Translations under genes and position numbers: made by a program
The notes under the pieces: generated by a model
What the model was told of the DNA's origin: nothing
What the model saw: only the letters and a program-made list of their open reading frames with translations
The model's database searches: none
Shown: in pieces, positions 1 through 64,000 of the stretch
How the letters are laid out: each line of letters starts with the position of its first letter
Position numbering within the stretch: the first letter of the stretch is position 1
From: Algoriphagus aquimarinus
GTDB taxonomy: Bacteria > Bacteroidota > Bacteroidia > Cytophagales > Cyclobacteriaceae
Length of the DNA stretch: 64,000 nt
Reading direction: 5' to 3'
Assembly: GCF_007997215.1 (NCBI RefSeq)
Contig: NZ_VORW01000001.1
Span: 1 to 64,000, forward strand

Positions 1-251
1 TCGATAGGAAACAATACCGTCGTATTAAAACCATAATGTGTGGCAAGGATCTTCGCCATCATCGGCATAGATTCCTCAGACCTATACTCATCGTCACCTG
101 AGATCAACACGATATTTTTGCCTTTTCTAGGCCCATCTTTCCCTTCAAAATGTAAGAAAGTAGTGCCATTTTGGGCTGAAACACAGGAAATTGAAATAAC
201 TGCCAGCAAAATCACTAAATACGCAGGCTTGTTGAGAGATTTATTATTCAT
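1..251 (-). CDS. ThuA-like domain protein, N-terminal part only
   Basis: Reading the minus strand from the ATG at 251 gives an open frame that runs off the left edge of the window. The first 27 or so residues are a signal peptide (basic start, hydrophobic LVILLAVISI core, then VSAQ before the mature protein). The mature start contains GKNIVLISGDDEYRSEES followed by MPMMAKILATHYGFNTTVL. This pattern is, from memory, the opening of ThuA-like (trehalose-utilisation, glutamine-amidotransferase-fold) proteins of Bacteroidota and Planctomycetes. It would act in the periplasm. It is divergent from the Tat-exported oxidoreductase at 442, and ThuA-like and Gfo/Idh/MocA proteins are commonly neighbours. 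The C-terminal part lies outside the window, so completeness cannot be judged. Confidence 0.75.
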   Translation of the reverse strand, partial: MNNKSLNKPAYLVILLAVISISCVSAQNGTTFLHFEGKDGPRKGKNIVLISGDDEYRSEESMPMMAKILATHYGFNTTVLFPI

Positions 252-441
252 GGTTTTTTAAAGAATGAATTCGGAAAATAGTAAATCTTTCAAGGGTTTT
301 CGTCCTGAAAGCAAATTTCTATTTCGGTATCGATTCCGTTAATTCTTTCTCCTTTCAACAAAAAAATGAAAAGAGTAGCGGCAAAAAATCCCTACTTTCT
401 CATCCGCAATACAATTCGAACTCCCAAAATACCTTCATAAT

Positions 442-1863
442 ATGCAAAAGGACAGAAGAAACTTTCTCAAAACTGGTTCACTAGCCGCTTTCGGACTCAG
501 TGGAATTTCAATCATCCCATCCTCAGTGCTAGGCAAATCCATGGGTCATATAGCTCCAAGCGATAAAGTAAATCTTGCCTGTTGTGGTATCGGAAATAGA
601 GGAGCTCAGATAATGGAAGCTCTCTACGCCACCGGCCTATGTAATATCGTAGCACTTTGTGATGTAGATATGGGAGCTCCGCATACCACCGCGATGATGA
701 ACAAGTTTCCGAATGCCAAGCGTTTCCAGGACTTCAGAACGATGTTTGATGAGTTTGGAAATGGATTTGAAGCTATTACGGTAGGAACCCCTGATTTTTC
801 CCATTTCCCTATTACCATGCTAGCGATGTCAGAAGGCAAGCATGTCTATACAGAAAAGCCAATGGCTCGTACATTCAATGAGGTTTCGCTCATGATGGAT
901 AGTGCCAAAAGACATAATGTGGTCACTCAAATGGGTAACCAAGGACACTCAGAAGCCAACTACTTCCAGTTCAAAGCTTGGAAAGAAGCTGGAATCATCA
1001 AGGATGTGACCGCAGTGACAGCTCATATGAACAGCCCAAGAAGATGGCATGGATGGGATGTGAATATGCAAAGTTTCCCAAAAGCTGAGGCTATTCCTTC
1101 CACAATGGATTGGGATACCTGGATGATGGCAAGAAGTGAGCATGACTATAACAAAGATTTCATCAACGGCCAATGGAGATGCTGGTATGACTTCGGAATG
1201 GGTGCTTTGGGAGACTGGGGAGCACATACCATGGACACGGTACACGAGTTTTTAGATTTAGGCCTTCCCTACGAGGTGGATCCAGTGATGCTCAGAGGTC
1301 ACAATCCTTTCTTCTTCCCAATGTCATCCACTCTTGCGTTCAAATTCCCGGAGCGCGGAGATATGCCTGCATTGACGATGACTTGGTATGATGGTGTAGA
1401 CAATGTTCCTCCGGTACCTGCTGACTATGGAACATCAGAATTGAATGCTGATATTCCAGCTGCGAGCAACGGTCAAATCCAGCCTGCTAAACTGAACCCA
1501 GGTAAAATCATCTATGGTAAAGACCTTACGTTCAAAGGTGGATCTCATGGCAGCACGCTTTCCATTATTGGAGAGGAAAAAGCTAAAGACATGGCTAGTA
1601 AACTTCCTGAAGTACCAGAAAGTCCTTCAAATCACTTTGCAAACTTCTTGAAAGCATGTAAAGGAGAAGAGCAAACACGTTCCCGATTCGAAATTGCGGG
1701 ACCACTAAGTCAGGTATTCTGCTTAGGTGTATTAGCCCAACAGTTAAATACAACGTTGAAATTTGACAGAGAAACACAACGTGTTACGAATAACCCTTTG
1801 GCAAATCAACTGCTGGGCGGTGAAGTACCTAGAAAAGGCTGGGAAGAGTATTATACTCTTTAA
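442..1863 (+). CDS. Tat-exported Gfo/Idh/MocA family oxidoreductase
   Basis: The 473-residue protein starts with a twin-arginine signal (DRRNFLKTGSLAAFGLSG), so it is probably exported folded with its nicotinamide cofactor. A Rossmann GxGxxG motif (GIGNRG) lies near residues 48-54. The family EKP motif (VYTEKPMAR, about 136-144) supplies the lysine usually used in catalysis, and GDWGAHTMD near 255-265 holds the expected His. Members oxidise or reduce sugars and inositols, often at C3, but the substrate cannot be read from sequence. The protein ends with the GWEEYYTL-type tail common in Bacteroidota homologues. It is divergent from a ThuA-like gene and followed by a clear terminator. Confidence 0.9.
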   Translation: MQKDRRNFLKTGSLAAFGLSGISIIPSSVLGKSMGHIAPSDKVNLACCGIGNRGAQIMEALYATGLCNIVALCDVDMGAPHTTAMMNKFPNAKRFQDFRTMFDEFGNGFEAITVGTPDFSHFPITMLAMSEGKHVYTEKPMARTFNEVSLMMDSAKRHNVVTQMGNQGHSEANYFQFKAWKEAGIIKDVTAVTAHMNSPRRWHGWDVNMQSFPKAEAIPSTMDWDTWMMARSEHDYNKDFINGQWRCWYDFGMGALGDWGAHTMDTVHEFLDLGLPYEVDPVMLRGHNPFFFPMSSTLAFKFPERGDMPALTMTWYDGVDNVPPVPADYGTSELNADIPAASNGQIQPAKLNPGKIIYGKDLTFKGGSHGSTLSIIGEEKAKDMASKLPEVPESPSNHFANFLKACKGEEQTRSRFEIAGPLSQVFCLGVLAQQLNTTLKFDRETQRVTNNPLANQLLGGEVPRKGWEEYYTL

Positions 1864-1883
1864 GAAAAAAGATATTTAAAGTC

Positions 1884-1917
1884 AAAAGCTGAAACGAGAA
1901 ATCGCTTCAGCTTTTTT
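1884..1917 (+). terminator. intrinsic terminator after the oxidoreductase gene
   Basis: A stem of about 14 bp with one A-C mismatch (left arm AAAAGCTGAAACGA, GAAA loop) is followed by a T run. It starts 21 nt after the stop codon at 1863. Confidence 0.8.
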
Positions 1918-1993
1918 ATTTTCAAACCACGAAGCTCACAAAGGTTTCGCAAAGACCACAGTCTACTTTCCATAAGATAGACCTCAATTCTTT

Positions 1994-2028
1994 CCTTGAT
2001 ATTTAATCAAAAGGATTGAATATCAAGG
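1994..2028. repeat. intergenic inverted repeat
   Basis: CCTTGATATT at 1994-2003 is perfectly complementary to AATATCAAGG at 2019-2028. No T run follows on either strand, so it is not a convincing terminator, although it lies just downstream of the minus-strand gene ending at 2079. The stretch before it (about 1926-1960) is flanked by direct ACCAC copies; I see no gene there. Confidence 0.5.
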
Positions 2029-2078
2029 AGACTTTGTCAATTCGGGAGCCTCGTCAATCGTAATTCTAAAATCGTAGA

Positions 2079-3125
2079 TTAAAATTTAGGGCAAGGAAGC
2101 AGAGTATCTCTTCGCTGTGGTTTTCCTTGGTTGCTATTTGGCAAAGTCCAAGACAAGCTCAACTCATGCGCTCCACCTGACTGAATACCTAATTGTGAAA
2201 CTGTGTAATCAAAGCTGTAGCCGACATTTAACCCAGAAAGTAGGTTCAAGCCAACCATCATAACAATTGCATCACGATTACTTTGTTGTTCCACCTTTTT
2301 GTATGGAAGTCCTCTGTACCAAACACCGAAAACAATTGGCTCAACATAAAAATAAGCTCCTACATCCAGTTGCTCAAAAGGCCCCTGCTTTTTATAATTA
2401 ATAGTGGGAGTTAAATAACGCTGCTTTCTTATGTGAGTAAAATCGCTTCTCATGGAACCTTCACCCAAAGAAATTCTGTAGCCCGCATGTGCAGAAAACT
2501 TTACAGGCAGTGGACTATCGCCATTTATAAACGATTGATTAGGCTGATTTACATGATGGGCTGATCCACCTATCCAAAAATCTTCCGTAAAAAACAGTCC
2601 TCCGAAGGAAAGTGAAAGCATATTGACAGGATCACCTAAACCAGCGATATCACTTCCAGGGAATATAGGACCAAATGGATCGTTTGGATTGATTTGATTG
2701 GCGAAAATCAGATTTTCATAAAAGCCAATCTCTCTACGAATATAGCTTGCCTGAAATCCAGGGCGAAAATAAGTCTTTTCTCCTAACTTCAACTCGTAAG
2801 AATACAGCGCTGAAATGGTGGTAGAGCGTAGCTTGGAAGCTCCCTCGGTATCCTGCATAACCATTACGCCTATCCCAGAGTTATAATCATTCAGGTAAGT
2901 ATCGTAATACGCCGAAAAAGTAGTGAATTGTGCATCGATACTAGGCCATTGATTCCTATAGTTGAACCCCACACGGCCAGTCAACTCAGATCCTGCAAAA
3001 GCTGGATTTAAGTAAAGAGGTGCCGCATAATATTGGCTATATTGCGGGTCCTGTGCATAAGCATTGGTCCCAATAAATAGTCCAACCACACAAAGAAAAA
3101 CAACGTAAACCAGAGACCGTAACAA
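2079..3125 (-). CDS. PorP/SprF family type IX secretion outer-membrane protein
   Basis: The protein (about 348 residues) has a signal peptide ending in NAYA, then the family opening AQDPQYSQYYAAPLYLNPAFAGSE. Alternating beta-strand segments to the C-terminus fit an outer-membrane barrel. PorP/SprF proteins help secrete or anchor individual giant type IX substrates at the surface, as SprF does for SprB in Flavobacterium. No ATG lies between the upstream in-frame stop and the signal peptide, so the start appears to be the TTG at 3125. The gene is divergent from the giant gliding-motility-type protein at 3208, with 82 bp between them, and that protein is its likely partner. Confidence 0.9.
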   Translation of the reverse strand: MLRSLVYVVFLCVVGLFIGTNAYAQDPQYSQYYAAPLYLNPAFAGSELTGRVGFNYRNQWPSIDAQFTTFSAYYDTYLNDYNSGIGVMVMQDTEGASKLRSTTISALYSYELKLGEKTYFRPGFQASYIRREIGFYENLIFANQINPNDPFGPIFPGSDIAGLGDPVNMLSLSFGGLFFTEDFWIGGSAHHVNQPNQSFINGDSPLPVKFSAHAGYRISLGEGSMRSDFTHIRKQRYLTPTINYKKQGPFEQLDVGAYFYVEPIVFGVWYRGLPYKKVEQQSNRDAIVMMVGLNLLSGLNVGYSFDYTVSQLGIQSGGAHELSLSWTLPNSNQGKPQRRDTLLPCPKF

Positions 3126-3207
3126 GTATTTGTTCGTTAATTTGAATATTCAGTAGGCTTCTTCAACGTTACAGAACGTATGTTGTTTTAGAAGCATTTC
3201 GAAAATT

Positions 3208-6200
3208 ATGAAAAGCAGCCCTAATTCCATAAGGTTACCCTACATTTTTACTATTGCCCTCCTATTTACAACTTTTGTAATTAATACTGTTGTCTATTCG
3301 CAGGGATTTAACAGCAATGAGTGGATTTTTGGATATTGTGGTGGCGCTACAGAAAACAATTACTTATCCTTCGGAAAAGGCAATTCGCCTACTGTTCAGT
3401 CAATTCCAGGATCAATTGTCTTCACGAAAAACAATTCTGCCTTAGCAATTGATCCGATTTCCGGGCAACCCTTTTTTCTTACAAATGGCGAGTTGGTTTA
3501 TGATTTCAGTGAGAATCCAATCCAAGGTGTGGGTTCAGGCCTAAATGGAAATATCGATGGTGTCCAACAAGTCGCCACTGGGTTTTTAGAATATGACCCA
3601 GCTGGCAACAAACTCTTCTATATTTTCTATTTATCTCTCAGTGGAGATTTACAATATGCTGTGGTAGACATGAATGCCCCTGGCCAAGCGACAGGAAATG
3701 AAAGGCCATTGGGAGAAATCACATCCAAAGACAATTCAATTGGTAATGGCTCTGGCGCACTGTTAGTTGTGAAAAGTCCTTCATCTCCTTCCTATTTGAT
3801 CAGTTTCGATAATGGAAATCTAATCTCACGGAGTATAGGTGCGAGCGAGGGGAGTTTTTCAACTACAGACAGCCAAGCGATTTCGTCTACCCCAAAGCAA
3901 ATTGTCTTCAATGAAGAAACCAGTCAATTAATCATCATACCTGAGTCTGACTCGGATCCTATTTTAGTACTGAATTTTAACACAAGCGGAGGATCATTTG
4001 GATCTCCAACTCCTATCTCCCAATCTTCAGGAATCGGAAGTTATGGCGGAGCAGAGTTTTCTCCTGACGGAAATTACATTTATTATTCAGCTGGAGATTC
4101 CTTACTCAGAGTGCCTACAGCTGATTTATCGGCAACTCCGGAAGTAATGCCAATCGCTGGTCCCGGCACTCCACCTGCAGGCATTTTCGCAGTCTATGAC
4201 ATCAAAGCTGGCCCTGATGGAAGTCTTTATTACTTGTATGAAGAAGTGGATGGCGGTCCGCAAATGATGGGAAAAGTGACCAATCCGAACGAAGCGGATT
4301 TGACCTTGATAGAAGTGGAGGAAGACCCGTTTTCCGGGACAGATTTTTGTGGTACAGTTTTCCCATCTTTTGCTCCAAACGCAGATATAGAACCCACAGT
4401 CGATTTCACTTGGGCTCCAGACATGCCATGTGCCAATAACCCAGTCCAACTTACTTCTGTTTTAACCCCTGAGAACTACAGACCTGTAAGTTTCCATTGG
4501 GCATTTGATCCTCCACTCCGTGATTCGACAGGGAATGAGTTACCTGCTGATTACACTCAGGAGCATTTTCTTATCCCAGCTGACGCAGCACAGGAAACAA
4601 GTTTAAATGTCATCCTCACAGTTACTTTTGCAGATGGAGAGACTAAGGAAGTCAATCATACGATCTCGCTGACCAAAAATGACTTAAAAGCTAATTTCTC
4701 TCCTCAAGATACTACACTCTGTGAATCTTGCATAGATATTGGCCCATTGCTATCAGCTCAAAAAGGTGAAGAAGATGGAGGCGGTGTAGGTAGTGGACAG
4801 GGCGGAGAAGACAATTATGAATATTTCTGGTCTAATTATCGAAACGAAGGCTGGACCGATAGAAAAGATAATCTGGTATGTAAACCAGGATTGTATTGGG
4901 CTTTAGTTCGTGAGCCTGGTTCCTCTTGCTATGCATATGCTGAGATTCGAGTTAAAATGTGGGACGTGCAAGACCAAACCAACAATATTTGGTACTTCGG
5001 AGATGGCGCTGGTTTGGATTTCAACCCAGATCCTGACGACCCTGACGCACCTACTCCACGACCAATAGCATCCCGACATCCACAAAATATCCCTGCTGGA
5101 ACTACTACTATTTCTAGTCAAGACGGTCAAGTGCTTTTCTATACGGACGGGCAATCTGTATGGGACCTTAATGGAGACTTGATGCAAAACGGCAATGATA
5201 TAGGCGGTGAAAACTCTAGTAGCCAAGGGGTGATCGCTGTTCCAGTTCCAGGAGAAGAAACACTCTTTTACCTCTTCACCACACAAGTAGCCGCAAATGG
5301 AGAAAATGTAGCTAAATACTCACTGGTCGATATCAAATCTGAAAACCCAACCGGAGTAGGAAATGTAGTCACTAAAGACAATTTCCTCTTTAGTCCTTCC
5401 ACTGAGCATTCCGCAGCTTTGGATGCAGGAGACACCACCTGGGTAATGTATCATGAGCTAGGCAATAATACCTTCCGAGCATATCCTATTTCAGCTAGTG
5501 GCATCGGTCAGCCAATCCTCAGTTCTGTAGGAAGCAATCATGGTTTTAATTCGGGAGTAGGAGCTATGAAATTCAACTCTGATGGTGACCAAGTAGCAGT
5601 CACGATTACCGAAGGAGGCTGTAACAAAGTCGAAATTTTTGATTTTGACAGTGAAACAGGAGAAATGAGTGAATATGCCCGAATTGACTTAGGCTGTAAT
5701 GGTGAAGTATACGGATTAGAGTTTTCTGAAGATGGGGAACGAGTTCTAGTCTCCTATTTAAATGGCGGACCGGGAATAGAAGAGTTCATCATCAAAGCCA
5801 ATGATAACGATGATCCTGATGCGGCTATTTGTCCTTCTTGCTTTAATGGAGCCAAGACTAGAGCACAAATAGAAGCCTGTATCATCAGTACCAAAAAGCA
5901 AATCAGTCAAACAGCTGGACTTAATCTTGGTGCATTACAAATCGGGCCCAATGGTCAAATCTATGCAGCAGTAGTCGGTGACAATAGGATAGGACAAATC
6001 AACGTAGGTTCTGGCTGTAATTCTCAAAGTACCTTCACTCAAGATGGCGTAGAAGCCATGCCTGGCACATCCAATTTGGGGTTACCTTCTTTTGTACAAA
6101 ACTCAGGGAGTTCAATACCGGAACCTAGCCTCGCTGCTCCATTAAGACTTTGTTTGGATCCTGAGCTTGGCGCTGGAGCGCTTCTCGAAGGCGGTGGAGA

Positions 6201-8745
6201 ACCTGATATTGACAGCTATTTCTGGACCATCACCAACAATGACGATGGTACCATTATCCGAAATGACTATGGTGGACCTGGAGATGAATTCCAAAACTTG
6301 GATCAGATTTTCAATGCCCCTGGTACGTACACGATAGATCTTAGAGTGGACAGGTGTGGTGATCCAGAGTATTTCCGCGCGAGTACTGAGATCTTGGTAG
6401 AAGCGCCACCAGAATTGACTTTGGCAGATGATGCTACTCTGTGTGCTGGCAATCCTGTTACCTTGACAGCAATAGAAGGATATGACCCTGCTGAGGGTTT
6501 ATATGATTTCCAATGGACAAATGCTGCTGGGCAAGTTTTCGGTGATGAAAATTCTAATGAAATCATCGTCGATGAGGAAAGTATTTATACCGTCAACGTG
6601 AGCTACAGATTGCCAGAGGGACTTTCGGATGACGAAGCATTACTTTATGAAACATGTCCTTCGACTGCAGAGATTTTCGTAGGGCCTGCTTTCGAATTTG
6701 ATCTTACTCAGACTGCAACGGAAGTTTGCTATGAAGAAACTACGGTGACTTTTGCACCGAATACCCCAATCACCGGCGAATGGTTTTACGAACTAAATGG
6801 TGATCCAAACCGAGTAGCTTTAGGTGAGTTCTTTGAGCTTGAGCTTTATATCAATTCTCTTCCTGGACCTGGAGATTACGTAATTATTTTTGTTACTCTG
6901 GATCCTATTCTGGCTGAATGTACTATTGAGAAGAAGTTAGATTTACGTGTGAATGAACTACCTCTCTTCACTGCTGTGCAAACGACTCCAGCTACGGATT
7001 GTAACACACCGGATGGATCATTTGAGATCACCATGCAGGCAGATGCGGAAACATTAACTGTTTTAGAAACAGGAGATACTTTCTCAACTGTACTCTCAGG
7101 GAATTCTATTCAAGTAACTGGATTACTTCCTGGAATTTATACCGTTGAAGCAGAAAATAGTGCTGGCTGTACATACACTGCGTCTGTCACTGTAGAGAAT
7201 AGCAATCCTCCTGCTGGCTTTGAATACACCATTACTCCAACCGATGAAATATGTGGCCCTTCTGGAGTTCAAAATGGCTTGCTTACTGTAGATTTCACTA
7301 ATTCTCCTCAGTCTGGCACTTACACAGTAACTAGACAGGGTGATGGTCAAGTTTTCCAAGGCACATTCTCTACTACTAGTCAGTTTGATATTATTGTTCC
7401 TTATGGAGATTATGCGGTTGAGATTCAAGACCCCACTGGCTGCGCCATTCCAGATCCGACTATTTATAATATAGCTCAGAAATTCGAAGTAGTGTTTTCG
7501 GTTCCTTCAGACTTAACTGCCTGTGAAAGTTTCACTTTCACCCCTACTTCTCCTGATGGATTAACTTACACAGTAACCAATTCCACAGGAACTATCATTT
7601 CTCCAGATGCAAATGGAGAGTTTAAACTCACGCTATCTGATACCTATACGGTCAGAGGTGAAGATCCTAATGGTGTAAATTGTCCAAGAGAAGAAACGAT
7701 TGTGGCAAACATCACACAACCAATTGATTTCGAAATTTCACCACCAATTGTCGATTGCCAAGTAGGCGTTCAATACGAAGCAATTTTGAATAATGTAGCT
7801 CCTGCAGACGTAATTTTCCTTTGGAAAGACAATTCTGGTGTGATCGTGGGAAGAAGACAAACATTTGTTCCTAGCAGATCAGGAGATTATACCTTGGAAG
7901 TACAACCTGTATCTGGAGGGCTATGTCCGCTTGACAAGAAGTCATTTACAGCAGAAGTTATTTCCCAAAGAGTAGATGTTAGCTTGGACATTGTACCGTT
8001 CTGCATAGAGCAAACGAGTACTACCATTACGATAGTAGCAGATATGACCAATGTGGCAGATATAGAGTGGTATTCTGTGGTCAACGGTACAAGGACTAGA
8101 ATACCTGCATTTGATGGATTACCAATCATTGAGGTGTCGCAGGAAGGAACTTATGAAGTTTTATTGAGAAGCAGTATAGGGTGCGATTTAGGTCGTGCCA
8201 ACGGGGTGGTAGCGAAGTCTACTATCATTCCACCAGTAGTTCCGGTAGGATTTACGATTTGTGCTATTGAAGGCGTCACTCAGTCCATTGACCCGGGTGT
8301 ATACGATAATTACTCTTGGAAGCTAAATGGCGTGGAAGTTTCGCAAGACCCGATATTCACTCCGACCGAAGGTGGTATTTATGAACTTACGGTTTCCGAT
8401 AATTTGGGCTGTGAATACATTGCAACCTTCGACGTATTGGAAGATTGTTCCTTGAAAATAGTCTTTCCTAATGGAGTGGTTCTGAATGATCCGAATAGAA
8501 ATTTTATCCTTTATGCAAATGAATATATCGATGATATAGAAGTCTATATTTATAATCGTTGGGGGGAATTAATTTTCTATTGTGAGCACGAAAATGTAGA
8601 ACCTAGACAACCTTTCTGCCCTTGGGACGGACAAGTACGAGGAGAATATGTTCCAAACGGAACATATGCGGTGGTTGTCAAGTTTACTAGCAAAGACCAG
8701 AACAAAACCGAAAAATTAACCAAAGCGATTACAGTAATTCAATAG
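3208..8745 (+). CDS. giant secreted protein with gliding-motility/type IX C-terminal domain
   Basis: This 1845-residue protein has a signal peptide (hydrophobic FTIALLFTTFVINTVV, ending near VYSQG). Two beta-propeller-like regions are suggested, at about 30-395 and 590-960, each opening with an N-x-W-x-FG pattern. A PKD/Ig-like stretch lies between them near 400-500. From about 990 to 1740 come Cys-containing Ig-like modules. The last 95 residues, from LKIVFPNGVVLNDPNRNF through YNRWGELIFYC to PNGTYAV, match the gliding motility-associated (CHU) C-terminal domain used as a type IX secretion signal. Likely role: surface adhesin or motility-associated protein secreted with help from the divergent PorP/SprF-like protein. 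It is collinear with the paralogue at 9604. The yaaA start follows after a single base. Confidence 0.88.
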   Translation: MKSSPNSIRLPYIFTIALLFTTFVINTVVYSQGFNSNEWIFGYCGGATENNYLSFGKGNSPTVQSIPGSIVFTKNNSALAIDPISGQPFFLTNGELVYDFSENPIQGVGSGLNGNIDGVQQVATGFLEYDPAGNKLFYIFYLSLSGDLQYAVVDMNAPGQATGNERPLGEITSKDNSIGNGSGALLVVKSPSSPSYLISFDNGNLISRSIGASEGSFSTTDSQAISSTPKQIVFNEETSQLIIIPESDSDPILVLNFNTSGGSFGSPTPISQSSGIGSYGGAEFSPDGNYIYYSAGDSLLRVPTADLSATPEVMPIAGPGTPPAGIFAVYDIKAGPDGSLYYLYEEVDGGPQMMGKVTNPNEADLTLIEVEEDPFSGTDFCGTVFPSFAPNADIEPTVDFTWAPDMPCANNPVQLTSVLTPENYRPVSFHWAFDPPLRDSTGNELPADYTQEHFLIPADAAQETSLNVILTVTFADGETKEVNHTISLTKNDLKANFSPQDTTLCESCIDIGPLLSAQKGEEDGGGVGSGQGGEDNYEYFWSNYRNEGWTDRKDNLVCKPGLYWALVREPGSSCYAYAEIRVKMWDVQDQTNNIWYFGDGAGLDFNPDPDDPDAPTPRPIASRHPQNIPAGTTTISSQDGQVLFYTDGQSVWDLNGDLMQNGNDIGGENSSSQGVIAVPVPGEETLFYLFTTQVAANGENVAKYSLVDIKSENPTGVGNVVTKDNFLFSPSTEHSAALDAGDTTWVMYHELGNNTFRAYPISASGIGQPILSSVGSNHGFNSGVGAMKFNSDGDQVAVTITEGGCNKVEIFDFDSETGEMSEYARIDLGCNGEVYGLEFSEDGERVLVSYLNGGPGIEEFIIKANDNDDPDAAICPSCFNGAKTRAQIEACIISTKKQISQTAGLNLGALQIGPNGQIYAAVVGDNRIGQINVGSGCNSQSTFTQDGVEAMPGTSNLGLPSFVQNSGSSIPEPSLAAPLRLCLDPELGAGALLEGGGEPDIDSYFWTITNNDDGTIIRNDYGGPGDEFQNLDQIFNAPGTYTIDLRVDRCGDPEYFRASTEILVEAPPELTLADDATLCAGNPVTLTAIEGYDPAEGLYDFQWTNAAGQVFGDENSNEIIVDEESIYTVNVSYRLPEGLSDDEALLYETCPSTAEIFVGPAFEFDLTQTATEVCYEETTVTFAPNTPITGEWFYELNGDPNRVALGEFFELELYINSLPGPGDYVIIFVTLDPILAECTIEKKLDLRVNELPLFTAVQTTPATDCNTPDGSFEITMQADAETLTVLETGDTFSTVLSGNSIQVTGLLPGIYTVEAENSAGCTYTASVTVENSNPPAGFEYTITPTDEICGPSGVQNGLLTVDFTNSPQSGTYTVTRQGDGQVFQGTFSTTSQFDIIVPYGDYAVEIQDPTGCAIPDPTIYNIAQKFEVVFSVPSDLTACESFTFTPTSPDGLTYTVTNSTGTIISPDANGEFKLTLSDTYTVRGEDPNGVNCPREETIVANITQPIDFEISPPIVDCQVGVQYEAILNNVAPADVIFLWKDNSGVIVGRRQTFVPSRSGDYTLEVQPVSGGLCPLDKKSFTAEVISQRVDVSLDIVPFCIEQTSTTITIVADMTNVADIEWYSVVNGTRTRIPAFDGLPIIEVSQEGTYEVLLRSSIGCDLGRANGVVAKSTIIPPVVPVGFTICAIEGVTQSIDPGVYDNYSWKLNGVEVSQDPIFTPTEGGIYELTVSDNLGCEYIATFDVLEDCSLKIVFPNGVVLNDPNRNFILYANEYIDDIEVYIYNRWGELIFYCEHENVEPRQPFCPWDGQVRGEYVPNGTYAVVVKFTSKDQNKTEKLTKAITVIQ

Positions 8746-8746
8746 T

Positions 8747-9499
8747 ATGCTTATCCTGATTTCACCAGCGAAAACGCTGGACTATAGTAGTCCAAATTTC
8801 ACCGAGTCAACACAACCTGATTTTCAAACTGATACTCGCTCATTAGTGAGAATCATGAAAAAGAAATCAGCCAAGGAAATAGGCGAGCTAATGCATATCT
8901 CTGAAAACCTGGCGGAGTTGAATGAGGAGCGTTTTAAGACTTTTCAGAAGGATTTCACTTTTGAAAATTCGAAACAAGCGTTATTGGCTTTCAAAGGAGA
9001 CGTCTATACCAAAATTGATGTGGAGGAGTTTTCTAAGGAGGAGTTTGACTTTGCGCAAGAGCATCTACGAATACTTTCAGGATTATATGGCTTGCTGAAA
9101 CCTCTTGATTTAATACAGCCTTATCGATTGGAGATGGGGATTAGACTGGAGAATAAAAAAGGAAAAAATCTCTATGAATTTTGGGACAATAAAATCGCTA
9201 AAGCAATCAACGAAGCTGCAAATGGTCAAACTATTATAAATCTTGCTTCCCAGGAATACTTCAAAGCCGTACATCAGAAATCTTTAAAAAGTCCTTTGAT
9301 CAATATTGAATTCAAAGAATTTAAAGACGACAGCTACAAAATCATCGGCTTTTTTGCCAAGCAGGCAAGAGGAATGATGAGTAATTTCGCTATTAAACAC
9401 AGAATTACTAATCCTGAAGAATTGAAGACTTTCAATGAAGGTGGATATGAGTATTCTGATAAGTTGAGTGATCAAAATAACTGGGTTTTTGTAAGATAA
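8747..9499 (+). CDS. yaaA: YaaA family peroxide stress / DNA-binding protein
   Basis: The 250-residue product begins MLILISPAKTLDYSSP, the family signature, and keeps YRLEMG, NLYEFWDNK, NLASQEYFKAV and the C-terminal FFAKQARGMMSNF block. E. coli YaaA limits DNA and protein damage from hydrogen peroxide by lowering free iron. The length is typical. The ATG lies one base after the stop of the giant surface protein, which suggests cotranscription, although no functional link is apparent. It separates two paralogous surface-protein genes, so the duplication or insertion history placed a housekeeping gene inside that block. Confidence 0.93.
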   Translation: MLILISPAKTLDYSSPNFTESTQPDFQTDTRSLVRIMKKKSAKEIGELMHISENLAELNEERFKTFQKDFTFENSKQALLAFKGDVYTKIDVEEFSKEEFDFAQEHLRILSGLYGLLKPLDLIQPYRLEMGIRLENKKGKNLYEFWDNKIAKAINEAANGQTIINLASQEYFKAVHQKSLKSPLINIEFKEFKDDSYKIIGFFAKQARGMMSNFAIKHRITNPEELKTFNEGGYEYSDKLSDQNNWVFVR

Positions 9500-9603
9500 T
9501 TACTCAAATCGCTTGATCCCTTATACGAGGACACCTCAAATATTTTTTCGACTGTATAAAACTGTAACTTAGAGGCAGTAAATAAAACTTCATAGCCCAT
9601 ATT

Positions 9604-12600
9604 TTGACCCGAGCATCCTTTAAAATACTGTCAGTTGCCTTATTCACCCTTTTGGTGAGTTTCGTTGCCGATGCGTCATTGGATAAAATGTACAAGGATG
9701 GCAATGATGCACTGAGAACACAACTAAATCTTGGTGATCCTGAGCTGATCGGCCCTGGTATGCTTTGTAATATTTCAGGTACGGTGGTCGGGAGTTTTAG
9801 CGGTGCTGGAGATCCAGTTACCGACCTCTATGAATGGAAAATATATGGACCTTCCGGTGATCTCTTATTTTCTAAGACTCCCGGGGAATTTCAAAAAATC
9901 GATTACACATTTATTACTAATGGTTCCCACAGAATAGAGCTAGGAGTGAGTCGTGGGGGGATTCCAATAGCCAAACTTAGCAAAGTTGTAGAGGTCATTC
10001 AAAAACCTGTAAAGCTACTCTCTAATGAGTACATCTCCTGCTCATCAAGCCCTCTAGAAATTCAAGCAATAGACCCTTCAAGCAGTAACTTTTCATCTTA
10101 TAAATTTGAATGGAAAAATGGGGCGGGCACCGTTGTTTCTACTTCGAATACCTTGATTACAACGGATGAGGGAGATTTTACTGTGAAGTATTTTATTGAA
10201 AGCCCGTCAGGAGAAAAAACATGTGAGGCTTTATTGACCACCAAGGTTTCAAATATTTCCACCATAGTGATTGAAAGTTCGGATACAGGAGTTTGTATAG
10301 ACAGCGAAATTTCTTTTGTAACTAATCCCCAACTGACGGGAGAATGGTTTGTCCAAAAAACTGGGGATCCTTCAAAAAAATCTTTTGGAATTAGAAACTC
10401 CTTAACTATTCGACCAGGGTCAGATTTAATTGGTTTTGGCGATTATGAAGTTTCGTTTTTATTATCCAATACCTTAAACCCAGCCTGCGCACCAGAGGGA
10501 AAAATAAATTTCCGCTTTAATCCTGAGCCTATTTTTGTCTTTGAATCCGCAGATACCTCAAGCGGATGTCTTCAAGCAGATGGTAAGCTGGTGATGAGAG
10601 CCGTGACGGATTTAGATTTTATTAATATTGAAGGTACTGGACTTTCTTACGGTCCCTACGCAGCTGGAGATCTGATAGAAATCCCAGGTCTAAAATCCGG
10701 CACTTATAATTTAATTGGAGGCTTAGGTCCATGTATTAATTCATTAGGCTCAGTAGTACCCTTGAACAATCCACCACCAGCCTTGGAGTTTACGGTTGAT
10801 GATATAATCGGAGAGTCTTGCACGGTAAATGGAAAAATTCCGGGGTCCTTTCAAGTGACTATGCTAAACGGAGCCAATCCCACTGCTTTTTACCGAGTGG
10901 TGAATGAAAAAGGGGGAGTAGCTATGAATCAAGTATTACCAAATTCTTCCGTATTTCGTGTGGATATTCCTGGAGGGATATACTTTTTTGAAATTTATGA
11001 TGATAATGATAAGTGTATTTTGCCCAGTAGAACTGAGCTAATCATTCCTGGAAAAGATCAAACTACCTTTCAAGTCCCAAATACCATAAATATTTGTCAA
11101 TCATTCAACTTGATACCTGAAACTTCTCAAGCTCTGATTTTCACCATCACACGCCCCGACTTAAGTATTGAAGTGAAAAATGCGGGGGAGGAAATTCTTT
11201 TGGATCAAAAAGGGGAATATAAAATTATTGGAACCTTGCCAAATCAGAGTGATGTATGTCCAACTGAAAAAATAATTGAAGTAGATTTAATAGATCCAGT
11301 AGATTTCGAAATCACTCTTGTCAGTGAAGATTGCACGGTGGGAAATAGAAGCTATGAAGCTAATATTTACTCTAGAGATCCTGCCACCGTATTATTTTTC
11401 TGGAGAAATGAGAAAGATGAAATTATCGGTACTAGCCAAAGGCTTGATCTCCCTCCTACTTCTTTTGGAAATTATTCGCTAGAGGTTCAGCCTGCCAATA
11501 GTAAAGCATGTCCTATTGCACCTAAAGCATTTCTTGCAAAAGAACCCGTTCTATCTGTGGATGTATCTTTGACAGCTACCAAACTTTGCGAATTTGGTCC
11601 AAAGGCGATTCTTAACATGAGCACCACTTTTCCAGAAGAAGTCACAGATGTAGAGTGGAGAAGATATGACAAGGATGGAAACATTGAGTTTCTCAATCAA
11701 TATGACGACAAATACCAAATCGAAGTAGACACAGAAGGCACCTATGAGGCAGCCGTTTTCGCACGTGTGCCATCTCTGAATAAAAATTGCGAATTGGGTA
11801 GAACTACAATTCAACTAGATTTGACTCCCGACAAAGTCCTCTTTGATATTCCTACTGAGCTGACTGTATGTGACTTTTATGAACTTATCCCAAGCACCAC
11901 GCAAGATTTAATTTTTTTCGTTACAACTCCATCTGGAGAAATCATCGAAAAAGCTGCTGGAGAAAGTTTTTCGATTGAAGAAGCCGGCGTATACACATTC
12001 TTGGCATATGATAGTAATAGCCCATCTGCTTTCTGTCCAGAACAGAAAGAGCTTATAGCTACAGTAGTAGATGCCGTAGATTTCAAACCCGTTCTTTTCG
12101 AAGAATCTTGTGATGGAAGTTCTACCTATCAGGCGTCAATCAGTAATTACGCAATTAGTGATGTTGATATACTTTGGAAGGATAAAGGCAATAATGAAGT
12201 GGGGACTGGCGAGTTCTTGACTATAATTATTCCGGGGGTTTATAGTTTGGAAGTACAGCCTTCAGGTGCGATCCCTTGCCACATAACCTCAATAACTTTT
12301 GAAGTTTTACCACCAGTGTTGTCTATAGATGTGCTACTCGTAGCAGAACCGCTTTGCCCTGATGCCACTTCCGCTGCATTGCGAGTTGAGACTGACTTTG
12401 AACAGGTAAGCAAAATAGAATGGTGGTTCACTGATGCAGAAGGAAATGCAATACTCCTTGCCAGTGAAACAAACAAAAGAGAAATTTTAGCTATCAAAGA
12501 AGGCACCTATGAAGTAAGGGTTTTCAATCAAGTGCCCTGTTTGTTAGGCTACGATAAAGCTTTAATAATGAGAAGTTCTGATACGAACAGACCTGTTGTT

Positions 12601-13104
12601 GAGGAAAATTTTCTGATATGCCCAAAATACGAAATTGCTCCAACGATTAATCCAGGCCAATTCGCAAGCTATGAATGGTTTTTTGAGGATCAACTAGTAT
12701 CTACTAACTCAACATACAAACCACTTCTGATTGGGAATTTTCGTCTGATTGTCTACAGTGCAGAAGGTTGCGCTTATCAGACTGATTTTACTACTGAAGA
12801 GGAATGTGAACTGAGGGCAATCTACCCAAATGCTGTGCAGCCTGGCAATCCTGAGAAGGAGTTTTTGCTATATACTAACTATCTAATTGATGAATTAGAT
12901 TTAGTAATAATGAATAAATGGGGGCAAGTGGTTTTCCAATGCACGCAAACAAACCTGATTTCTGAGGAATCTACCTGTTCTTGGGATGGTACTTACGGTG
13001 GAAAAGCCATTCCAAACGGAACATATGCAGTTCGGATCAATTTTAAGAATTACGAAAAAAACATCACAAAAACAGAGTTTGGCTCTGTCCTCATTATAGA
13101 ATAG
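9604..13104 (+). CDS. second giant secreted protein with type IX C-terminal domain
   Basis: The 1166-residue protein appears to use a TTG start at 9604: an in-frame stop lies at 9583-9585 and no ATG precedes the signal peptide (ILSVALFTLLVSFVADA). It is collinear with the C-terminal two thirds of the protein at 3208 (shared TGEWF, VDFEI, SLEVQP, EGTYEV blocks). A module of 258 residues occurs twice: CQSFNLIPETSQ, near residue 498, recurs as CDFYELIPSTTQ near 756. The final 95 residues (IYPNAV, MNKWGQVVFQC, PNGTYAV) form a gliding motility-type C-terminal secretion domain. It lacks the N-terminal propellers of its paralogue. Likely a cell-surface protein; its ligand is unknown. Confidence 0.85.
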   Translation: MTRASFKILSVALFTLLVSFVADASLDKMYKDGNDALRTQLNLGDPELIGPGMLCNISGTVVGSFSGAGDPVTDLYEWKIYGPSGDLLFSKTPGEFQKIDYTFITNGSHRIELGVSRGGIPIAKLSKVVEVIQKPVKLLSNEYISCSSSPLEIQAIDPSSSNFSSYKFEWKNGAGTVVSTSNTLITTDEGDFTVKYFIESPSGEKTCEALLTTKVSNISTIVIESSDTGVCIDSEISFVTNPQLTGEWFVQKTGDPSKKSFGIRNSLTIRPGSDLIGFGDYEVSFLLSNTLNPACAPEGKINFRFNPEPIFVFESADTSSGCLQADGKLVMRAVTDLDFINIEGTGLSYGPYAAGDLIEIPGLKSGTYNLIGGLGPCINSLGSVVPLNNPPPALEFTVDDIIGESCTVNGKIPGSFQVTMLNGANPTAFYRVVNEKGGVAMNQVLPNSSVFRVDIPGGIYFFEIYDDNDKCILPSRTELIIPGKDQTTFQVPNTINICQSFNLIPETSQALIFTITRPDLSIEVKNAGEEILLDQKGEYKIIGTLPNQSDVCPTEKIIEVDLIDPVDFEITLVSEDCTVGNRSYEANIYSRDPATVLFFWRNEKDEIIGTSQRLDLPPTSFGNYSLEVQPANSKACPIAPKAFLAKEPVLSVDVSLTATKLCEFGPKAILNMSTTFPEEVTDVEWRRYDKDGNIEFLNQYDDKYQIEVDTEGTYEAAVFARVPSLNKNCELGRTTIQLDLTPDKVLFDIPTELTVCDFYELIPSTTQDLIFFVTTPSGEIIEKAAGESFSIEEAGVYTFLAYDSNSPSAFCPEQKELIATVVDAVDFKPVLFEESCDGSSTYQASISNYAISDVDILWKDKGNNEVGTGEFLTIIIPGVYSLEVQPSGAIPCHITSITFEVLPPVLSIDVLLVAEPLCPDATSAALRVETDFEQVSKIEWWFTDAEGNAILLASETNKREILAIKEGTYEVRVFNQVPCLLGYDKALIMRSSDTNRPVVEENFLICPKYEIAPTINPGQFASYEWFFEDQLVSTNSTYKPLLIGNFRLIVYSAEGCAYQTDFTTEEECELRAIYPNAVQPGNPEKEFLLYTNYLIDELDLVIMNKWGQVVFQCTQTNLISEESTCSWDGTYGGKAIPNGTYAVRINFKNYEKNITKTEFGSVLIIE

Positions 13105-13111
13105 TAAATGA

Positions 13112-13511
13112 AACGGTTGATTAGGAAGGATTGAAATGTTTTTTTAAGTGCCATTGGTACCTACACAGACATTATAAAAACCTAATCAGGTTGGCGATTT
13201 CAGGTTATTAGTTACCGCAGAAGATAATCTATCCCAATGCAATGGTTTTGAGTGATCCTGAACGGAACTTTAGAGTGCTTCTGAGCGAAGGAGTGACCAA
13301 TGCAGAACTATTTATTCTCAATCGTCAAGGAGAGCTTATTTTTCATGCCGCCTCAAGTGAGATACCAATCGCTATACCTGTACTAACATGGGATGGTAAA
13401 TCCAATGGTAAGTGGGTTCCAACAGGTATTTACGTGGTGGATATTATGCTACGCAATTCAGTTTATGGGTTTGAAGAAAAAGAGGTAGGCTCATTGACTG
13501 TACTGGATTAA
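13112..13511 (+). pseudogene. decayed C-terminal remnant of a third paralogue
   Basis: The last 89 codons (from 13242) encode the C-terminal secretion domain of the two proteins upstream (LNRQGELIF, LTWDGKSNGKWVPTGIYVV). Homology extends before that ATG as IYPNAMVLSDPERNF. Further upstream, codons from 13112 read TVDLGR, EMFF, stop, then LVPTQTL*KPNQVGDFRL, which aligns with LVSTNSTYKPLLIGNFRL in the protein at 9604. TAA codons at 13145 and 13175 and a frame change near 13223-13227, where about 16-20 residues are missing, break the gene. No intact signal peptide precedes it. I infer a relic of a tandem copy rather than a functional 89-residue gene. Confidence 0.82.
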
Positions 13512-13625
13512 AGACAGAATTCAGAAGAATATTTTTTATTAGCGGGAAAGCTGAATGCAATATTTTTCCTATTTTTCCATCTTTACAATCGATTGTTCAC
13601 AACCCAAAATTCTAAAACCTATCAT

Positions 13626-14855
13626 ATGACACAAACCATCAACAAAAGTGCGCTGTTCAATGCAAGCTGCTTTGCACTGATTACCACGGCTTTCACCTTC
13701 TCCATTCGAGCAGGAATACTACCTCAATTAGGGGCTGAGTTTAATCTATCCAATGAGCAACTTGGGTTTATCAACTCCATGTGGTTCTTAGGATTCCCAA
13801 TTTCTATGATCTTAGGCGGTCTTCTTTACCATAAGGTTGGCCCAGCTAATATTATGAGAATTGCATTTGTGATGCACACGCTAGGTATCCTTCTTACAAT
13901 CTTTGCAGGCGGCTATACTACCTTATTACTCTCTACACTATTTATTGGATTTGGAAATGGTTGTACTGAAGCTGCTTGTAATCCATTGATTGCAGATATG
14001 TACACTGGGGTAAAAATGAATAAAATGTTGAATCGATTCCACATGTGGTTCCCCGGCGGGATCGTAGTTGGAAGTTTGATTTCAAAGTTTATGACTGATT
14101 TTGGAGCTAGCTGGCAAATACAAATGTGGATATTAATGATCCCTACAGTGATTTATGCCGTATTATTCTTTGGCAAAGCATTCCCAAAACCACAAGTATC
14201 AGAAGCTACATCAATCCCTATGAACTTGAAGGCCATGATCTCTCCTTTGTTCATCTTCCTATTTGTAGCAATGGCATTTACTGCAATTACAGAGTTCGGC
14301 ACAACACAATGGGCTAACGTAGTACTGAATAGCTCAGGAGCGAGCGGAATGCTTCTTCTTGCACTTACGACTGGCGTAATGGCTGTAGGCCGATACTTTG
14401 GGGGACCTTTGGTGGCAAAACTTGGACAGACAGGCGTACTTCTAGCAGGCGCAATAGTTGCGACCATAGGCATCTATATGTTCAGCACTGTGACAGGCCC
14501 TATGGCCTACGTAGCCGCAATTATTTTTGGCTTAGGCGTGTGTTATTTCTGGCCAGTAATGATCGGAGCTACTGCTCAAAGAGCTCCACTTACCGGAGCA
14601 CTAGGTATGTCCATAATTGGTGGTGTAGGTATGTTCTCAAATTTCATTTTCAACCCAATTACTGGTAGATGGATTGATTCTGCACGAATTGCAAATGAAA
14701 AACTTGGTCTTACCGGAGATGCATTGGAATTAGCTACAGGTCAAGAAACCTTGCAGAAAATGATGATGTTCCCAGCGATATTAATTGTCTTATTTACTGT
14801 ATTCTATTTCTGGCAAAGAGGAAAAAATCCTGATATTGCAGGTGCAGCACATTAA
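13626..14855 (+). CDS. MFS transporter, substrate unknown
   Basis: The ATG at 13626 gives about 409 residues (MTQTINKSALFNASCF); an upstream TTG at 13593 would add an unlikely polar extension. The protein has roughly twelve hydrophobic segments, a first-loop GGLLYHKVGPANIMR motif of major facilitator type, and a charged central loop (KAFPKPQVSEAT). FGNGCTEAACNPL and HMWFPGGIVVG recall FucP-like sugar:H+ symporter relatives, but I cannot assign a substrate. It stands alone, with a strong terminator directly after the stop. Confidence 0.82.
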   Translation: MTQTINKSALFNASCFALITTAFTFSIRAGILPQLGAEFNLSNEQLGFINSMWFLGFPISMILGGLLYHKVGPANIMRIAFVMHTLGILLTIFAGGYTTLLLSTLFIGFGNGCTEAACNPLIADMYTGVKMNKMLNRFHMWFPGGIVVGSLISKFMTDFGASWQIQMWILMIPTVIYAVLFFGKAFPKPQVSEATSIPMNLKAMISPLFIFLFVAMAFTAITEFGTTQWANVVLNSSGASGMLLLALTTGVMAVGRYFGGPLVAKLGQTGVLLAGAIVATIGIYMFSTVTGPMAYVAAIIFGLGVCYFWPVMIGATAQRAPLTGALGMSIIGGVGMFSNFIFNPITGRWIDSARIANEKLGLTGDALELATGQETLQKMMMFPAILIVLFTVFYFWQRGKNPDIAGAAH

Positions 14856-14860
14856 AAAAA

Positions 14861-14885
14861 GCAGCCTTCGGGCTGCTTTTTTTTT
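14861..14885 (+). terminator. intrinsic terminator after the MFS gene
   Basis: A perfect GCAGCC / GGCTGC stem closed by a TTCG loop is preceded by an A run and followed by nine T residues. The A run and T run could extend the stem, and it may work in both directions. Confidence 0.93.
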
Positions 14886-14928
14886 GCTCTTTTGAATTCA
14901 AGAAAGATCTAATCAAGAAGGGGATATA

Positions 14929-15189
14929 CTATTCACAAGTATAGCTGGTGTACTCGTCCTTAAACAGTGACCAGATCTTGCCTGCGTCATCCCGATAAGT
15001 AATAGTCTGCGTTTTCTCTAAGATCTCAATATTGCCATTAGAAACGACTGTACTCCCATCTACCAGCACAATAGTACATGAGCCATTAATCTCCTTTACA
15101 TCCTGCAGCAAATCACAGCCTGAAAGGGAGACACCAAAGAGTGACACAAGGAGGAGTTTTAAGAAAATAGTGTTGATCTGGCTTTTCAT
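14929..15189 (-). CDS. small hypothetical lipoprotein
   Basis: Starting at the ATG at 15189, the product is about 86 residues and begins MKSQINTIFLKLLLVSLF followed by GVSLSGCDLL. This is a lipoprotein signal with lipobox LSGC, so it is probably membrane-anchored in the envelope. The mature part (about 60 residues) is short and strand-rich, with two further Cys residues (NGSCTIVL and terminal TSYTCE) that might form a disulfide. I recognise no family. A longer reading from 15243 adds residues that do not look like a signal peptide. Confidence 0.65.
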   Translation of the reverse strand: MKSQINTIFLKLLLVSLFGVSLSGCDLLQDVKEINGSCTIVLVDGSTVVSNGNIEILEKTQTITYRDDAGKIWSLFKDEYTSYTCE

Positions 15190-15252
15190 AGTAGAAGATC
15201 CGAAGTTGAGTAAAAATAACAATTGAATCAACTTATAGGACAACTAGTGCAT

Positions 15253-15288
15253 AAAAAAGAAAAAGGTCTGATAATAATATCAGACCTT
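15253..15288 (-). terminator. terminator of the tRNA-Arg transcript
   Basis: AAGGTCTGATA (15263-15273) and TATCAGACCTT (15278-15288) form a perfect 11-bp stem. On the minus strand a T-rich tract follows at 15262-15253. It begins two bases after the tRNA 3' end. Confidence 0.9.
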
Positions 15289-15289
15289 G

Positions 15290-15363
15290 TGACCTCGTCA
15301 AGATTCAAACTTGAAACCTCCTGAGCCGTAATCAGGTGCTCTATTCAGTTGAGCTACGAAGCC
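15290..15363 (-). tRNA. tRNA-Arg (anticodon ACG)
   Basis: The minus strand folds as a cloverleaf: acceptor GGCTTCG pairs with CGAGGTC using two G-U pairs. The D arm is GCTC...GAGC and the anticodon stem is CCTGA/TCAGG. The loop TTACGGC gives anticodon ACG (normally read as ICG, for CGU/CGC/CGA Arg codons). The T arm is TCAAG/CTTGA with loop TTTGAAT, and the discriminator is A. CCA is not encoded. Confidence 0.93.
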
Positions 15364-15544
15364 GAATTGGAATGCAAAGGTATTTAAAATTAGATTTTAT
15401 GCAAGTACACCCACATAAGAAATTTATATTTTTTTGTAATGCCACTAGTTTCCACTTAAGAATAATTAAGATCAAAAAAGGGGTAAATCCTTTGGGATTT
15501 CCTATTTTTGCCCGCATTGAGTGCATTTTAAGTAAACCAATTTG

Positions 15545-16300
15545 ATGAAAAAAATATACACCTTCCTGCTCGCTTTTCTTTTGATTCAAGGAGCCTTCGC
15601 TCAGGACAGTTTGCAAATCGCTAAAAAGCCAAAGACTCCTATCGGAGGCAGACCAAATATTCCAAGTGACCTGAAGTTCGAATTTGGCTTTAATCAACTC
15701 AACAACAGATCAGAAGACCTAGGCATCAGTTTCTTTGCCTCTCGTACTTTCAATGTTTACTATCAATATCCAGTCTCCATATTTGGAGATGCCTCTGGAT
15801 TTACAATGGACATTGGCCTTGGTTTAGGAACTGACAAATACGCCTTCAAGGATGATCAAACCTTGTATAACAATCCTACTGCAGGTCCAGAATCTAGCGT
15901 CTTAAAAGACATCAAAGATGTGTTGGGAGATGACATTAACATCAGCAAGAATGTGGTCGCAGCAAATTACTTTGATATCCCGCTTGATTTCACGTACCAC
16001 TTCAATAAAACCAACTATTCCAAAGGTTTTAAAGTAAGCGTAGGCGGTAAATTTGGTTACTTGTATGAATCACATACTAAAGTGAAATATGAGGACGCTA
16101 ATAGCCTTAAACGACAAGTTAAAGATTCTCAGAATTATGGTTTTGAAAAATTCAGATACGGATTATCATTTAAGGCTGGTTCTCCAGGATTCTATGTATG
16201 GAGCTATTTCGGCTTGAATCAAGTATTTCAAAAAGGTCTGGGTCCAAATGATACCCAAGCTACTCAAGTCAACTTTGGTGTAGCTGTAAACGTTTTCTAA
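15545..16300 (+). CDS. predicted outer-membrane beta-barrel protein
   Basis: The ATG at 15545 gives 251 residues with a clear signal peptide (KKIYTFLLAFLLIQGAFAQ). The mature chain is strand-rich with alternating aromatic and polar residues (LGISFFASRTFNVYYQYPVSI, YFDIPLDFTYHF) and ends in a typical barrel-terminal pattern, VNFGVAVNVF. I recognise only the general Bacteroidota outer-membrane beta-barrel type; no transport or assembly role can be assigned. It has its own terminator and shares no strand with its neighbours. Confidence 0.78.
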   Translation: MKKIYTFLLAFLLIQGAFAQDSLQIAKKPKTPIGGRPNIPSDLKFEFGFNQLNNRSEDLGISFFASRTFNVYYQYPVSIFGDASGFTMDIGLGLGTDKYAFKDDQTLYNNPTAGPESSVLKDIKDVLGDDINISKNVVAANYFDIPLDFTYHFNKTNYSKGFKVSVGGKFGYLYESHTKVKYEDANSLKRQVKDSQNYGFEKFRYGLSFKAGSPGFYVWSYFGLNQVFQKGLGPNDTQATQVNFGVAVNVF

Positions 16301-16323
16301 GGCTTTATTCTTTAAAGAAATTT

Positions 16324-16349
16324 AAACCGGGCAAATGCTCGGTTTTTTT
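16324..16349 (+). terminator. intrinsic terminator after the barrel gene
   Basis: AAACCGGGC and GCTCGGTTT form a 9-bp stem with one G-U pair, an AAAT loop and seven T residues. Its T run touches the stop codon of the convergent gene ending at 16348. Confidence 0.85.
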
Positions 16350-16968
16350 ATGCCCAAATCCAGCTAAACCCAATAAAACAAGTTGAAAAACCAAAGATCA
16401 ATCCCACATAAAGCTCAACGGGTTTATGTGCATTTAGGTACAACCTAACGGTTCCTACCAAACCCGTCAACACCAATGAACCCAATAATGGATAAAGGGG
16501 CTGAAAATTGGGAAACTTGAGCCCTAGCACAAGTACAGCTGCAAGTAATCCGCCCATTCCTGTCATATGCGCTGACATTTTCCAGAAAAAAGTAACAATC
16601 GTCAGCACAAGTATAGCCAATGTAATGACACCCAGTACCTGCCACAGAATTGGATCAAACTCTTTCTTCTGATATAAAAAATATACGGTGAGTATGTAAT
16701 AAATGCTAGTAACCGAGAACGGGATAGCTCTATCTTTCAATTCGGCCATGTGAACACTTTTGAGTGTCCCACTTAGCCGCAACCCAAACACAGTAACCAT
16801 TGGAATAACCAAAGTAGATAAAGCTATTAGGTAAAATAATGAGCCCTTGAATGAGTCTGGAATACTAGTAGCTTCGGGAACAACAAATAGTACCAATCCA
16901 AAGACTAAAGTTGGAATGACCAATGGCTGTAAAAGGACTGAAACTATTAACGAAATAATCCTCCGCAC
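16348..16968 (-). CDS. PAP2-like integral membrane protein
   Basis: The 206-residue protein has about six hydrophobic segments. Three spaced motifs resemble the PAP2 phosphatase triad: ELKDRAIPF (basic residue and Arg-x-Pro), KMSAHMTGMGG (in place of the PSGH block) and RLYLNAHKPVELYVG (in place of SRxxxxxHxxxD). PAP2 enzymes dephosphorylate lipid or isoprenoid phosphates; here the third motif ends in Glu rather than Asp, so activity is uncertain. Translation starts at GTG 16968, whose first base is the last base of the rpoN stop (TAGTG), implying translational coupling. A conserved membrane protein without phosphatase activity is the alternative. Confidence 0.72.
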   Translation of the reverse strand: MRRIISLIVSVLLQPLVIPTLVFGLVLFVVPEATSIPDSFKGSLFYLIALSTLVIPMVTVFGLRLSGTLKSVHMAELKDRAIPFSVTSIYYILTVYFLYQKKEFDPILWQVLGVITLAILVLTIVTFFWKMSAHMTGMGGLLAAVLVLGLKFPNFQPLYPLLGSLVLTGLVGTVRLYLNAHKPVELYVGLIFGFSTCFIGFSWIWA

Positions 16969-18422
16969 TACAATTCCTTTCTTAATCTTGCTACAGGGAT
17001 TTGCAGTTGCTCTCTGTATTTAGCCACAGTTCTTCGTGCAATGTTATATCCTTTACCGTTAAGCATTTTAACAAGCTTATCGTCTGAAAGTGGCTTCTTT
17101 TTATCCTCGGCATCCACCATGCTTTGCAGTACGGATTTAACTTCACGATTACTTACATCTTCTCCACTATCAGTAGCTATACCTTCAGAGAAGAAATATT
17201 TAAGCGGATAAACTCCAAACTCAGTCTGAATCGCTTTACTATTTGCAACTCTAGACACGGTAGAAATATCCATATCAATTCGCTCAGCGATGTCTTTCAA
17301 AATCATTGGGCGAAGATTAGTCTCATCTCCATCAATGAAAAACTCTTTTTGATACTGAAGAATTGCCTCCATTGTTCTTAAGAGGGTATTTTGCCGCTGT
17401 TTAATTGCATCAATAAACCACTTGGCTGCATCCAGCTTTTGCTTCACAAAAGTGACTGTATCCTTTAGCTTCTTATCTTTTTTATCACTCTTATCATACG
17501 CATCAAACATCTCAGAATAGGATCTGGAAATCCTCAACTCTGGCGCATTCTTAGAGTTTAAGCTTATCTCAAACTTGCCTGCTGTATTAGTAAGCATGAA
17601 ATCTGGTATGATGTATTGCGTCCGAACCAAGCCATCAGCAACTCCTCCTGGCTTTGGATTAAGCTTAGTAATCAAATTAACAGCATCCTTGGTCTCTTCA
17701 TCATTGAGATCACAACGCTTCTGAATCTTAGCATAATGCTTTTTGGTGAATTCATCAAAACAATCCTGCATAATCCTTAGCGCATTCTGCACTATTGGAT
17801 CATCTGGATGCTCTTTGCGCTCAAGCTGAATAATAAGACACTCCTGAAGATTTCTGGAAGCTATACCCGCTGGATCAAAATTTTGGATTTTTCTCAAAAT
17901 CTCCTCCAGCTCGTCAATATCGGTTTCAATATTTTGGCTGAAAGCCAAATCATTAATAATAGACTCTAAATCTCTACGGATGTATCCATCATTCTCAATA
18001 CTTCCTATCAATTGCTCACCGATGATCTTTTTCCTATCGTCAAGTCTAAGGAAACTCAATTGAGAAACTAACTGCTCGTGAAGTGAGGATTGACTGGAAA
18101 TAGGAATTTCTCGATCTTCCTCATCTGCATTGTAATTTCCATCACCTTGCATTTTATAACCACCATACTCATCGTCTAGATAGTCATCGATATTTACATC
18201 ACGATCATCTTGCGGAGATTCCTCTTCATAATTATCTTCAAAGTCATCATCGGCACTGTCTTTTTCTTCTGTTTTGCCTTCTTCCAGCGCAGGATTAATC
18301 TCGAGTTCCTCTTCAATTCGAGTATCTAATTCGGCTGTCGGTACCTGCAGCAATTTGATAAATTGTATTTGCTGAGGTGAAAGCTTCTGGGAAAGTGATT
18401 GGCTAAGATTTAACTTTTGCAT
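16968..18422 (-). CDS. rpoN: RNA polymerase sigma-54 factor
   Basis: The 484-residue protein has the Gln/Leu-rich activator-interacting region I at the N-terminus (LNLSQSLSQKLSPQQIQFIKLLQ), then a long acidic region II (about 50-95), which is typical. The core-binding domain and the helix-turn-helix follow, and the RpoN box ARRTVAKYRE sits at about 462-471, just before the C-terminus. Sigma-54 directs core polymerase to -24/-12 promoters and needs AAA+ activators, none of which is in this window. It overlaps the downstream PAP2-like gene by one base. Its promoter must lie in the 177-bp divergent gap shared with asnS. Confidence 0.97.
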   Translation of the reverse strand: MQKLNLSQSLSQKLSPQQIQFIKLLQVPTAELDTRIEEELEINPALEEGKTEEKDSADDDFEDNYEEESPQDDRDVNIDDYLDDEYGGYKMQGDGNYNADEEDREIPISSQSSLHEQLVSQLSFLRLDDRKKIIGEQLIGSIENDGYIRRDLESIINDLAFSQNIETDIDELEEILRKIQNFDPAGIASRNLQECLIIQLERKEHPDDPIVQNALRIMQDCFDEFTKKHYAKIQKRCDLNDEETKDAVNLITKLNPKPGGVADGLVRTQYIIPDFMLTNTAGKFEISLNSKNAPELRISRSYSEMFDAYDKSDKKDKKLKDTVTFVKQKLDAAKWFIDAIKQRQNTLLRTMEAILQYQKEFFIDGDETNLRPMILKDIAERIDMDISTVSRVANSKAIQTEFGVYPLKYFFSEGIATDSGEDVSNREVKSVLQSMVDAEDKKKPLSDDKLVKMLNGKGYNIARRTVAKYREQLQIPVARLRKEL

Positions 18423-18599
18423 TCGGGATTGGGTAAAACCTGCTGTTAGGGTTCAAAAAAGGCCTTTTCCCCTGAAAAAGCCCTTATGCCAAAGTTAGGA
18501 AAAACGAGCAATCTTTTGATAAAAAGCTTATTTAATCGTTTTTTTGCATTCCTTTAAATTATTAGCGGGCTTCGTGGCACCGCATTAACATATCACCAA

Positions 18600-20051
18600 A
18601 TGGCATTTAACAAACGAGTCAAAATCAAGACCATCCTGGATACTAATCCTATTGGAACAGAAGTGACGCTCATGGGCTGGGTTCGTACAAAGAGAGGAAA
18701 CAAAAATGTTTCATTCATTGCACTGAATGACGGTTCCATCATTACCAATTACCAAGTGGTGGCAGACCCCAATCTGATTTCGGAAGAAATTCTTAAGAAA
18801 TGTACAACTGGCGCTTGTCTTAAAATAACAGGACATGTCGTCGAGTCTCAAGGTGCAGGGCAAAGTTCTGAGTTAAATGCTACTACTATAGAAGTATTGG
18901 GTGAAGCTGATCCTGAAAAATACCCTTTGCAGCCTAAGAAGCATTCCATGGAGTTCCTTCGTGAAAATGCTCACCTGAGAATGCGTACCAATACTTTCAG
19001 CGCAGTATTCAGAGTGAGACATGCCTTAGCTTTTGCTGTTCATAAATACTTTAATGATAAAGGCTTTTTCTACATCCATACGCCTATCATCACTGCTTCA
19101 GATGCAGAAGGAGCTGGAGAGACCTTCAAAGTCACTACGCTTGATTTAAAGAACCCTCCAAAGACTCCTGAGGGAGCGATTGATTACAAGCAGGATTTCT
19201 TCGAAAGAGAAACAAATCTGACTGTATCTGGCCAATTGGAAGGTGAATTGGCAGCAATGGCACTCGCTGATATCTATACCTTTGGACCAACTTTCCGTGC
19301 TGAAAATTCCAATACAACTCGTCACTTGGCTGAGTTCTGGATGATCGAACCGGAAATGGCTTTTTATGACGCGGAAGACAATGCGGATCTAGCTGAAGAT
19401 TTCTTGAAATATGTGATACAATATGCACTTGACAATTGTGCTGAAGATTTGGCCTTTCTTGATTCAAGACTTCAGGAAGAAGAAAAATCTAAGCCAGCTG
19501 ACCAACGCAGCGAAATGAGCGTACTAGATAAACTGAAATTTGTAGCCGATAATGACTTCGTAAGAATCACTTATACTGAGGCTATAGAAATATTACGTAA
19601 CTCTACCCCTAACAAGAAAAAGAAATTCTCTTACCTCATCGACGCTTGGGGAGCTGATTTGCAATCTGAGCACGAGAGATTCTTGGTGGAAAAGCATTTC
19701 AAAAAGCCAGTTATCCTGACAGACTATCCTAAAGATATCAAGTCGTTCTACATGCGTCAAAACGACGACGGAAAGACTGTTGCTGCGATGGACATACTTT
19801 TCCCTGGGATCGGCGAAATAGTCGGTGGTTCGCAGCGTGAGGAGCGAATGGATGTACTCACAGCGAGAATGGAGGAAATGAATATTCCACAGGACGAAAT
19901 GTGGTGGTACCTAGACACCAGAAGATTTGGAGCTACACCGCACGCCGGTTTCGGACTTGGCTTTGAGCGAATGGTACTCTTCGTCACTGGAATGGGAAAT
20001 ATCAGGGATGTGATCGCATTCCCACGAACTCCTGGAAATGCAGAGTTCTAA
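18600..20051 (+). CDS. asnS: asparaginyl-tRNA synthetase
   Basis: This 483-residue class II synthetase has an N-terminal OB-fold anticodon-binding domain ([25 protein letters not shown], about 22-46). The catalytic domain carries motif 2 ([24 protein letters not shown]) and motif 3 ([15 protein letters not shown]). It also has GSQREER and the Asn-specific RHLAEFWM region. It charges tRNA-Asn in the cytoplasm. Length and motifs are normal. It is monocistronic with a strong terminator. Confidence 0.97.
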
Positions 20052-20059
20052 AAATTACA

Positions 20060-20091
20060 AATCCCCGGCAGAAATGTCGGGGATTATTTTT
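20060..20091 (+). terminator. intrinsic terminator after asnS
   Basis: AATCCCCGGCA pairs with TGTCGGGGATT (one G-U) around a GAAA loop, followed by a T-rich tract. It begins nine bases after the asnS stop. Confidence 0.93.
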
Positions 20092-20383
20092 ACGGCCAAT
20101 TTTGAGGATTTCTCCGTACATCGAAAACCTCTAAAACGATTAAGTTCTTTGCGTCAAACCGGTAAAACAAAATAACCTGTTTTCGTAGTACAAATGAATA
20201 AATAGCTCGCTCGTTAGAAAAAACCCTTCCTAATTCAGGACTATCTGACAAAAGCATTAAAAGACCATCAAGCCTGAGAAAAAACTTCTTAGATGTGTTG
20301 ACCCCAAACTTTGTTATCAAATACTCCTGAATTAAAGACAAACTGCGAGTCGCCTTTTTCATCATTCGTACCTTCCTCCCCAC
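20090..20383 (-). CDS. ParE/RelE-superfamily toxin
   Basis: The 97-residue basic protein has the ParE/RelE layout: an N-terminal helix pair (KKATRSLSLIQEYLITKFGVNTSKKFFLRL), then strands ending in YSFVLRKQVILFYRFDAKNLIVLEVFDVRRNP. Arg-rich ends and the IVLEVFDVRRNP strand are family hallmarks. Such toxins poison gyrase (ParE) or cleave mRNA on the ribosome (RelE); this one looks closer to ParE. It starts at GTG 20383, sharing one base with the antitoxin stop (TAGTG), so the two are translationally coupled. No truncation is visible. Confidence 0.8.
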   Translation of the reverse strand: MGRKVRMMKKATRSLSLIQEYLITKFGVNTSKKFFLRLDGLLMLLSDSPELGRVFSNERAIYSFVLRKQVILFYRFDAKNLIVLEVFDVRRNPQNWP

Positions 20384-20607
20384 TAAAGAAAACTTTTTTT
20401 AAGATCAAACCAATTCTCAAGATTTGATTCATCAAAACTTTCGTCATAAGATTTGAACAATTGTTCTCGCTGCTCTTGTGTAAGCTGAAAAGCAGAAGAA
20501 TCATCATCCAGGTGACTAACAACATCTATTAATACCTCTAGAACTCCTTCATCAGAAATTGATTCTACTTTTTTCTGCAGTATTTCCTTTAGATCAGTAA
20601 CAGACAT
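20383..20607 (-). CDS. cognate antitoxin of the ParE/RelE-type pair
   Basis: The 74-residue acidic protein lies immediately upstream of the toxin. It is predicted helical (SVTDLKEILQKKVESISDEGVLEVLIDVV), with a variable C-terminal tail rich in Asp, Glu, Ser and Phe (SYDESFDESNLENWFDLKKSFL) that would wrap the toxin. I do not recognise a ribbon-helix-helix signature, so how it binds DNA, if it does, is unclear. The assignment rests mostly on position and charge. Confidence 0.72.
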   Translation of the reverse strand: MSVTDLKEILQKKVESISDEGVLEVLIDVVSHLDDDSSAFQLTQEQREQLFKSYDESFDESNLENWFDLKKSFL

Positions 20608-20658
20608 GATTAATAGCGGTTTAAATAAATTTACACTGAATCTACAAAATAAAAAAAA

Positions 20659-21846
20659 TTAACTCACCACCTTAATTCTCAAAGCTAGCGGAATACATAG
20701 CAAACTAAATGCAATGGCTATATAGCCAACCACATTGTAATTGGTCAATTCACCTGCAGCATTTTCGCCGATGATAATCCCTGCTAGTAAAGTTGCTACT
20801 CCGGTCGCTAATTGCTGCACGGCTGAGTTGAAACTCAGAAAGCTACCTCTGTTTTCTGGCTTGGCAGTTCCCGTCACAATCGCCGCTGCTGGCACATAAC
20901 GACCATTAGAGGTCACAAAGAACATCGTTGAAATCATTAACACAAATGGAATAGGAGTCACACCCAAGTGAGTAATGATGGCAATAGGAATCAAGTTCAA
21001 AAGCATGAAAATGATAAAGATCTTTTGCTTACCGTATTTATCAGAAAGCTTTCCTACCCAAGGCGAAGTGAAAATCGTAAATGCTCCACCCGCCATGTAG
21101 ATGTAAGTGAGTTGAAGTTCGGTAAAACCAACATTTGCAACCGTATACGGACTCAAAAAGGGGATTATCATGAATTGACCAAACATCATCATGACAGAAA
21201 GCGTGATAGCCCGCATCTGGTTGGAATCACTAGTAACTCTACGTATCACCAAAAGTGGATTCGGGCGTACGATTTCATTTTTAAGGTGTTCTGTGATATT
21301 TGGAATGTACTTAATGATCATCCCAAGACTTAATACAGATAGTCCTGTAAGTAAGAAAAATGGCGTGTGCCAATCAGATAAACTAGCTAGAAACAACCCA
21401 AGAGGCACTCCCAGAACTGAAGCAACTGAGAAAGCTGCCATGACTAATCCCATAGCTCTTCCTCTTCTGGAATCTGGAATCACATCACCTATAATTGCCA
21501 AAATCAATGCTGACGTTAATCCACCAAAAATACCAGAGATTACTCGGGCAGCCAAAAGAACAGGATAGCTAGGTGATAATGCACAACCTAAGGTGGAAAT
21601 CGCAAAACCTATATAAACCCAAACGAGTATTTTCTTACGATCAAATCTATCCAATACAAATGCTCCAAAGAAGCTGGAAATCCCCGCACTGAAGGTATAG
21701 CATGAAACCAATAGCCCAAATTCACGAGGCGAAATATCAAAGATCCTCATCAATTGAGGCCCTAATGGCATCAAAATCATGAAATCGACGATATGGATAA
21801 AATTAATGGCCGCTAGGGTCCAAAGCAAAAGCTTCTCTTTGTTCAT
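20659..21846 (-). CDS. MFS transporter, drug-efflux (DHA1) type
   Basis: The 395-residue protein has twelve predicted membrane segments. It opens with INFIHIVDFMILMPLGPQL, carries motif A as FGAFVLDRFDRKKIL (about 60-75), and has RVISGIFGGLTSALILAIIGDVIPDSRRGRAMG in segments 4-5, typical of the AraJ/YdhP-like DHA1 proton antiporters. The central loop is short and basic (EHLKNEIVRPNPLLVIRRV). Substrate unknown; export of drugs or metabolites is the family expectation. It lies downstream of nnr and the UMF1-type gene on the same strand, separated from nnr by 62 bp. Confidence 0.85.
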   Translation of the reverse strand: MNKEKLLLWTLAAINFIHIVDFMILMPLGPQLMRIFDISPREFGLLVSCYTFSAGISSFFGAFVLDRFDRKKILVWVYIGFAISTLGCALSPSYPVLLAARVISGIFGGLTSALILAIIGDVIPDSRRGRAMGLVMAAFSVASVLGVPLGLFLASLSDWHTPFFLLTGLSVLSLGMIIKYIPNITEHLKNEIVRPNPLLVIRRVTSDSNQMRAITLSVMMMFGQFMIIPFLSPYTVANVGFTELQLTYIYMAGGAFTIFTSPWVGKLSDKYGKQKIFIIFMLLNLIPIAIITHLGVTPIPFVLMISTMFFVTSNGRYVPAAAIVTGTAKPENRGSFLSFNSAVQQLATGVATLLAGIIIGENAAGELTNYNVVGYIAIAFSLLCIPLALRIKVVS

Positions 21847-21908
21847 GGTAAAAATAGATATTCGAAGAACTTCATAGAAGCTTATAAAGTTTGCCTAAAA
21901 ACAACTAA

Positions 21909-23378
21909 TCATGAGATATTTAACTGAATGTATGTTTCTGGTATAGCAGCAATGATGTCACTGGCAATCATAGACCTCCTTTTCGATTTGGAGGCAATTT
22001 CTCCTGCCATGCCATGATGAAACACCCCACATAGCGCGGCATTCTCAGCGATATACCCCATCCCTAAATAGGAAGTAATCATACCAGTAAGCACATCTCC
22101 AGACCCTCCTGTAGCCATGTATTTGTTTCCAGAGGAATTAACGACTTGTCTTCCATCTGGTAAACTAATGACTGTATTTGCTCCCTTAAGTACCAAGATC
22201 AACTCGTTATCCATCGCAAACCTTTTGGCTAGCTCAAGTCTTTCCAAATGATTATTTGCTTTCCCAACTAACCTAGTGAACTCACCTATATGTGGCGTAA
22301 GAACTGAATTTTTTGGAATTAAAGGTAATAAGTCAGGGTTTCTAGCAAGCAAATTCAATCCATCAGCATCTATAACAATTGGCTTTTTGAAATCTTGCAA
22401 AAACTGCTTAAACAACCTTGATCGATTTTCTGTGCCCCACCCTGGTCCTATACCTACAGCATCATAAAATTCAGGATTTGGAATCAATCCCCATGAAGCC
22501 ATAGCTTCTGGTACAGAGGTCTGAATAATTAAACGCTCAGAATCTTCCATATGACAGGTAACTAGCCCAGAACCTGTTCGAAGTGCGCTTTTAGCACAAA
22601 GAATAAGAGCTCCCATCTTGCCTGGACTTCCCCCCACAAGAAGGATTTTTCCCATGTCACCTTTATAACTGAATCTATTAAAAGTCTTATGTAACACAGG
22701 GATGTCTTTAGACTCTAAATAATAAAAAGATGAATGCAAACCTTCATATGCCTCACCCAATATCCCAATCTTGAGTACCACCAACTCTCCTACAAATTCA
22801 GCATGCTCCGGGAGAATAAGTGAAAGCTTAGGGAATGCAAAACTGATTGTAAAATCAGCTTTCACAGCCTTTCCTTTTAATATTTCATCTGAAGGCAAAC
22901 CCGAGGGAACATCTACACTGATCACTATCCCCGCAAATTCATTTAGCTTTTGGATAATCTTAATGCCAGTAGGTCTAAGATCACCTTTTAACCCAACGCC
23001 TAAATACGCATCAATTAAAATTCCATTTTCAGGAAACAACCAATCTTCGAACTCTAAGACCGGTATAGAGTTAGGTAGATTCTTAAAGTTAAAAAGGGAA
23101 TCTGAACTCAATTTATCTACAGAGTCAAAACACTTAAGTATACTAACGGAATAAGATTGCTCTGATAGTAATCTAGCAATCGCTAATCCATCACCCCCAT
23201 TATTCCCTCCGCCTACTGCGATTTGAATAATACTCTCAGTAGAAAATCCATGTTCTAAGAACCAACTCTCAAAAGCAAGAGAAGCAGATTCCATCAACTC
23301 GTGACTACTTTGTCCAGTTAATTTTAAATGTTGCGAATCAAGTTCTTTGACTTGTACTCCTGATAGTATTTTTTGCAT
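21909..23378 (-). CDS. nnr: bifunctional NAD(P)H-hydrate epimerase / ADP-dependent hydratase
   Basis: The 489-residue protein combines both NAD(P)H repair activities. The N-terminal YjeF-type epimerase (about 1-215) has GGGNNGGDGLAIARLL and VDVPSGL. The C-terminal ribokinase-fold dehydratase (about 225-489) has LLVGGSPGKMGA, GIGPGWGTE, DADGLN, LTPHIGEF and ATGGSGDVLTGMI. Together they return hydrated NADH and NADPH to the active form. It starts two bases after the stop of the upstream transporter, so the two are very probably cotranscribed. Confidence 0.96.
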   Translation of the reverse strand: MQKILSGVQVKELDSQHLKLTGQSSHELMESASLAFESWFLEHGFSTESIIQIAVGGGNNGGDGLAIARLLSEQSYSVSILKCFDSVDKLSSDSLFNFKNLPNSIPVLEFEDWLFPENGILIDAYLGVGLKGDLRPTGIKIIQKLNEFAGIVISVDVPSGLPSDEILKGKAVKADFTISFAFPKLSLILPEHAEFVGELVVLKIGILGEAYEGLHSSFYYLESKDIPVLHKTFNRFSYKGDMGKILLVGGSPGKMGALILCAKSALRTGSGLVTCHMEDSERLIIQTSVPEAMASWGLIPNPEFYDAVGIGPGWGTENRSRLFKQFLQDFKKPIVIDADGLNLLARNPDLLPLIPKNSVLTPHIGEFTRLVGKANNHLERLELAKRFAMDNELILVLKGANTVISLPDGRQVVNSSGNKYMATGGSGDVLTGMITSYLGMGYIAENAALCGVFHHGMAGEIASKSKRRSMIASDIIAAIPETYIQLNIS

Positions 23379-23380
23379 GG

Positions 23381-24694
23381 TTATGCTCTTTCAGTATCCA
23401 ACCCCTTTTTAGGGATAGATACTAAAAGTAGGAAACCTAGCCCAACAAGAAAAAATATACCTAGCGAAAGAGCGCTATTTCTCATACTTCCTGTGATTTG
23501 CTCAATAAACCCATAGGAAAATGTTCCAAGGACAATAGCCAACTTTTCTGTCACATCATAGAAGCTAAAATAAGAAGCATGATCTGTGGTATTTCTAGGA
23601 ATCAATTTGGAAAAAGTAGATCTAGACAAGGATTGAATCCCCCCCATCACCAATCCAACTACGAATGCCAAAGCAAAAAATTCATATACCGTGTATACAT
23701 AATAGGCACCAGCACAGATCCCAACCCAAATCAGTACCATGATCACTAAACTTTGCTTATTCCCGTACTTCTTTGAGATAAATGCAAAGAAATAGCTTCC
23801 AGCAATCGCTACAATCTGAATAATCAATATGGTCATGATCAATTGATCACCAGGTAATCCTAGTTCCTTGTCTCCGAATGTGGCCGCTAAATACATTACC
23901 GTCTGCACTCCCATCGAGTAAAAGAAGAACGACGCCAAGAAGCGATACATAACTTTAATATGCTTAACCTCAATCCACACTTTTTTGATTTCATGATAAC
24001 CTTTAAGCAAAAACTCCTTCTTAATATCTTTACCAAAAGGATTGTGAGGTAGAACTCTGAAAGGAATCTGGGAAAATCCAGCCCACCATAGTCCAGTAAT
24101 CAAAAAAGAGAATCGTGCAGCCATTCCATCATCTGATAACATAAACCAAGTTGGAAACTGAATCATCAGCAAGTTAACCACTAGCAGAATTACACTACCG
24201 ATGTACCCTAGCGCGAAACCCTTAGCGCTTAATATATCATATTTATCAGGAGTCGTGATCTCAGGTAAGTATGCATTATAAAACACAATACTGCCTGCAT
24301 AGCCTACACTTGCCAGAACACTGAAGCATATACCCCACTCCAAGTTATTCCCATCAAAAAAGAATAAGGCAATACATGATAGGGAGCCTAGGTAAGCAAA
24401 GAACTTCATGAATTGAAGTTTCTTTCCACTTGCATCTGCTATACCTGAAAGTATAGGAGAGATCAAAGCTATAATCAAAAATGAAAAAGAGATGGAATAG
24501 GAGTACAAAACAGTATTGATGATTTCAAAACCAAAAAAATCAACAGTATCATTAGCATTATGTCCCTTAGTAACACTGGAGAAATAGACAGGGAAAATAG
24601 TAGAGGTAATTACAAGACTATAGACTGAATTTGCCCAGTCGTACATCGCCCAAGAATTCTGGACCTTCTTAGTGTTTTTAAGAGTTGCTAGCAT
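23381..24694 (-). CDS. UMF1/Atg22-like MFS transporter
   Basis: The 437-residue membrane protein opens with the family signature NSWAMYDWANSVYSLVITSTIFPVYF. Further family blocks follow, including SPILSGIADASGKKLQFM, FYNAYLPEI and GGIQSLSRSTFSKLIP. About twelve hydrophobic segments are visible. Its relatives in bacteria are uncharacterised; the eukaryotic Atg22 exports amino acids from the vacuole. It sits two bases before nnr in an apparent operon. Substrate cannot be inferred. Confidence 0.88.
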   Translation of the reverse strand: MLATLKNTKKVQNSWAMYDWANSVYSLVITSTIFPVYFSSVTKGHNANDTVDFFGFEIINTVLYSYSISFSFLIIALISPILSGIADASGKKLQFMKFFAYLGSLSCIALFFFDGNNLEWGICFSVLASVGYAGSIVFYNAYLPEITTPDKYDILSAKGFALGYIGSVILLVVNLLMIQFPTWFMLSDDGMAARFSFLITGLWWAGFSQIPFRVLPHNPFGKDIKKEFLLKGYHEIKKVWIEVKHIKVMYRFLASFFFYSMGVQTVMYLAATFGDKELGLPGDQLIMTILIIQIVAIAGSYFFAFISKKYGNKQSLVIMVLIWVGICAGAYYVYTVYEFFALAFVVGLVMGGIQSLSRSTFSKLIPRNTTDHASYFSFYDVTEKLAIVLGTFSYGFIEQITGSMRNSALSLGIFFLVGLGFLLLVSIPKKGLDTERA

Positions 24695-24700
24695 AGTACA

Positions 24701-24734
24701 AAAAAAAGCTATCCCGATTTACAGGATAGCTTTT
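24701..24734 (-). terminator. terminator of the exb operon
   Basis: AAAAGCTATCC (24704-24714) pairs with GGATAGCTTTT (24724-24734). On the minus strand the stem runs into a T tract at 24707-24700. It lies 20 bases after the second exbD stop and just before the start of the UMF1-type gene. Confidence 0.88.
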
Positions 24735-24753
24735 GTATTAAAATAAAGTATAA

Positions 24754-25215
24754 TTACTTTTTAACTTTACCGATAGATGCATAAAGTATTCTTCTTGCAT
24801 CGGCTTCTCTAAGTTCGTTCTGAACATCTGAAATAGGTCCCATTTTCACATCTCTATCTACTTTCATAGAAATAGTAATACCGCCTCTATCTGATTCAGG
24901 AAGCATATCACGCTCTTGGTTTACCCATTGCACTATCTCAGGAGTATTCAAGAGAACGTCATTTGCCTGTACTCTAGGTTCAATACCATAAAGTGATGTA
25001 TTCTTAGGCTTTCCAATGAAAATATAAGAAATAAGCGTTTTCTTCTGAAGCTTCTGAAGCTGCGTTGCTGCAGGGATCTTTTGCTCCACTAGAATCTCCT
25101 GCTCTCTCAACACAGTACTAACCATGAAGAAAAAGAGCAACATAAAGATAATATCAGGTAACGCAGATGTGTTTATACCTACTTCCGGTTTCTCTTTTTT
25201 TCCGAACTTTCCCAT
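24754..25215 (-). CDS. ExbD/TolR family biopolymer transport protein (second copy)
   Basis: The 153-residue protein has one N-terminal membrane helix (ALPDIIFMLLFFFMVSTVL) with the conserved Asp before IIFMLLFFFMV, expected to carry protons. A periplasmic domain follows, containing KTLISYIFIGKPK and ISMKVDRDVKMGPISDVQNEL. ExbD works with ExbB to harness proton motive force for TonB-dependent uptake or related machines. It starts one base after the stop of the first exbD. Confidence 0.92.
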   Translation of the reverse strand: MGKFGKKEKPEVGINTSALPDIIFMLLFFFMVSTVLREQEILVEQKIPAATQLQKLQKKTLISYIFIGKPKNTSLYGIEPRVQANDVLLNTPEIVQWVNQERDMLPESDRGGITISMKVDRDVKMGPISDVQNELREADARRILYASIGKVKK

Positions 25216-25216
25216 A

Positions 25217-25852
25217 TCAATTCCCTCCTATTTTTTCAGGTTCTGCAATGGATATCGCCATCGGTATCCCTTCTTTTCCACGGTCTATTAGGCTTTCTTC
25301 CGCATCATTTTTACCTGTCAAAGCCCTGTACTCATCTGTACTGAGATTAACTCTTTCAGCATATATATCAAAATATGCCTTCTTCGCTAAGTCAAATACT
25401 TCAAGGTACTTCTCATAGCTCGTACCACGGTCAGTCTTAATTGATATAACCGCTTCCCCTGGATCATCAGATGAGTCTGGGAGCCTAGCCGCTAGCGCTT
25501 TCAAAGAAGCTGGTAGCGAGTTATACAAAGCAACTCCTTCTTCATCAGGTGACCCAAAGTTCAAGATGAATGCTTTCAATTCTTCATCAAGTCCTTCTGT
25601 GTCATCTCTGTAATCCCCTTCGATCAAATATTGATCATTCGAGTTTATTCGGATAACGAAGATGTTTCTTTCATTCAAATCAATCTTCGGCGGAGGATTG
25701 TTTGGGTCTAACTTCGGAGGAAGGACGTTCAAAATACCTTTATCCGATGCGATCGTAGTAGTGACGAGATAGAAGATCAATAGCAGGAAAGCAATATCTG
25801 CCATAGAGCCTGCATTTACCTCCGTATTCATTCTTTTTTTCTTTCTAGCCAT
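25217..25852 (-). CDS. ExbD/TolR family biopolymer transport protein (first copy)
   Basis: This longer ExbD (211 residues) has the cytosolic basic start ARKKKRMNTEVNAG, then SMADIAFLLLIFYLVTTTI with the conserved Asp in the membrane helix. The periplasmic part is extended relative to the second copy, with an acidic insert (about 70-125), and includes AVISIKTDRGTSYEKYLEVFDLAKKAY. Two unlike ExbD proteins in one operon are common in Bacteroidota and may form a heteromeric stator. It sits one base from each neighbour, indicating tight coupling. Confidence 0.92.
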   Translation of the reverse strand: MARKKKRMNTEVNAGSMADIAFLLLIFYLVTTTIASDKGILNVLPPKLDPNNPPPKIDLNERNIFVIRINSNDQYLIEGDYRDDTEGLDEELKAFILNFGSPDEEGVALYNSLPASLKALAARLPDSSDDPGEAVISIKTDRGTSYEKYLEVFDLAKKAYFDIYAERVNLSTDEYRALTGKNDAEESLIDRGKEGIPMAISIAEPEKIGGN

Positions 25853-25853
25853 A

Positions 25854-26183
25854 TTACTTTATCGCTTTAGTCACTTCTGTCAACAAAATGCTACCTAAAG
25901 CAAGTATTGAAAGAATGTAAGTGGTGATAAGCATACCGCCAACCAATTGCGACCCACCTGGAGTCAAATTGAAAGGAGATGCTTCAAATTTAGGAAGTAC
26001 TTCGTTGCTCGAAATAGAGTAGGCAATGAAGAATAATACAACAATACCGACAATCCCTGCAGCAGTTTTAAGCAAGCTTTTAGGGTCGTCCAAAGATTTG
26101 ATCAATGGCAATAACACCGCCACTGCAGCTCCGAGTATTACAAGTAGGTAACTTCCGTATAATAAGATATCATAAGTATCCAT
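25854..26183 (-). CDS. small membrane protein of the exb operon
   Basis: The 109-residue protein has three hydrophobic segments: YDILLYGSYLLVILGAAVAVLLPL, AAGIVGIVVLFFIAYSI and LVGGMLITTYILSILALGSILL. A short basic C-terminus (TEVTKAIK) follows. I recognise it only as the small protein found between exbB and exbD in many Bacteroidota; no function is known to me. Position between ExbB and ExbD, with one base to exbD, suggests an accessory subunit of the proton-driven complex. Confidence 0.72.
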   Translation of the reverse strand: MDTYDILLYGSYLLVILGAAVAVLLPLIKSLDDPKSLLKTAAGIVGIVVLFFIAYSISSNEVLPKFEASPFNLTPGGSQLVGGMLITTYILSILALGSILLTEVTKAIK

Positions 26184-26235
26184 AATGTTAGCTTCTTTGA
26201 GGTTAATAAATATTTAAGATAGACAAACTGACGGC

Positions 26236-27042
26236 TTACTTGCCAGTCAACTTGTGCTTAACCAAGATATCAACCAATGAGATAGAAGCATCTTCCATAT
26301 CATTAACCAAAGAATCGATTTTAGACACCAAGTAGTTGTAGAACAATTGTAGGATAATCGCAACGATCAAACCAGCAACTGTAGTCAAAAGGGCGATTTT
26401 GATACCACCTGCTACGAGAGAAGGAGAGATATCACCTGCAGCTTCGATAGAGTCGAATGCACCGATCATACCAATTACTGTACCCATGAAACCTAACATT
26501 GGTGCAAGAGAGATAAACAAAGAGATCCAAATAAGACCTTTTTCTAATCTACCCATTTCTACCGAACCGTAAGCAATAATAGATTTCTCTACCATTTCGA
26601 TTCCTTCTGAGTATCTCATCAAGCCTTGTGTAAAGATCGAAGCTACTGGGCCTTTGGTGTTCTTAGTAAGGTCCTTAGCTGCTTCAACTCCACCTGACTC
26701 AAGAGCATCTTCTACTTTGATCAACAATTTCTTCGTGTTGGTTGTAGATAGATTCAGGGTGATGATTCTTTCCAATGCAACAGCAAGACCCAAGATCAAA
26801 CAGATCAATACTGGAGTCATGTAAAGAGGATCACCTTCGATGAATTTCTCCTTTACAACTTGGTGGAAACTTTGCTCCTCTGCGACGATCTCGTCATCTA
26901 CAATTGTGGGAGATGAAGCAGGCTCAACTGCTACTGTGGTTGTTTCTTCTTGTGCTGCGGTCTCTTCTGCCTCTTGTGCGTTAGCAAAAACAGGTGCGAA
27001 TAGGATGCCTGCAAGCATGAACAAAGCGATTAACTTTCTCAT
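26236..27042 (-). CDS. exbB: MotA/TolQ/ExbB proton channel family protein
   Basis: The 268-residue protein begins with a signal-like segment ending in NAQ, then a Glu/Thr-rich periplasmic stretch (about 24-60). Next come the ExbB helices, first MTPVLICLILGLAVALERII, then the C-terminal pair with LISLFISLAPMLGFMGTVIGMIGAF and LVAGGIKIALLTTVAGLIVAIILQLFYNYL. These carry the conserved proton-channel region. ExbB forms the channel that ExbD and TonB use. It is the first gene of a four-gene operon. The N-terminal extension is usual for Bacteroidota ExbB. Confidence 0.93.
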   Translation of the reverse strand: MRKLIALFMLAGILFAPVFANAQEAEETAAQEETTTVAVEPASSPTIVDDEIVAEEQSFHQVVKEKFIEGDPLYMTPVLICLILGLAVALERIITLNLSTTNTKKLLIKVEDALESGGVEAAKDLTKNTKGPVASIFTQGLMRYSEGIEMVEKSIIAYGSVEMGRLEKGLIWISLFISLAPMLGFMGTVIGMIGAFDSIEAAGDISPSLVAGGIKIALLTTVAGLIVAIILQLFYNYLVSKIDSLVNDMEDASISLVDILVKHKLTGK

Positions 27043-27104
27043 AATGTGGATTTTAAATAGACTTTTGATAAAGGTTAAATGGTTTCTACTCTAGAATCGA
27101 GTTT

Positions 27105-27137
27105 TAAAGTTATCATTTTTTAAATTCAAAAAACAAT
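27105..27137 (-). promoter_or_regulatory. candidate Bacteroidota-type promoter for exbB
   Basis: On the minus strand TAACTTTA (27112-27105) matches seven of eight positions of the Bacteroidota -7 consensus TAnnTTTG. ATTG (27137-27134) stands 21 bp upstream in place of the -33 TTTG. It would leave a leader of about 60 nt before the ATG at 27042. The call is weak because the region is AT-rich. Confidence 0.35.
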
Positions 27138-27632
27138 CGACTCTTTTAGAATTTTGTGAAAAATCAGGCTTATATCTCAGGAATAAGCAAGCTTTTACAC
27201 GAACGGAAATTTTTCCTTTTCCTTTGAAAAAGACACTTTCCTCCAAAACTCGATCGTAAGGTTCTTATTTTTTCGCAGAAAGAAAAATTAAAATGTTACT
27301 GAGGGGCTAGCTTTTTTCTAATTAATCGGAATGTCCTGATTAATTGGTTTTTACATTTTATAGAAATGGAGCAAAATCCCTTCAAATCCTTTGTGGTGCT
27401 ACATAAACAATAGAAAAACCATATACTAGCACCTGTTTCTTTTCTAAGTAATAGCCGAAAATAATTTTGTTAATATTCCGTAATGACCCATTCTAATTAG
27501 AAAATCACCTCTCACATTTATATGAAATTTGTTTCACTTGGCTTTTACTATTTTTCATCATGCTTCCTTCCTTAGCTAAAAACTCCAAAAAAGCGATTTC
27601 CAGTTAATGCTATCTTAGTATACCTTTATCGC
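27138..27632. other. gene-free gap with an orphan hairpin
   Basis: No credible coding frame is seen in this 495-bp stretch between divergent genes. AATTAATC (27320-27327) and GATTAATT (27338-27345) form a hairpin followed on the plus strand by GGTTTTTAC. That resembles an intrinsic terminator, but no plus-strand gene precedes it. A short untranslated transcript ending there is possible. The rest is AT-rich and should hold the promoter of the gene at 27633. Confidence 0.4.
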
Positions 27633-28088
27633 ATGCCCATCTCTTCTTTATCTTTAAGACACTCATCTAATCCAAAACTTGCAAAAGCTGTACAATCGCT
27701 GAACTCACTATTGGATGCAATAGGGCAAAAAAACATTCCACAATACACCGAAGCCCACATCAATGAAATTGTGGCAGGTATAAACAATTTTCCGGGACCT
27801 GCACCCCAGCTTGTCAAGCAAATTACAGCCTCACAAGCATCTATTTTAAAACTCCTTGAAAAGGAAGTCGGGTTAATCTCCAAAAATCATTTTCAACTGC
27901 AATGGCTTGCTTTGGGCATGGCAGCTTTTGGTATTCCAATGGGAGTAGTCTTTGGTGCCGTGCTTGGGAATATGGCATTTATAGGCATAGGATTGCCAAT
28001 CGGGCTGGCAATTGGTATTGCAGTAGAAACATCAAAAGACGCTGAAGCGGCAAAACAAGGCAAACAACTGGATTGGTCCTCTAATTAA
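27633..28088 (+). CDS. conserved hypothetical membrane-associated protein
   Basis: The 151-residue product has a helical N-terminal half (NPKLAKAVQSLNSLLDAIGQ, QLVKQITASQASILKLLEKE) and two adjacent hydrophobic segments (about 91-112 and 115-132). These are rich in Gly (LALGMAAFGIPMGVVFGAVLG, MAFIGIGLPIGLAIGIAVE) and precede a short polar tail. I recall similar glycine-rich hairpin proteins in Bacteroidota but no function. There are no neighbours on its strand within 500 bp on either side, so it is probably monocistronic. No signal peptide is visible. Confidence 0.68.
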   Translation: MPISSLSLRHSSNPKLAKAVQSLNSLLDAIGQKNIPQYTEAHINEIVAGINNFPGPAPQLVKQITASQASILKLLEKEVGLISKNHFQLQWLALGMAAFGIPMGVVFGAVLGNMAFIGIGLPIGLAIGIAVETSKDAEAAKQGKQLDWSSN

Positions 28089-28607
28089 AGATGCTTTGCA
28101 GCCAAAACCATGTACTGTAGGAAACCACGTGATTAATAGGATGTAGTTCCATCAGGGTATCTGAAAAGCACTTTTATCTAAGGTTCCTTTATTACTTTCT
28201 CTCCTACACTCAAAATGTGAATTGAAGACGCTATATATAGTAATGTCTAGGGCTTTCATAACACCTTCTATTCTTCTACACTATCGTTTGCTCGGCTTGG
28301 GCCACATTATACCTGTCTATTTTTAAAACAATCCACAGCAATCGTTGTCGCAACTTATGTCAAGGATAGCTGTAGGCTTACTAAAGCATTTTTATCAAAG
28401 TTTCTATTCTCTAAGGCAATCAGGGCACACGCCCGATTGACCAGCATGATAGTATCAAAATTTTATGTGGAAAACACCTTAGACTTAAATGCATTTTTCG
28501 GAGCAAAGCATCTGAAACCCCATCGTTCTGATATAAAGCCATACAGCTAAAATGCTCTTGCCAAAGCCGTTGGTTTTTGTAAATTATAACCCTCAAACCC
28601 TTAACCT
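28089..28607. other. gene-free gap with weak direct repeats
   Basis: No coding frame is convincing. AAAGCACTTTTATCTAAGG at 28165 recurs imperfectly as AAAGCATTTTTATCAAAGT at 28383, an offset of 218 bp. CAATCAGGGC (28415-28424) and GCCCGATTG (28429-28437) form a hairpin with one bulge and no T run. These look like decayed non-coding sequence; the 3' end should carry the promoter of the oxidoreductase gene at 28608. Confidence 0.35.
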
Positions 28608-29969
28608 ATGAATCCACTAAACAGAAGAGAATTTTTAAAAGGAAGTACAGCTCTTATGTCACTAGCAAGTTTTGGCTTGCTAGGCATGAACTTTAAAGAG
28701 CGTGAAGGACCGCTACAAGTGGCGCTTATCGGAACAGGCTGGTACGGCAAATCGGATCTTTTCCGATTGATACAAGTGGCGGATGTGGAAGTCGTGGGAC
28801 TTTGTGATGTAGACAGCAAGCAATTGGCAGAAGCTGGCAAGCTCGTCGCGACAAGACAGAAATCCGGAAAAGTACCGGCACTCTATGAGAATTATAAAGA
28901 ACTTCTGGCAACCGAAAAACCAGAGTATGTATTGGTGGGAACGCCAGATCATTGGCATGCGCTGATTGCAATTGATGCACTGAAAAGCGGAGCTCATGTG
29001 TATTTGCAAAAGCCTATATCGGTAGATGTGATCGAAGGAGAAGCGATTTTGGCAGCAGCTAGAAAATATGACCGTAAAGTTCAGATTGGTACTCAGCGCC
29101 GAAGTACTCCCCACCTAGTCCAAGCAAAAAAGGAAATCATCGACTCAGGAATACTTGGTAAAATCTCACATGCGGAGGTTTGCTGCTATTATCATATGCG
29201 TAATAGAAGCCATCCGGATGTCATCCCGGTTCCGGAAAATTTGAATTATGATCTATGGGCAGGCCCTGCTCCTATGCTCCCTTATCGTGGTATTTTACAC
29301 CGTGGCTGGAGGGCATTTATGGAATATGGCAATGGCATAGTGGGCGACATGTGTGTGCATATGTTTGATGCTGTACGCTGGATGCTGGATCTAGGCTGGC
29401 CTGTGCAAGTGACCTCCACAGGTGGGATTTACGTGGACAAAGACTCTATCGCCAATATCTCAGACACTCAAACTGCACTTTTTGAATTTCATGAAATGAA
29501 TGTGGTCTGGCAGCATCGCACCTGGGGCAATCCTGTGGACAAGGATTATCCATGGGCATTTAAGATTTATGGTGAAAATGGAATGTTGGCAGGAAGTCCT
29601 ATGAGAGCCGATTTTTATCCTGACGGAAAAGGCGACCCAATTCATTACGATGTGTTACTGGAGAAGGAGCAATTCCCGGAGGACGTCACCGAAAAAGACA
29701 TAGAAATCCATGCAGCTCCCGCCACAAGAGAGCAAATGAAGGATTGGTTAAAATCAATTGAAAACGAAACGCTCCCAGTTGCAGATGTTCTTCAAGGTCA
29801 TATTTCTACTGCTTCTTGTATTCTGGCTAACATGTCCATGGCACTAAATGGCAGACCGCTTCGCTATGACCCAAAAACCATGACCGTAATTGGAGATGAG
29901 GAAGCCACTGCGCTTTTGAGAAGACCTTACCGAGAAGGGTATCTGCATCCTGAACCTAATACGGTGTAG
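28608..29969 (+). CDS. second Tat-exported Gfo/Idh/MocA oxidoreductase
   Basis: The 453-residue protein begins with a twin-arginine signal (NRREFLKGSTALMSLASFGLLG). The Rossmann motif ALIGTGWYGKSD lies near residue 39. The catalytic-lysine block is HVYLQKPIS (about 129-137), so QKP replaces the more usual EKP, a variation seen in this exported subgroup. GDMCVHMFDAVRWM supplies the active-site His and Asp. It is only distantly similar to the oxidoreductase at 442 and probably has another substrate. A lectin-fold gene follows after 105 bp in the same direction. Confidence 0.9.
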   Translation: MNPLNRREFLKGSTALMSLASFGLLGMNFKEREGPLQVALIGTGWYGKSDLFRLIQVADVEVVGLCDVDSKQLAEAGKLVATRQKSGKVPALYENYKELLATEKPEYVLVGTPDHWHALIAIDALKSGAHVYLQKPISVDVIEGEAILAAARKYDRKVQIGTQRRSTPHLVQAKKEIIDSGILGKISHAEVCCYYHMRNRSHPDVIPVPENLNYDLWAGPAPMLPYRGILHRGWRAFMEYGNGIVGDMCVHMFDAVRWMLDLGWPVQVTSTGGIYVDKDSIANISDTQTALFEFHEMNVVWQHRTWGNPVDKDYPWAFKIYGENGMLAGSPMRADFYPDGKGDPIHYDVLLEKEQFPEDVTEKDIEIHAAPATREQMKDWLKSIENETLPVADVLQGHISTASCILANMSMALNGRPLRYDPKTMTVIGDEEATALLRRPYREGYLHPEPNTV

Positions 29970-30074
29970 ACCTTAAAATAAGAGTCAAATTTTATTTTAA
30001 AGATCTCCAAGTTCTCAGCAATTATTTACAGACTTATAAATTCATTATCCTACCTATATTAAACCCCAAAACCT

Positions 30075-30704
30075 ATGAATCCTATTTACTCCATGTGGTT
30101 AATCTTTTGGTTAATCCTAACTCCTCAAATCAAACCTATAGGGATTTTTGAGAACTTCGAAGACATCGGTAATCCCAAATTGAAGGGATCGGCTACTTTT
30201 GATCCAAAATCAGAAACTTATACTCTCACAGGGTCTGGCTACAATATCTGGTTTGAACGAGATGAATTTTCATATCTTTTCAATACCATGGAAGGTGACT
30301 TTACGCTTTCTGCTGACTTCGAATGGGTAGGTGAAGGTGTGGATCCACACCGCAAAACAGGCTGGATGATTCGCTCTTCAACAGATGACGGGGCCATTCA
30401 TTGCTCAGCTGTATTACATGGCGATGGACTTACTGTCCTACAATGGCGAGTAGCACAAGATGCGATGATGCGCGATCCCGAGGATGAAATATTTGCAGTG
30501 AACTCCCATTACAAAACCCTTGAACTCGAGCGAAAAGGCAACACAATCATCTTCAGAGCAGCTAAAGAGGGTGGAGAAATGGAAGAAATCGGAAAGCATG
30601 AAATGCCGGCATTAGCAGGTAAAGTTCTCGCTGGACTTTATATCAATTCCCATAATCCTGAATTGACTGAGAGCATTAAAATCACTAACGTCAAAATTCA
30701 CTAA
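30075..30704 (+). CDS. secreted DUF1349/concanavalin-like domain protein
   Basis: The 209-residue protein has a short hydrophobic N-terminus (MWLIFWLIL) that may act as a signal. It continues with GIFENFEDIGNPKLKGSATF, YTLTGSGYNIWF, DEFSYLF, GDFTLSADFEWVG, KTGWMIRSS and SAVLHGDGLTVLQWR, ending in GLYINSHN and IKITNVKI. This is a concanavalin-like jelly-roll of the DUF1349 type. From memory, the same domain forms the N-terminal half of longer proteins whose C-terminal half is a TolB-like propeller. Here that propeller is a separate gene at 56211. Carbohydrate binding is inferred only. Its stop overlaps the convergent lysC stop by four bases. Confidence 0.72.
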   Translation: MNPIYSMWLIFWLILTPQIKPIGIFENFEDIGNPKLKGSATFDPKSETYTLTGSGYNIWFERDEFSYLFNTMEGDFTLSADFEWVGEGVDPHRKTGWMIRSSTDDGAIHCSAVLHGDGLTVLQWRVAQDAMMRDPEDEIFAVNSHYKTLELERKGNTIIFRAAKEGGEMEEIGKHEMPALAGKVLAGLYINSHNPELTESIKITNVKIH

Positions 30705-31984
30705 AAAGGCTTTTCTGTAATTTTTCTTCGCACTGCCTGATACGTATTTCGAGTACTTTGATTCAGTAGTATATCATACCCATCTAGATAAACTTGGGTT
30801 TGATCAGGATCAGCATGCAAAATTGTCAGCAGTTCCAAACCTTCATTATAACGTATCTCAAAACTACCTTTTAGGTTCTGGAGCAACTTCTCCAATTTAA
30901 AAAGCTGTGCATCGATCACGATAGAAATGCTGATTGCAGCCACTTGAAGCATGTTGACCCGTAACTTCAATGCTTTCAACTGCTCATAGACTTCGTGGAT
31001 TTGATCCTCTTCGATAAATTTGAAATCAGTTACCTTAAAGCTGACCAGAATCTGATTTTGTTTCAAAACGACTGTTGGAATGGTAATCTGCACAGCTGAG
31101 CTATGAATTTTTGTCCCGGCTGAATTAGGATCAAGAAAAGACTTCACAAATAGCGGAATTCCAGCATTTGCCAGAGGCTTGATCGTCTTAGGATGGATAA
31201 CTGACGCTCCGTAATAAGTCATTTGAGCAGCTTGCTGATAATCCAGCTCAGCAAAAAGTTTAGTATCTGAAAAAAACTTCGGATCTGCATTGAGTACTCC
31301 TGGTACGTCTTTCCAAATTGTCACAGATCCAGCGTCCAAACTTGCTGCCAGAATTGCCGCCGTAAAATCTGAACCCTCTCTCCCCAATGTAGTCGGTCTT
31401 CCCATAGGATCTGCTCCTATAAATCCCTGAGTCAAGACTGGGAATTGCTCCAATTTTGGCTTCAGTTGAGTCTGGCAATTTCTGCGCGTTTTCTCCCAAT
31501 CTACTTTTGCAAATCGGAAATCACTATCTGTACATATCAACTCCCGAGCATCCTGCCATAGAATAAGCAAGTTTTGAGAACACAAATACTCCATGACGAT
31601 TCGGGAAGAAAGCAATTCTCCAAAACCTATAATCCGGTCATAATACTCATCATAATTTTCCTTAGAAATAGGCTTGTTAAGCTCATGATGGAGCAGGATG
31701 AAGTAATTCTCGATTTTAGGAAAAATTACATGGCCATCAGGGAAGAGTTCTTTGCAAATAGCTAGGTGAAAGTCTTTTAAAATTGAACTATTCTTAGAAT
31801 AATCCAGATTCTCCAATTTGAGTGAAAGGATGTCTTCCAGGTGATTTGTAGTTTTCCCCATAGCAGAAACAACAATCACAAAATTATTCCGCAATCGATT
31901 ACGGAGAATATCAGCCAAGTTTTGAACTGCGGGCGCATCTTTTACCGATGCTCCTCCAAATTTATAAATTTGAGTTTTTGTCAT
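30701..31984 (-). CDS. lysC: aspartate kinase (monofunctional)
   Basis: The 427-residue protein has the kinase start YKFGGASVKD, then VIVVSAMGKTTNHL and the substrate block TQGFIGADPMGRPTTLGREGSDFTAAILA. GSVTIWKDVPGVLNADPKFF and YYGASVIHPKTIKPL complete the kinase domain (about 1-290). The C-terminal portion (about 310-427) should hold ACT-type regulatory folds. It phosphorylates aspartate as the first step to lysine, threonine and methionine. It is separate from the bifunctional ThrA at 41489, so the organism has at least two aspartokinases. It is divergent from fbp with only 57 bp between. Confidence 0.94.
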   Translation of the reverse strand: MTKTQIYKFGGASVKDAPAVQNLADILRNRLRNNFVIVVSAMGKTTNHLEDILSLKLENLDYSKNSSILKDFHLAICKELFPDGHVIFPKIENYFILLHHELNKPISKENYDEYYDRIIGFGELLSSRIVMEYLCSQNLLILWQDARELICTDSDFRFAKVDWEKTRRNCQTQLKPKLEQFPVLTQGFIGADPMGRPTTLGREGSDFTAAILAASLDAGSVTIWKDVPGVLNADPKFFSDTKLFAELDYQQAAQMTYYGASVIHPKTIKPLANAGIPLFVKSFLDPNSAGTKIHSSAVQITIPTVVLKQNQILVSFKVTDFKFIEEDQIHEVYEQLKALKLRVNMLQVAAISISIVIDAQLFKLEKLLQNLKGSFEIRYNEGLELLTILHADPDQTQVYLDGYDILLNQSTRNTYQAVRRKITEKPF

Positions 31985-32041
31985 GAAAATATTTACCTAT
32001 TTTTCCAAAGTATTCAACTACCAATTGAACTATTCTAATAC

Positions 32042-33079
32042 ATGAAAATTCTTCCTTACCAGCCTGACCAAAGCGGTTTAGCCTACTCTGTCGGCACTAC
32101 GCTAGACCGATTCATCAAACTCAAACAAAGCGACTTCCCTTTTGCTTCGGGTGAACTTTCCCAACTTCTACGCGATATCGCACTTGCCGCCAAGATAGTA
32201 AATCGCGAAACTACTCGGGCAGGTCTATCGAATATTGGCGGGGCTTTTGGCCAAGTCAATGTACAAGGTGAAGACCAACAGAAACTCGACGTCATAGCAA
32301 ATATCAGATTTATGCGTGCCTTAAGTAAAGGTGGCGAAGTCTGTGCCATAGTTTCCGAAGAAGAGGATGCCGTGATTGATTTGCAAAATACCTCTGGAAA
32401 ATATGTAGTGGCGATAGATCCACTGGATGGCAGCTCAAATATTGACGTGAACATCAGTATAGGAACGATTTTTTCGATTTACCGAAGAAAGACTCCAACT
32501 GGCAGCCCAATCCAAAAGGAAGACATAATGCAAGCAGGCACCGAACAGGTGGCCGCTGGCTATGTACTTTATGGTTCTTCTACTATGTTGGTCTATACCA
32601 CTGGTTGTGGTGTTAATGGCTTTACATATGAGCAGTCTCTAGGTGAATTTTTCCTTTCTCACCCCAACATCCAAGCTCCAACCAATGGAAAAATATACTC
32701 TGTAAATGAAGGGACTCAAAGAGAATGGGAAGATGGCATTTTAGCTTACATAGATCAGTGCAAGGATAGGCGATACTCTGCAAGGTACATCGGTTCGCTA
32801 GTCGCGGACTTTCACAGAAACCTGCTCAAGGGGGGTATTTATCTCTATCCAGCTACGAAAAAGAACCCTACCGGGAAATTACGACTGTTGTATGAAGCGA
32901 ATGCCTTGGCACTTATCGCCGAGCAAGCTGGCGCCATGGCCACAGACGGAATCCAAAGAATACTGGAAATTCAGCCCACCACCCTTCATCAAAGAACTCC
33001 ACTTCTAATTGGCTCATCTGAGATGGTAAAAGAAGCAGAATCCATGATTTCCACTTTAATAAAAGCACCTCTTCTTTAA
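32042..33079 (+). CDS. fbp: class I fructose-1,6-bisphosphatase
   Basis: The 345-residue protein carries the FBPase metal and substrate motifs: EEEDAVI, the [22 protein letters not shown] block (about 122-143), [36 protein letters not shown] and [23 protein letters not shown] [13 protein letters not shown]. It removes the 1-phosphate of fructose-1,6-bisphosphate in gluconeogenesis. Length and motifs are normal. It is divergent from lysC. Confidence 0.97.
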
Positions 33080-33148
33080 GTAGCTCGTGTAAAAAGATTT
33101 AAGAATCGAAAGATGTGTTTTATCTTGTGTCAAGATTTTAACATAACT

Positions 33149-34315
33149 ATGAAAAATATCAAACGTTACCTACCTATTGCGCTGTTCGTAGCCGGTGCTT
33201 CCACTTGGATCTCCTGCTCACCAAAAGAAACAGAAGTTGCCGTTGAACCTATCGATGAGACATATGCTGTTCAAACTGAGAAGATGTTGATCAAAGTCGA
33301 TACTCTTTACACAGAATTTGACAATCCTTGGGGAATGACCTGGCTTTCCGATGGCAGAATGCTAGTCACTGAGAAAAAAGGAGAAATCCTTATCTTCAAA
33401 GACGACAAGTTCACTGGAGAAAAAATCCAAGGACTTCCAGAATTTTGGACCCAAGGTCAATCTGGACTTTTGGATATTTCAGCTCATCCGAAATTTGATG
33501 AAAACGGTTGGATTTATATTTCCTATGGAAAACAAATGCCAGACAGTACCTCTTCTACGACCATCATGAGGTTCAAATTAGAAGGTAATAATGCAGTTAG
33601 TCAGGAAGAACTCATCCAATCTCTTCCAGCTTGGAAAAGCAATGCTCACTATGGTAGCCGAATTGTATTTGACAATGACGGATATCTCTACTATTCCAGC
33701 GGAGAGCGTGCAGACACACCTACGAATGCGCAGGATTTGACTAACTCTCACGGGAAAATACACCGTATTCATGACGATGGAAGAATCCCTACTGATAACC
33801 CATTTGTAGACACAGAAGGAGCTGTAGCTTCTATTTGGACCTATGGCAACAGAAATCCTCAAGGCCTGTATTTCGACAAGGAAAACAATAAACTGTATGA
33901 AACTGAGCATGGCCCTCAAGGCGGTGACGAGTTAAACTTGTTAGAAAAAGGAAAAAATTACGGATGGCCAGTGATTACTTGGGGTATTGACTACGACGAT
34001 ACGCCAGTTTCTGACATACAGGAAAAAGAAGGAATGGAGCAACCGCTGACTTATTATGTTCCTTCTATTGCTACTGCAGGTATGACGATGGTTACTTCAG
34101 ATAGGTATCCCGCTTGGAAAGGCGATATACTTATCGGAGCATTGGTTAAGATGCACATCAATCATGTGGATATGGATGGATCAAATGTATTGTCCCAAGA
34201 AGTAATGCTTCAGGACATCGGACGTGTTCGTCAGGTTTCTCAAAGCCCAGATGGCTATATCTATGCGATTACCCAAGGCACTGGATTGATGGTGAAATTG
34301 ATTCCAATTAGATAA
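33149..34315 (+). CDS. PQQ-type glucose/sorbosone dehydrogenase-like lipoprotein
   Basis: The ATG at 33149 gives 388 residues with a signal ending WISC, probably a lipobox, so the protein would be anchored in the envelope. The propeller has family blocks LDNPWGMTWL-like FDNPWGMTWLSDGRMLVTEKKG, GQSGLLDISAHPKFDENGWIYISY, HYGSRIVFDNDGYLYYSSGER, YGNRNPQGLYFD and ETEHGPQGGDELNLLEKGKNYGWP. These match soluble glucose dehydrogenase-like (Asd/Yli-type) proteins, which oxidise aldoses with PQQ. Whether this one binds PQQ cannot be told. A strong terminator follows. Confidence 0.88.
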   Translation: MKNIKRYLPIALFVAGASTWISCSPKETEVAVEPIDETYAVQTEKMLIKVDTLYTEFDNPWGMTWLSDGRMLVTEKKGEILIFKDDKFTGEKIQGLPEFWTQGQSGLLDISAHPKFDENGWIYISYGKQMPDSTSSTTIMRFKLEGNNAVSQEELIQSLPAWKSNAHYGSRIVFDNDGYLYYSSGERADTPTNAQDLTNSHGKIHRIHDDGRIPTDNPFVDTEGAVASIWTYGNRNPQGLYFDKENNKLYETEHGPQGGDELNLLEKGKNYGWPVITWGIDYDDTPVSDIQEKEGMEQPLTYYVPSIATAGMTMVTSDRYPAWKGDILIGALVKMHINHVDMDGSNVLSQEVMLQDIGRVRQVSQSPDGYIYAITQGTGLMVKLIPIR

Positions 34316-34340
34316 TTACACTAATAAAAACAAAATGAAG

Positions 34341-34372
34341 AAGCCCCTTTTGAAGATCAAAAGGGGCTTTTC
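34341..34372 (+). terminator. intrinsic terminator after the sugar dehydrogenase-like gene
   Basis: A perfect 13-bp stem, AAGCCCCTTTTGA with TCAAAAGGGGCTT, closes an AGA loop and runs into a T-rich end. It begins 26 bases after the stop. Confidence 0.93.
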
Positions 34373-34518
34373 TAATTCTACTAAGTCCTAACACTTTTTT
34401 CTCAAAAACCTGAGAGTTCAATAGCTGGCATAAAGCAATGCTCCAAATCCCGCTTCTGGAGAAGCTGGGTAACTCGGTGCCCTCTGCGCTAAACTCCGCG
34501 TCCATTGCGGTTAATAGT

Positions 34519-35577
34519 CTACACGAAATCCACATCCACATTAAATGGATATTTCATCAAAAACTGAAGAGCTTCTTCTATTTCCAAATCTTCAAAAAGC
34601 ACACGATAAAGATTCTCTGTAATCGGCGCCCGAAGATCAGCTGTTTCCAAAAAAGCCTTGATGATTCTTACCGTATTGATTCCTTCGGCCACTTCATCCA
34701 TATCAGCGAGGATAGCATCAAGCGACTCACCTTTGGCTAGCCTAAAACCAACACTGAAATTTCTGGAGTGAACCGAGTTGCAAGTCGCTACCAAATCTCC
34801 TATTCCCGCCAATCCCATGACAGACTTGATGCTTCCTCCAAGTGCATTACCCAAGTGAATCATCTCCACCATTCCTCGGCTGATCAGAAGGCCTTTTGCA
34901 TTTTCTCCCAAACCTAAGCCCGCAAGGGCTCCGGAGGCAATGGCAATGATATTCTTCAAAACCCCACTGATCTCTACACCTATAATATCGGAGTTCCCAT
35001 AAACCTGAAATTTCTCAGATCGCAATAAGCTTTGACCTTCGAGGATTACCTCATTGTATTTACTGGCGATTACTGTAGCGGCGGGCTGACCTTGTGCAAG
35101 TTCTTTGGATAGGTTAGGCCCAGCCAAGCATCCCACTCGGACAGCGACAGTTTCCTGAAGAATCACCTCACTCATGGTCAAAATTTGACTTCGCTTGATT
35201 TTCTTAACTGTTTCCAGCGTTTCACCTTCCTTGAGGTTCAGGCAAAGTCCTTTTGTACCATGAATAATCAAATGATAAGGAAATAGAAAAGGAGAAAAAG
35301 TGCGCACTACATTCTGAAATCCAGATGAAGGAACCATAAAAAAGAGCACATCGCAGCTTTTGCAAAGTTGCTCTGGATCATTAGAAGCTATTATATTTTC
35401 ACTTAGCTTTTTACCTTGTGCAGAATGCGAAGCATTTATCTCATCTACCACTTCCTGCTTTCGTGCATAGACCATGACTAGGCTTTTGGCAGCCAAAATA
35501 TTCGCTATTGCTGCGCCAAAGCTTCCCACTCCGATTACACCGATATACTTTGGTTTAGTAGAGTTTTTCGAGTCCAT
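34519..35577 (-). CDS. gpsA: NAD(P)-dependent glycerol-3-phosphate dehydrogenase
   Basis: The 352-residue protein has the Rossmann motif IGVIGVGSFGAAIANILA (about 12-29), then VPSSGFQNV, GTKGL, LAGPNLSKEL and the helical C-terminal block with EISGVLKNIIAIASG, LISRGMVEMIHLG and GLAGIGDLVATCNS. It reduces dihydroxyacetone phosphate to sn-glycerol-3-phosphate for phospholipid synthesis. It overlaps the upstream acyltransferase gene by 23 bases; the two encode consecutive steps. Confidence 0.96.
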   Translation of the reverse strand: MDSKNSTKPKYIGVIGVGSFGAAIANILAAKSLVMVYARKQEVVDEINASHSAQGKKLSENIIASNDPEQLCKSCDVLFFMVPSSGFQNVVRTFSPFLFPYHLIIHGTKGLCLNLKEGETLETVKKIKRSQILTMSEVILQETVAVRVGCLAGPNLSKELAQGQPAATVIASKYNEVILEGQSLLRSEKFQVYGNSDIIGVEISGVLKNIIAIASGALAGLGLGENAKGLLISRGMVEMIHLGNALGGSIKSVMGLAGIGDLVATCNSVHSRNFSVGFRLAKGESLDAILADMDEVAEGINTVRIIKAFLETADLRAPITENLYRVLFEDLEIEEALQFLMKYPFNVDVDFV

Positions 35578-37252
35578 ATCCTGTTAATCTGTTATGATAA
35601 AAATAAAGTAGGCTCATGTCGTCCGTACCGATATCTCCATTATTATCTTGAATAATTGGTCGCTTTGCATGATACATACCTACGTTCTCCATTCCCCTCT
35701 TGATAATTTCATCCATATCAAGTGAAAGATGAGGAGCAGTATTGATCAGTCCTTGGGACTTCAGCTCATTAATTTTATCCAAAACAAGCTGACAACCTGC
35801 CTTAAAATCCTCGTAAGGAATGGAAATCTCTTCTTCCGGTAATCTTAGCAAGTCAAACAAATCTAGCTTTCTGTTTTGCTTTTTGATCATTTCAAATGCC
35901 ACAAAAGCCACCAAATGAGAATTAAACACCCGGTTGATTTTATGGAATTCCTCCACTATGCGCTTGCCAAGCATATTTGTGTATTCTTCCTCCCGCTGAT
36001 TATCCACAGATACTTTCCCGTCAGAGATAAAATAATCCCGAGTATTAATCACTCGGCCATGCTTGTCCAAACTTCTCCCATCCACATCTACATAATTCCC
36101 AAGTACATCCATTGCTTTACCTACAGACACTGAGATATCAGATCCTTTAGTAAAGAACTTGATTAAGAACTTAGAGATCTTGTATGAATTAGAGAACTCA
36201 TCATTCTCCTTGTAGTACCTCTCTTGCCCAGTGATGCTTAAATGATCACGGATCAAACTTGGTGCTTCTAGCACAAAATGATAATTGATTGTCACAGGTA
36301 CGATGAAAATCTTACCCGAAATATCATTTAGCCCATTCTCAAAATTAGCCCGCTGAGCCTCTATGGCGGTACTCAACAAACCAAGTTTCAGCTTCGATTC
36401 GATCATTCCGCTTCTGGATCTTGTTCCTCCAGGAAAAAACAACGAGTGACAGCCAAACTGAATCGCTTCTTTGGAATAGGTCTTCAGCGTCTCCAAGTAC
36501 ATCAGGTTTTTCTTTCTTCTATCCACTTTGTAAGCTCCAAGTGAATTCATGAAGTAAGCGAAAATGGAAATATTGAAGAGATTCAATCCAGCTCCGTATA
36601 TAAATGGTGGCAATCCCAAAACGGAAATCACCCAACCAATCAAAATGCTATCGAGATTACTAAAGTGAGTTGGAACCATCACGACCGTACCTTTAGTCGC
36701 CAGATCACGCAACTGATCTGTTTCGCCAGTAATCTGGATCTTATCCTGAAGTGTGTATTGATTACTGAATATCGATTTAAAACCTTTCACTCTTGCCGCA
36801 TTCAGCAAACGCGAAAAACCATAAGTGACTACAGATCTCGTGAATTTATAATGCGTCGCCTTGAAATTACTCGCAATCTCCTCGGCATAGCGAGCAGTGA
36901 TGCTATTCAAGACGGACTTATATTCCTGGAATTTTTTGACTTTATTCCTTCCTGCTTCAGTACTTATCTGAACCAAAGAAGATTTCACCCCACTCCAAAA
37001 AGACCCATCGTCATCTGGATCAACTACCCAGGGATTTTGCTTGATCCGGAGTTTTTCACGGTACAGCGTCGTTTCCAACTCTTCTTTGAGAATGTCAGGA
37101 TTATTGCTTGTGAGTTTGAGAATCCGATCTTCAGATAGATCCGCCACTTTTTTCACAAACTCCTTACGTTCTCTTGCCAGCTTCACCACTGGCCATTCGT
37201 CTTTGCTCGGGTGTATCGGCTCGTACTTATGTTTGATGTATTTCTCCTCCAA
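35555..37252 (-). CDS. glycerol-3-phosphate O-acyltransferase (PlsB-like)
   Basis: The protein of about 565 residues has the acyltransferase motifs HFSNLD (HX4D, in VVMVPTHFSNLDSILIGWV), GAYKVDRRKKNLMYLETLK and FPGGTRSRSGMIESKLKLG, and IFIVPVTINYH. They belong to the GPAT/DHAPAT type that esterifies position 1 of glycerol-3-phosphate. No ATG exists at the N-terminus. I prefer the TTG at 37252, giving LEEKYIKHKYEPIHPSKDEW, over the TTG at 37282, which adds ten residues lacking domain character. Overlap with gpsA couples substrate supply and use. A 1-acylglycerol-3-phosphate acyltransferase is the less likely alternative, given the length. Confidence 0.85.
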   Translation of the reverse strand: MEEKYIKHKYEPIHPSKDEWPVVKLARERKEFVKKVADLSEDRILKLTSNNPDILKEELETTLYREKLRIKQNPWVVDPDDDGSFWSGVKSSLVQISTEAGRNKVKKFQEYKSVLNSITARYAEEIASNFKATHYKFTRSVVTYGFSRLLNAARVKGFKSIFSNQYTLQDKIQITGETDQLRDLATKGTVVMVPTHFSNLDSILIGWVISVLGLPPFIYGAGLNLFNISIFAYFMNSLGAYKVDRRKKNLMYLETLKTYSKEAIQFGCHSLFFPGGTRSRSGMIESKLKLGLLSTAIEAQRANFENGLNDISGKIFIVPVTINYHFVLEAPSLIRDHLSITGQERYYKENDEFSNSYKISKFLIKFFTKGSDISVSVGKAMDVLGNYVDVDGRSLDKHGRVINTRDYFISDGKVSVDNQREEEYTNMLGKRIVEEFHKINRVFNSHLVAFVAFEMIKKQNRKLDLFDLLRLPEEEISIPYEDFKAGCQLVLDKINELKSQGLINTAPHLSLDMDEIIKRGMENVGMYHAKRPIIQDNNGDIGTDDMSLLYFYHNRLTGYGLEKLY

Positions 37253-37338
37253 GTGGCTGGTTTTTATTAAAAATCTAATCAAAGATAGTGAAAAAGCCCC
37301 TTCTTCCGTGAATGATCAACGTGAAGAATGGATCATCT

Positions 37339-37833
37339 TTATGACTTTGACTTCACAAAAATAGCTACGATTGCAGACGTAAATATCCCCATCACAAGCG
37401 CACCGATTATCGATTGGAGCATATAGCTTTTCAAATTGAAATATTCTTCTGCCGCTTCCTGAGTCATATTCCCAGAACTTACTGCGTACTTTATGATATT
37501 AGGAAAGTACTCTGGAGTAATAAATTCCGTAGTAATATATTGTGTAAGCGGGCTAAGAATAGCCACAATAACAGAGATAATTAAACCCGTGATAAATCCT
37601 TGCTTATAACTCATCACACCGTGATAGAAATTCTTTCTTTTGTCAAGCAATGCAAAAATATAAATCGCAATGGAAGGAATGGCCACCAAGTTGGTCATCG
37701 TGGCATGATCTGCGATTTTCTCATCATGCCAGCCTAGGGACTTTTCTAAAACCATCCAAGCTAGCATCATAAATACAAAGATCAATGCCCATTTGATTTC
37801 AATCTTAATAGTTTTCATAGTTTCTTGGGACAT
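37339..37833 (-). CDS. DUF4199 family membrane protein
   Basis: The 164-residue protein has four hydrophobic segments: IKWALIFVFMMLAWMVLEK, LVAIPSIAIYIFALLDKR, FITGLIISVIVAILSPL and IIGALVMGIFTSAIVAIFV. RKNFYHGVMSYKQGF and the acidic AAEEYFN stretch are characteristic of DUF4199 proteins of Bacteroidota. The function is unknown. It lies upstream of the acyltransferase on the same strand, with about 60-90 bp between. Confidence 0.82.
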   Translation of the reverse strand: MSQETMKTIKIEIKWALIFVFMMLAWMVLEKSLGWHDEKIADHATMTNLVAIPSIAIYIFALLDKRKNFYHGVMSYKQGFITGLIISVIVAILSPLTQYITTEFITPEYFPNIIKYAVSSGNMTQEAAEEYFNLKSYMLQSIIGALVMGIFTSAIVAIFVKSKS

Positions 37834-37966
37834 GAATACAAAATTCTAAGGTACAAAATACATAATTTCTTAAAATCAACGTCATTTTCAATTGATTGCT
37901 ACACCTAGGCCCTCAAGCCCTTGTCCATGAGAGAAAGGGTATTATTTTTACAGCATCAAAGACCGG

Positions 37967-38941
37967 ATGAAACCAGACCTTAAAAAAATACAAGTCCCCA
38001 TAGAAAACGAAATGGTTCAATTTGAACTGAAATTTCGAGACTCTATGAAAAGTAAGGTCAAACTCCTCGACCACATTACTAATTACATTGTCAAGCGCAA
38101 AGGCAAGCAGATGCGCCCCATGTTTGTCTTCTTGACGGCAGGTGTTTGCGGCAGTATCAATGACTCAACACATAGAGGTGCTGCGCTTATAGAATTGTTG
38201 CACACAGCTACGCTTGTGCATGACGATGTAGTCGATGATGCTAACTACCGACGTGGGTTTTTCTCGATAAATGCACTTTGGAAAAATAAAATCGCGGTGC
38301 TCGTAGGAGATTATCTTCTCTCCCGAGGCTTGCTTTTAAGTGTGGATAACGGCGACTTTAAACTTCTGAAAATCGTCTCTAATGCTGTAAAAGAGATGTC
38401 TGAGGGCGAACTGCTCCAAATCGCCAAAGCAAGAAAACTCGACATCACGGAAGAAGTTTATTACGATATCATTCGACAAAAAACTGCCAGTTTATTAGCT
38501 TCCTGCTGTGCTGTAGGTGCATCTAGTACCGAAAGCAGTGAAGAAATAATTTCAAAAATGAGAGAATTTGGAGAGAAAGTAGGTATGGCTTTCCAGATCA
38601 AAGACGATCTTTTTGATTATGGCGAAGATGAAATCGGCAAACCTGTTGGCATTGACATCAAAGAGAAGAAGATGACACTTCCTCTTATTTTTGCTTTGCA
38701 AAAAGCTGATTGGCTAGAGAAAAAGAAAATTATTCACTTGATCCGTAATCGAAGCGAAGATAAAAAAGCTGTAAATCAAGTGATCAGCTTTGTGAAGAAA
38801 AGTGGGGGACTCGAATATGCTAAAACTATCATGGACAGATATTACATGGAAGCGCTAGATATCCTAAAAACTTTCCCTGAATCAGACTACAAAACTTCCC
38901 TGGAAGGATTGGTGAGCTATACGATTGAAAGGAAGAAGTAG
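37967..38941 (+). CDS. polyprenyl (trans-isoprenyl) diphosphate synthase
   Basis: The 324-residue protein carries both Asp-rich motifs: LLHTATLVHDDVVDDANYRRG (FARM, near 80-100) and MAFQIKDDLFDYGEDEIGKPVG (SARM, near 207-228). KGKQMRPMFVFL provides the substrate-binding Arg. Such enzymes condense isopentenyl diphosphate onto allylic diphosphates. The residues before the first motif look like those of long-chain (octaprenyl-type) synthases that make quinone side chains, but product length cannot be fixed. It is monocistronic. Confidence 0.93.
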   Translation: MKPDLKKIQVPIENEMVQFELKFRDSMKSKVKLLDHITNYIVKRKGKQMRPMFVFLTAGVCGSINDSTHRGAALIELLHTATLVHDDVVDDANYRRGFFSINALWKNKIAVLVGDYLLSRGLLLSVDNGDFKLLKIVSNAVKEMSEGELLQIAKARKLDITEEVYYDIIRQKTASLLASCCAVGASSTESSEEIISKMREFGEKVGMAFQIKDDLFDYGEDEIGKPVGIDIKEKKMTLPLIFALQKADWLEKKKIIHLIRNRSEDKKAVNQVISFVKKSGGLEYAKTIMDRYYMEALDILKTFPESDYKTSLEGLVSYTIERKK

Positions 38942-39250
38942 GATTTTTTCGTTATTTATGTGCAGATAGGTCCGTGATTAAAATCGCCTTGACATACGGG
39001 CCGGAAGACCGGTGACCGGTGACGGAAGTACCGGAATTGCTAGTGTTTATCAGCAAGTAAGCCGCTTTTACTCTTTCTCGATGAATATATGCAAAAGGTG
39101 AATCATTTATTCTCATTCCCAATCATCCAAAACATATCCTAGTTAACCTTAAGTTCAATACCCGTGATAGTATCAAATGACACTATCAACGTGGGGTTTT
39201 AATCGGTAAGACCGAGCTTATAAAAGACGAATGCTTTCTCTACCCAACTT
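38942..39250. other. gene-free gap between convergent genes
   Basis: No coding frame is supported in these 309 bp. It holds the CCGG-rich short repeat at 38998-39034, a hairpin GATAGT/ACTATC at 39166-39187, and a small TCGGT/ACCGA hairpin at 39203-39215. On the minus strand the latter precedes TTAAAA and might be a weak terminator for thrC. Confidence 0.45.
38998..39034. repeat. CCGG-rich tandem short repeat
   Basis: CCGG occurs four times, at 39001, 39009, 39016 and 39031, with AAGA or TGA spacers and a CGGAAGTA variant between. The unit period is 7-8 bp. It stands out against the AT-rich surroundings and is not coding. Confidence 0.7.
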
Positions 39251-40546
39251 TTAAAGAGACTTCAAATACCCTTTAAACTCCTCAAAGTCATTTCCCAAAG
39301 CCTCCACTTTTTTCTTGCCATCCATAAAAGCCGCTAATCTCTCTGGCAAAGTCAAGGTCAAATCCAGCGCCTTCTCTACAGTTTCTCTGAATTTCCCGGG
39401 ATGTGCAGTCTCCAAAAACACTCCTTGATAGTCAGGATTCTTGGCCATAAAATCTTTCAATCCCAAATACCCAACTGCTCCATGTGGATCGAGCGTATAG
39501 CCTTTCTCCTTCACGGACTGCATCGCTTTCACCGTTTCTTCGTCTGAATAATAACAGCCGGAAACCTGAGATTTCAACTCTTGGTCATCATTATCATACA
39601 GCGCCAAAAGTCTCGGGAAATTACTTGGGTTCCCCACGTCCATGCTATTGCTTACAGTAGCAATTGAAGGCTTGGCAGCAAACAATCCACCTTGCAGGTA
39701 ATCAGGCACGATCTTGTTGACATTCGTCGCAGCTACAAAATGAGCTATTGGTAAGCCCATTTTTTGAGCTAAAATACCTGCCGCTATGTTTCCAAAATTC
39801 CCCGATGGAACCGAAAAAACTACTTTTTTATTGCTCTTTGGAAGTCTTGAAAAAGCATAGAAATAATACAGACACTGAGGCATCCAACGTGCCACATTGA
39901 TGGAATTAGCTGAGGTAAGCAATAGCTTCTTATTCAACTCAACATCCAAAAATGCTTCTTTCACCATACGCTGGCAATCGTCAAAAACACCATCAACTTC
40001 AAGTGAAGTGATATTTTGACCCAAGGTCGTGAACTGCTTTTCCTGTAGTTCACTTACTTTGCCCTTAGGGAAAAGTATAATCACTTCCACACCATCTACT
40101 CCCAGAAATCCATTTGCTACAGCACTTCCGGTGTCACCCGAAGTCGCTACAAGCACACGAACTTTACGATCGGATTTCTCCATCAGCATACTCATCAATT
40201 TGGAACAGAATCGTGCTCCAAAATCTTTGAATGCCAACGTCGGCCCATGAAAAAGCTCCAAGCTGTAGACATCTTCCTCCACTTTCACTAGTGGGGCGTC
40301 AAAAGTCAGCGTATGATCTACCAATTCCTTGATTTGCTCTTGACTCAGGGCAGTGGAAAATAGGGCTCCAATTACTTCATATCCTATTTCCTGAAAAGTC
40401 ATTTCTGGAAACTTATCCAAAAGCTCCTTAGATAAAACAGGAATTTCAGACGGCATATAAAGCCCTTGATCTGGTGCCAATCCTTTGATTACTGCCTCGG
40501 CAAGATCTACCTGATGGCCAGGATTATTTGTGCTATAAAACTTCAT
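39251..40546 (-). CDS. thrC: threonine synthase
   Basis: Starting at the ATG at 40546 the product is 431 residues: MKFYSTNNPGHQVDLAEAVI. An earlier in-frame start at 40651 lies inside thrB and adds a non-homologous tail. LFHGPTLAFKDFGARF contains the PLP lysine, and ATSGDTGSAVANGF and FSVPSGNFGNIAAGILA bind the cofactor phosphate. It converts O-phosphohomoserine to threonine. It follows thrB by four bases in a thrA-thrB-thrC operon. Confidence 0.96.
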   Translation of the reverse strand: MKFYSTNNPGHQVDLAEAVIKGLAPDQGLYMPSEIPVLSKELLDKFPEMTFQEIGYEVIGALFSTALSQEQIKELVDHTLTFDAPLVKVEEDVYSLELFHGPTLAFKDFGARFCSKLMSMLMEKSDRKVRVLVATSGDTGSAVANGFLGVDGVEVIILFPKGKVSELQEKQFTTLGQNITSLEVDGVFDDCQRMVKEAFLDVELNKKLLLTSANSINVARWMPQCLYYFYAFSRLPKSNKKVVFSVPSGNFGNIAAGILAQKMGLPIAHFVAATNVNKIVPDYLQGGLFAAKPSIATVSNSMDVGNPSNFPRLLALYDNDDQELKSQVSGCYYSDEETVKAMQSVKEKGYTLDPHGAVGYLGLKDFMAKNPDYQGVFLETAHPGKFRETVEKALDLTLTLPERLAAFMDGKKKVEALGNDFEEFKGYLKSL

Positions 40547-40550
40547 AATC

Positions 40551-41489
40551 TTATTTGTCTTCGATGACGTAAGCGCCTCGTGTATTGATTTCAGAGAAAT
40601 ACACATCCACACCCAGACCAATTTTTGAAAACATTTCTTTGCCTGCTTCACCTACAGCTTCAGCAATTTCTTTCCCTCGAGAAAGCGCGAATAGCGTGGG
40701 ACCTGAGCCAGAAATTCCCATTCCTAATGCACCCGCGACCTTTAAGGCTTCTCTTACTTCGTAAAAACCCGGAAGCAATACCGCTCGATAAGGTTCTGCA
40801 ATCACATCCCGAAGTGATCTTGAAATCAATTCAAAATCACTTTCATATAAACCTGCAATCAATCCTGCAACATTTCCAGATTGGATCGTCGCATGCTTCA
40901 TAGGTATCTGATCTCTAAGCACCGATCTAGAGTCCGCAGTTTTCAACTCGAAATGTGGGTGTAATAAGGTACAATACAAGCCTTCTGGTACGGGCAGTTT
41001 GATCACATCCAAAGGATGATAATCTCGAATCAACACAAAGCCTCCTAGTAAACTTGGCGCTACATTATCAGCATGCCCAGCTCCACAAGCCACCTTTTCT
41101 GCAGCTATCGCAAAAGGCAAAAGATCTTTTTTCTCGAAAGGATCACCCAAAAGCCTGTTAGCAGCAGCTAATGCCGCAATGGCACTTGCTGCACTAGATC
41201 CCATTCCCGAGCCCAAAGGCAAACCTTTGGTTAGGTAAATGTTCATTCCAACTTTAGAATCCAATTCATCCAACATGGCTTGAATGGCCACTGCGCAGGT
41301 GTTTTTCTCAGCTTCTAGAGGAAGCTTCCCACCGTCTCCTTCTATAGAAACGACCACTAATCCCGGCTCATCTTTCAGAACCAGCTCTACAGTATCACCC
41401 ATGGCATCAATCGCGAAGCCAAGGATATCAAATCCACAGGACACATTCGCGACAGTTGCAGGAGCATAAGCTTTGACGGAGCGCAACAT
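40551..41489 (-). CDS. thrB: homoserine kinase
   Basis: The 312-residue GHMP kinase opens VKAYAPATVANVSCGFDILGFAI. It has the ATP-binding PLGSGMGSSAASAIAALAAAN block (about 91-111), CGAGHADNVAPSLLGGF, and the C-terminal GISGSGPTLFAL loop. It phosphorylates homoserine for ThrC. The start ATG shares a base with the thrA stop (TAATG), so the two are translationally coupled. Confidence 0.96.
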   Translation of the reverse strand: MLRSVKAYAPATVANVSCGFDILGFAIDAMGDTVELVLKDEPGLVVVSIEGDGGKLPLEAEKNTCAVAIQAMLDELDSKVGMNIYLTKGLPLGSGMGSSAASAIAALAAANRLLGDPFEKKDLLPFAIAAEKVACGAGHADNVAPSLLGGFVLIRDYHPLDVIKLPVPEGLYCTLLHPHFELKTADSRSVLRDQIPMKHATIQSGNVAGLIAGLYESDFELISRSLRDVIAEPYRAVLLPGFYEVREALKVAGALGMGISGSGPTLFALSRGKEIAEAVGEAGKEMFSKIGLGVDVYFSEINTRGAYVIEDK

Positions 41490-43939
41490 TATTCTCTAGT
41501 GTAGTTACCTATACGAATCACATCTGCAAATACACCTGCTGCAGTTACATCTGCACCAGCACCTGGACCTCTGATGATCATAGGTCTATCTCGATATCTA
41601 TCAGTGGTCAAGAGAATCATATTATCGCTTCCTCCCAATCCACTGAATGGATGTGAAATTGGAAGCGAATTCAAGCCAACTTTCGCTTTACCATTCTCCA
41701 AAGTCGCCATGAAGCGTAATTTCTCTCCTTTCGCTTCAGCAGTTTTCAGCATTTCAGCAAAGTCTATATCGTGTGTTCTCAGCACTTCAAAAAATTCTGG
41801 AACTGAAGCTAAATTCTGACAATCCTCAGGAACCATGCTTTGGATCTCGATAGAATCAAATTCCAAATCTTGCTCAGCCTCACGACCCAAAATCAGAATC
41901 TTTCTCGCCACATCCATGCCACTCAAATCATCTCTAGGATCTGGCTCAGTGAAACCAAGTTCCTTCGCTTTTTTCACCACTTCAGAGAAAGGATCTCCTT
42001 TTTCTAATTCGGAGAAAATATAATTCATGGAGCCAGAAAGCACCGCTTCAATGCGAATCACTTTATCTCCACTTAGCATCAAATCCTGTAAGGTATTGAT
42101 CACAGGAAGGCCAGCCGCCACATTGGTTTCGTAAAGGAATTTCACGCCACGTTTTTTCGCCAACTTCTTCAATGCTCTATATTGCTCCATAGAGCCTGAA
42201 TTGGCTTTTTTATTAGGAGTCACAATCGCAACCTTCGCTTCAAGAATTTTGGTGTACAATTCTGCCACATCCTGACTTGCGGTACAATCCACAAATACAG
42301 AGTTGGAGAAATTCATCTCTTCCATAGTCTTGATGAATTTGCTGAGGTCAGTTTTGGTGTCCGACTCGCTCAATTCATATGGATTGGAAAGGTCAAAGCC
42401 ATCTTCATGGAAAGCCATGTATCGACTATTCGCCATTCCATGAATCTGGATGTCCAGCTCATTTTCTCCTCGCAATTTCTGCTGCTGATTGGTAATCATT
42501 TTAATCAAAGCCTGCCCAATCAAACCAACTCCTACTAAGAATACGTGGAGCACTTTATTTTCTGAAAGGAAAAAGGCCTCGTGAAGCGCATTCAGAGCTT
42601 TCTGCAGATCTGGCTGAGGAATAACCGCTGAAATATTTAATTCCGAGCTTCCTTGCGCAATAGCACCTACGTTAATGTTATTTCTTCCCAATGCACGGAA
42701 CATTCGTCCTGAAGCTCCTGGGTTATGCTTCATGTTTTCACCTACTACAGCTACAGTAGCCAAGTCATGCAACAAGATTACTTCGTCCATTTCACCAGAC
42801 TTGATTTCGTAGAAAAACTCCTTTTCCACTGCCTCCTTCGCCAGATAAGACTCATGAGTTTTGATCGCCAAACAAAGGCTGTGCTCTGAAGAAGCCTGAG
42901 AAATCAATAGAATATTAACTCTTGCTTCTGCCAATGCTTTGAATACACGACTTGTACCTACTACAGAATCCAGCATTCCTGCTCCTTGCACGGTGACAAT
43001 CGAAACATTTTGAATAGAGCTAATTCCTTTTATCAATGCTCCAGGGCTTACTTCTCCATTGATTAGGGTGCCTGGATTTTCTGGTTCAAAGGTGTTTTTG
43101 ATATAAATCGGGATGCTTTTGCGCATCGCAGGCTGCATGGTCGCCGGGAAGATTACTTTTGCCCCAAAATGCGAAAGCTCCATCGCCTCATTGTAGCTCA
43201 ACTGAGGTATTGTAAATGCTGTATACACCAATTTTGGATCTGAAGTCAACACTCCGGAAACATCAGTCCAGATTTCAAGATTTTCTGCGTCTAAAGCTGC
43301 GGCAAAAATAGCAGCAGTATAATCTGATCCAGATCTTCCAAGCGTAGTAGTCTCTCCTTTGGCAGTAGAAGCAATGAATCCTGTGATCACTTTGATCCCA
43401 TCATGCTTCGCAAAGTAATTTTTGATAGCTGTATTAGTAACTTCGAAATCAACTTTGGCCTGACCAAATCGATCATTAGTACAAATCACCTCACGGGCAT
43501 CGAGGAACTGGGTTTTGAATCCATGTCCCTGCATAGACTCAGCAAGAATAAATGCTGCAAGTCTCTCTCCAAAACTTGCCACATAATCAAGTGTACGAGG
43601 AGAGTTTTCCTTGATAAGGTAGATACCATGAAAAAGATCTTCAAGTTCTTTAAATCGCACTTTCACGAAAGTCATCACGGTGGACTGGCTCTGCACTGAA
43701 ATAAGTTGGCGTACAATGGTCAAATGCTTCTCTTCCAGAGTTTGAAGCACTTCTCGGTACGCTTCATCACCTTCTCTTGCTAGCTGAGCAATCTTCAATA
43801 AGCTCTCCGTTACCCCACCAAAAGCAGAAAAAACAATGGCTACTTCATGCTCTTTGAGTTTGTCCTTAATGATGGAGAAAACTCGCTGTATATTTTCTGG
43901 GTTCGCTACGGATGAGCCACCGAACTTGATGATTTTCAT
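41489..43939 (-). CDS. thrA: bifunctional aspartate kinase / homoserine dehydrogenase
   Basis: The 816-residue protein has the kinase at the N-terminus (KFGGSSVANPENI, then GETTTLGRSGSDYTAAIFAAAL near 215-235) and two ACT-like repeats (about 310-455, with VTVQGAGMLDSVVGTSRVF and VVGENMKHNPGASGRMF). The homoserine dehydrogenase follows from about 465 (FLVGVGLIGQALIKMI, TPNKKANSGSM, YETNVAAGLPVI, LSGSMNYIFSEL, GFTEPDPRDDLSGMDVARKILIL). ACT domains give feedback by threonine. It heads thrABC and is preceded by a Thr-rich leader peptide. Confidence 0.97.
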   Translation of the reverse strand: MKIIKFGGSSVANPENIQRVFSIIKDKLKEHEVAIVFSAFGGVTESLLKIAQLAREGDEAYREVLQTLEEKHLTIVRQLISVQSQSTVMTFVKVRFKELEDLFHGIYLIKENSPRTLDYVASFGERLAAFILAESMQGHGFKTQFLDAREVICTNDRFGQAKVDFEVTNTAIKNYFAKHDGIKVITGFIASTAKGETTTLGRSGSDYTAAIFAAALDAENLEIWTDVSGVLTSDPKLVYTAFTIPQLSYNEAMELSHFGAKVIFPATMQPAMRKSIPIYIKNTFEPENPGTLINGEVSPGALIKGISSIQNVSIVTVQGAGMLDSVVGTSRVFKALAEARVNILLISQASSEHSLCLAIKTHESYLAKEAVEKEFFYEIKSGEMDEVILLHDLATVAVVGENMKHNPGASGRMFRALGRNNINVGAIAQGSSELNISAVIPQPDLQKALNALHEAFFLSENKVLHVFLVGVGLIGQALIKMITNQQQKLRGENELDIQIHGMANSRYMAFHEDGFDLSNPYELSESDTKTDLSKFIKTMEEMNFSNSVFVDCTASQDVAELYTKILEAKVAIVTPNKKANSGSMEQYRALKKLAKKRGVKFLYETNVAAGLPVINTLQDLMLSGDKVIRIEAVLSGSMNYIFSELEKGDPFSEVVKKAKELGFTEPDPRDDLSGMDVARKILILGREAEQDLEFDSIEIQSMVPEDCQNLASVPEFFEVLRTHDIDFAEMLKTAEAKGEKLRFMATLENGKAKVGLNSLPISHPFSGLGGSDNMILLTTDRYRDRPMIIRGPGAGADVTAAGVFADVIRIGNYTRE

Positions 43940-43994
43940 AAAATAAAACTTCTGAAATTAACTACTGGGAAATTAATATAGACCTATTAAAAGG

Positions 43995-44050
43995 CCACGG
44001 GGGCGGGTACTTTATAAATTGCGACGGGATCAACCCGTAATCGTGGTACC
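43995..44050 (-). promoter_or_regulatory. candidate thr attenuator hairpins
   Basis: On the minus strand the last Thr codons of the leader contain CCACG (44046-44042), which can pair with CGTGG (43999-43995), a position followed by CCTTTT. A competing hairpin, ACGGG/CCCGT around TTGAT, covers the leader stop codon (44024-44038). Mutually exclusive pairing that depends on the ribosome at Thr codons would be a classic attenuator. The T run is short, so this is inference. Confidence 0.45.
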
Positions 44051-44095
44051 AATCCATGTCGTCATAGAAAAAGTGGTGCAGGCTCTCGCTTCCAT
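44030..44095 (-). CDS. thr operon leader peptide
   Basis: Minus-strand ATG at 44095 opens a 21-codon frame ending in TGA at 44030-44032. Seven of the 21 residues are Thr and two are Ile, concentrated in the last eleven, MTTWIGTTITG, which could also be the whole peptide from an inner ATG at 44065. It lies about 90 bp before thrA, just where E. coli encodes ThrL, whose peptide is likewise Thr/Ile-rich. Thr codons of all four kinds are used (ACC, ACT, ACG, ACA). I infer control of thrABC by leader translation. No protein function of the peptide itself is expected. Confidence 0.72.
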   Translation of the reverse strand: MEARACTTFSMTTWIGTTITG

Positions 44096-44360
44096 AGCTG
44101 GAAGTAGATTTAGGTCTGAAGAGATTTTTACTGCAAATACCATAACTGGACAATTGACAGGACAATCTTACTGCCAAAATTTCTATTAGCCAAACAATCC
44201 ATTAGAGTTTTTTGAAAAAAACCGAAACTCTGTTAGAAATACCTCAACAATTTCACCAAAAACTGAGAATTGAGTAGAATCATTTCCCTTCTCCTCAAAA
44301 CACAAAATTGAATTTGGACACAAATCCCTTAAATTAGGTAAGCGCTAAAGCCTTAAACTA
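44096..44360. other. divergent regulatory gap between thr leader and META-domain gene
   Basis: This AT-rich stretch holds no convincing frame. It should contain the thr promoter (minus) and the promoter for the gene at 44361 (plus). I could not fix a -33/-7 pair with adequate spacing. Confidence 0.4.
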
Positions 44361-44783
44361 ATGAGAGCTGTAAAAACCTTATCGATCGGACTTCTGCTCC
44401 TGCTTTTTTCAAATTGTGGAAGCACCAAGTCTATAAATCCCCTGAATCTGTTGACGGGAAATAGCTGGGCACTTTCCTCACTTATGGGCAATGGACTCGA
44501 TATGAATCAATTCGTCGGTGGCATTCCTTCATTAAGTTTTCTGGAAGGAGGCAAACTCGCAGGATTTACCGGTTGCAATAATTTCTCGGGAAACTTCTCA
44601 CTGGAAGGCACAGGACTACAACTGGATCCTGGAGCAATTACCAAAAAAATATGTCCCGGCTCAGGAGAACAGGAATTCATGGCCACTTTAAACAAAGTCG
44701 GGGAACTGAAAGTAGGGAAAGACAAACTCACCCTACTCGATGGAGCCACCGAGTTGATGAGTTTTGTCCCAAAGAAAGACTAA
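44361..44783 (+). CDS. META-domain lipoprotein
   Basis: The 140-residue protein has a lipoprotein signal (LSIGLLLLLFSNCGSTKS; lipobox with Cys19). The mature domain carries the META/HslJ pattern: LTGNSWALSSLMG, PSLSFLEGGKLAGFTGCNNFSGNFSLEG, and ITKKICPGSGEQEFMATLNKV. HslJ in E. coli is linked to heat and novobiocin resistance; the domain's molecular role is unknown. It converges on the GreA-like gene with seven bases between stops. Confidence 0.88.
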   Translation: MRAVKTLSIGLLLLLFSNCGSTKSINPLNLLTGNSWALSSLMGNGLDMNQFVGGIPSLSFLEGGKLAGFTGCNNFSGNFSLEGTGLQLDPGAITKKICPGSGEQEFMATLNKVGELKVGKDKLTLLDGATELMSFVPKKD

Positions 44784-44790
44784 GTTTTAG

Positions 44791-45246
44791 TTATTGTAAT
44801 TCTGTAATCGTAATAGATTTTCCTCGGAAATCTAACTGATCATTTTTTTTATGGCCAACCAAAATCTCACCAAGTGGAGAATTTTTGCTTAACATAAATA
44901 GTTTTTGACCATCTACAGTTACTTGCCCCAAGCTGATTGAAATCAAATATTTATCTGATCCAACTTGAACCAAGCTACCTTCCTGAACAGTGGAGGAAGG
45001 TTCTTTGATGGCCTGAAATCTACACAGTTCATCGAATTCAAAATTCGCTTGCTTGAGCTGATTCTCCACAGTCATAAGATCACGGGACATAGTTTCTCTG
45101 CCAGTCTCGAACTTATCGCCTGCACTACTTTTAGTATCCTCCAAAATCCCATCATTGATCGCCTTTCGCTCGGTCTTCAACAGATTGATTTTCTCTTTCA
45201 CCTGCGCGATGGCAGTCTGGTATATTTTTTCTTTAAACGTATTCAT
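44791..45246 (-). CDS. GreA/GreB-like C-terminal domain protein
   Basis: The 151-residue protein has an N-terminal helical hairpin (about 1-75, with KEKINLLKTERKAINDG and MSRDLMTVENQLKQANFEFDEL). A FKBP-like domain follows with GSLVQVGSDKYLISISLG and SPLGEILVGHKKNDQLDFRGKSITI. The last block matches the GreA/B C-terminal pattern SPLGxALLGxxxGDxV. It may interact with RNA polymerase secondary-channel targets, but acidic tip residues of true Gre factors are not obvious. Homologues are, from memory, often mislabelled 3-oxoacyl-ACP synthase. It ends a three-gene minus-strand run. Confidence 0.7.
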   Translation of the reverse strand: MNTFKEKIYQTAIAQVKEKINLLKTERKAINDGILEDTKSSAGDKFETGRETMSRDLMTVENQLKQANFEFDELCRFQAIKEPSSTVQEGSLVQVGSDKYLISISLGQVTVDGQKLFMLSKNSPLGEILVGHKKNDQLDFRGKSITITELQ

Positions 45247-45252
45247 AAATTA

Positions 45253-45711
45253 TCAAAAGCAGCCGTCTTTTCGGCGAGTATCGATGAGGTAAACAATTTT
45301 CCAGCCTTCGGCCATTTTTACTAATTGAAAGGAATTCACGCCGCAATGGCTGAATTGGTCATTAAAATAGAACTCATAGGGCGTCCAGGCAGTAGCCATT
45401 GGCCCATCAATATTGATTTTGTAGTCGGTGATTCTCTCGTCAAGCTTCGCTTCTGTAGGCAGACTTCCTATTCCCTTGACGAAATCAGCAACGGAACCAG
45501 CTTTTACCACACCAGTCTCACCAATCGTTTCTATAGTTTGCATGATTGCATTCTCTGAGAAAACAGCAGCAATCTGATCTGCATTTTTAGCTCTCATTCC
45601 GTCAAAAAGAGATTCGATTACGGCTTTTACAGCATCTTCATCAGACTGAGAAAAAGCCGGGATTGCCAGCATCAAGGCCAAAAACGAGAGTAAAAGAGGT
45701 TTCATTTTCAT
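45253..45711 (-). CDS. secreted NTF2-like (SnoaL/DUF4440-type) protein
   Basis: The 152-residue protein has a signal peptide (KPLLLSFLALMLAIPAFSQ). The mature domain has the NTF2-like cone pattern: DEDAVKAVIESLFDGMRAKNADQIAAVFSENAIM-type helix and strand, then MATAWTPYEFYFNDQFSHCGVNSFQLVKMAEGWKIVYLIDTRR. The ligand is unknown. It is six bases upstream of the GreA-like gene and 16 downstream of an SDR gene, so they probably share a transcript. Confidence 0.85.
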   Translation of the reverse strand: MKMKPLLLSFLALMLAIPAFSQSDEDAVKAVIESLFDGMRAKNADQIAAVFSENAIMQTIETIGETGVVKAGSVADFVKGIGSLPTEAKLDERITDYKINIDGPMATAWTPYEFYFNDQFSHCGVNSFQLVKMAEGWKIVYLIDTRRKDGCF

Positions 45712-45727
45712 AAGGATAATTTATAAC

Positions 45728-46405
45728 TTAAACTTCACCATAAAGTTTGAATGTCATATTTCGCAATGCATGCATATTTACAGCATAATGCATGGTCTCA
45801 GCGATCTCATCCGCACGTACCCATTTGCTAAAATCAGCATCTGGCATAGACTCACGGTTTGGAGGAGTATCTATAATACTTGGCACAAAAACATGCGATC
45901 TGATGGGTGTATTCTTGGTCTCCTCACCCACTATTTCAGCTAGCGAGATGACTAATTTCTTACTCAAAGAATAGGCCAAAGTCCCACCCGCATCCTCAAT
46001 CTGCATGGCCGGTCTAGCTCCTACAAAAAGGAAAGTCCCTTTGCCTTGCTTTTTCATAACAGGTAAAAAGCCTTTTACTAAATGAAATGCTGAGAAAAAA
46101 TTCAGCATGAACATTTTCTCCAGATCAGCCTGACTTGTATCTGCTATTCCTCCCATTGCAAATCCGCCGACTAAAAAAGCCAACGCATCTAGATCTCCAT
46201 ATTGCATGTGGTATTCTTTGATAAACTCAGCAACTGCTTTTTCATCAGTCACATCCACTTCATACGAATCATCCGCTTCTTCGACCTCATGGTTTTTGCC
46301 AGGATGCAGAAGCGCTATGATGTGATATCCTTCACGCTTAAACTTCTCAACAACTGCTGAACCCAAATTTCCTCCTGCGCCTGTGATAATGATATTTCTG
46401 CTCAT
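45728..46405 (-). CDS. SDR family NAD(P)-dependent oxidoreductase
   Basis: The 225-residue Rossmann protein begins NIIITGAGGNLGSAVVEKFKREG (TGxxxGxG-like cofactor motif). It has the LAFLVGGFAMG region in place of NNAG, and AYSLSKKLVISLAE with the catalytic Tyr-x3-Lys. The length is minimal for the family. Substrate unknown. It heads a three-gene run with the NTF2-like and GreA-like genes. Confidence 0.88.
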   Translation of the reverse strand: MSRNIIITGAGGNLGSAVVEKFKREGYHIIALLHPGKNHEVEEADDSYEVDVTDEKAVAEFIKEYHMQYGDLDALAFLVGGFAMGGIADTSQADLEKMFMLNFFSAFHLVKGFLPVMKKQGKGTFLFVGARPAMQIEDAGGTLAYSLSKKLVISLAEIVGEETKNTPIRSHVFVPSIIDTPPNRESMPDADFSKWVRADEIAETMHYAVNMHALRNMTFKLYGEV

Positions 46406-46464
46406 ACTACTCCGGAATTCTTTCTGATATTTGTTAAAATTAGGCTTAATTTTTCAAAAACGAC

Positions 46465-47358
46465 ATGAATCAACTCAAAAGCATCATTAAGAATCAGGAA
46501 AATAAGAGAAGAAGGAACTTCCTTTTTAAGCTGATTTTACTGATCATTTTGATTGTAGGTTTTGAATCAAACACCTGGCTCACACCATTTTTTGAACGCT
46601 ATGTAATATTAGCTAATGTGGTTCGCGCATTGATTTTCCTTCTTAGCGGAAATCTTATCATCTCCCTTGCTCGAATTATCACGCTTCAGTTTTACCTCAA
46701 AAGAACTGAGGAGTCCAGAGTGCAACCCAACTTCGTGATTGGTATTGATCGTCTTGCCACTTTGCTGAATATGATCGTCATCTTGGTGACTTTCATGTTG
46801 CTTTTTGGTGTCGAACCATTAAAATTCCTTACCAGCATTACAATCGTAGCTGCAGCAATTGCTTTGCTCACCAAAGATTACATCACCAATATTGTGAATG
46901 GCTTGATCATCATGTTTTCGGATCAGTTAGAGATCGGGGATAAGATTTTGATTGGGAAAAATGTTGGTTTCATTCGAGACATCACCCTGATCAATATGGT
47001 GCTGAAAAGTGAAACAGGTGAGATTATCATCGTCCCAAACACGCTTGCTTTGACTTCTGAAGTGGTGAATTACTCCAAGAACAATTCGCATCAGATGATA
47101 TTTGATTCGGAAGTACCCTTCTACTCGAAAATTCAATTGCAAGAATTAGAAACTCAGCTCAACAACGTCTTGGATGAATTTTCAGAGTTTGTTTACGTAG
47201 AAGGAGCCCAGCTAAATGTGATCGAAAGAAAGCCTGAAAGCATTATTGTCCGTTATCAATTCCCAATTAAGTCAGGCGAAAAGGCAACAGAAGTCAAGGT
47301 GAGAAAAGTAATCAATCAAGAACTTATCAACTGGTCTAATGAAACCCGAAAAGCTTAA
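46465..47358 (+). CDS. MscS-type mechanosensitive ion channel
   Basis: The 297-residue protein has an N-terminal basic stretch and four hydrophobic segments (about 20-37, 48-73, 95-113, 116-130). The pore-lining helix and beta domain follow with TKDYITNIVNGLIIMFSDQLEIGDKILIG and GFIRDITLINMVLKSETGEIIIVPNTL. This is the small-conductance channel layout that releases solutes on hypo-osmotic shock. The C-terminal domain is mixed alpha/beta. The last 20 bases overlap the start of the alkyltransferase-like gene. Confidence 0.9.
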   Translation: MNQLKSIIKNQENKRRRNFLFKLILLIILIVGFESNTWLTPFFERYVILANVVRALIFLLSGNLIISLARIITLQFYLKRTEESRVQPNFVIGIDRLATLLNMIVILVTFMLLFGVEPLKFLTSITIVAAAIALLTKDYITNIVNGLIIMFSDQLEIGDKILIGKNVGFIRDITLINMVLKSETGEIIIVPNTLALTSEVVNYSKNNSHQMIFDSEVPFYSKIQLQELETQLNNVLDEFSEFVYVEGAQLNVIERKPESIIVRYQFPIKSGEKATEVKVRKVINQELINWSNETRKA

Positions 47359-47677
47359 TTACTTTGATCTGGTATATCAAGTCGTCCGATTAATCCCAAG
47401 CGGAAGAGTGACCAATTACGGTGCGATTGCTCATTATTTGGGAATAAAAAGTGGTGCCAGAATGGTAGGGTATGCCATGAATGCAGCACATACCATGTCA
47501 GATGTTCCCGCTCATCGAGTCGTAAATAGCCAGGGATTATTGACAGGGAAGGGACATTTCTCCACTCCCACTGAGATGCAGGAACTCTTGGAAAAAGAAG
47601 GAGTAAAAATTGAAAAAGACAAAGTTCAGAACTTTGATAAAGTATTCTGGAATCCAGATATTGAACTGGCGCTTTGA
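47339..47677 (+). CDS. alkyltransferase-like (ATL) DNA-repair protein
   Basis: The 112-residue protein matches the DNA-binding domain of O6-alkylguanine methyltransferases: YQVVRLIPSGRVTNYGAIAHYLG, ARMVGYAMNAA and VPAHRVVNSQGLL. In true methyltransferases the motif is PCHRV; here Ala58 replaces the acceptor Cys, so it cannot remove alkyl groups itself. ATL proteins bind O6-alkylguanine lesions and route them to nucleotide excision repair; the Thermus protein TTHA1564 also has PAHRV. It overlaps mscS by 20 bases. Confidence 0.92.
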   Translation: MKPEKLNYFDLVYQVVRLIPSGRVTNYGAIAHYLGIKSGARMVGYAMNAAHTMSDVPAHRVVNSQGLLTGKGHFSTPTEMQELLEKEGVKIEKDKVQNFDKVFWNPDIELAL

Positions 47678-47716
47678 TAGGTTAAAAACACAATACGAAG
47701 AGCGCTATTCTTAATT

Positions 47717-47903
47717 GCATCTTGTGAGATACAACAATCTGTCAATATTATATCTTGAAAGATACATTTTGATATTAAAACTGTACCTCATACGATACAG
47801 TTCAAGATTTAAGACTGTACAAATCAAGAATCAAAGTTGTACAATTTCAAAATAGAAACTGTACAATTTCAAAGTAAAGCTTGTACAATTTAAAAGTAAC
47901 ACC
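47717..47903. repeat. phased repeat array upstream of the DUF4143 ATPase
   Basis: GATACA or its variant TGTACA starts at 47728, 47761, 47794, 47816, 47838, 47860 and 47882. The steps are 33, 33, 22, 22, 22 and 22 bp, all multiples of 11. The three 33-bp units carry an extra 11-bp half that makes a partial dyad with the motif, for example TATCTTGAAAGATA. The 22-bp units are TGTACAAnTTCAAAnTAnAA-like. The array ends about 15 bp before the ATPase start. It looks like helically phased protein-binding sites rather than a CRISPR. Confidence 0.8.
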
Positions 47904-47911
47904 TTTATTTG
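47880..47911 (+). promoter_or_regulatory. candidate promoter of the DUF4143 ATPase
   Basis: CTTG at 47880-47883 and TTTATTTG at 47904-47911 are 20 bp apart and resemble the Bacteroidota -33 (TTTG) and -7 (TAnnTTTG) boxes with one mismatch each. The last repeat unit overlaps the -33 box, so a bound protein would block it. The transcript would start close to the ATG. Confidence 0.4.
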
Positions 47912-47917
47912 CACAAG

Positions 47918-49087
47918 ATGAAGGTAATTAATAGACAGATATACAATGCTATACGGGAATACCAAAACAAATACCCTATACTAGCACTCACTGGGCCAAG
48001 ACAATCAGGAAAGACTACGCTTTTGCGAACACTATTCCCAGATTATCGCTATGTCAGTCTCGAAAATCCAGATAATCGAGAATTTGCCTTGAACGATCCC
48101 AATGGCTTTCTGGCAGAATACGACGATCAGGTGATCTTCGACGAAGTCCAACAAGCTCCTACTATTTTCTCCTACCTACAAACCATCGTGGATAGCAAAC
48201 CTGATAGAATGGGAGGATTTATTCTTTCTGGCTCACAAAACTTCCATCTTATGGAAAGGATAACTCAGAGTCTAGCTGGCCGAGTGGCTATTTTCAAGCT
48301 TTTGCCTCTGGACATCCAAGAGTTATCAGCCGCAAATTTGCTTGCAGACGATCCTTTTGATCAATTGATTCATGGATTTTATCCGGCAATGTATGATCGA
48401 AAGATTTCGCCAAGTGTATTCTACTCGAATTATATCCAAACCTACGTCAATCGTGATGTGACAGAACTAATGGAAGTCAGAGACTTGAGACAGTTCCAGA
48501 ATTTCCTGAGTTTATGTGCGACACGTGCTGGTCAGCTCTTGAATCTAAGTTCCTTAGCCAATGAAGCGGGAATCACACAACCCACAGCTAAATCTTGGCT
48601 TTCCGCTTTAGAGTCGAGCTACATCACGTTTCAATTATATCCATTTCATAAGAATTTCAGCAAACGGGTAGTGAAGACGCCAAAGCTTTACTTTTACGAC
48701 ACTGGGCTTTTATGTCACTTACTCAAGATCAACAAGCGGGAAATGCTACTTACGCATCCAGTAAAAGGCGCACTATTCGAGAATATGATGATCGCTGAGT
48801 TTTTCAAACAAATGCACCATAGTTATCAAAATCAAAGTCCTTGGTTTTGGAGAGATAACCATGGCGATGAAGTGGATCTGCTTTTGGACAAGGGAACATC
48901 GCTTGATATATTTGAAATGAAAGCCAGTGAAACAGTCCTCAACGAAAACTTCAAGGGCTTAGCAAAATTCGAATCGATTTCTACCATTCCATTATCCTCA
49001 AAAGGACTGGTGAATGCAGGTAGTCTGAATCAAAAAAGATCCTATGGAAACGTAATATCATGGAGAGACTTCCCTGCTTTCTCCTGA
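47918..49087 (+). CDS. AAA (AAA_14) ATPase with DUF4143 domain
   Basis: The ATG at 47918 gives 389 residues. The Walker A is LALTGPRQSGKTTLLR (about 22-37), Walker B is DDQVIFDEVQQAPTIF, and FILSGSQNF is the sensor region. YIQTYVNRDVTEL begins the middle region, followed by a winged-helix-like segment (NLSSLANEAGITQPTAKSWLSALE). The C-terminal DUF4143 part has YFYDTGLLCHLL, LFENMMIAEFFK and the nuclease-like DEVDLLLDKG...IFEMKAS pattern. The family is abundant in Bacteroidota and has no established function. The winged helix and the upstream array suggest self-regulation. Confidence 0.88.
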   Translation: MKVINRQIYNAIREYQNKYPILALTGPRQSGKTTLLRTLFPDYRYVSLENPDNREFALNDPNGFLAEYDDQVIFDEVQQAPTIFSYLQTIVDSKPDRMGGFILSGSQNFHLMERITQSLAGRVAIFKLLPLDIQELSAANLLADDPFDQLIHGFYPAMYDRKISPSVFYSNYIQTYVNRDVTELMEVRDLRQFQNFLSLCATRAGQLLNLSSLANEAGITQPTAKSWLSALESSYITFQLYPFHKNFSKRVVKTPKLYFYDTGLLCHLLKINKREMLLTHPVKGALFENMMIAEFFKQMHHSYQNQSPWFWRDNHGDEVDLLLDKGTSLDIFEMKASETVLNENFKGLAKFESISTIPLSSKGLVNAGSLNQKRSYGNVISWRDFPAFS

Positions 49088-49248
49088 TCCACCATTTCGC
49101 CAGGAAACAATCTTCCTATTCAAAGACTCAAAGTCTATCACTTAAGGCTCTTTTGTTTAATCAGTGAAAATCCCCGACAATTACCTCCGCTTCACTTGTC
49201 TCCTTTCAGAGATTAGCGGTAATTTGAAGTCTCAATTCCCCAAGCTGT

Positions 49249-52200
49249 ATGTATTTAATTTTTGATACCGAGACCACCGGCCTTCCCCGCGATTACAATG
49301 CTCCCATGTCTGATGTGGACAACTGGCCAAGGCTAGTCCAGCTCGCATGGCAACTGCATGATGGGAAGGGAAATCTGATTTCCAATCATAATTACATCAT
49401 CCGACCAGATGGATTTACCATTCCATACAATGCTGAGAAGGTCCACGGGATTTCTACCAAGCGTGCCTTAGCAGAAGGACATGACCTAAAGCAGATCCTT
49501 GGAATATTCGAAGGAGATGTTCAAAAAGCCACCTATCTGGTGGGACATAACGTCGAGTTCGATGTCAATGTAGTCGGATCGGAATATTACCGAGCGGAAG
49601 CGACCATGCCACTGACGGCAAGGCAGCTGGACACCAAAGACATTTCCACAGATTTTTGTGCGCTTCCTGGTGGTCGAGGAGGCAAATTCAAATGGCCCAC
49701 ACTTACTGAACTTCACCAAAAACTTTTTGGAAAAGGCTTCGGCGATGCCCACGATGCGGCTTATGATGTGGACGCTACAGCTCGCTGTTTCTTTGGACTG
49801 ATCACGCAGGGAGTGCAAGCTCCAGTCGCTGGAATCACGGTTCAAGAAGTAATATATGAAGCGCCGAAGCTGGAGGAAGCAAACTTTGCGCAAGCAAAAG
49901 ACACGCAGAAAGCTGCCGCAAAGGATGTCCTGAAACAAGCTGGAAAAGCCGATATCTCGGATCTTACCGACATCCCATTCACACACCTGCATGTGCATAG
50001 TCAGTATTCGGTACTGCAGGCTACATGTGAGATTCCTGCTATGGTAGCTCGCGCAAAAGAACTGGGAATGCCAGCCATTGCGATGACTGATCATGGCAAT
50101 ATGATGGGGGCATTTCACTTCGTGAAAGAAGCTTTGACAAAAGACATCAAACCGATTTTGGGCTGTGAATTTAACCTCTGTAGGGATCGAAAAAACAAAT
50201 CAAACAAAGACGATGGCTACCAAACCGTCCTCTTAGCAAAAAATAAAGCTGGCTATCACAACCTTGCAAAACTAGCTTCCTACGCCAATATCGAGGGTTT
50301 CTATTATTTGCCCCGTATTGATAAAGAGCTTTTGGTTCAGTATAAAGGCGATCTGATTGCCACGACAGGCGGACTTTGGGGAGAGATTCCATTCTTGATT
50401 TTGAACGTGGGCGAAACCCAAGCAGAGGAAGCTTTTGTCTGGTACAAAGAGCAATTTGGAGAGGACTTTTACGTAGAGCTGAATCGACATGGAGTTCCTG
50501 AGGAAGAGAAAGTAAATGAAGTGCTGCTGGAGTTTGCTAAGAAATACGATGTGAAGTATTTCGCAGCAAATAACTCTTACTACAGTCTGAAATCAGATGC
50601 TAAAGCACACGATGTGTTGCTTTGTGTAAAAGATGGGGAACTGTACGACAAGCCTAAAAAGTACATTGGTAAGCGTGGACGCGAGTTTCGCTATGGCTTC
50701 CCCAATGATGAATTCTACATCAAAACTCCCGATGAGATGAAAAAGCTCTTCGCGGATATGCCAGAAGCCATCGAGTGTACCAATGAGATTACCCAGAAAA
50801 TTGAAACCTATAAACTCGCACGAGAGGTGCTTCTTCCGGCCTTTGAAATCCCTGATGAATTCAAACATGCCGAAGATGAAGTGGATGGTGGAAAACGTGG
50901 AGAAAATGCTTTCCTAAGACACCTTACTTATGAAGGAGCGAAGAAACGTTACAAAGAAATCACTCCTGAAATCCAAGAGCGATTAGACTTTGAACTCGCC
51001 ACTATCCAAAACACCGGATACCCAGGTTACTTCTTGATCGTTCAGGATTTCATCGTTGAGGCGAGGAGAATGGGAGTTTCTGTGGGGCCAGGTCGTGGAT
51101 CCGCAGCAGGTTCTGCCGTTGCTTATTGCACGAGTATCACCAATATTGATCCAATCGCATACAATCTCCTTTTTGAGAGATTCCTAAATCCGGATAGAGT
51201 ATCCCTTCCCGATATTGATATTGACTTTGACGATGAAGGTCGCCAAAGTGTGATTGATTATGTAATCAAGAAATATGGTTCTAATCAAGTAGCCCAAATC
51301 ATCACTTACGGTACAATGGCTGCGAAATCTGCCATTCGAGATACTGCTAGAGTGCTGAATCTTCCCCTTGCTGAAGCTGGAAGATTGGCCAATTTGGTAC
51401 CTGACATCAAATTGAAAGCACTTTTTGGCTTGGCTGGAAATAGAGCTGCTCTTTCAGACAAACTGAAAGGTCAAGGCGAAATGATTGCTAAAGCCGATGA
51501 ATTAATTAAAATCTCGAAAGGACAAGATGAATCTGCTAAAACGATCAATCAGGCCACGATGCTTGAGGGATCAGTGCGAAATCTAGGAATCCACGCCTGT
51601 GGTGTCATCATCACTCCCGATGACATTACCAATTATGTGCCTGTCGCTTTAGCAAAGGATTCCGACATGGTTTGTACTCAGTTTGACAACTCAGTCGTAG
51701 AATCTGCGGGTCTGCTGAAGATGGACTTTTTGGGTCTAAAAACCCTGACGCTTATCAAAACAGCCATCAGAATTGTGAAGGAAAGACACGGAATCGAACT
51801 AGATGCTGATCATTTCCCGATCGATGATGTGAAGACCTATGAGCTTTTCCAACGTGGTGAAACAGTCGGTATCTTCCAGTATGAATCTGCTGGGATGCAG
51901 AAATACATGCGTGAGCTGAAGCCTACTGTTTTTGCAGATTTGATTGCCATGAATGCCTTGTATCGCCCAGGGCCTTTGGCATATATTCCTTCTTTTATCA
52001 AAAGAAAGCACGGAACGGAGCAGATCGAATACGATCTGGATGATATGAAGGAGTACTTGGAGGAAACCTACGGAATTACGGTTTACCAAGAGCAAGTGAT
52101 GCTTTTATCGCAAAAACTCGCAGGATTCACCAAAGGTGAGGCGGATGTTTTGCGTAAGGCAATGGGTAAAAAGCAAAAGGATGTCCTGGATAAGATGAAG

Positions 52201-53535
52201 CCAAAATTCGTCGAGCAAGCTTCAGCCAAAGGTCACGACGCCAAGAAACTTTCGAAGATCTGGACTGACTGGGAAGCATTTGCCTCCTATGCATTTAACA
52301 AATCCCACTCAACTTGCTATGCTTGGATTGCCTATCAAACAGCTTATCTAAAAGCGCATTATCCTGCGGAATATCTTGCTTCTGTTCTAAGTAACAACAT
52401 GAATGACATCACGCAGGTGACGTTTTTCATGGAAGAATGTAAGCGGGCTGGGATTCCAGTTTTGGGACCAGACGTGAACGAATCCAAAAATGGATTTACC
52501 GTAAATGCTGCAGGAGAAATTCGATTTGGAATGGCTGCTATCAAAGGTGCCGGTTCTGCTGCAGTAGATGCCATCATTCAGGAACGTGAGAAGAATGGCC
52601 CTTATAAAAACATTTTTGAGTTTGCGAAGCGTGTAAGTTCCAAGGCGCTCAATAAGAAAACTATGGAAGCTCTGGCGATGGCAGGTGGATTTGATTGCTT
52701 TCCTCAGCACCATAGAAGACAATATTTAGAGGCTGCAGACAATGATTTAAATTTGATCGAGAAGGCTACCAAGTACGCTCAGAAAGTACAGCAGGAAGAA
52801 GATAGTAATCAAGTTAGCCTTTTTGGCGGAGGTGCTGGAAACATGGAAGTCCCACTTCCGACTATTGCCCCAATGGAGCCTTTCACGCAGCTGCAGCAAT
52901 TGAATATCGAAAAAGAAGTGGTAGGTCTTTACATTTCAGGTCATCCGCTCGATCAGTTTAGACTGGAAATAGAGTCTTTTACCAATGCTTCTTTGCCTGA
53001 TCTGAATGACTTGGAAAGTCTGAGAAATCGAACTGACATCAAACTGGCAGGATCAGTTTCGACTTTTGCGCATCGCACAACCAAAAACGGAAAGCCATTC
53101 GGAACTCTGACGCTGGAAGATTATCAGGGAGCTTTTACCTTCTTCTTGTTTGGAGATGATTATGTGAAGTTCAAAGAATACTTTATGCCAGGCTGGTTCT
53201 TATTTATCAGTGGAACAGTAGCCGGTAAGCGCTGGGCGGAGAATGAACTTGAATTTAAAATTGCCAACATTACGCTACTCGATGAAATCCGTGGCAAAAT
53301 GGTGAAAGGCCTTCGTGTCAACATTGATCTGGATGATCTCACAATGGATTTGATGGAAAAGCTGCAGGCAATTACAGAGAAATATAAGGGAGATGCCAAG
53401 TTGTATTTTGATGTGGTGGACCGCAAGGAGAATATTGCTTTGGAGCTTTTCTCTAAAAGATTCTCTATTGATCCAAGCGCTGAAATGATCAAGGAACTGA
53501 AGGAAATCCCTGAGGTGGTATATCGGGTGGTTTAA
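49249..53535 (+). CDS. dnaE: DNA polymerase III alpha subunit with fused proofreading exonuclease
   Basis: The 1428-residue protein joins a DnaQ-like 3'-5' exonuclease (about 1-185: IFDTETTGLP, VGHNVEFDVNVV, DAHDAAYDVDATARC) to a DnaE polymerase. The PHP domain starts near 244 (FTHLHVHSQYSVLQ, AMTDHGNMMGAF). The palm has GPGRGSAAGSAVAYC and PDIDIDFDDEGRQ (about 655-667) with catalytic Asp residues. SYAFNKSHSTCYAWIAYQTAYLKAHYP lies in the fingers region, and the C-terminus has an OB-fold (about 1240-1330). Both polymerase and exonuclease signatures look intact, so a separate epsilon subunit may not be needed. The start is the ATG at 49249. Confidence 0.95.
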   Translation: MYLIFDTETTGLPRDYNAPMSDVDNWPRLVQLAWQLHDGKGNLISNHNYIIRPDGFTIPYNAEKVHGISTKRALAEGHDLKQILGIFEGDVQKATYLVGHNVEFDVNVVGSEYYRAEATMPLTARQLDTKDISTDFCALPGGRGGKFKWPTLTELHQKLFGKGFGDAHDAAYDVDATARCFFGLITQGVQAPVAGITVQEVIYEAPKLEEANFAQAKDTQKAAAKDVLKQAGKADISDLTDIPFTHLHVHSQYSVLQATCEIPAMVARAKELGMPAIAMTDHGNMMGAFHFVKEALTKDIKPILGCEFNLCRDRKNKSNKDDGYQTVLLAKNKAGYHNLAKLASYANIEGFYYLPRIDKELLVQYKGDLIATTGGLWGEIPFLILNVGETQAEEAFVWYKEQFGEDFYVELNRHGVPEEEKVNEVLLEFAKKYDVKYFAANNSYYSLKSDAKAHDVLLCVKDGELYDKPKKYIGKRGREFRYGFPNDEFYIKTPDEMKKLFADMPEAIECTNEITQKIETYKLAREVLLPAFEIPDEFKHAEDEVDGGKRGENAFLRHLTYEGAKKRYKEITPEIQERLDFELATIQNTGYPGYFLIVQDFIVEARRMGVSVGPGRGSAAGSAVAYCTSITNIDPIAYNLLFERFLNPDRVSLPDIDIDFDDEGRQSVIDYVIKKYGSNQVAQIITYGTMAAKSAIRDTARVLNLPLAEAGRLANLVPDIKLKALFGLAGNRAALSDKLKGQGEMIAKADELIKISKGQDESAKTINQATMLEGSVRNLGIHACGVIITPDDITNYVPVALAKDSDMVCTQFDNSVVESAGLLKMDFLGLKTLTLIKTAIRIVKERHGIELDADHFPIDDVKTYELFQRGETVGIFQYESAGMQKYMRELKPTVFADLIAMNALYRPGPLAYIPSFIKRKHGTEQIEYDLDDMKEYLEETYGITVYQEQVMLLSQKLAGFTKGEADVLRKAMGKKQKDVLDKMKPKFVEQASAKGHDAKKLSKIWTDWEAFASYAFNKSHSTCYAWIAYQTAYLKAHYPAEYLASVLSNNMNDITQVTFFMEECKRAGIPVLGPDVNESKNGFTVNAAGEIRFGMAAIKGAGSAAVDAIIQEREKNGPYKNIFEFAKRVSSKALNKKTMEALAMAGGFDCFPQHHRRQYLEAADNDLNLIEKATKYAQKVQQEEDSNQVSLFGGGAGNMEVPLPTIAPMEPFTQLQQLNIEKEVVGLYISGHPLDQFRLEIESFTNASLPDLNDLESLRNRTDIKLAGSVSTFAHRTTKNGKPFGTLTLEDYQGAFTFFLFGDDYVKFKEYFMPGWFLFISGTVAGKRWAENELEFKIANITLLDEIRGKMVKGLRVNIDLDDLTMDLMEKLQAITEKYKGDAKLYFDVVDRKENIALELFSKRFSIDPSAEMIKELKEIPEVVYRVV

Positions 53536-53664
53536 ATTAAACTTGAAATATTCTAAATCTAATCTAGTCTCCCAAAAGGTTTTAGTCATAGTTTCTATCA
53601 ATTCCTGATAGACAAAAAAATTAAATCCTTCGGAACTTATTAATACGCTATTGGCTTTTGGTCA

Positions 53665-53672
53665 TATATTTG
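53665..53672 (+). promoter_or_regulatory. candidate -7 box for trxA
   Basis: TATATTTG fully matches the Bacteroidota -7 consensus TAnnTTTG, 31 bases before the trxA ATG. No TTTG at the right -33 distance is visible, so support is partial. Confidence 0.35.
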
Positions 53673-53703
53673 AAAACTCTGAAATTTAAAAACCAAACAT
53701 ACA

Positions 53704-54024
53704 ATGTCAAAAGCAATAGAAATTACTGACGCAAACTTTGAAGAAATCATCAAATCTGAGCAGCCAATCCTAGTGGATTTTTGGGCAGAATGGTGTGGGC
53801 CATGTAAAATGATCGGTCCAGTAGTAGAAGAACTAGCTGGTGATTATGACGGAAAAGCCATAATCGGAAAAGTGGACGTGGACGCAAATCCAGGCGTAGC
53901 TCAAGCATTCGGTATCAGATCAATCCCTACGCTTCTATTCTTCAAAGGTGGAGAAATTGTAGATAAGCAAGTTGGAGCAGTTCCAAAATCTGTTTTATCC
54001 CAAAAACTAGACGCTCAACTTTAA
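53704..54024 (+). CDS. trxA: thioredoxin
   Basis: The 106-residue protein has the redox motif FWAEWCGPCKM with Cys31 and Cys34, the family cis-Pro in IRSIPTLLFFKGG, and the usual KVDVDANPGVAQAFG strand-helix. It reduces protein disulfides in the cytoplasm. There is no signal peptide. It is monocistronic, ending at a very strong terminator. Confidence 0.96.
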   Translation: MSKAIEITDANFEEIIKSEQPILVDFWAEWCGPCKMIGPVVEELAGDYDGKAIIGKVDVDANPGVAQAFGIRSIPTLLFFKGGEIVDKQVGAVPKSVLSQKLDAQL

Positions 54025-54047
54025 TTAGTTGACTATATTACATTCAG

Positions 54048-54077
54048 AGCCGCAAGGAATTCCTTGCGGCTTTTTTT
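54048..54077 (+). terminator. intrinsic terminator after trxA
   Basis: A perfect 24-base palindrome, AGCCGCAAGGAA with TTCCTTGCGGCT, is followed by a T run. It separates trxA from mnmH and argues against the upstream TTG at 54064 as the mnmH start. Confidence 0.93.
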
Positions 54078-54090
54078 ATCTTCAAACTTT

Positions 54091-55146
54091 ATGGCGGAGC
54101 AATTAATTTCTTTATCTGAATTTTGGAGTTTACGGGATCAATTCCCATTGATCGATGCGCGCAGTGAAGGAGAATTTGAACAAAGCCAGATCCCCGGATC
54201 CATCAACATTCCAATCCTGAATAACCTGGAAAGGATTGTAGTAGGAACACTCTATAAAGAAAAAGGATCAGAAGAAGCGACAATCAAAGGTTTCGAATTG
54301 GTTGGCCCTCGGTTTCACCTAATTCTAAAAGATGTTCTCAAGCAATTCCCTCAGAAAAAAGTAATTGTCTACTGTTGGCGCGGGGGAATGCGAAGTCAAA
54401 TACTATCCTGGCTACTGACCATGGTAGGTTTTGAAGTTTATCGTCTGAAGGGCGGATACAAAACATACCGAACCTATAGCTTTGACTTGGTGAGACAAGA
54501 CTGGAACCTGCTAGTCTTAGGAGGCAAAACCGGAACTGGTAAAACTAGATTACTTCAGAAACTCCAGGAAGCTGGCGAGCAAATTATCGACTTGGAAGGA
54601 CTTGCGAATCACAAAGGATCTTCCTTTGGATCAATCGGACAACCTGCTCAACCCACTGTAGAGCAATTTGAAAACATATTCGCAGAAGCTTTGCGTAAGC
54701 AAAATCCAGAAAAATTTATTTGGATAGAAAACGAAAGTCGGAAAATCGGAAGACTGATTCTGCCGGACAAATTCTATCATCAAATGCTGGCGGCACCGCT
54801 TATTGATATCCTGAAAACTGAACAAGAGCGAATCGATTTGATCGCTGAAGAATATGCTGTATTGCCCGCAGATGAATTAATACTTGCTGTTTTGCGACTA
54901 AAAAAACGTCTGGGCGGTTTGCGTACTTCGCAGGCTATCGAAGCAATAGTAGAAGGAAATCATCCGGAATGGATATCCAACATGCTGATCTACTATGATA
55001 AAGCTTACACATTTGACTTGGATAAGCATGCCGAAGGAAAAACAATCCAACTAGACCTATCTGGAATTGACCAAGATACATCCATCAAAAAACTACTCGA
55101 TGCAAAAACCAAATTCCATGGAAAACACACCAACAAGACTGACTGA
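54091..55146 (+). CDS. mnmH: tRNA 2-selenouridine synthase
   Basis: From the ATG at 54091 the protein is 351 residues. A rhodanese domain comes first (LIDARSEGEFEQSQIPGSINIPIL), with the catalytic Cys95 in VYCWRGGMRSQ. The P-loop GGKTGTGKTRLL (about 144-155) and DLEGLANHKGSSFG follow, matching SelU/YbbB. It replaces sulfur with selenium in the wobble 2-thiouridine of tRNAs for Lys, Glu and Gln, using selenophosphate from the next gene. selD overlaps its 3' end by 29 bases. Confidence 0.95.
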   Translation: MAEQLISLSEFWSLRDQFPLIDARSEGEFEQSQIPGSINIPILNNLERIVVGTLYKEKGSEEATIKGFELVGPRFHLILKDVLKQFPQKKVIVYCWRGGMRSQILSWLLTMVGFEVYRLKGGYKTYRTYSFDLVRQDWNLLVLGGKTGTGKTRLLQKLQEAGEQIIDLEGLANHKGSSFGSIGQPAQPTVEQFENIFAEALRKQNPEKFIWIENESRKIGRLILPDKFYHQMLAAPLIDILKTEQERIDLIAEEYAVLPADELILAVLRLKKRLGGLRTSQAIEAIVEGNHPEWISNMLIYYDKAYTFDLDKHAEGKTIQLDLSGIDQDTSIKKLLDAKTKFHGKHTNKTD

Positions 55147-56161
55147 ATGGAGTGAAGGCTCCGGCTGTGGGTGCAAGATCGCGCCAGCAATCCTTGATCA
55201 GATCTTAACGGCGAGCGGATCTTTTTCACAAAATGACCCAAATCTTCTGGTTGGAAATTCTCATAAAGATGATGCGGCTGTGTATCAGGTTTCCGAAGAT
55301 TTAGCAGTGATCAATACAGTGGATTTCTTCACACCGATAGTAGATGATCCCTTTGACTTTGGGAGAATCGCTGCTGCAAATGCCCTTTCGGATGTGTATG
55401 CTATGGGTGGTAAGCCAATATTTGCTAATGCAATCTTAAGCTGGCCTGTAGAAAAACTTTCTCCAGACCTGGCCGCCAAAGTCATGGAAGGGGCAAAGAC
55501 TATCTGCAAAGCTGCAGGAATCGAATTAGCCGGCGGGCATTCTATCGCTGCAAAGGATCCGATTTTTGGACTTTCAGTAAATGGAATTGTACATCCACAT
55601 AAGATCAAAACGAATAACGCTGCAAAAGCCGGAGATATCATTTACCTCACCAAGCAGCTTGGGGTAGGCGTACTGGCAACAGCGCTGAAGCGTCAAAAAA
55701 TTACGGATAAGGATTACCTGAGTTTGGTTGATACGGCCTGCCGATTGAACTCTATTGGTGAAATACTCGGCAATCATGAGGAAGTTCATGCTATGACAGA
55801 TGTCACCGGATTTGGATTGCTGGGGCATTTGATAGAAATGTGTGAAGGCGCAGGTCTTTCTGCTGAGATAAACCTCCTTAAACTTCCTATGATTGAAGGT
55901 GTACAGGAATACATCAATCAATTTATTTTCCCTGACAATACCTACCGCAACTGGAACGCTTACAGCGCTAAGACAAAAGGTGTGGTAGGAATGGACTTGG
56001 TAAAACTTTGTGACCCTCAGACAAGCGGAGGATTGATGCTTGCTGTAGACCCTGAAAACAAAGCTTGGTTTGAAGACTCCATGAAGCAGCAAGATCAAGT
56101 AATTTGGGAAATTGGTCGCTTCATTGAAAGAAACGAACAGGTGGTGGAAGTTTTACCATAG
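55118..56161 (+). CDS. selD: selenophosphate synthase (selenide, water dikinase), Cys type
   Basis: The ATG at 55118 gives 347 residues starting MENTPTRLTEWSEGSG. Cys17-Gly-Cys19-Lys20 (in GCGCKIAP) matches the E. coli active site Cys17/Lys20, so this is a Cys, not selenocysteine, enzyme. DPNLLVGNSHKDDAAVYQ, NTVDFFTPIVDDPFDFGRIAAANALSD, AGGHSI, MTDVTGFGLLGHL and LCDPQTSGGLML complete the family. It makes selenophosphate. The overlap with mnmH ties it to selenouridine rather than selenocysteine. Confidence 0.96.
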   Translation: MENTPTRLTEWSEGSGCGCKIAPAILDQILTASGSFSQNDPNLLVGNSHKDDAAVYQVSEDLAVINTVDFFTPIVDDPFDFGRIAAANALSDVYAMGGKPIFANAILSWPVEKLSPDLAAKVMEGAKTICKAAGIELAGGHSIAAKDPIFGLSVNGIVHPHKIKTNNAAKAGDIIYLTKQLGVGVLATALKRQKITDKDYLSLVDTACRLNSIGEILGNHEEVHAMTDVTGFGLLGHLIEMCEGAGLSAEINLLKLPMIEGVQEYINQFIFPDNTYRNWNAYSAKTKGVVGMDLVKLCDPQTSGGLMLAVDPENKAWFEDSMKQQDQVIWEIGRFIERNEQVVEVLP

Positions 56162-56210
56162 CATTACTTATTGTTTATTATCTTAACAGAATTAACAGCC
56201 CAAACCTATC

Positions 56211-57122
56211 ATGCAAAACCTAAAAAACCTTTTCGCATTACTCTTGCTGTTTACCTCTAGTACACTTTATGCTCAACAAGCTCCGGAGGGAACATCCAGT
56301 GAGCTAGTAATCCTCAACGTAAAGACTGGAGAACAGAAGACAATCTTAAAAGAAGTCAGACATTTCGAAGCACCAAATTGGTCTAGAGATGGAAAATACT
56401 TACTCATCAATTCTGGAGGGCATCTCGAGAAAGTAGATTTTGATGGCAATAAATTAGGGCAAATTCAGCCTGATAAAATCTCCCGCGCAAACAATGATCA
56501 CGGGCTAAGTTTCGACGGAAAACTTCTTGTGATCAGCAAAAGTGATCAAGACTTTGGCTCTCGAATTTATACCGTTCCACTTGCTGGTGGCGAGCCAAAA
56601 TTGATTACGCCAGAACATCCAAGCTATTGGCATGGAATCAGTCCAGATGGAAAAACATTGGTGTATTGCGCTCAGCGAGATGGAGCATGGGATATATATG
56701 CCATCCCAACTGCAGGAGGTACAGAGAAAAGGATTACCACTGCCGAAGGTCTTGATGATGGCCCTGAATACTCTTATGACGGCAAGTGGATTTATTTCAA
56801 TTCTAACCGTACAGGAAGCATGCATGCTTATCGAATGAAACCTGATGGAACTGGTGCCGAACAACTCACCAATGACTTACTGGACAATTGGTTCCCACAC
56901 CCATCTCCTGACAATAAATCAGCAGTGATTATTTCCTACTTAGAGGATCAAAAAGGATCTCACCCATTTGGCAAGGACGTTAAACTTCGCTTGCTCAATG
57001 TGGAGACTAAAGAAATCAAAGATTTAACAAAAGTCTTCTACGGCGGTCAAGGCACGATCAACGTGCATAGCTGGTCGCCTGATGGCGAATGGATAGCTTT
57101 TGTGAGATATCATAAGCCTTGA
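56211..57122 (+). CDS. TolB-like WD40/PD40 beta-propeller protein, secreted
   Basis: The 303-residue protein has a signal peptide (NLFALLLLFTSSTLYAQQ). The rest is a TolB/PD40 propeller with repeated blocks: APNWSRDGKYLLINSGG, NNDHGLSFDGKLLVIS, YWHGISPDGKTLVYCAQRDG, DDGPEYSYDGKWIYFNSNRTG, DNWFPHPSPDNKSAVIISY and NVHSWSPDGEWIAFV. TolB-type propellers bind protein or glycan partners, and this one lacks the TolB N-terminal domain. It follows selD by 49 bp but is functionally unrelated. Homologues carry, from memory, an N-terminal DUF1349-like domain like the protein at 30075. Confidence 0.86.
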   Translation: MQNLKNLFALLLLFTSSTLYAQQAPEGTSSELVILNVKTGEQKTILKEVRHFEAPNWSRDGKYLLINSGGHLEKVDFDGNKLGQIQPDKISRANNDHGLSFDGKLLVISKSDQDFGSRIYTVPLAGGEPKLITPEHPSYWHGISPDGKTLVYCAQRDGAWDIYAIPTAGGTEKRITTAEGLDDGPEYSYDGKWIYFNSNRTGSMHAYRMKPDGTGAEQLTNDLLDNWFPHPSPDNKSAVIISYLEDQKGSHPFGKDVKLRLLNVETKEIKDLTKVFYGGQGTINVHSWSPDGEWIAFVRYHKP

Positions 57123-57677
57123 TTAGATCAGCGGTGAAACGCCACCTGACACCATGAATTTCATCACGTCGGAGCTTTTCACTCCTATTAGCGGCGTTAC
57201 TTTGTCTTTGGGTACTAAGAATACATTCCCAGAGACATTGTAGCTATGCGGGAAATAAACGGCTACCATGTCAGGCTCACCAACAACCGACATATCATCC
57301 TGAGTGATAAAACCCAAGCGAATAAAAGTATCACTTAGCTGTACTTTCACTGGGGAGGAGAATTTCTTTTTGTCTCCGACAAAAGCTCCCATCAAGTCCT
57401 TGATACTTGTGTAGATCAAATTTACCAGAGGAATGCTAATCAGTCCTCGCTCAAACCAATCAAGAATAGGTTTAGCAAAGAAAAGGCTTGCCATATATCC
57501 CATGAAAGTGATCAAACCGATTACCATCAAAATCCCAATTCCTGGAATGGGAGCCGGAATAAGGTTATCCAAAAATAGGATAGTTTGATAAATGATGTAG
57601 AGGGTTACTGCAATTGGAGTGATAAATAACAGCCCTCTAAGAAAATAGGAAATGATACGTGTGTAAGTAAATTTCAT
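57123..57677 (-). CDS. DUF502 family membrane protein
   Basis: From the ATG at 57677 the product is 184 residues: MKFTYTRIISYFLRGLLFITPIAVTLYIIY, then a second helix pair GIGILMVIGLITFMGYMASLFF, and the DUF502 block WFERGLISIPLVNLIYTSIKDLMGAF. The soluble C-terminal part has VAVYFPHSYNVSGNVFLVP and ends SGGVSPLI. The function is unknown. A TTG-initiated extension to 57710 would run through a terminator hairpin, so I reject it. It converges on the TolB-like gene with no gap. Confidence 0.88.
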   Translation of the reverse strand: MKFTYTRIISYFLRGLLFITPIAVTLYIIYQTILFLDNLIPAPIPGIGILMVIGLITFMGYMASLFFAKPILDWFERGLISIPLVNLIYTSIKDLMGAFVGDKKKFSSPVKVQLSDTFIRLGFITQDDMSVVGEPDMVAVYFPHSYNVSGNVFLVPKDKVTPLIGVKSSDVMKFMVSGGVSPLI

Positions 57678-57690
57678 CGATGTAAAAGGA

Positions 57691-57725
57691 AAATCCTGAT
57701 TATTACTCAATAATAATCAGGATTT
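57691..57725 (-). terminator. intrinsic terminator after the DUF1080 gene
   Basis: AAATCCTGATTATTA (57691-57705) pairs perfectly with TAATAATCAGGATTT (57711-57725). On the minus strand the stem ends in TTT and continues with TCCTTTT. It lies 38 bases after the DUF1080 stop at 57764. Confidence 0.85.
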
Positions 57726-57763
57726 ATACTTGAAGATACTTTTCAGTCTATTTTTCTCGCAGA

Positions 57764-58393
57764 TTAATCTGGAAGGATTTTCACTTTCACACTCTTGTAA
57801 TAAATCACAGATTTAGGATCGTGCGCTTGAAGAGCGATAGTACCATGATCAGCTTTTTTGGTACCTAGACCATCTTTACGGTTTTCATCTTTAGACTGAT
57901 CATATACATTGACAGTTTCTCCATTGATTTTCACAGTGACTACATCACCTTGAACGATGATATGCTCAGTGTACCATTCTCCGTCTTTTACATAGACTTC
58001 TTTCACATCTTGGAATGAATATACACTACCTGTTTTTCTCCAGTCCGTATGGCTTTGATTTACTTGGATTTCATAGCCTACGTTTGGCCAGCCATCTTCT
58101 TGGTACTCCGTATGGACAAAAATACCGGAATTCGCGCCAGGCATGGTCTTCAATTCAGCGATCACTTCGAAATTATTGAAGTCATGATTTGCTACATCTC
58201 CATTATAAAAAGCATGTCCACGTGGGCCAGCCACTTTAATCACACCATCTTCAACCTGAAAAGATTCAGATTTTTCAGAAATTTTCCAGCCATCAAGGTT
58301 TTTACCATTGAAAAGCTCGATCCAATCTCCACTTTGAGCGGAAACTGAAAATGTAAGTGCTATGAAGCAACAGAATGTTAATAGGGTTTTCAT
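57764..58393 (-). CDS. secreted DUF1080 (3-keto-disaccharide hydrolase-like) protein
   Basis: The 209-residue protein has a signal peptide (KTLLTFCCFIALTFSVSAQ) and the DUF1080 jelly-roll: WIELFNGKNLDGWKI, FQVEDGVIKV, NFEVIAELKTMPGANSGIFVHT, VGYEIQVNQSH, EWYTEHIIVQGDVVTVKINGETV and HGTIALQAHDPKSVIYYKSVKVK. DUF1080 proteins include 3-keto-glycoside hydrolases acting with Gfo/Idh/MocA oxidoreductases. It occupies the position where nqrF would be expected, after nqrE, but has a terminator between and its own start. Confidence 0.9.
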   Translation of the reverse strand: MKTLLTFCCFIALTFSVSAQSGDWIELFNGKNLDGWKISEKSESFQVEDGVIKVAGPRGHAFYNGDVANHDFNNFEVIAELKTMPGANSGIFVHTEYQEDGWPNVGYEIQVNQSHTDWRKTGSVYSFQDVKEVYVKDGEWYTEHIIVQGDVVTVKINGETVNVYDQSKDENRKDGLGTKKADHGTIALQAHDPKSVIYYKSVKVKILPD

Positions 58394-58440
58394 AAGAGAC
58401 AGGGTTTTTGAATAATACGTTTACAGTGTAAAAGTTACTA

Positions 58441-58464
58441 GGTAATTGACAAATATCAATTACC
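58441..58464. repeat. perfect intergenic palindrome
   Basis: GGTAATTGA (58441-58449) and TCAATTACC (58456-58464) form a 9-bp inverted repeat with a 6-base loop, between the nqr terminator and the DUF1080 start on the minus strand. It could be a regulator site for the DUF1080 gene; no T run follows. Confidence 0.5.
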
Positions 58465-58470
58465 ATTAAA

Positions 58471-58503
58471 AACAAAAGCTCTGAGATACTATCCCAGAGC
58501 TTT
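58471..58503 (-). terminator. terminator of the nqr operon
   Basis: AAAGCTCTG (58475-58483) and CAGAGCTTT (58495-58503) pair, extended by a partial inner stem. On the minus strand a T-rich tract follows (58477-58466). It is 27 bases after the nqrE stop. Confidence 0.85.
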
Positions 58504-58529
58504 CAAATATATTCTTAAACCGAATGTGA

Positions 58530-59141
58530 TTACAAATCAATACCCATAAAGGACATAAATGCCAATCCCATCAATCCAGTCAAAAGCATGGTAATCCCCA
58601 AACCTTTCAAGCCATTTGGGACATGGGAATATTTCAATTTCTCACGGATAGCTGCTAATGCCACAATAGCTAACAACCATCCTACACCTGATCCGAAACC
58701 GTAAACGGCAGATTCTGCAAGTGTATAATCTCTTTGTGCCATGAAAAGTGAGCCACCTAGAATCGCACAGTTTACAGCGATCAAAGGAAGGAAGATACCT
58801 AAAGCACCATAAAGTGCAGGAGCAAATTTCTCTACGATCATCTCCACCAATTGTACCATTGCAGCAATGATGGCAATGAACATGATGAATTGTAAGAATG
58901 AAAGATCTATCTCAGCCAAACCTGGACTGATCCAAGCTAATGCTCCTTCTTTCAAAACATACTCGTTTAGCATCCAGTTGGTCGGTACAGTTACTGTCAA
59001 TACAAATATTACAGCAGCACCAAGACCCATTGCAGTACTTACTTTTTTGGAAACAGCCAAGAATGAACACATTCCAAGGAAGTAAGCGAAAATCATATTG
59101 TCGATAAAAATCGACCGAATACCTAAATTAAATAAATCCAT
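58530..59141 (-). CDS. nqrE: Na+-translocating NADH:quinone reductase subunit E
   Basis: The 203-residue membrane protein has six hydrophobic segments and opens [30 protein letters not shown]. The half-membrane Cys in MCSF and the later NCAILGG match Cys residues proposed to hold the intramembrane iron centre shared with Nqr[17 protein letters not shown] is a strong family block. It is the last gene of the operon and is followed by a terminator, with no nqrF. Confidence 0.95.
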
Positions 59142-59156
59142 TTTTTCGCTAATTAA

Positions 59157-59840
59157 TTAGTGTTCAACATAACCTGTCTTGGTACGCTGTACCCAGATGA
59201 TGATTCCCAAAATCATAAATGCACCTACCGGTGACACCATCAAACCATTGGTAGCTAATGTGAAATCAGGTCCAAATAAACTAGAAATGTAATCGTAAAC
59301 AGGAACACCAAATACAGCACCTGAACCGAGTAATTCTCGGAAGAAGGCAACTGCCAAAATGATCCAAGAATAACCCAAAGCAGATCCAAATCCATCCAAT
59401 ACTGAATCGTAAGGTTTATTACCCATTGCAAATGCTTCAAGTCTACCCATTACAATACAGTTGGTAATAATAAGTCCGACGAAAACAGACAGCTCCTTAT
59501 ACATGTCGTAGGCAAAAGCCTTTAATACCTCGTTTACCAAAGTAACCAAAGTCGCTACCACGGCAAGCTGTACAATAATTCTAACACGTCCAGGGACCGT
59601 ATTTCTCATCAAAGAGATCACAAAGTTGGACATTACCACCACAAAGATTACCGCAATAGCCATAACCAAAGTAGGCTTCATCTGGGTAGTTACCGCCAAA
59701 GCAGAACAGATCCCCAATACCTGAATAGTTACTGGATTATCATCCACTAATGGATCCGATATTAATTTTTTCCGGCGCTTAGATAATAAAGCCTCAGCGG
59801 ACTTTGTCACAATCGCCTTTTCTACAGTTTCAGCACTCAT
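59157..59840 (-). CDS. nqrD: Na+-translocating NADH:quinone reductase subunit D
   Basis: The 227-residue protein has a polar N-terminus, then LISDPLVDDNPVTIQVLGICSALAVTT and FVGLIITNCIVMGRLEAFAM, the NqrD signature with two Cys (ICSA, NCIVMG) expected to coordinate the iron shared with NqrE. Six membrane helices are predicted. It is 15 bases from nqrE and 30 from nqrC. Confidence 0.95.
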   Translation of the reverse strand: MSAETVEKAIVTKSAEALLSKRRKKLISDPLVDDNPVTIQVLGICSALAVTTQMKPTLVMAIAVIFVVVMSNFVISLMRNTVPGRVRIIVQLAVVATLVTLVNEVLKAFAYDMYKELSVFVGLIITNCIVMGRLEAFAMGNKPYDSVLDGFGSALGYSWIILAVAFFRELLGSGAVFGVPVYDYISSLFGPDFTLATNGLMVSPVGAFMILGIIIWVQRTKTGYVEH

Positions 59841-59870
59841 GTTTATGAAATTGTTGAGTTGATAATTTTA

Positions 59871-60635
59871 TTAAAGTGCAGCTACAGCAGTAGATGACTT
59901 TTTAGATTCTATGTAAGCTTGATAATAATTGAGGTAATTATAAAGCATATTATTTACTCCCTTGCCAGTAATCGTAGCACCAGACATACCATCTACTTTA
60001 TGAGGACTATTGGAGTAATCAATACCTTCTCCTTTTTGCATTTCTACTGCTACAAGTTTTCCCGACTCATCATAAATTGTCTTTCCAACGTAGCGAGACT
60101 GCACTTCCGAATCGGTGATCCTTGCGCCAAGTCCAGGAGTCTCACCAGCATGTGCTAATGTGATACCTCCTACAGTATTCATGTCAGTATCTAAAGCTAT
60201 ATATCCCCAGATAGCATTCCAAAGACCTGCGCCATATAGTGGCAAAACGTAATTTGCTACATCATCAGGATTTCCTTCGGCATGGTAAATATAAACTGGA
60301 AACAATCTTTCCTCTTTTGGCTTCTTGTAATTCTTTGCCACATCTACCGTTTCAGCAGTCACTGCAACTCCATCCTGTTCCGTAACTTCCTTACCGTTGA
60401 TATCTACTACAACAGTTGATACTCTACTCTCATAGTAAGCATTCACTTCTTTAGGACTCATTGCAGCAATTTCATCACCTGAAATTAAAGCACCTAAGAT
60501 TTGCTTCTTGTTATCTAGGGCAATTGCTTCTTTCTGCATGGGACCAAGCACCTGCGAAGTACCAGAAAGAAGTAATCCCAAAATCACCGTCAAAATAACG
60601 GAGAATGTAATAATATAAGTGTTAGACTGTTGCAC
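59871..60635 (-). CDS. nqrC: Na+-translocating NADH:quinone reductase subunit C
   Basis: The 254-residue protein has one N-terminal membrane helix (YIITFSVILTVILGLLLSG) and a periplasmic FMN domain. Thr221 in DGMSGATITGKGVNNML is the covalent FMN site (SGAT motif). GIALAHAGETPGLGAR-like GITLAHAGETPGLGARITD is also present. It starts at GTG 60635, inside the 3' end of nqrB (14-base overlap). Confidence 0.95.
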   Translation of the reverse strand: MQQSNTYIITFSVILTVILGLLLSGTSQVLGPMQKEAIALDNKKQILGALISGDEIAAMSPKEVNAYYESRVSTVVVDINGKEVTEQDGVAVTAETVDVAKNYKKPKEERLFPVYIYHAEGNPDDVANYVLPLYGAGLWNAIWGYIALDTDMNTVGGITLAHAGETPGLGARITDSEVQSRYVGKTIYDESGKLVAVEMQKGEGIDYSNSPHKVDGMSGATITGKGVNNMLYNYLNYYQAYIESKKSSTAVAAL

Positions 60636-61839
60636 GTTGTAACCTCCTTGTTTTATTTGCCTTAACTACATAATAATCGATCAATGGAGCGAACACGTTC
60701 ATAAACAGAACTGCTAGCATAATTCCCTCAGGATATGCAGGGTTTGTCACTCGTATGATCACAGTAAGAAACCCGATCAAAAGACCATAAATCCATTTAC
60801 CTGTTTCAGTTTGTGCTGCAGACACCGGGTCAGTTGCCATGAAGACAATACCGAATGCCAAACCTCCCATCACCCAATGATACTGAGGAGGTAGCGCCAT
60901 GTATTCATTTACTGCAAAAAGATTCATCACAAATCCCATGATATAAGCACCAGCAAAGCCAGAGAATATAATCTTCCAGCTAGCTACCCCTGTAGCAATC
61001 AGGATCAATGCTCCAACCAAAGCCATCAACGTTGATGTCTCGCCTATTGAACCAGGTATCCATCCGATAAACAAGTTTGTAAATTCAAATAAGCCTGATC
61101 CAAGTACTGTGTTGTGGCTTGCAAGCGCTTCGACTGCGGTCTGTGTTCCTTCAACGCCTGCATTGTATACAACTGAAAGCGCTGTAGCTCCAGAGAAGCC
61201 ATCCACTGGCATTTTATCACCTAAGTAAGTCCAAACCTGATCACCAGAAATCTGTGCAGGATATGCGAAATATAAGAATGCTCTAGCGGTCATAGCGACG
61301 TTAAGCACGTTCATGCCAGTACCACCGAAAACTTCTTTTGCTATCACTACCGCGAAAACAGTAGCCAAAGCTACTTGCCACAATGGCGTAGTAGCAGGCA
61401 CTACCAAAGGTATTAGCATCCCTGTTACCAGGAAGCCTTCGTTGATTGGGTGCTTACGAACCACTGCGAAAATTGCTTCAACAATACCACCAGCTGTATA
61501 AGCTACCAGTACGATAGGAAGAACAAGCATTACACCTATCCAGGTTTTATCACCAAAATTCTCCCAAAGACCTGCAGTGCCGCCAGTCGCCAACAAATGC
61601 TGATGACCAGTATTATACATACCAAATAGCAAACAAGGAATCATGGCGATTACCACCGTGATCATCATTCGCTTCAGATCAATAGCATCTTTTACTTGTG
61701 CTCCTTTGATACCTGTAGTATGCTTAGGGCTAAACATAAATGTATCCCCTGCCTCAAACGCGTAATATAGACTTTCAAGCTTGCCCCCTTTTTCGAAAAG
61801 TGGCTTCTGCTTGTCCAATAAATCTCTTAGAAACTTCAT
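60622..61839 (-). CDS. nqrB: Na+-translocating NADH:quinone reductase subunit B
   Basis: The 405-residue membrane protein has about ten helices. The covalent FMN site is Thr219 in VDGFSGATALSVVYN. NEGFLVTGMLIPLVVPATTPLWQVALATVFAVVIAKEVFGGTGMN is a strong family block. FMATDPVSAAQTETGKW and NPAYPEGIMLAVLFMNVFAPLID near the C-terminus complete it. NqrB provides most of the sodium path and the quinone site. It lies five bases after nqrA. Confidence 0.96.
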   Translation of the reverse strand: MKFLRDLLDKQKPLFEKGGKLESLYYAFEAGDTFMFSPKHTTGIKGAQVKDAIDLKRMMITVVIAMIPCLLFGMYNTGHQHLLATGGTAGLWENFGDKTWIGVMLVLPIVLVAYTAGGIVEAIFAVVRKHPINEGFLVTGMLIPLVVPATTPLWQVALATVFAVVIAKEVFGGTGMNVLNVAMTARAFLYFAYPAQISGDQVWTYLGDKMPVDGFSGATALSVVYNAGVEGTQTAVEALASHNTVLGSGLFEFTNLFIGWIPGSIGETSTLMALVGALILIATGVASWKIIFSGFAGAYIMGFVMNLFAVNEYMALPPQYHWVMGGLAFGIVFMATDPVSAAQTETGKWIYGLLIGFLTVIIRVTNPAYPEGIMLAVLFMNVFAPLIDYYVVKANKTRRLQRATV

Positions 61840-61844
61840 ATGGA

Positions 61845-63197
61845 TTAACTGTATTGGATTAATTCAATTCCTTTTCTCACCAACTCCTGCACAGGATGCT
61901 TTGATACATCCACAAACTCACAAAGAGCTAAATCTTCTTCCACGATCTCATAGATCCCCAATTCTTCTATTTCGTCAAAATCTTCAGCCATGATAGCTTT
62001 CAAAAGATAAACCGGAAGAATATCCATTGGAGTAACTGACTCAAAAACACCAGTCTGAACGAATGCTCTTTCTTCTCCTCTACCGTTAGAATCCAAAACA
62101 AATTCTTTGTTTGGAGTAAGGAAGGAAAGCAAACCTAGTGCTCTATGGTAGCTCAATCTAGTGGTAGGCTTTGCCCAACCCATAAATTCATAGTAATCAC
62201 CTTCAGGAATGACAGTGATCTGATTATGATAAAAGCCTAGAAAACCTTCCAAAGAGATCTTCTCGCCAGTAAGTACATTTCCAGAAACCACTCTTACGTG
62301 ACCAGAATTAAGATTCCCTTTCACAAAAGTAGAAATAGAAGCACCGCTATAAGTCTTTACATAAGCGGCTTTGGTCAATTCAGATCCTGTAACTGCGATA
62401 ACTTTAGAAGCATCGTAAATACCTTCCAGAACGAATTTACCAATCTGAACTACTCCATATGGAGTGACAGTCCAAGCAATTTCACCTTTGTTGATTGGAT
62501 CTAAGTGGTGTATCTGCACACCTACGTTACCCGCAGGGTGTGGACCTGAGAACTTGTTCACTTGTGCGCCTTTCAAATCTGCAAAAACCGCTGGAACAGC
62601 CTTAGAACCATCTACGTTCAAGTGAACTTTGCCACTCGTCAGTTTAGCCAAAGCCTCAATACCTGCCTGAAGATATTTCTCCTGTCCTTGCAATGCAAAA
62701 GCATAATCCGGAGCTAAAGGATGAGTATCAAAAGCAGAGATGAAGATACTCTTAGGCGTATCTGCTGGATTTGCGACTATACCGAAAGGTCTTTGGATGA
62801 TGTTAGGCCATGTGCCACTTGCTGCCAGTTTAGCTGCTAAAGCATCTCTATCCAGAGAAGCTATATCAACTTGTGCAAACTGCTCGTGAATGATGGTCGC
62901 ATCTGCCAAAATCTTGACTTCAAGCAACTTACGACGATCTCCTCTCTTTATCTCGACAACTTTGCCGGAAACAGGAGCCGCATAAATCACTTGATCCAAT
63001 GCTTTATCGATCAGGATTGGAGTACCTGCCTTTACGGTATCTCCTTCATTGACAAGTACTTTAGGGCGCTGGAGCCCAATAAAGTCTGTCGGCTTAATTG
63101 CGAAGGTTTGCGCCGGGGCGAAATCAGCCAGCTCTTGCTTAGCCTTTCCCACCATATTGATGTCAAAACCTTTCTTAAGCTTCACTATTTTAGACAT
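61845..63197 (-). CDS. nqrA: Na+-translocating NADH:quinone reductase subunit A
   Basis: From the ATG at 63197 the product is 450 residues, starting SKIVKLKKGFDINMVGKA. It has VNEGDTVKAGTPILIDK, YAAPVSGKVVEIKRGDRRKLLEV, RPFGIVANPADTPKSIFISAFDTHPLAPDYAF, HPAGNVGVQIHHLDPINKGE and GFLGFYHNQITVIPEGD. NqrA is the soluble cytoplasmic subunit involved in ubiquinone or menaquinone interaction. An in-frame start at 63236 adds a non-homologous tail. It is the first gene of nqrABCDE. Confidence 0.95.
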   Translation of the reverse strand: MSKIVKLKKGFDINMVGKAKQELADFAPAQTFAIKPTDFIGLQRPKVLVNEGDTVKAGTPILIDKALDQVIYAAPVSGKVVEIKRGDRRKLLEVKILADATIIHEQFAQVDIASLDRDALAAKLAASGTWPNIIQRPFGIVANPADTPKSIFISAFDTHPLAPDYAFALQGQEKYLQAGIEALAKLTSGKVHLNVDGSKAVPAVFADLKGAQVNKFSGPHPAGNVGVQIHHLDPINKGEIAWTVTPYGVVQIGKFVLEGIYDASKVIAVTGSELTKAAYVKTYSGASISTFVKGNLNSGHVRVVSGNVLTGEKISLEGFLGFYHNQITVIPEGDYYEFMGWAKPTTRLSYHRALGLLSFLTPNKEFVLDSNGRGEERAFVQTGVFESVTPMDILPVYLLKAIMAEDFDEIEELGIYEIVEEDLALCEFVDVSKHPVQELVRKGIELIQYS

Positions 63198-63331
63198 ATC
63201 TGTTTTTGAACTATGAGCTTTTGAAAAACGCCCCAAATCTAATAAATAACCTTTTTAATCTGAGCGTATATGAACTTTAATGTTTGAACTTTTGGAAGAA
63301 TGGCTTCCTTTGTTTTTAATACATCCTATTT

Positions 63332-64000
63332 TTAGACTGAAAGGACTCCTTCTTCGAGTGATTCCACATATGACCTCACTTGCTCCATCAACCACATCGG
63401 GGTAGAAGTAGCACCGCAGATCCCTACTTTTTCATCTATTTGAAACCAATCAGTATTTATTTCTGTCTCATTTTCTATGAAATAGCTTCTTTCGTTTTGT
63501 CCAAGACAAACTTGATAAAGCGCCTTTCCATTTGAGCTTTTCTTGCCAGAAACGAATAAGATCACATCATTTTCTTGAGCAAAACGCTCCAATTGTGGTT
63601 CACGATTGGAGACCTGACGGCAAATTGAATCATTTGCATTGAAAGTTTCCCTACTCAGTTCTTGCTTAGCTGCCTGGATCCGCTCTTCTATTTTCTGAGA
63701 AATCGCGTAAAAACCCTTGGTACTTTTCGTTGTTTGACTGAAAAGCGTCACTGGCCTGGAAAAATCTATTTTGTCCAAATCAGTATCTTCCATCACCACG
63801 ATAGCTTTTTCAAGCGTCTGGCCAGTCAAGCCAATCACTTCCGCATGGCCCTTTTTGCCATAAATGACAATCTGACCTTCTTCTCGCTCCATTTTGTCAA
63901 AAGCCGTCTTCACTCTGTGCTGAAGCTTCAACACTACTGGACAAGAAGCATCAATCAACTCTATATTATTTTCTATGGCAGTTCTGTAAGTCTCAGGAGG
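63332..64000 (-). CDS. ispH: 4-hydroxy-3-methylbut-2-enyl diphosphate reductase, C-terminal part
   Basis: The frame enters from the right edge (PPETYRTAIENNIELIDAS) and ends at 63332, so about 222 C-terminal residues are visible. IDASCPVVLKL and NDSICRQVSNREPQL hold two of the three conserved [4Fe-4S] Cys (E. coli Cys96 and Cys197 equivalents); the first is outside the window. GICGATSTPMWLMEQV matches the family C-terminal block. IspH makes IPP and DMAPP in the last step of the MEP pathway, feeding the polyprenyl synthase at 37967. Confidence 0.93.
   Translation of the reverse strand, partial: PPETYRTAIENNIELIDASCPVVLKLQHRVKTAFDKMEREEGQIVIYGKKGHAEVIGLTGQTLEKAIVVMEDTDLDKIDFSRPVTLFSQTTKSTKGFYAISQKIEERIQAAKQELSRETFNANDSICRQVSNREPQLERFAQENDVILFVSGKKSSNGKALYQVCLGQNERSYFIENETEINTDWFQIDEKVGICGATSTPMWLMEQVRSYVESLEEGVLSV

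What the first reader, a model, noticed from the sequence alone, without database searches (positions are those of the whole stretch)
47717..47911. Repeat array with 11-bp-multiple spacing before a DUF4143 ATPase
Seven copies of GATACA/TGTACA start at 47728, 47761, 47794, 47816, 47838, 47860 and 47882, giving steps of 33, 33, 22, 22, 22 and 22 bp. The whole array keeps one face of the helix, and the 33-bp units carry an extra dyad half. It abuts and partly overlaps a candidate promoter of an AAA_14/DUF4143 gene whose protein has a winged-helix-like segment. I infer a cooperative operator, perhaps autoregulatory, or a binding platform for the ATPase itself. This is the best candidate for an undescribed system here.
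Basis: partly seen in the sequence, partly recalled or inferred. Interest (0 to 1): 0.72.

Follow-up and report, generated by a model that had tools for sequence, protein, structure and literature searches.

The report
Private operator array of defence-candidate ATPase
A row of 22-base repeats is fused to the start of a gene from a very common but untested family of suspected anti-virus proteins, and relatives of that gene often carry their own, differently worded repeats in the same place, which suggests that each protein reads and controls its own switch.

Summary
The array is real. The last unit supplies the -33 TTG of a Bacteroidota-type promoter, 20 nt before the -7 box, of an AAA_14/DUF4143 gene. 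PADLOC models call this protein PDC-S01, a phage-defence candidate. It is predicted as a STAND-like ATPase with a winged helix and a PD-(D/E)XK nuclease domain. Orthologues in other genera keep the array at 22 bp (118 of 119 scored steps). Other clades carry a different palindrome or a 32/54-bp direct repeat at the same place: 108 of 127 sampled genes pass a repeat score, against 0 of 38 control ORFs; 30 of 62 pass in a wider phylum sample. In a close relative that lacks the gene, homology stops at the array's outer edge, so array and gene are absent together. Best reading: an autoregulatory operator bound by the ATPase's own winged helix. Evidence for that binding is moderate: one residue-motif association led all columns but did not replicate significantly. 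The searches made here found no description in print.

The parts
47728..47814 (+). Degenerate distal part of the array: GATACA at 47728, 47761, 47794 and TGTACC at 47782; spacing irregular, not conserved as 33-bp units
   Evidence: relatives
47815..47902 (+). Four 22-bp units (start 47815, 47837, 47859, 47881), consensus near TTGTACAATTTCAAAATANANC; proposed operator
   Evidence: orthologues
47881..47911 (+). Core promoter: TTG (47881-47883, inside the last unit), 20 nt, TTTATTTG (47904-47911)
   Evidence: read; spacer of 20 in 30 of 38 loci; consensus recalled
47918..49087 (+). ATPase gene, 389 aa, AAA_14 + DUF4143, PADLOC PDC-S01 (a TTG 9 nt upstream is in frame; relatives begin at the ATG)
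47975..48325 (+). AAA_14 ATPase domain, residues 20-136; fold of archaeal/STAND ATPases over residues 1-270
48578..48616 (+). Predicted recognition helix of the winged helix, residues 221-233, with residue 222 (P here)
48764..49015 (+). PD-(D/E)XK-like nuclease domain, residues 283-366, with E288, E318, D320, E333, K335
47720..49119 (.). Block (array plus gene) absent as a whole in the close relative G153, where 62 unrelated bp stand instead

Best explanation
The array is the private operator of the ATPase gene behind it. The winged helix of the ATPase (about residues 190-259) binds the 22-bp units, one protomer to each two helical turns and all on one face, so that neighbouring ATPase domains can meet. 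Because the last unit holds the -33 element and reaches into the spacer before the -7 box, occupancy would shut out RNA polymerase and hold the gene low; a change of nucleotide state or loss of occupancy would switch it on. The output domain looks like a PD-(D/E)XK nuclease, so tight self-control makes sense. Shown here: array, overlap with a promoter-like sequence, conservation, clade-specific variants, joint absence, domain folds by prediction. Inferred: binding by the ATPase itself, repression, cooperativity, trigger, and any role in defence.
For: Orthologues from several genera keep the array at 22 bp: 118 of 119 steps when 21-23 was allowed, and 105 at 22, 8 at 44, one each at 19 and 28 when any distance from 12 to 60 was allowed. 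TTG-to--7 spacer of 20 in 30 of 38 loci. Repeat score of 13 or more upstream of 108 of 127 DUF4143 genes (103 of 122 distinct upstream stretches), 0 of 38 other ORFs of the window, 2 of 635 shuffles; 30 of 62 in a phylum sample against 2 of 310 shuffles. The 22-bp type falls in one clade, 33 of 34 rows. Array and gene absent as one block in G153. Palindrome half-site of L071 (TTGTACAATTTTGGAAT) nearly equals the array unit. Winged helix in a model of pLDDT 89.8. K222/GGAAT is the best of 356 columns: 9 of 11 units against 2 of 35, 0 of 120 permutations. At 70% clustering the four best of 351 windows lie in 210-223, the helix-turn-helix.
Against: No binding or expression data. K222/GGAAT did not replicate significantly in later loci: 2 of 5 against 1 of 20 (p 0.09), and 1 of 3 against 1 of 10 for proteins under 50% identical to the first set (p 0.42). 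At 50% clustering the helix windows are not special (window 219-229: 91 of 500 permutations as high; best windows lie at 107-119 and 271-287). The rule thins out beyond the family: 32 of 62 phylum genes, 14 of 19 viral-contig loci and 8 of 10 plasmid loci do not pass the score, and 37 of 77 later genes reach 12.
Confidence: 0.68

Rival explanations
1. The array is an operator, but it is read by a separate host regulator; the ATPase gene is only the target.
For: Binding by the ATPase is not shown; covariation is moderate and did not replicate significantly.
Against: Each clade of the family has its own repeat at its own start, and type follows the protein tree, so a separate matched regulator would be needed for each; none lies beside this gene, whose neighbours are an MGMT-like gene and dnaE. 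No second tandem array was seen among 30 inspected sites of this genome.
Confidence: 0.14
2. The repeats are an end or an integration or docking site of a gene cassette (array plus ATPase) that moves as a unit; effects on the promoter are secondary.
For: Array and gene are absent together in G153, with the left break at the array's outer edge. Paralogues are numerous and patchy: 55 of 72 same-genus genomes have at least one match, with up to 16 in one genome.
Against: No TGTACAATTT within up to 1.5 kb downstream in any of the 40 loci printed, as far as each locus reaches. dnaE lies downstream in 22 Algoriphagus loci, some of them the same species twice, so the gene has stayed put.
Confidence: 0.08
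3. The element works in RNA: a leader hairpin or antisense RNA controls the gene.
For: In several palindrome clades the 3' arm runs into the start codon (for example L002, L105, L067).
Against: In the 22-bp clade the units lie before the predicted -7 box, so outside the predicted transcript. No Rfam match at E up to 1 in 47300-49300. RNA structure covariation was not tested.
Confidence: 0.05
4. A neutral tandem repeat made by replication slippage.
For: Unit number varies between orthologues: 2 to 8 by the script in 36 of 38 loci, and at least ten in L020 by reading.
Against: Same spacing, core and place relative to the promoter across genera, other versions in other clades, and only one or two units left before the broken copies L064 and L119.
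Confidence: 0.03

Closest known systems
PDC-S01 (PADLOC phage-defence candidate, single gene; AAA_14/DUF4143)
   Same: The protein matches seven PDC-S01 models, best E 4e-98; ATPase fused to a PD-(D/E)XK member, as described for PDC-S01 (PMC12988326, passages).
   Different: The passages read say nothing of an operator; this copy sits between an MGMT-like gene and dnaE, not among known defence genes.
RptR, repressor of a phage-defence island (PMC12255303, passages)
   Same: Represses its native promoter by binding a series of direct repeats that overlap the promoter; unit number matters.
   Different: Separate small regulator, three 9-bp repeats with a TAGCTA palindrome, E. coli; not an ATPase-nuclease that would regulate itself.
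Archaeal ATPases PABY2304 (2qen) and SSO1545 (2fna)
   Different: Matched over the N-terminal part only; whether their genes carry operators was not looked at.
IniR, STAND-type regulator of mycobacteria (PMC5760070, passages)
   Same: ATPase domain likened by its authors to SSO1545; binds a promoter and drives transcription.
   Different: Activator of another operon, 818 aa, with an SdiA-like C-terminal DNA-binding domain; no nuclease part in the passages read.

Membership tests
PDC-S01 / AAA_14-DUF4143 ATPases | AAA_14 and DUF4143 domains over cut-off, PDC-S01 model match | tested here: met
   Pfam 97.0 and 168.1 bits against cut-offs 27 and 28.1; PADLOC E 4e-98
PDC-S01 / AAA_14-DUF4143 ATPases | Embedded among defence genes (how the candidate was named, per PMC12988326 passages) | tested here: not met
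   For this copy only: mscS-type gene and MGMT-like gene upstream, dnaE downstream. Other copies not examined
PDC-S01 / AAA_14-DUF4143 ATPases | Antiviral activity | not testable with these tools
   Validation said to be pending for most such candidates (PMC12988326, passages)
Autoregulatory operator | Sites overlap the promoter of the gene | tested here: met
   TTG of the last unit 20 nt before the -7 box; 30 of 38 loci. Promoter by consensus only
Autoregulatory operator | Conserved with the gene and its family | tested here: met
Autoregulatory operator | Bound by the product of the gene | tested here: inconclusive
   Covariation only: for; mixed. Binding itself not testable here
STAND-type NTPase | ATPase-winged helix fold with Walker A and B | tested here: met
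   By prediction: (2qen, 2fna, then NLR-type proteins)
PD-(D/E)XK nuclease | Fold and catalytic E, D, ExK | tested here: met
Transposable element end | Matching repeats at both ends of the cassette | tested here: not met
   No TGTACAATTT downstream in the 40 loci printed

The most novel reading that the evidence does not exclude
PDC-S01 proteins are self-addressed immune ATPases: each clade has its own DNA address at its own promoter, in one of a few geometries (head-to-tail 22, 32 or 54 bp, or head-to-head), and the array is not only an operator but a dock on which the ATPase-nuclease is stored as an inactive, phased assembly. A virus that disturbs the chromosome or host transcription would empty the dock, releasing nuclease and allowing new synthesis at once. 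Specificity would evolve through a few recognition-helix residues such as 222, so that many paralogues can live in one cell without crosstalk.
Probability: 0.1. Interest if true: 0.88.

Novelty: new variant of a known kind. Interest (0 to 1): 0.6.

Why it matters
PDC-S01 is said to be the fourth most common defence across prokaryotes, with validation pending for most such candidates (PMC12988326, passages). A clade-specific operator-like element at the promoter of many of these genes gives a concrete handle on how they are controlled, says what to look for (a DNA address, its trigger, crosstalk between paralogues), and supplies ready reporter constructs. It also offers a natural set of matched protein-DNA pairs, with several site geometries in one family, to study how a winged-helix ATPase reads phased sites.

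Tried and rejected
Conserved 33-bp GATACA units: one copy is kept in L041 and L043 and none in L046; dropped as a defining feature. Regulon: TTGTACAATTT occurs at two other, isolated places in the genome. At up to 3 mismatches there are 97 hits against 39 for the reversed control; 30 were inspected (3 are the array itself) and no other is in a 22-bp tandem. Phage decoys: a two-unit pattern and one palindrome pattern, both exact, found nothing in viral contigs. Rfam: nothing. NCBIfam: no model over its cut-off. PDB sequence search with the single protein: nothing at E up to 1. A sigma-70 consensus scan lights up inside the units, 11 hits against 4.5 expected; I did not use it, as that consensus is not the Bacteroidota one.

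Literature: DUF4143, 1 paper, one table entry; AAA_14, 11, unrelated by title; COG1373, 6, listing only; STAND/MNS, 19, listing only; PABY2304/SSO1545/DUF234, 61, of which 15 listed, mostly caught by DUF2345; 22-bp repeats with AAA ATPase, 0; PDC-S01, 3, passages of two read, 69 papers, 10 listed, passages of one read. Tandem repeats near P. gingivalis ATPases, remembered as a possible precedent, were not found. I can say only that these searches found no description; most subscription papers are not held.

Weak scores: several loci outside the family look operator-like by eye but score low; I kept the scored numbers. Dropped rows: three loci of the own family were left out and 5 of 67 could not be placed; five of 24 viral loci (duplicates and a fragment) were left out, 6 of 85 could not be placed and 2 had proteins already in the first set.

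Full report
WHAT IS THERE. The window lies in a genome close to Algoriphagus: the four named loci found with the protein are all Algoriphagus. The seven hexamers are at the stated places. The strong signal is a 22-bp period: identity 0.51 at lag 22, z 6.7; lag 44 z 3.3; lag 66 z 2.3; lag 11 is depleted, z -2.2. Tandem Repeats Finder scores 47816-47899 at 87, the top of 16 rows in 64 kb. The four good units start at 47815, 47837, 47859 and 47881. The GATACA copies upstream are degenerate; L041 and L043 keep one such copy 22 bp before a clear unit, and L046 none.

PROMOTER. The TTG of the last unit (47881-47883) is 20 nt before TTTATTTG (47904-47911), and the start codon is at 47918. The Bacteroidota consensus (TTTG, about 20 nt, TAnnTTTG) is recalled. 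In a script over 38 loci of this clade (37 distinct upstreams) the spacer is 20 in 30, 19 in one, 23 in one, and not assigned in six; several other genera show the full TAnnTTTG. So the array is fused to a promoter-like core, and the units lie before the predicted transcript.

THE ARRAY STAYS WITH THE GENE. Orthologues down to about 52% identity carry the same kind of array at the same place; the weakest is L025, whose units are poor. The script counted 119 unit-to-unit steps with 21-23 allowed: 118 are 22 bp and one is 23. With any distance from 12 to 60 allowed between sites of at most 3 mismatches, 105 are 22, 8 are 44, one is 19 and one 28. Two broken copies keep one or two units only (L064, L119). 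In Algoriphagus dnaE lies downstream in 22 loci, directly or after a gap, some of them the same species twice. In G153, a close relative (its MGMT-like protein is 96% identical) in which the best match to the ATPase is only E 8e-41, homology stops at 47719, the outer edge of the array, and resumes at 49120, 33 bp after the stop codon, with 62 unrelated bp between. Array and gene are thus absent as one block. Whether this is a deletion or an uninserted site is not settled; the dnaE synteny favours deletion.

A FAMILY-WIDE PATTERN. The genome has seven such ATPases by this search, and the others show different palindromes or repeats near their starts. I fetched 127 DUF4143 genes from the genus and family and scored the best ungapped inverted or direct repeat in -200..+20. 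A score of 13 or more is reached by 108 of 127 (103 of 122 distinct upstream stretches), by 0 of 38 other ORFs of at least 200 aa in the window (mechanical ORFs, not curated genes), and by 2 of 635 shuffles. Direct repeats that pass stand at 22 bp (35), 44 (5), 32 (11), 54 (4), 51 (3), and once each at 17, 37 and 62; many palindromes are centred about 20 bp before the start. On a tree of 118 proteins the 22-bp label falls in one clade (33 of 34 rows; 2 changes, shuffled mean 29.2), and the ten 32-bp arrays fall in another clade of 13 (quick tree). This sample is biased to relatives of the query. In a phylum sample outside the family 30 of 62 genes pass against 2 of 310 shuffles, with direct-repeat offsets 32 (7), 23 (2), 33 (2), and 22, 34, 36, 42 once each. 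Of 19 viral-contig loci scored, 5 pass; L166 and L180 show four copies at 23 and 22 bp by reading. Of 10 named plasmid loci 2 pass, an Azotobacter palindrome and a Skermanella 23-bp repeat, against 0 of 200 shuffles. So the pattern is strong near the query, common in the phylum, and at this sensitivity thinner elsewhere.

DOES THE ATPASE READ ITS OWN REPEATS? The half-site of a palindrome clade (L071, TTGTACAATTTTGGAAT) and the array unit (TTGTACAATTTCAAAAT) are near copies, so one kind of site seems to be used head-to-head in some clades and head-to-tail in others. By eye, K at residue 222 went with GGAAT. A scan of all columns, residues and 113 5-mers, counted in units of 50% clusters, ranks K222/GGAAT first of 356 columns (9 of 11 against 2 of 35, p 2.5e-6), and 0 of 120 permutations were as low; the other helix columns are not special as a group (Mann-Whitney p 0.10). 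Three clusters had suggested the idea; without them it is 6 of 8 against 2 of 35, p 1.2e-4. In 85 further loci (77 usable, 37 with a scored operator) it was 2 of 5 against 1 of 20, p 0.09, and for proteins under 50% identical to the first set 1 of 3 against 1 of 10, p 0.42. A sliding-window partial correlation ranks four windows within 210-223, the helix-turn-helix, first at 70% clustering (98 proteins; window 219-229: 0 of 500 permutations as high), but not at 50% (53 proteins; 91 of 500). I take this as moderate support, not proof.

MECHANISM. Best reading: the winged helix binds the units, two turns apart and on one face, and occupancy covers the -33 box and spacer, so the gene holds itself low; the nucleotide state would set how tightly. 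The sign of regulation, cooperativity and trigger are inferred. Rivals (separate regulator, cassette end, RNA element, neutral repeat) are weighed in their own section.

NOVELTY. Autoregulatory phased operators are a known kind, and a repeat-bound repressor of a defence island exists (RptR, PMC12255303, passages). What I did not find in print, within the searches named under Tried and rejected, is the clade-specific operator of DUF4143/PDC-S01 genes. I therefore call it a new variant of a known kind.

Noticed in passing
49249-53535: dnaE (1428 aa) downstream of the ATPase carries an N-terminal RNase_T-type exonuclease domain (residues 3-181) fused to the polymerase III alpha parts.
   Followed up: no
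41489-43939: One 816-aa ORF on the minus strand that reads as a fused aspartokinase-homoserine dehydrogenase; name by eye, no search made.
   Followed up: no
whole genome G000: Single sites within 3 mismatches of the unit are more frequent than for the reversed pattern (97 against 39); most inspected ones lie in long open frames. Composition may explain it.
   Followed up: partly
L074, between the MGMT-like gene and dnaE: 62 bp of unrelated sequence stand where array and ATPase are missing; their origin was not traced.
   Followed up: no
L064 (G170) and L119 (G150): Broken copies of this ATPase (several stops) with only one or two recognisable array units.
   Followed up: partly
L166 and L180 (viral contigs), upstream of the start: Four-copy direct repeats of 23 and 22 bp before distant DUF4143 genes (35% and 31% identity) with quite different repeat letters.
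   Followed up: partly
TT_P0211 of Thermus thermophilus (paper): An AAA_14/DUF4143 gene near a CRISPR array is listed with the value 6.6 in a table of genes whose expression changes with plasmid DNA (PMC4406477, one passage).
   Followed up: no
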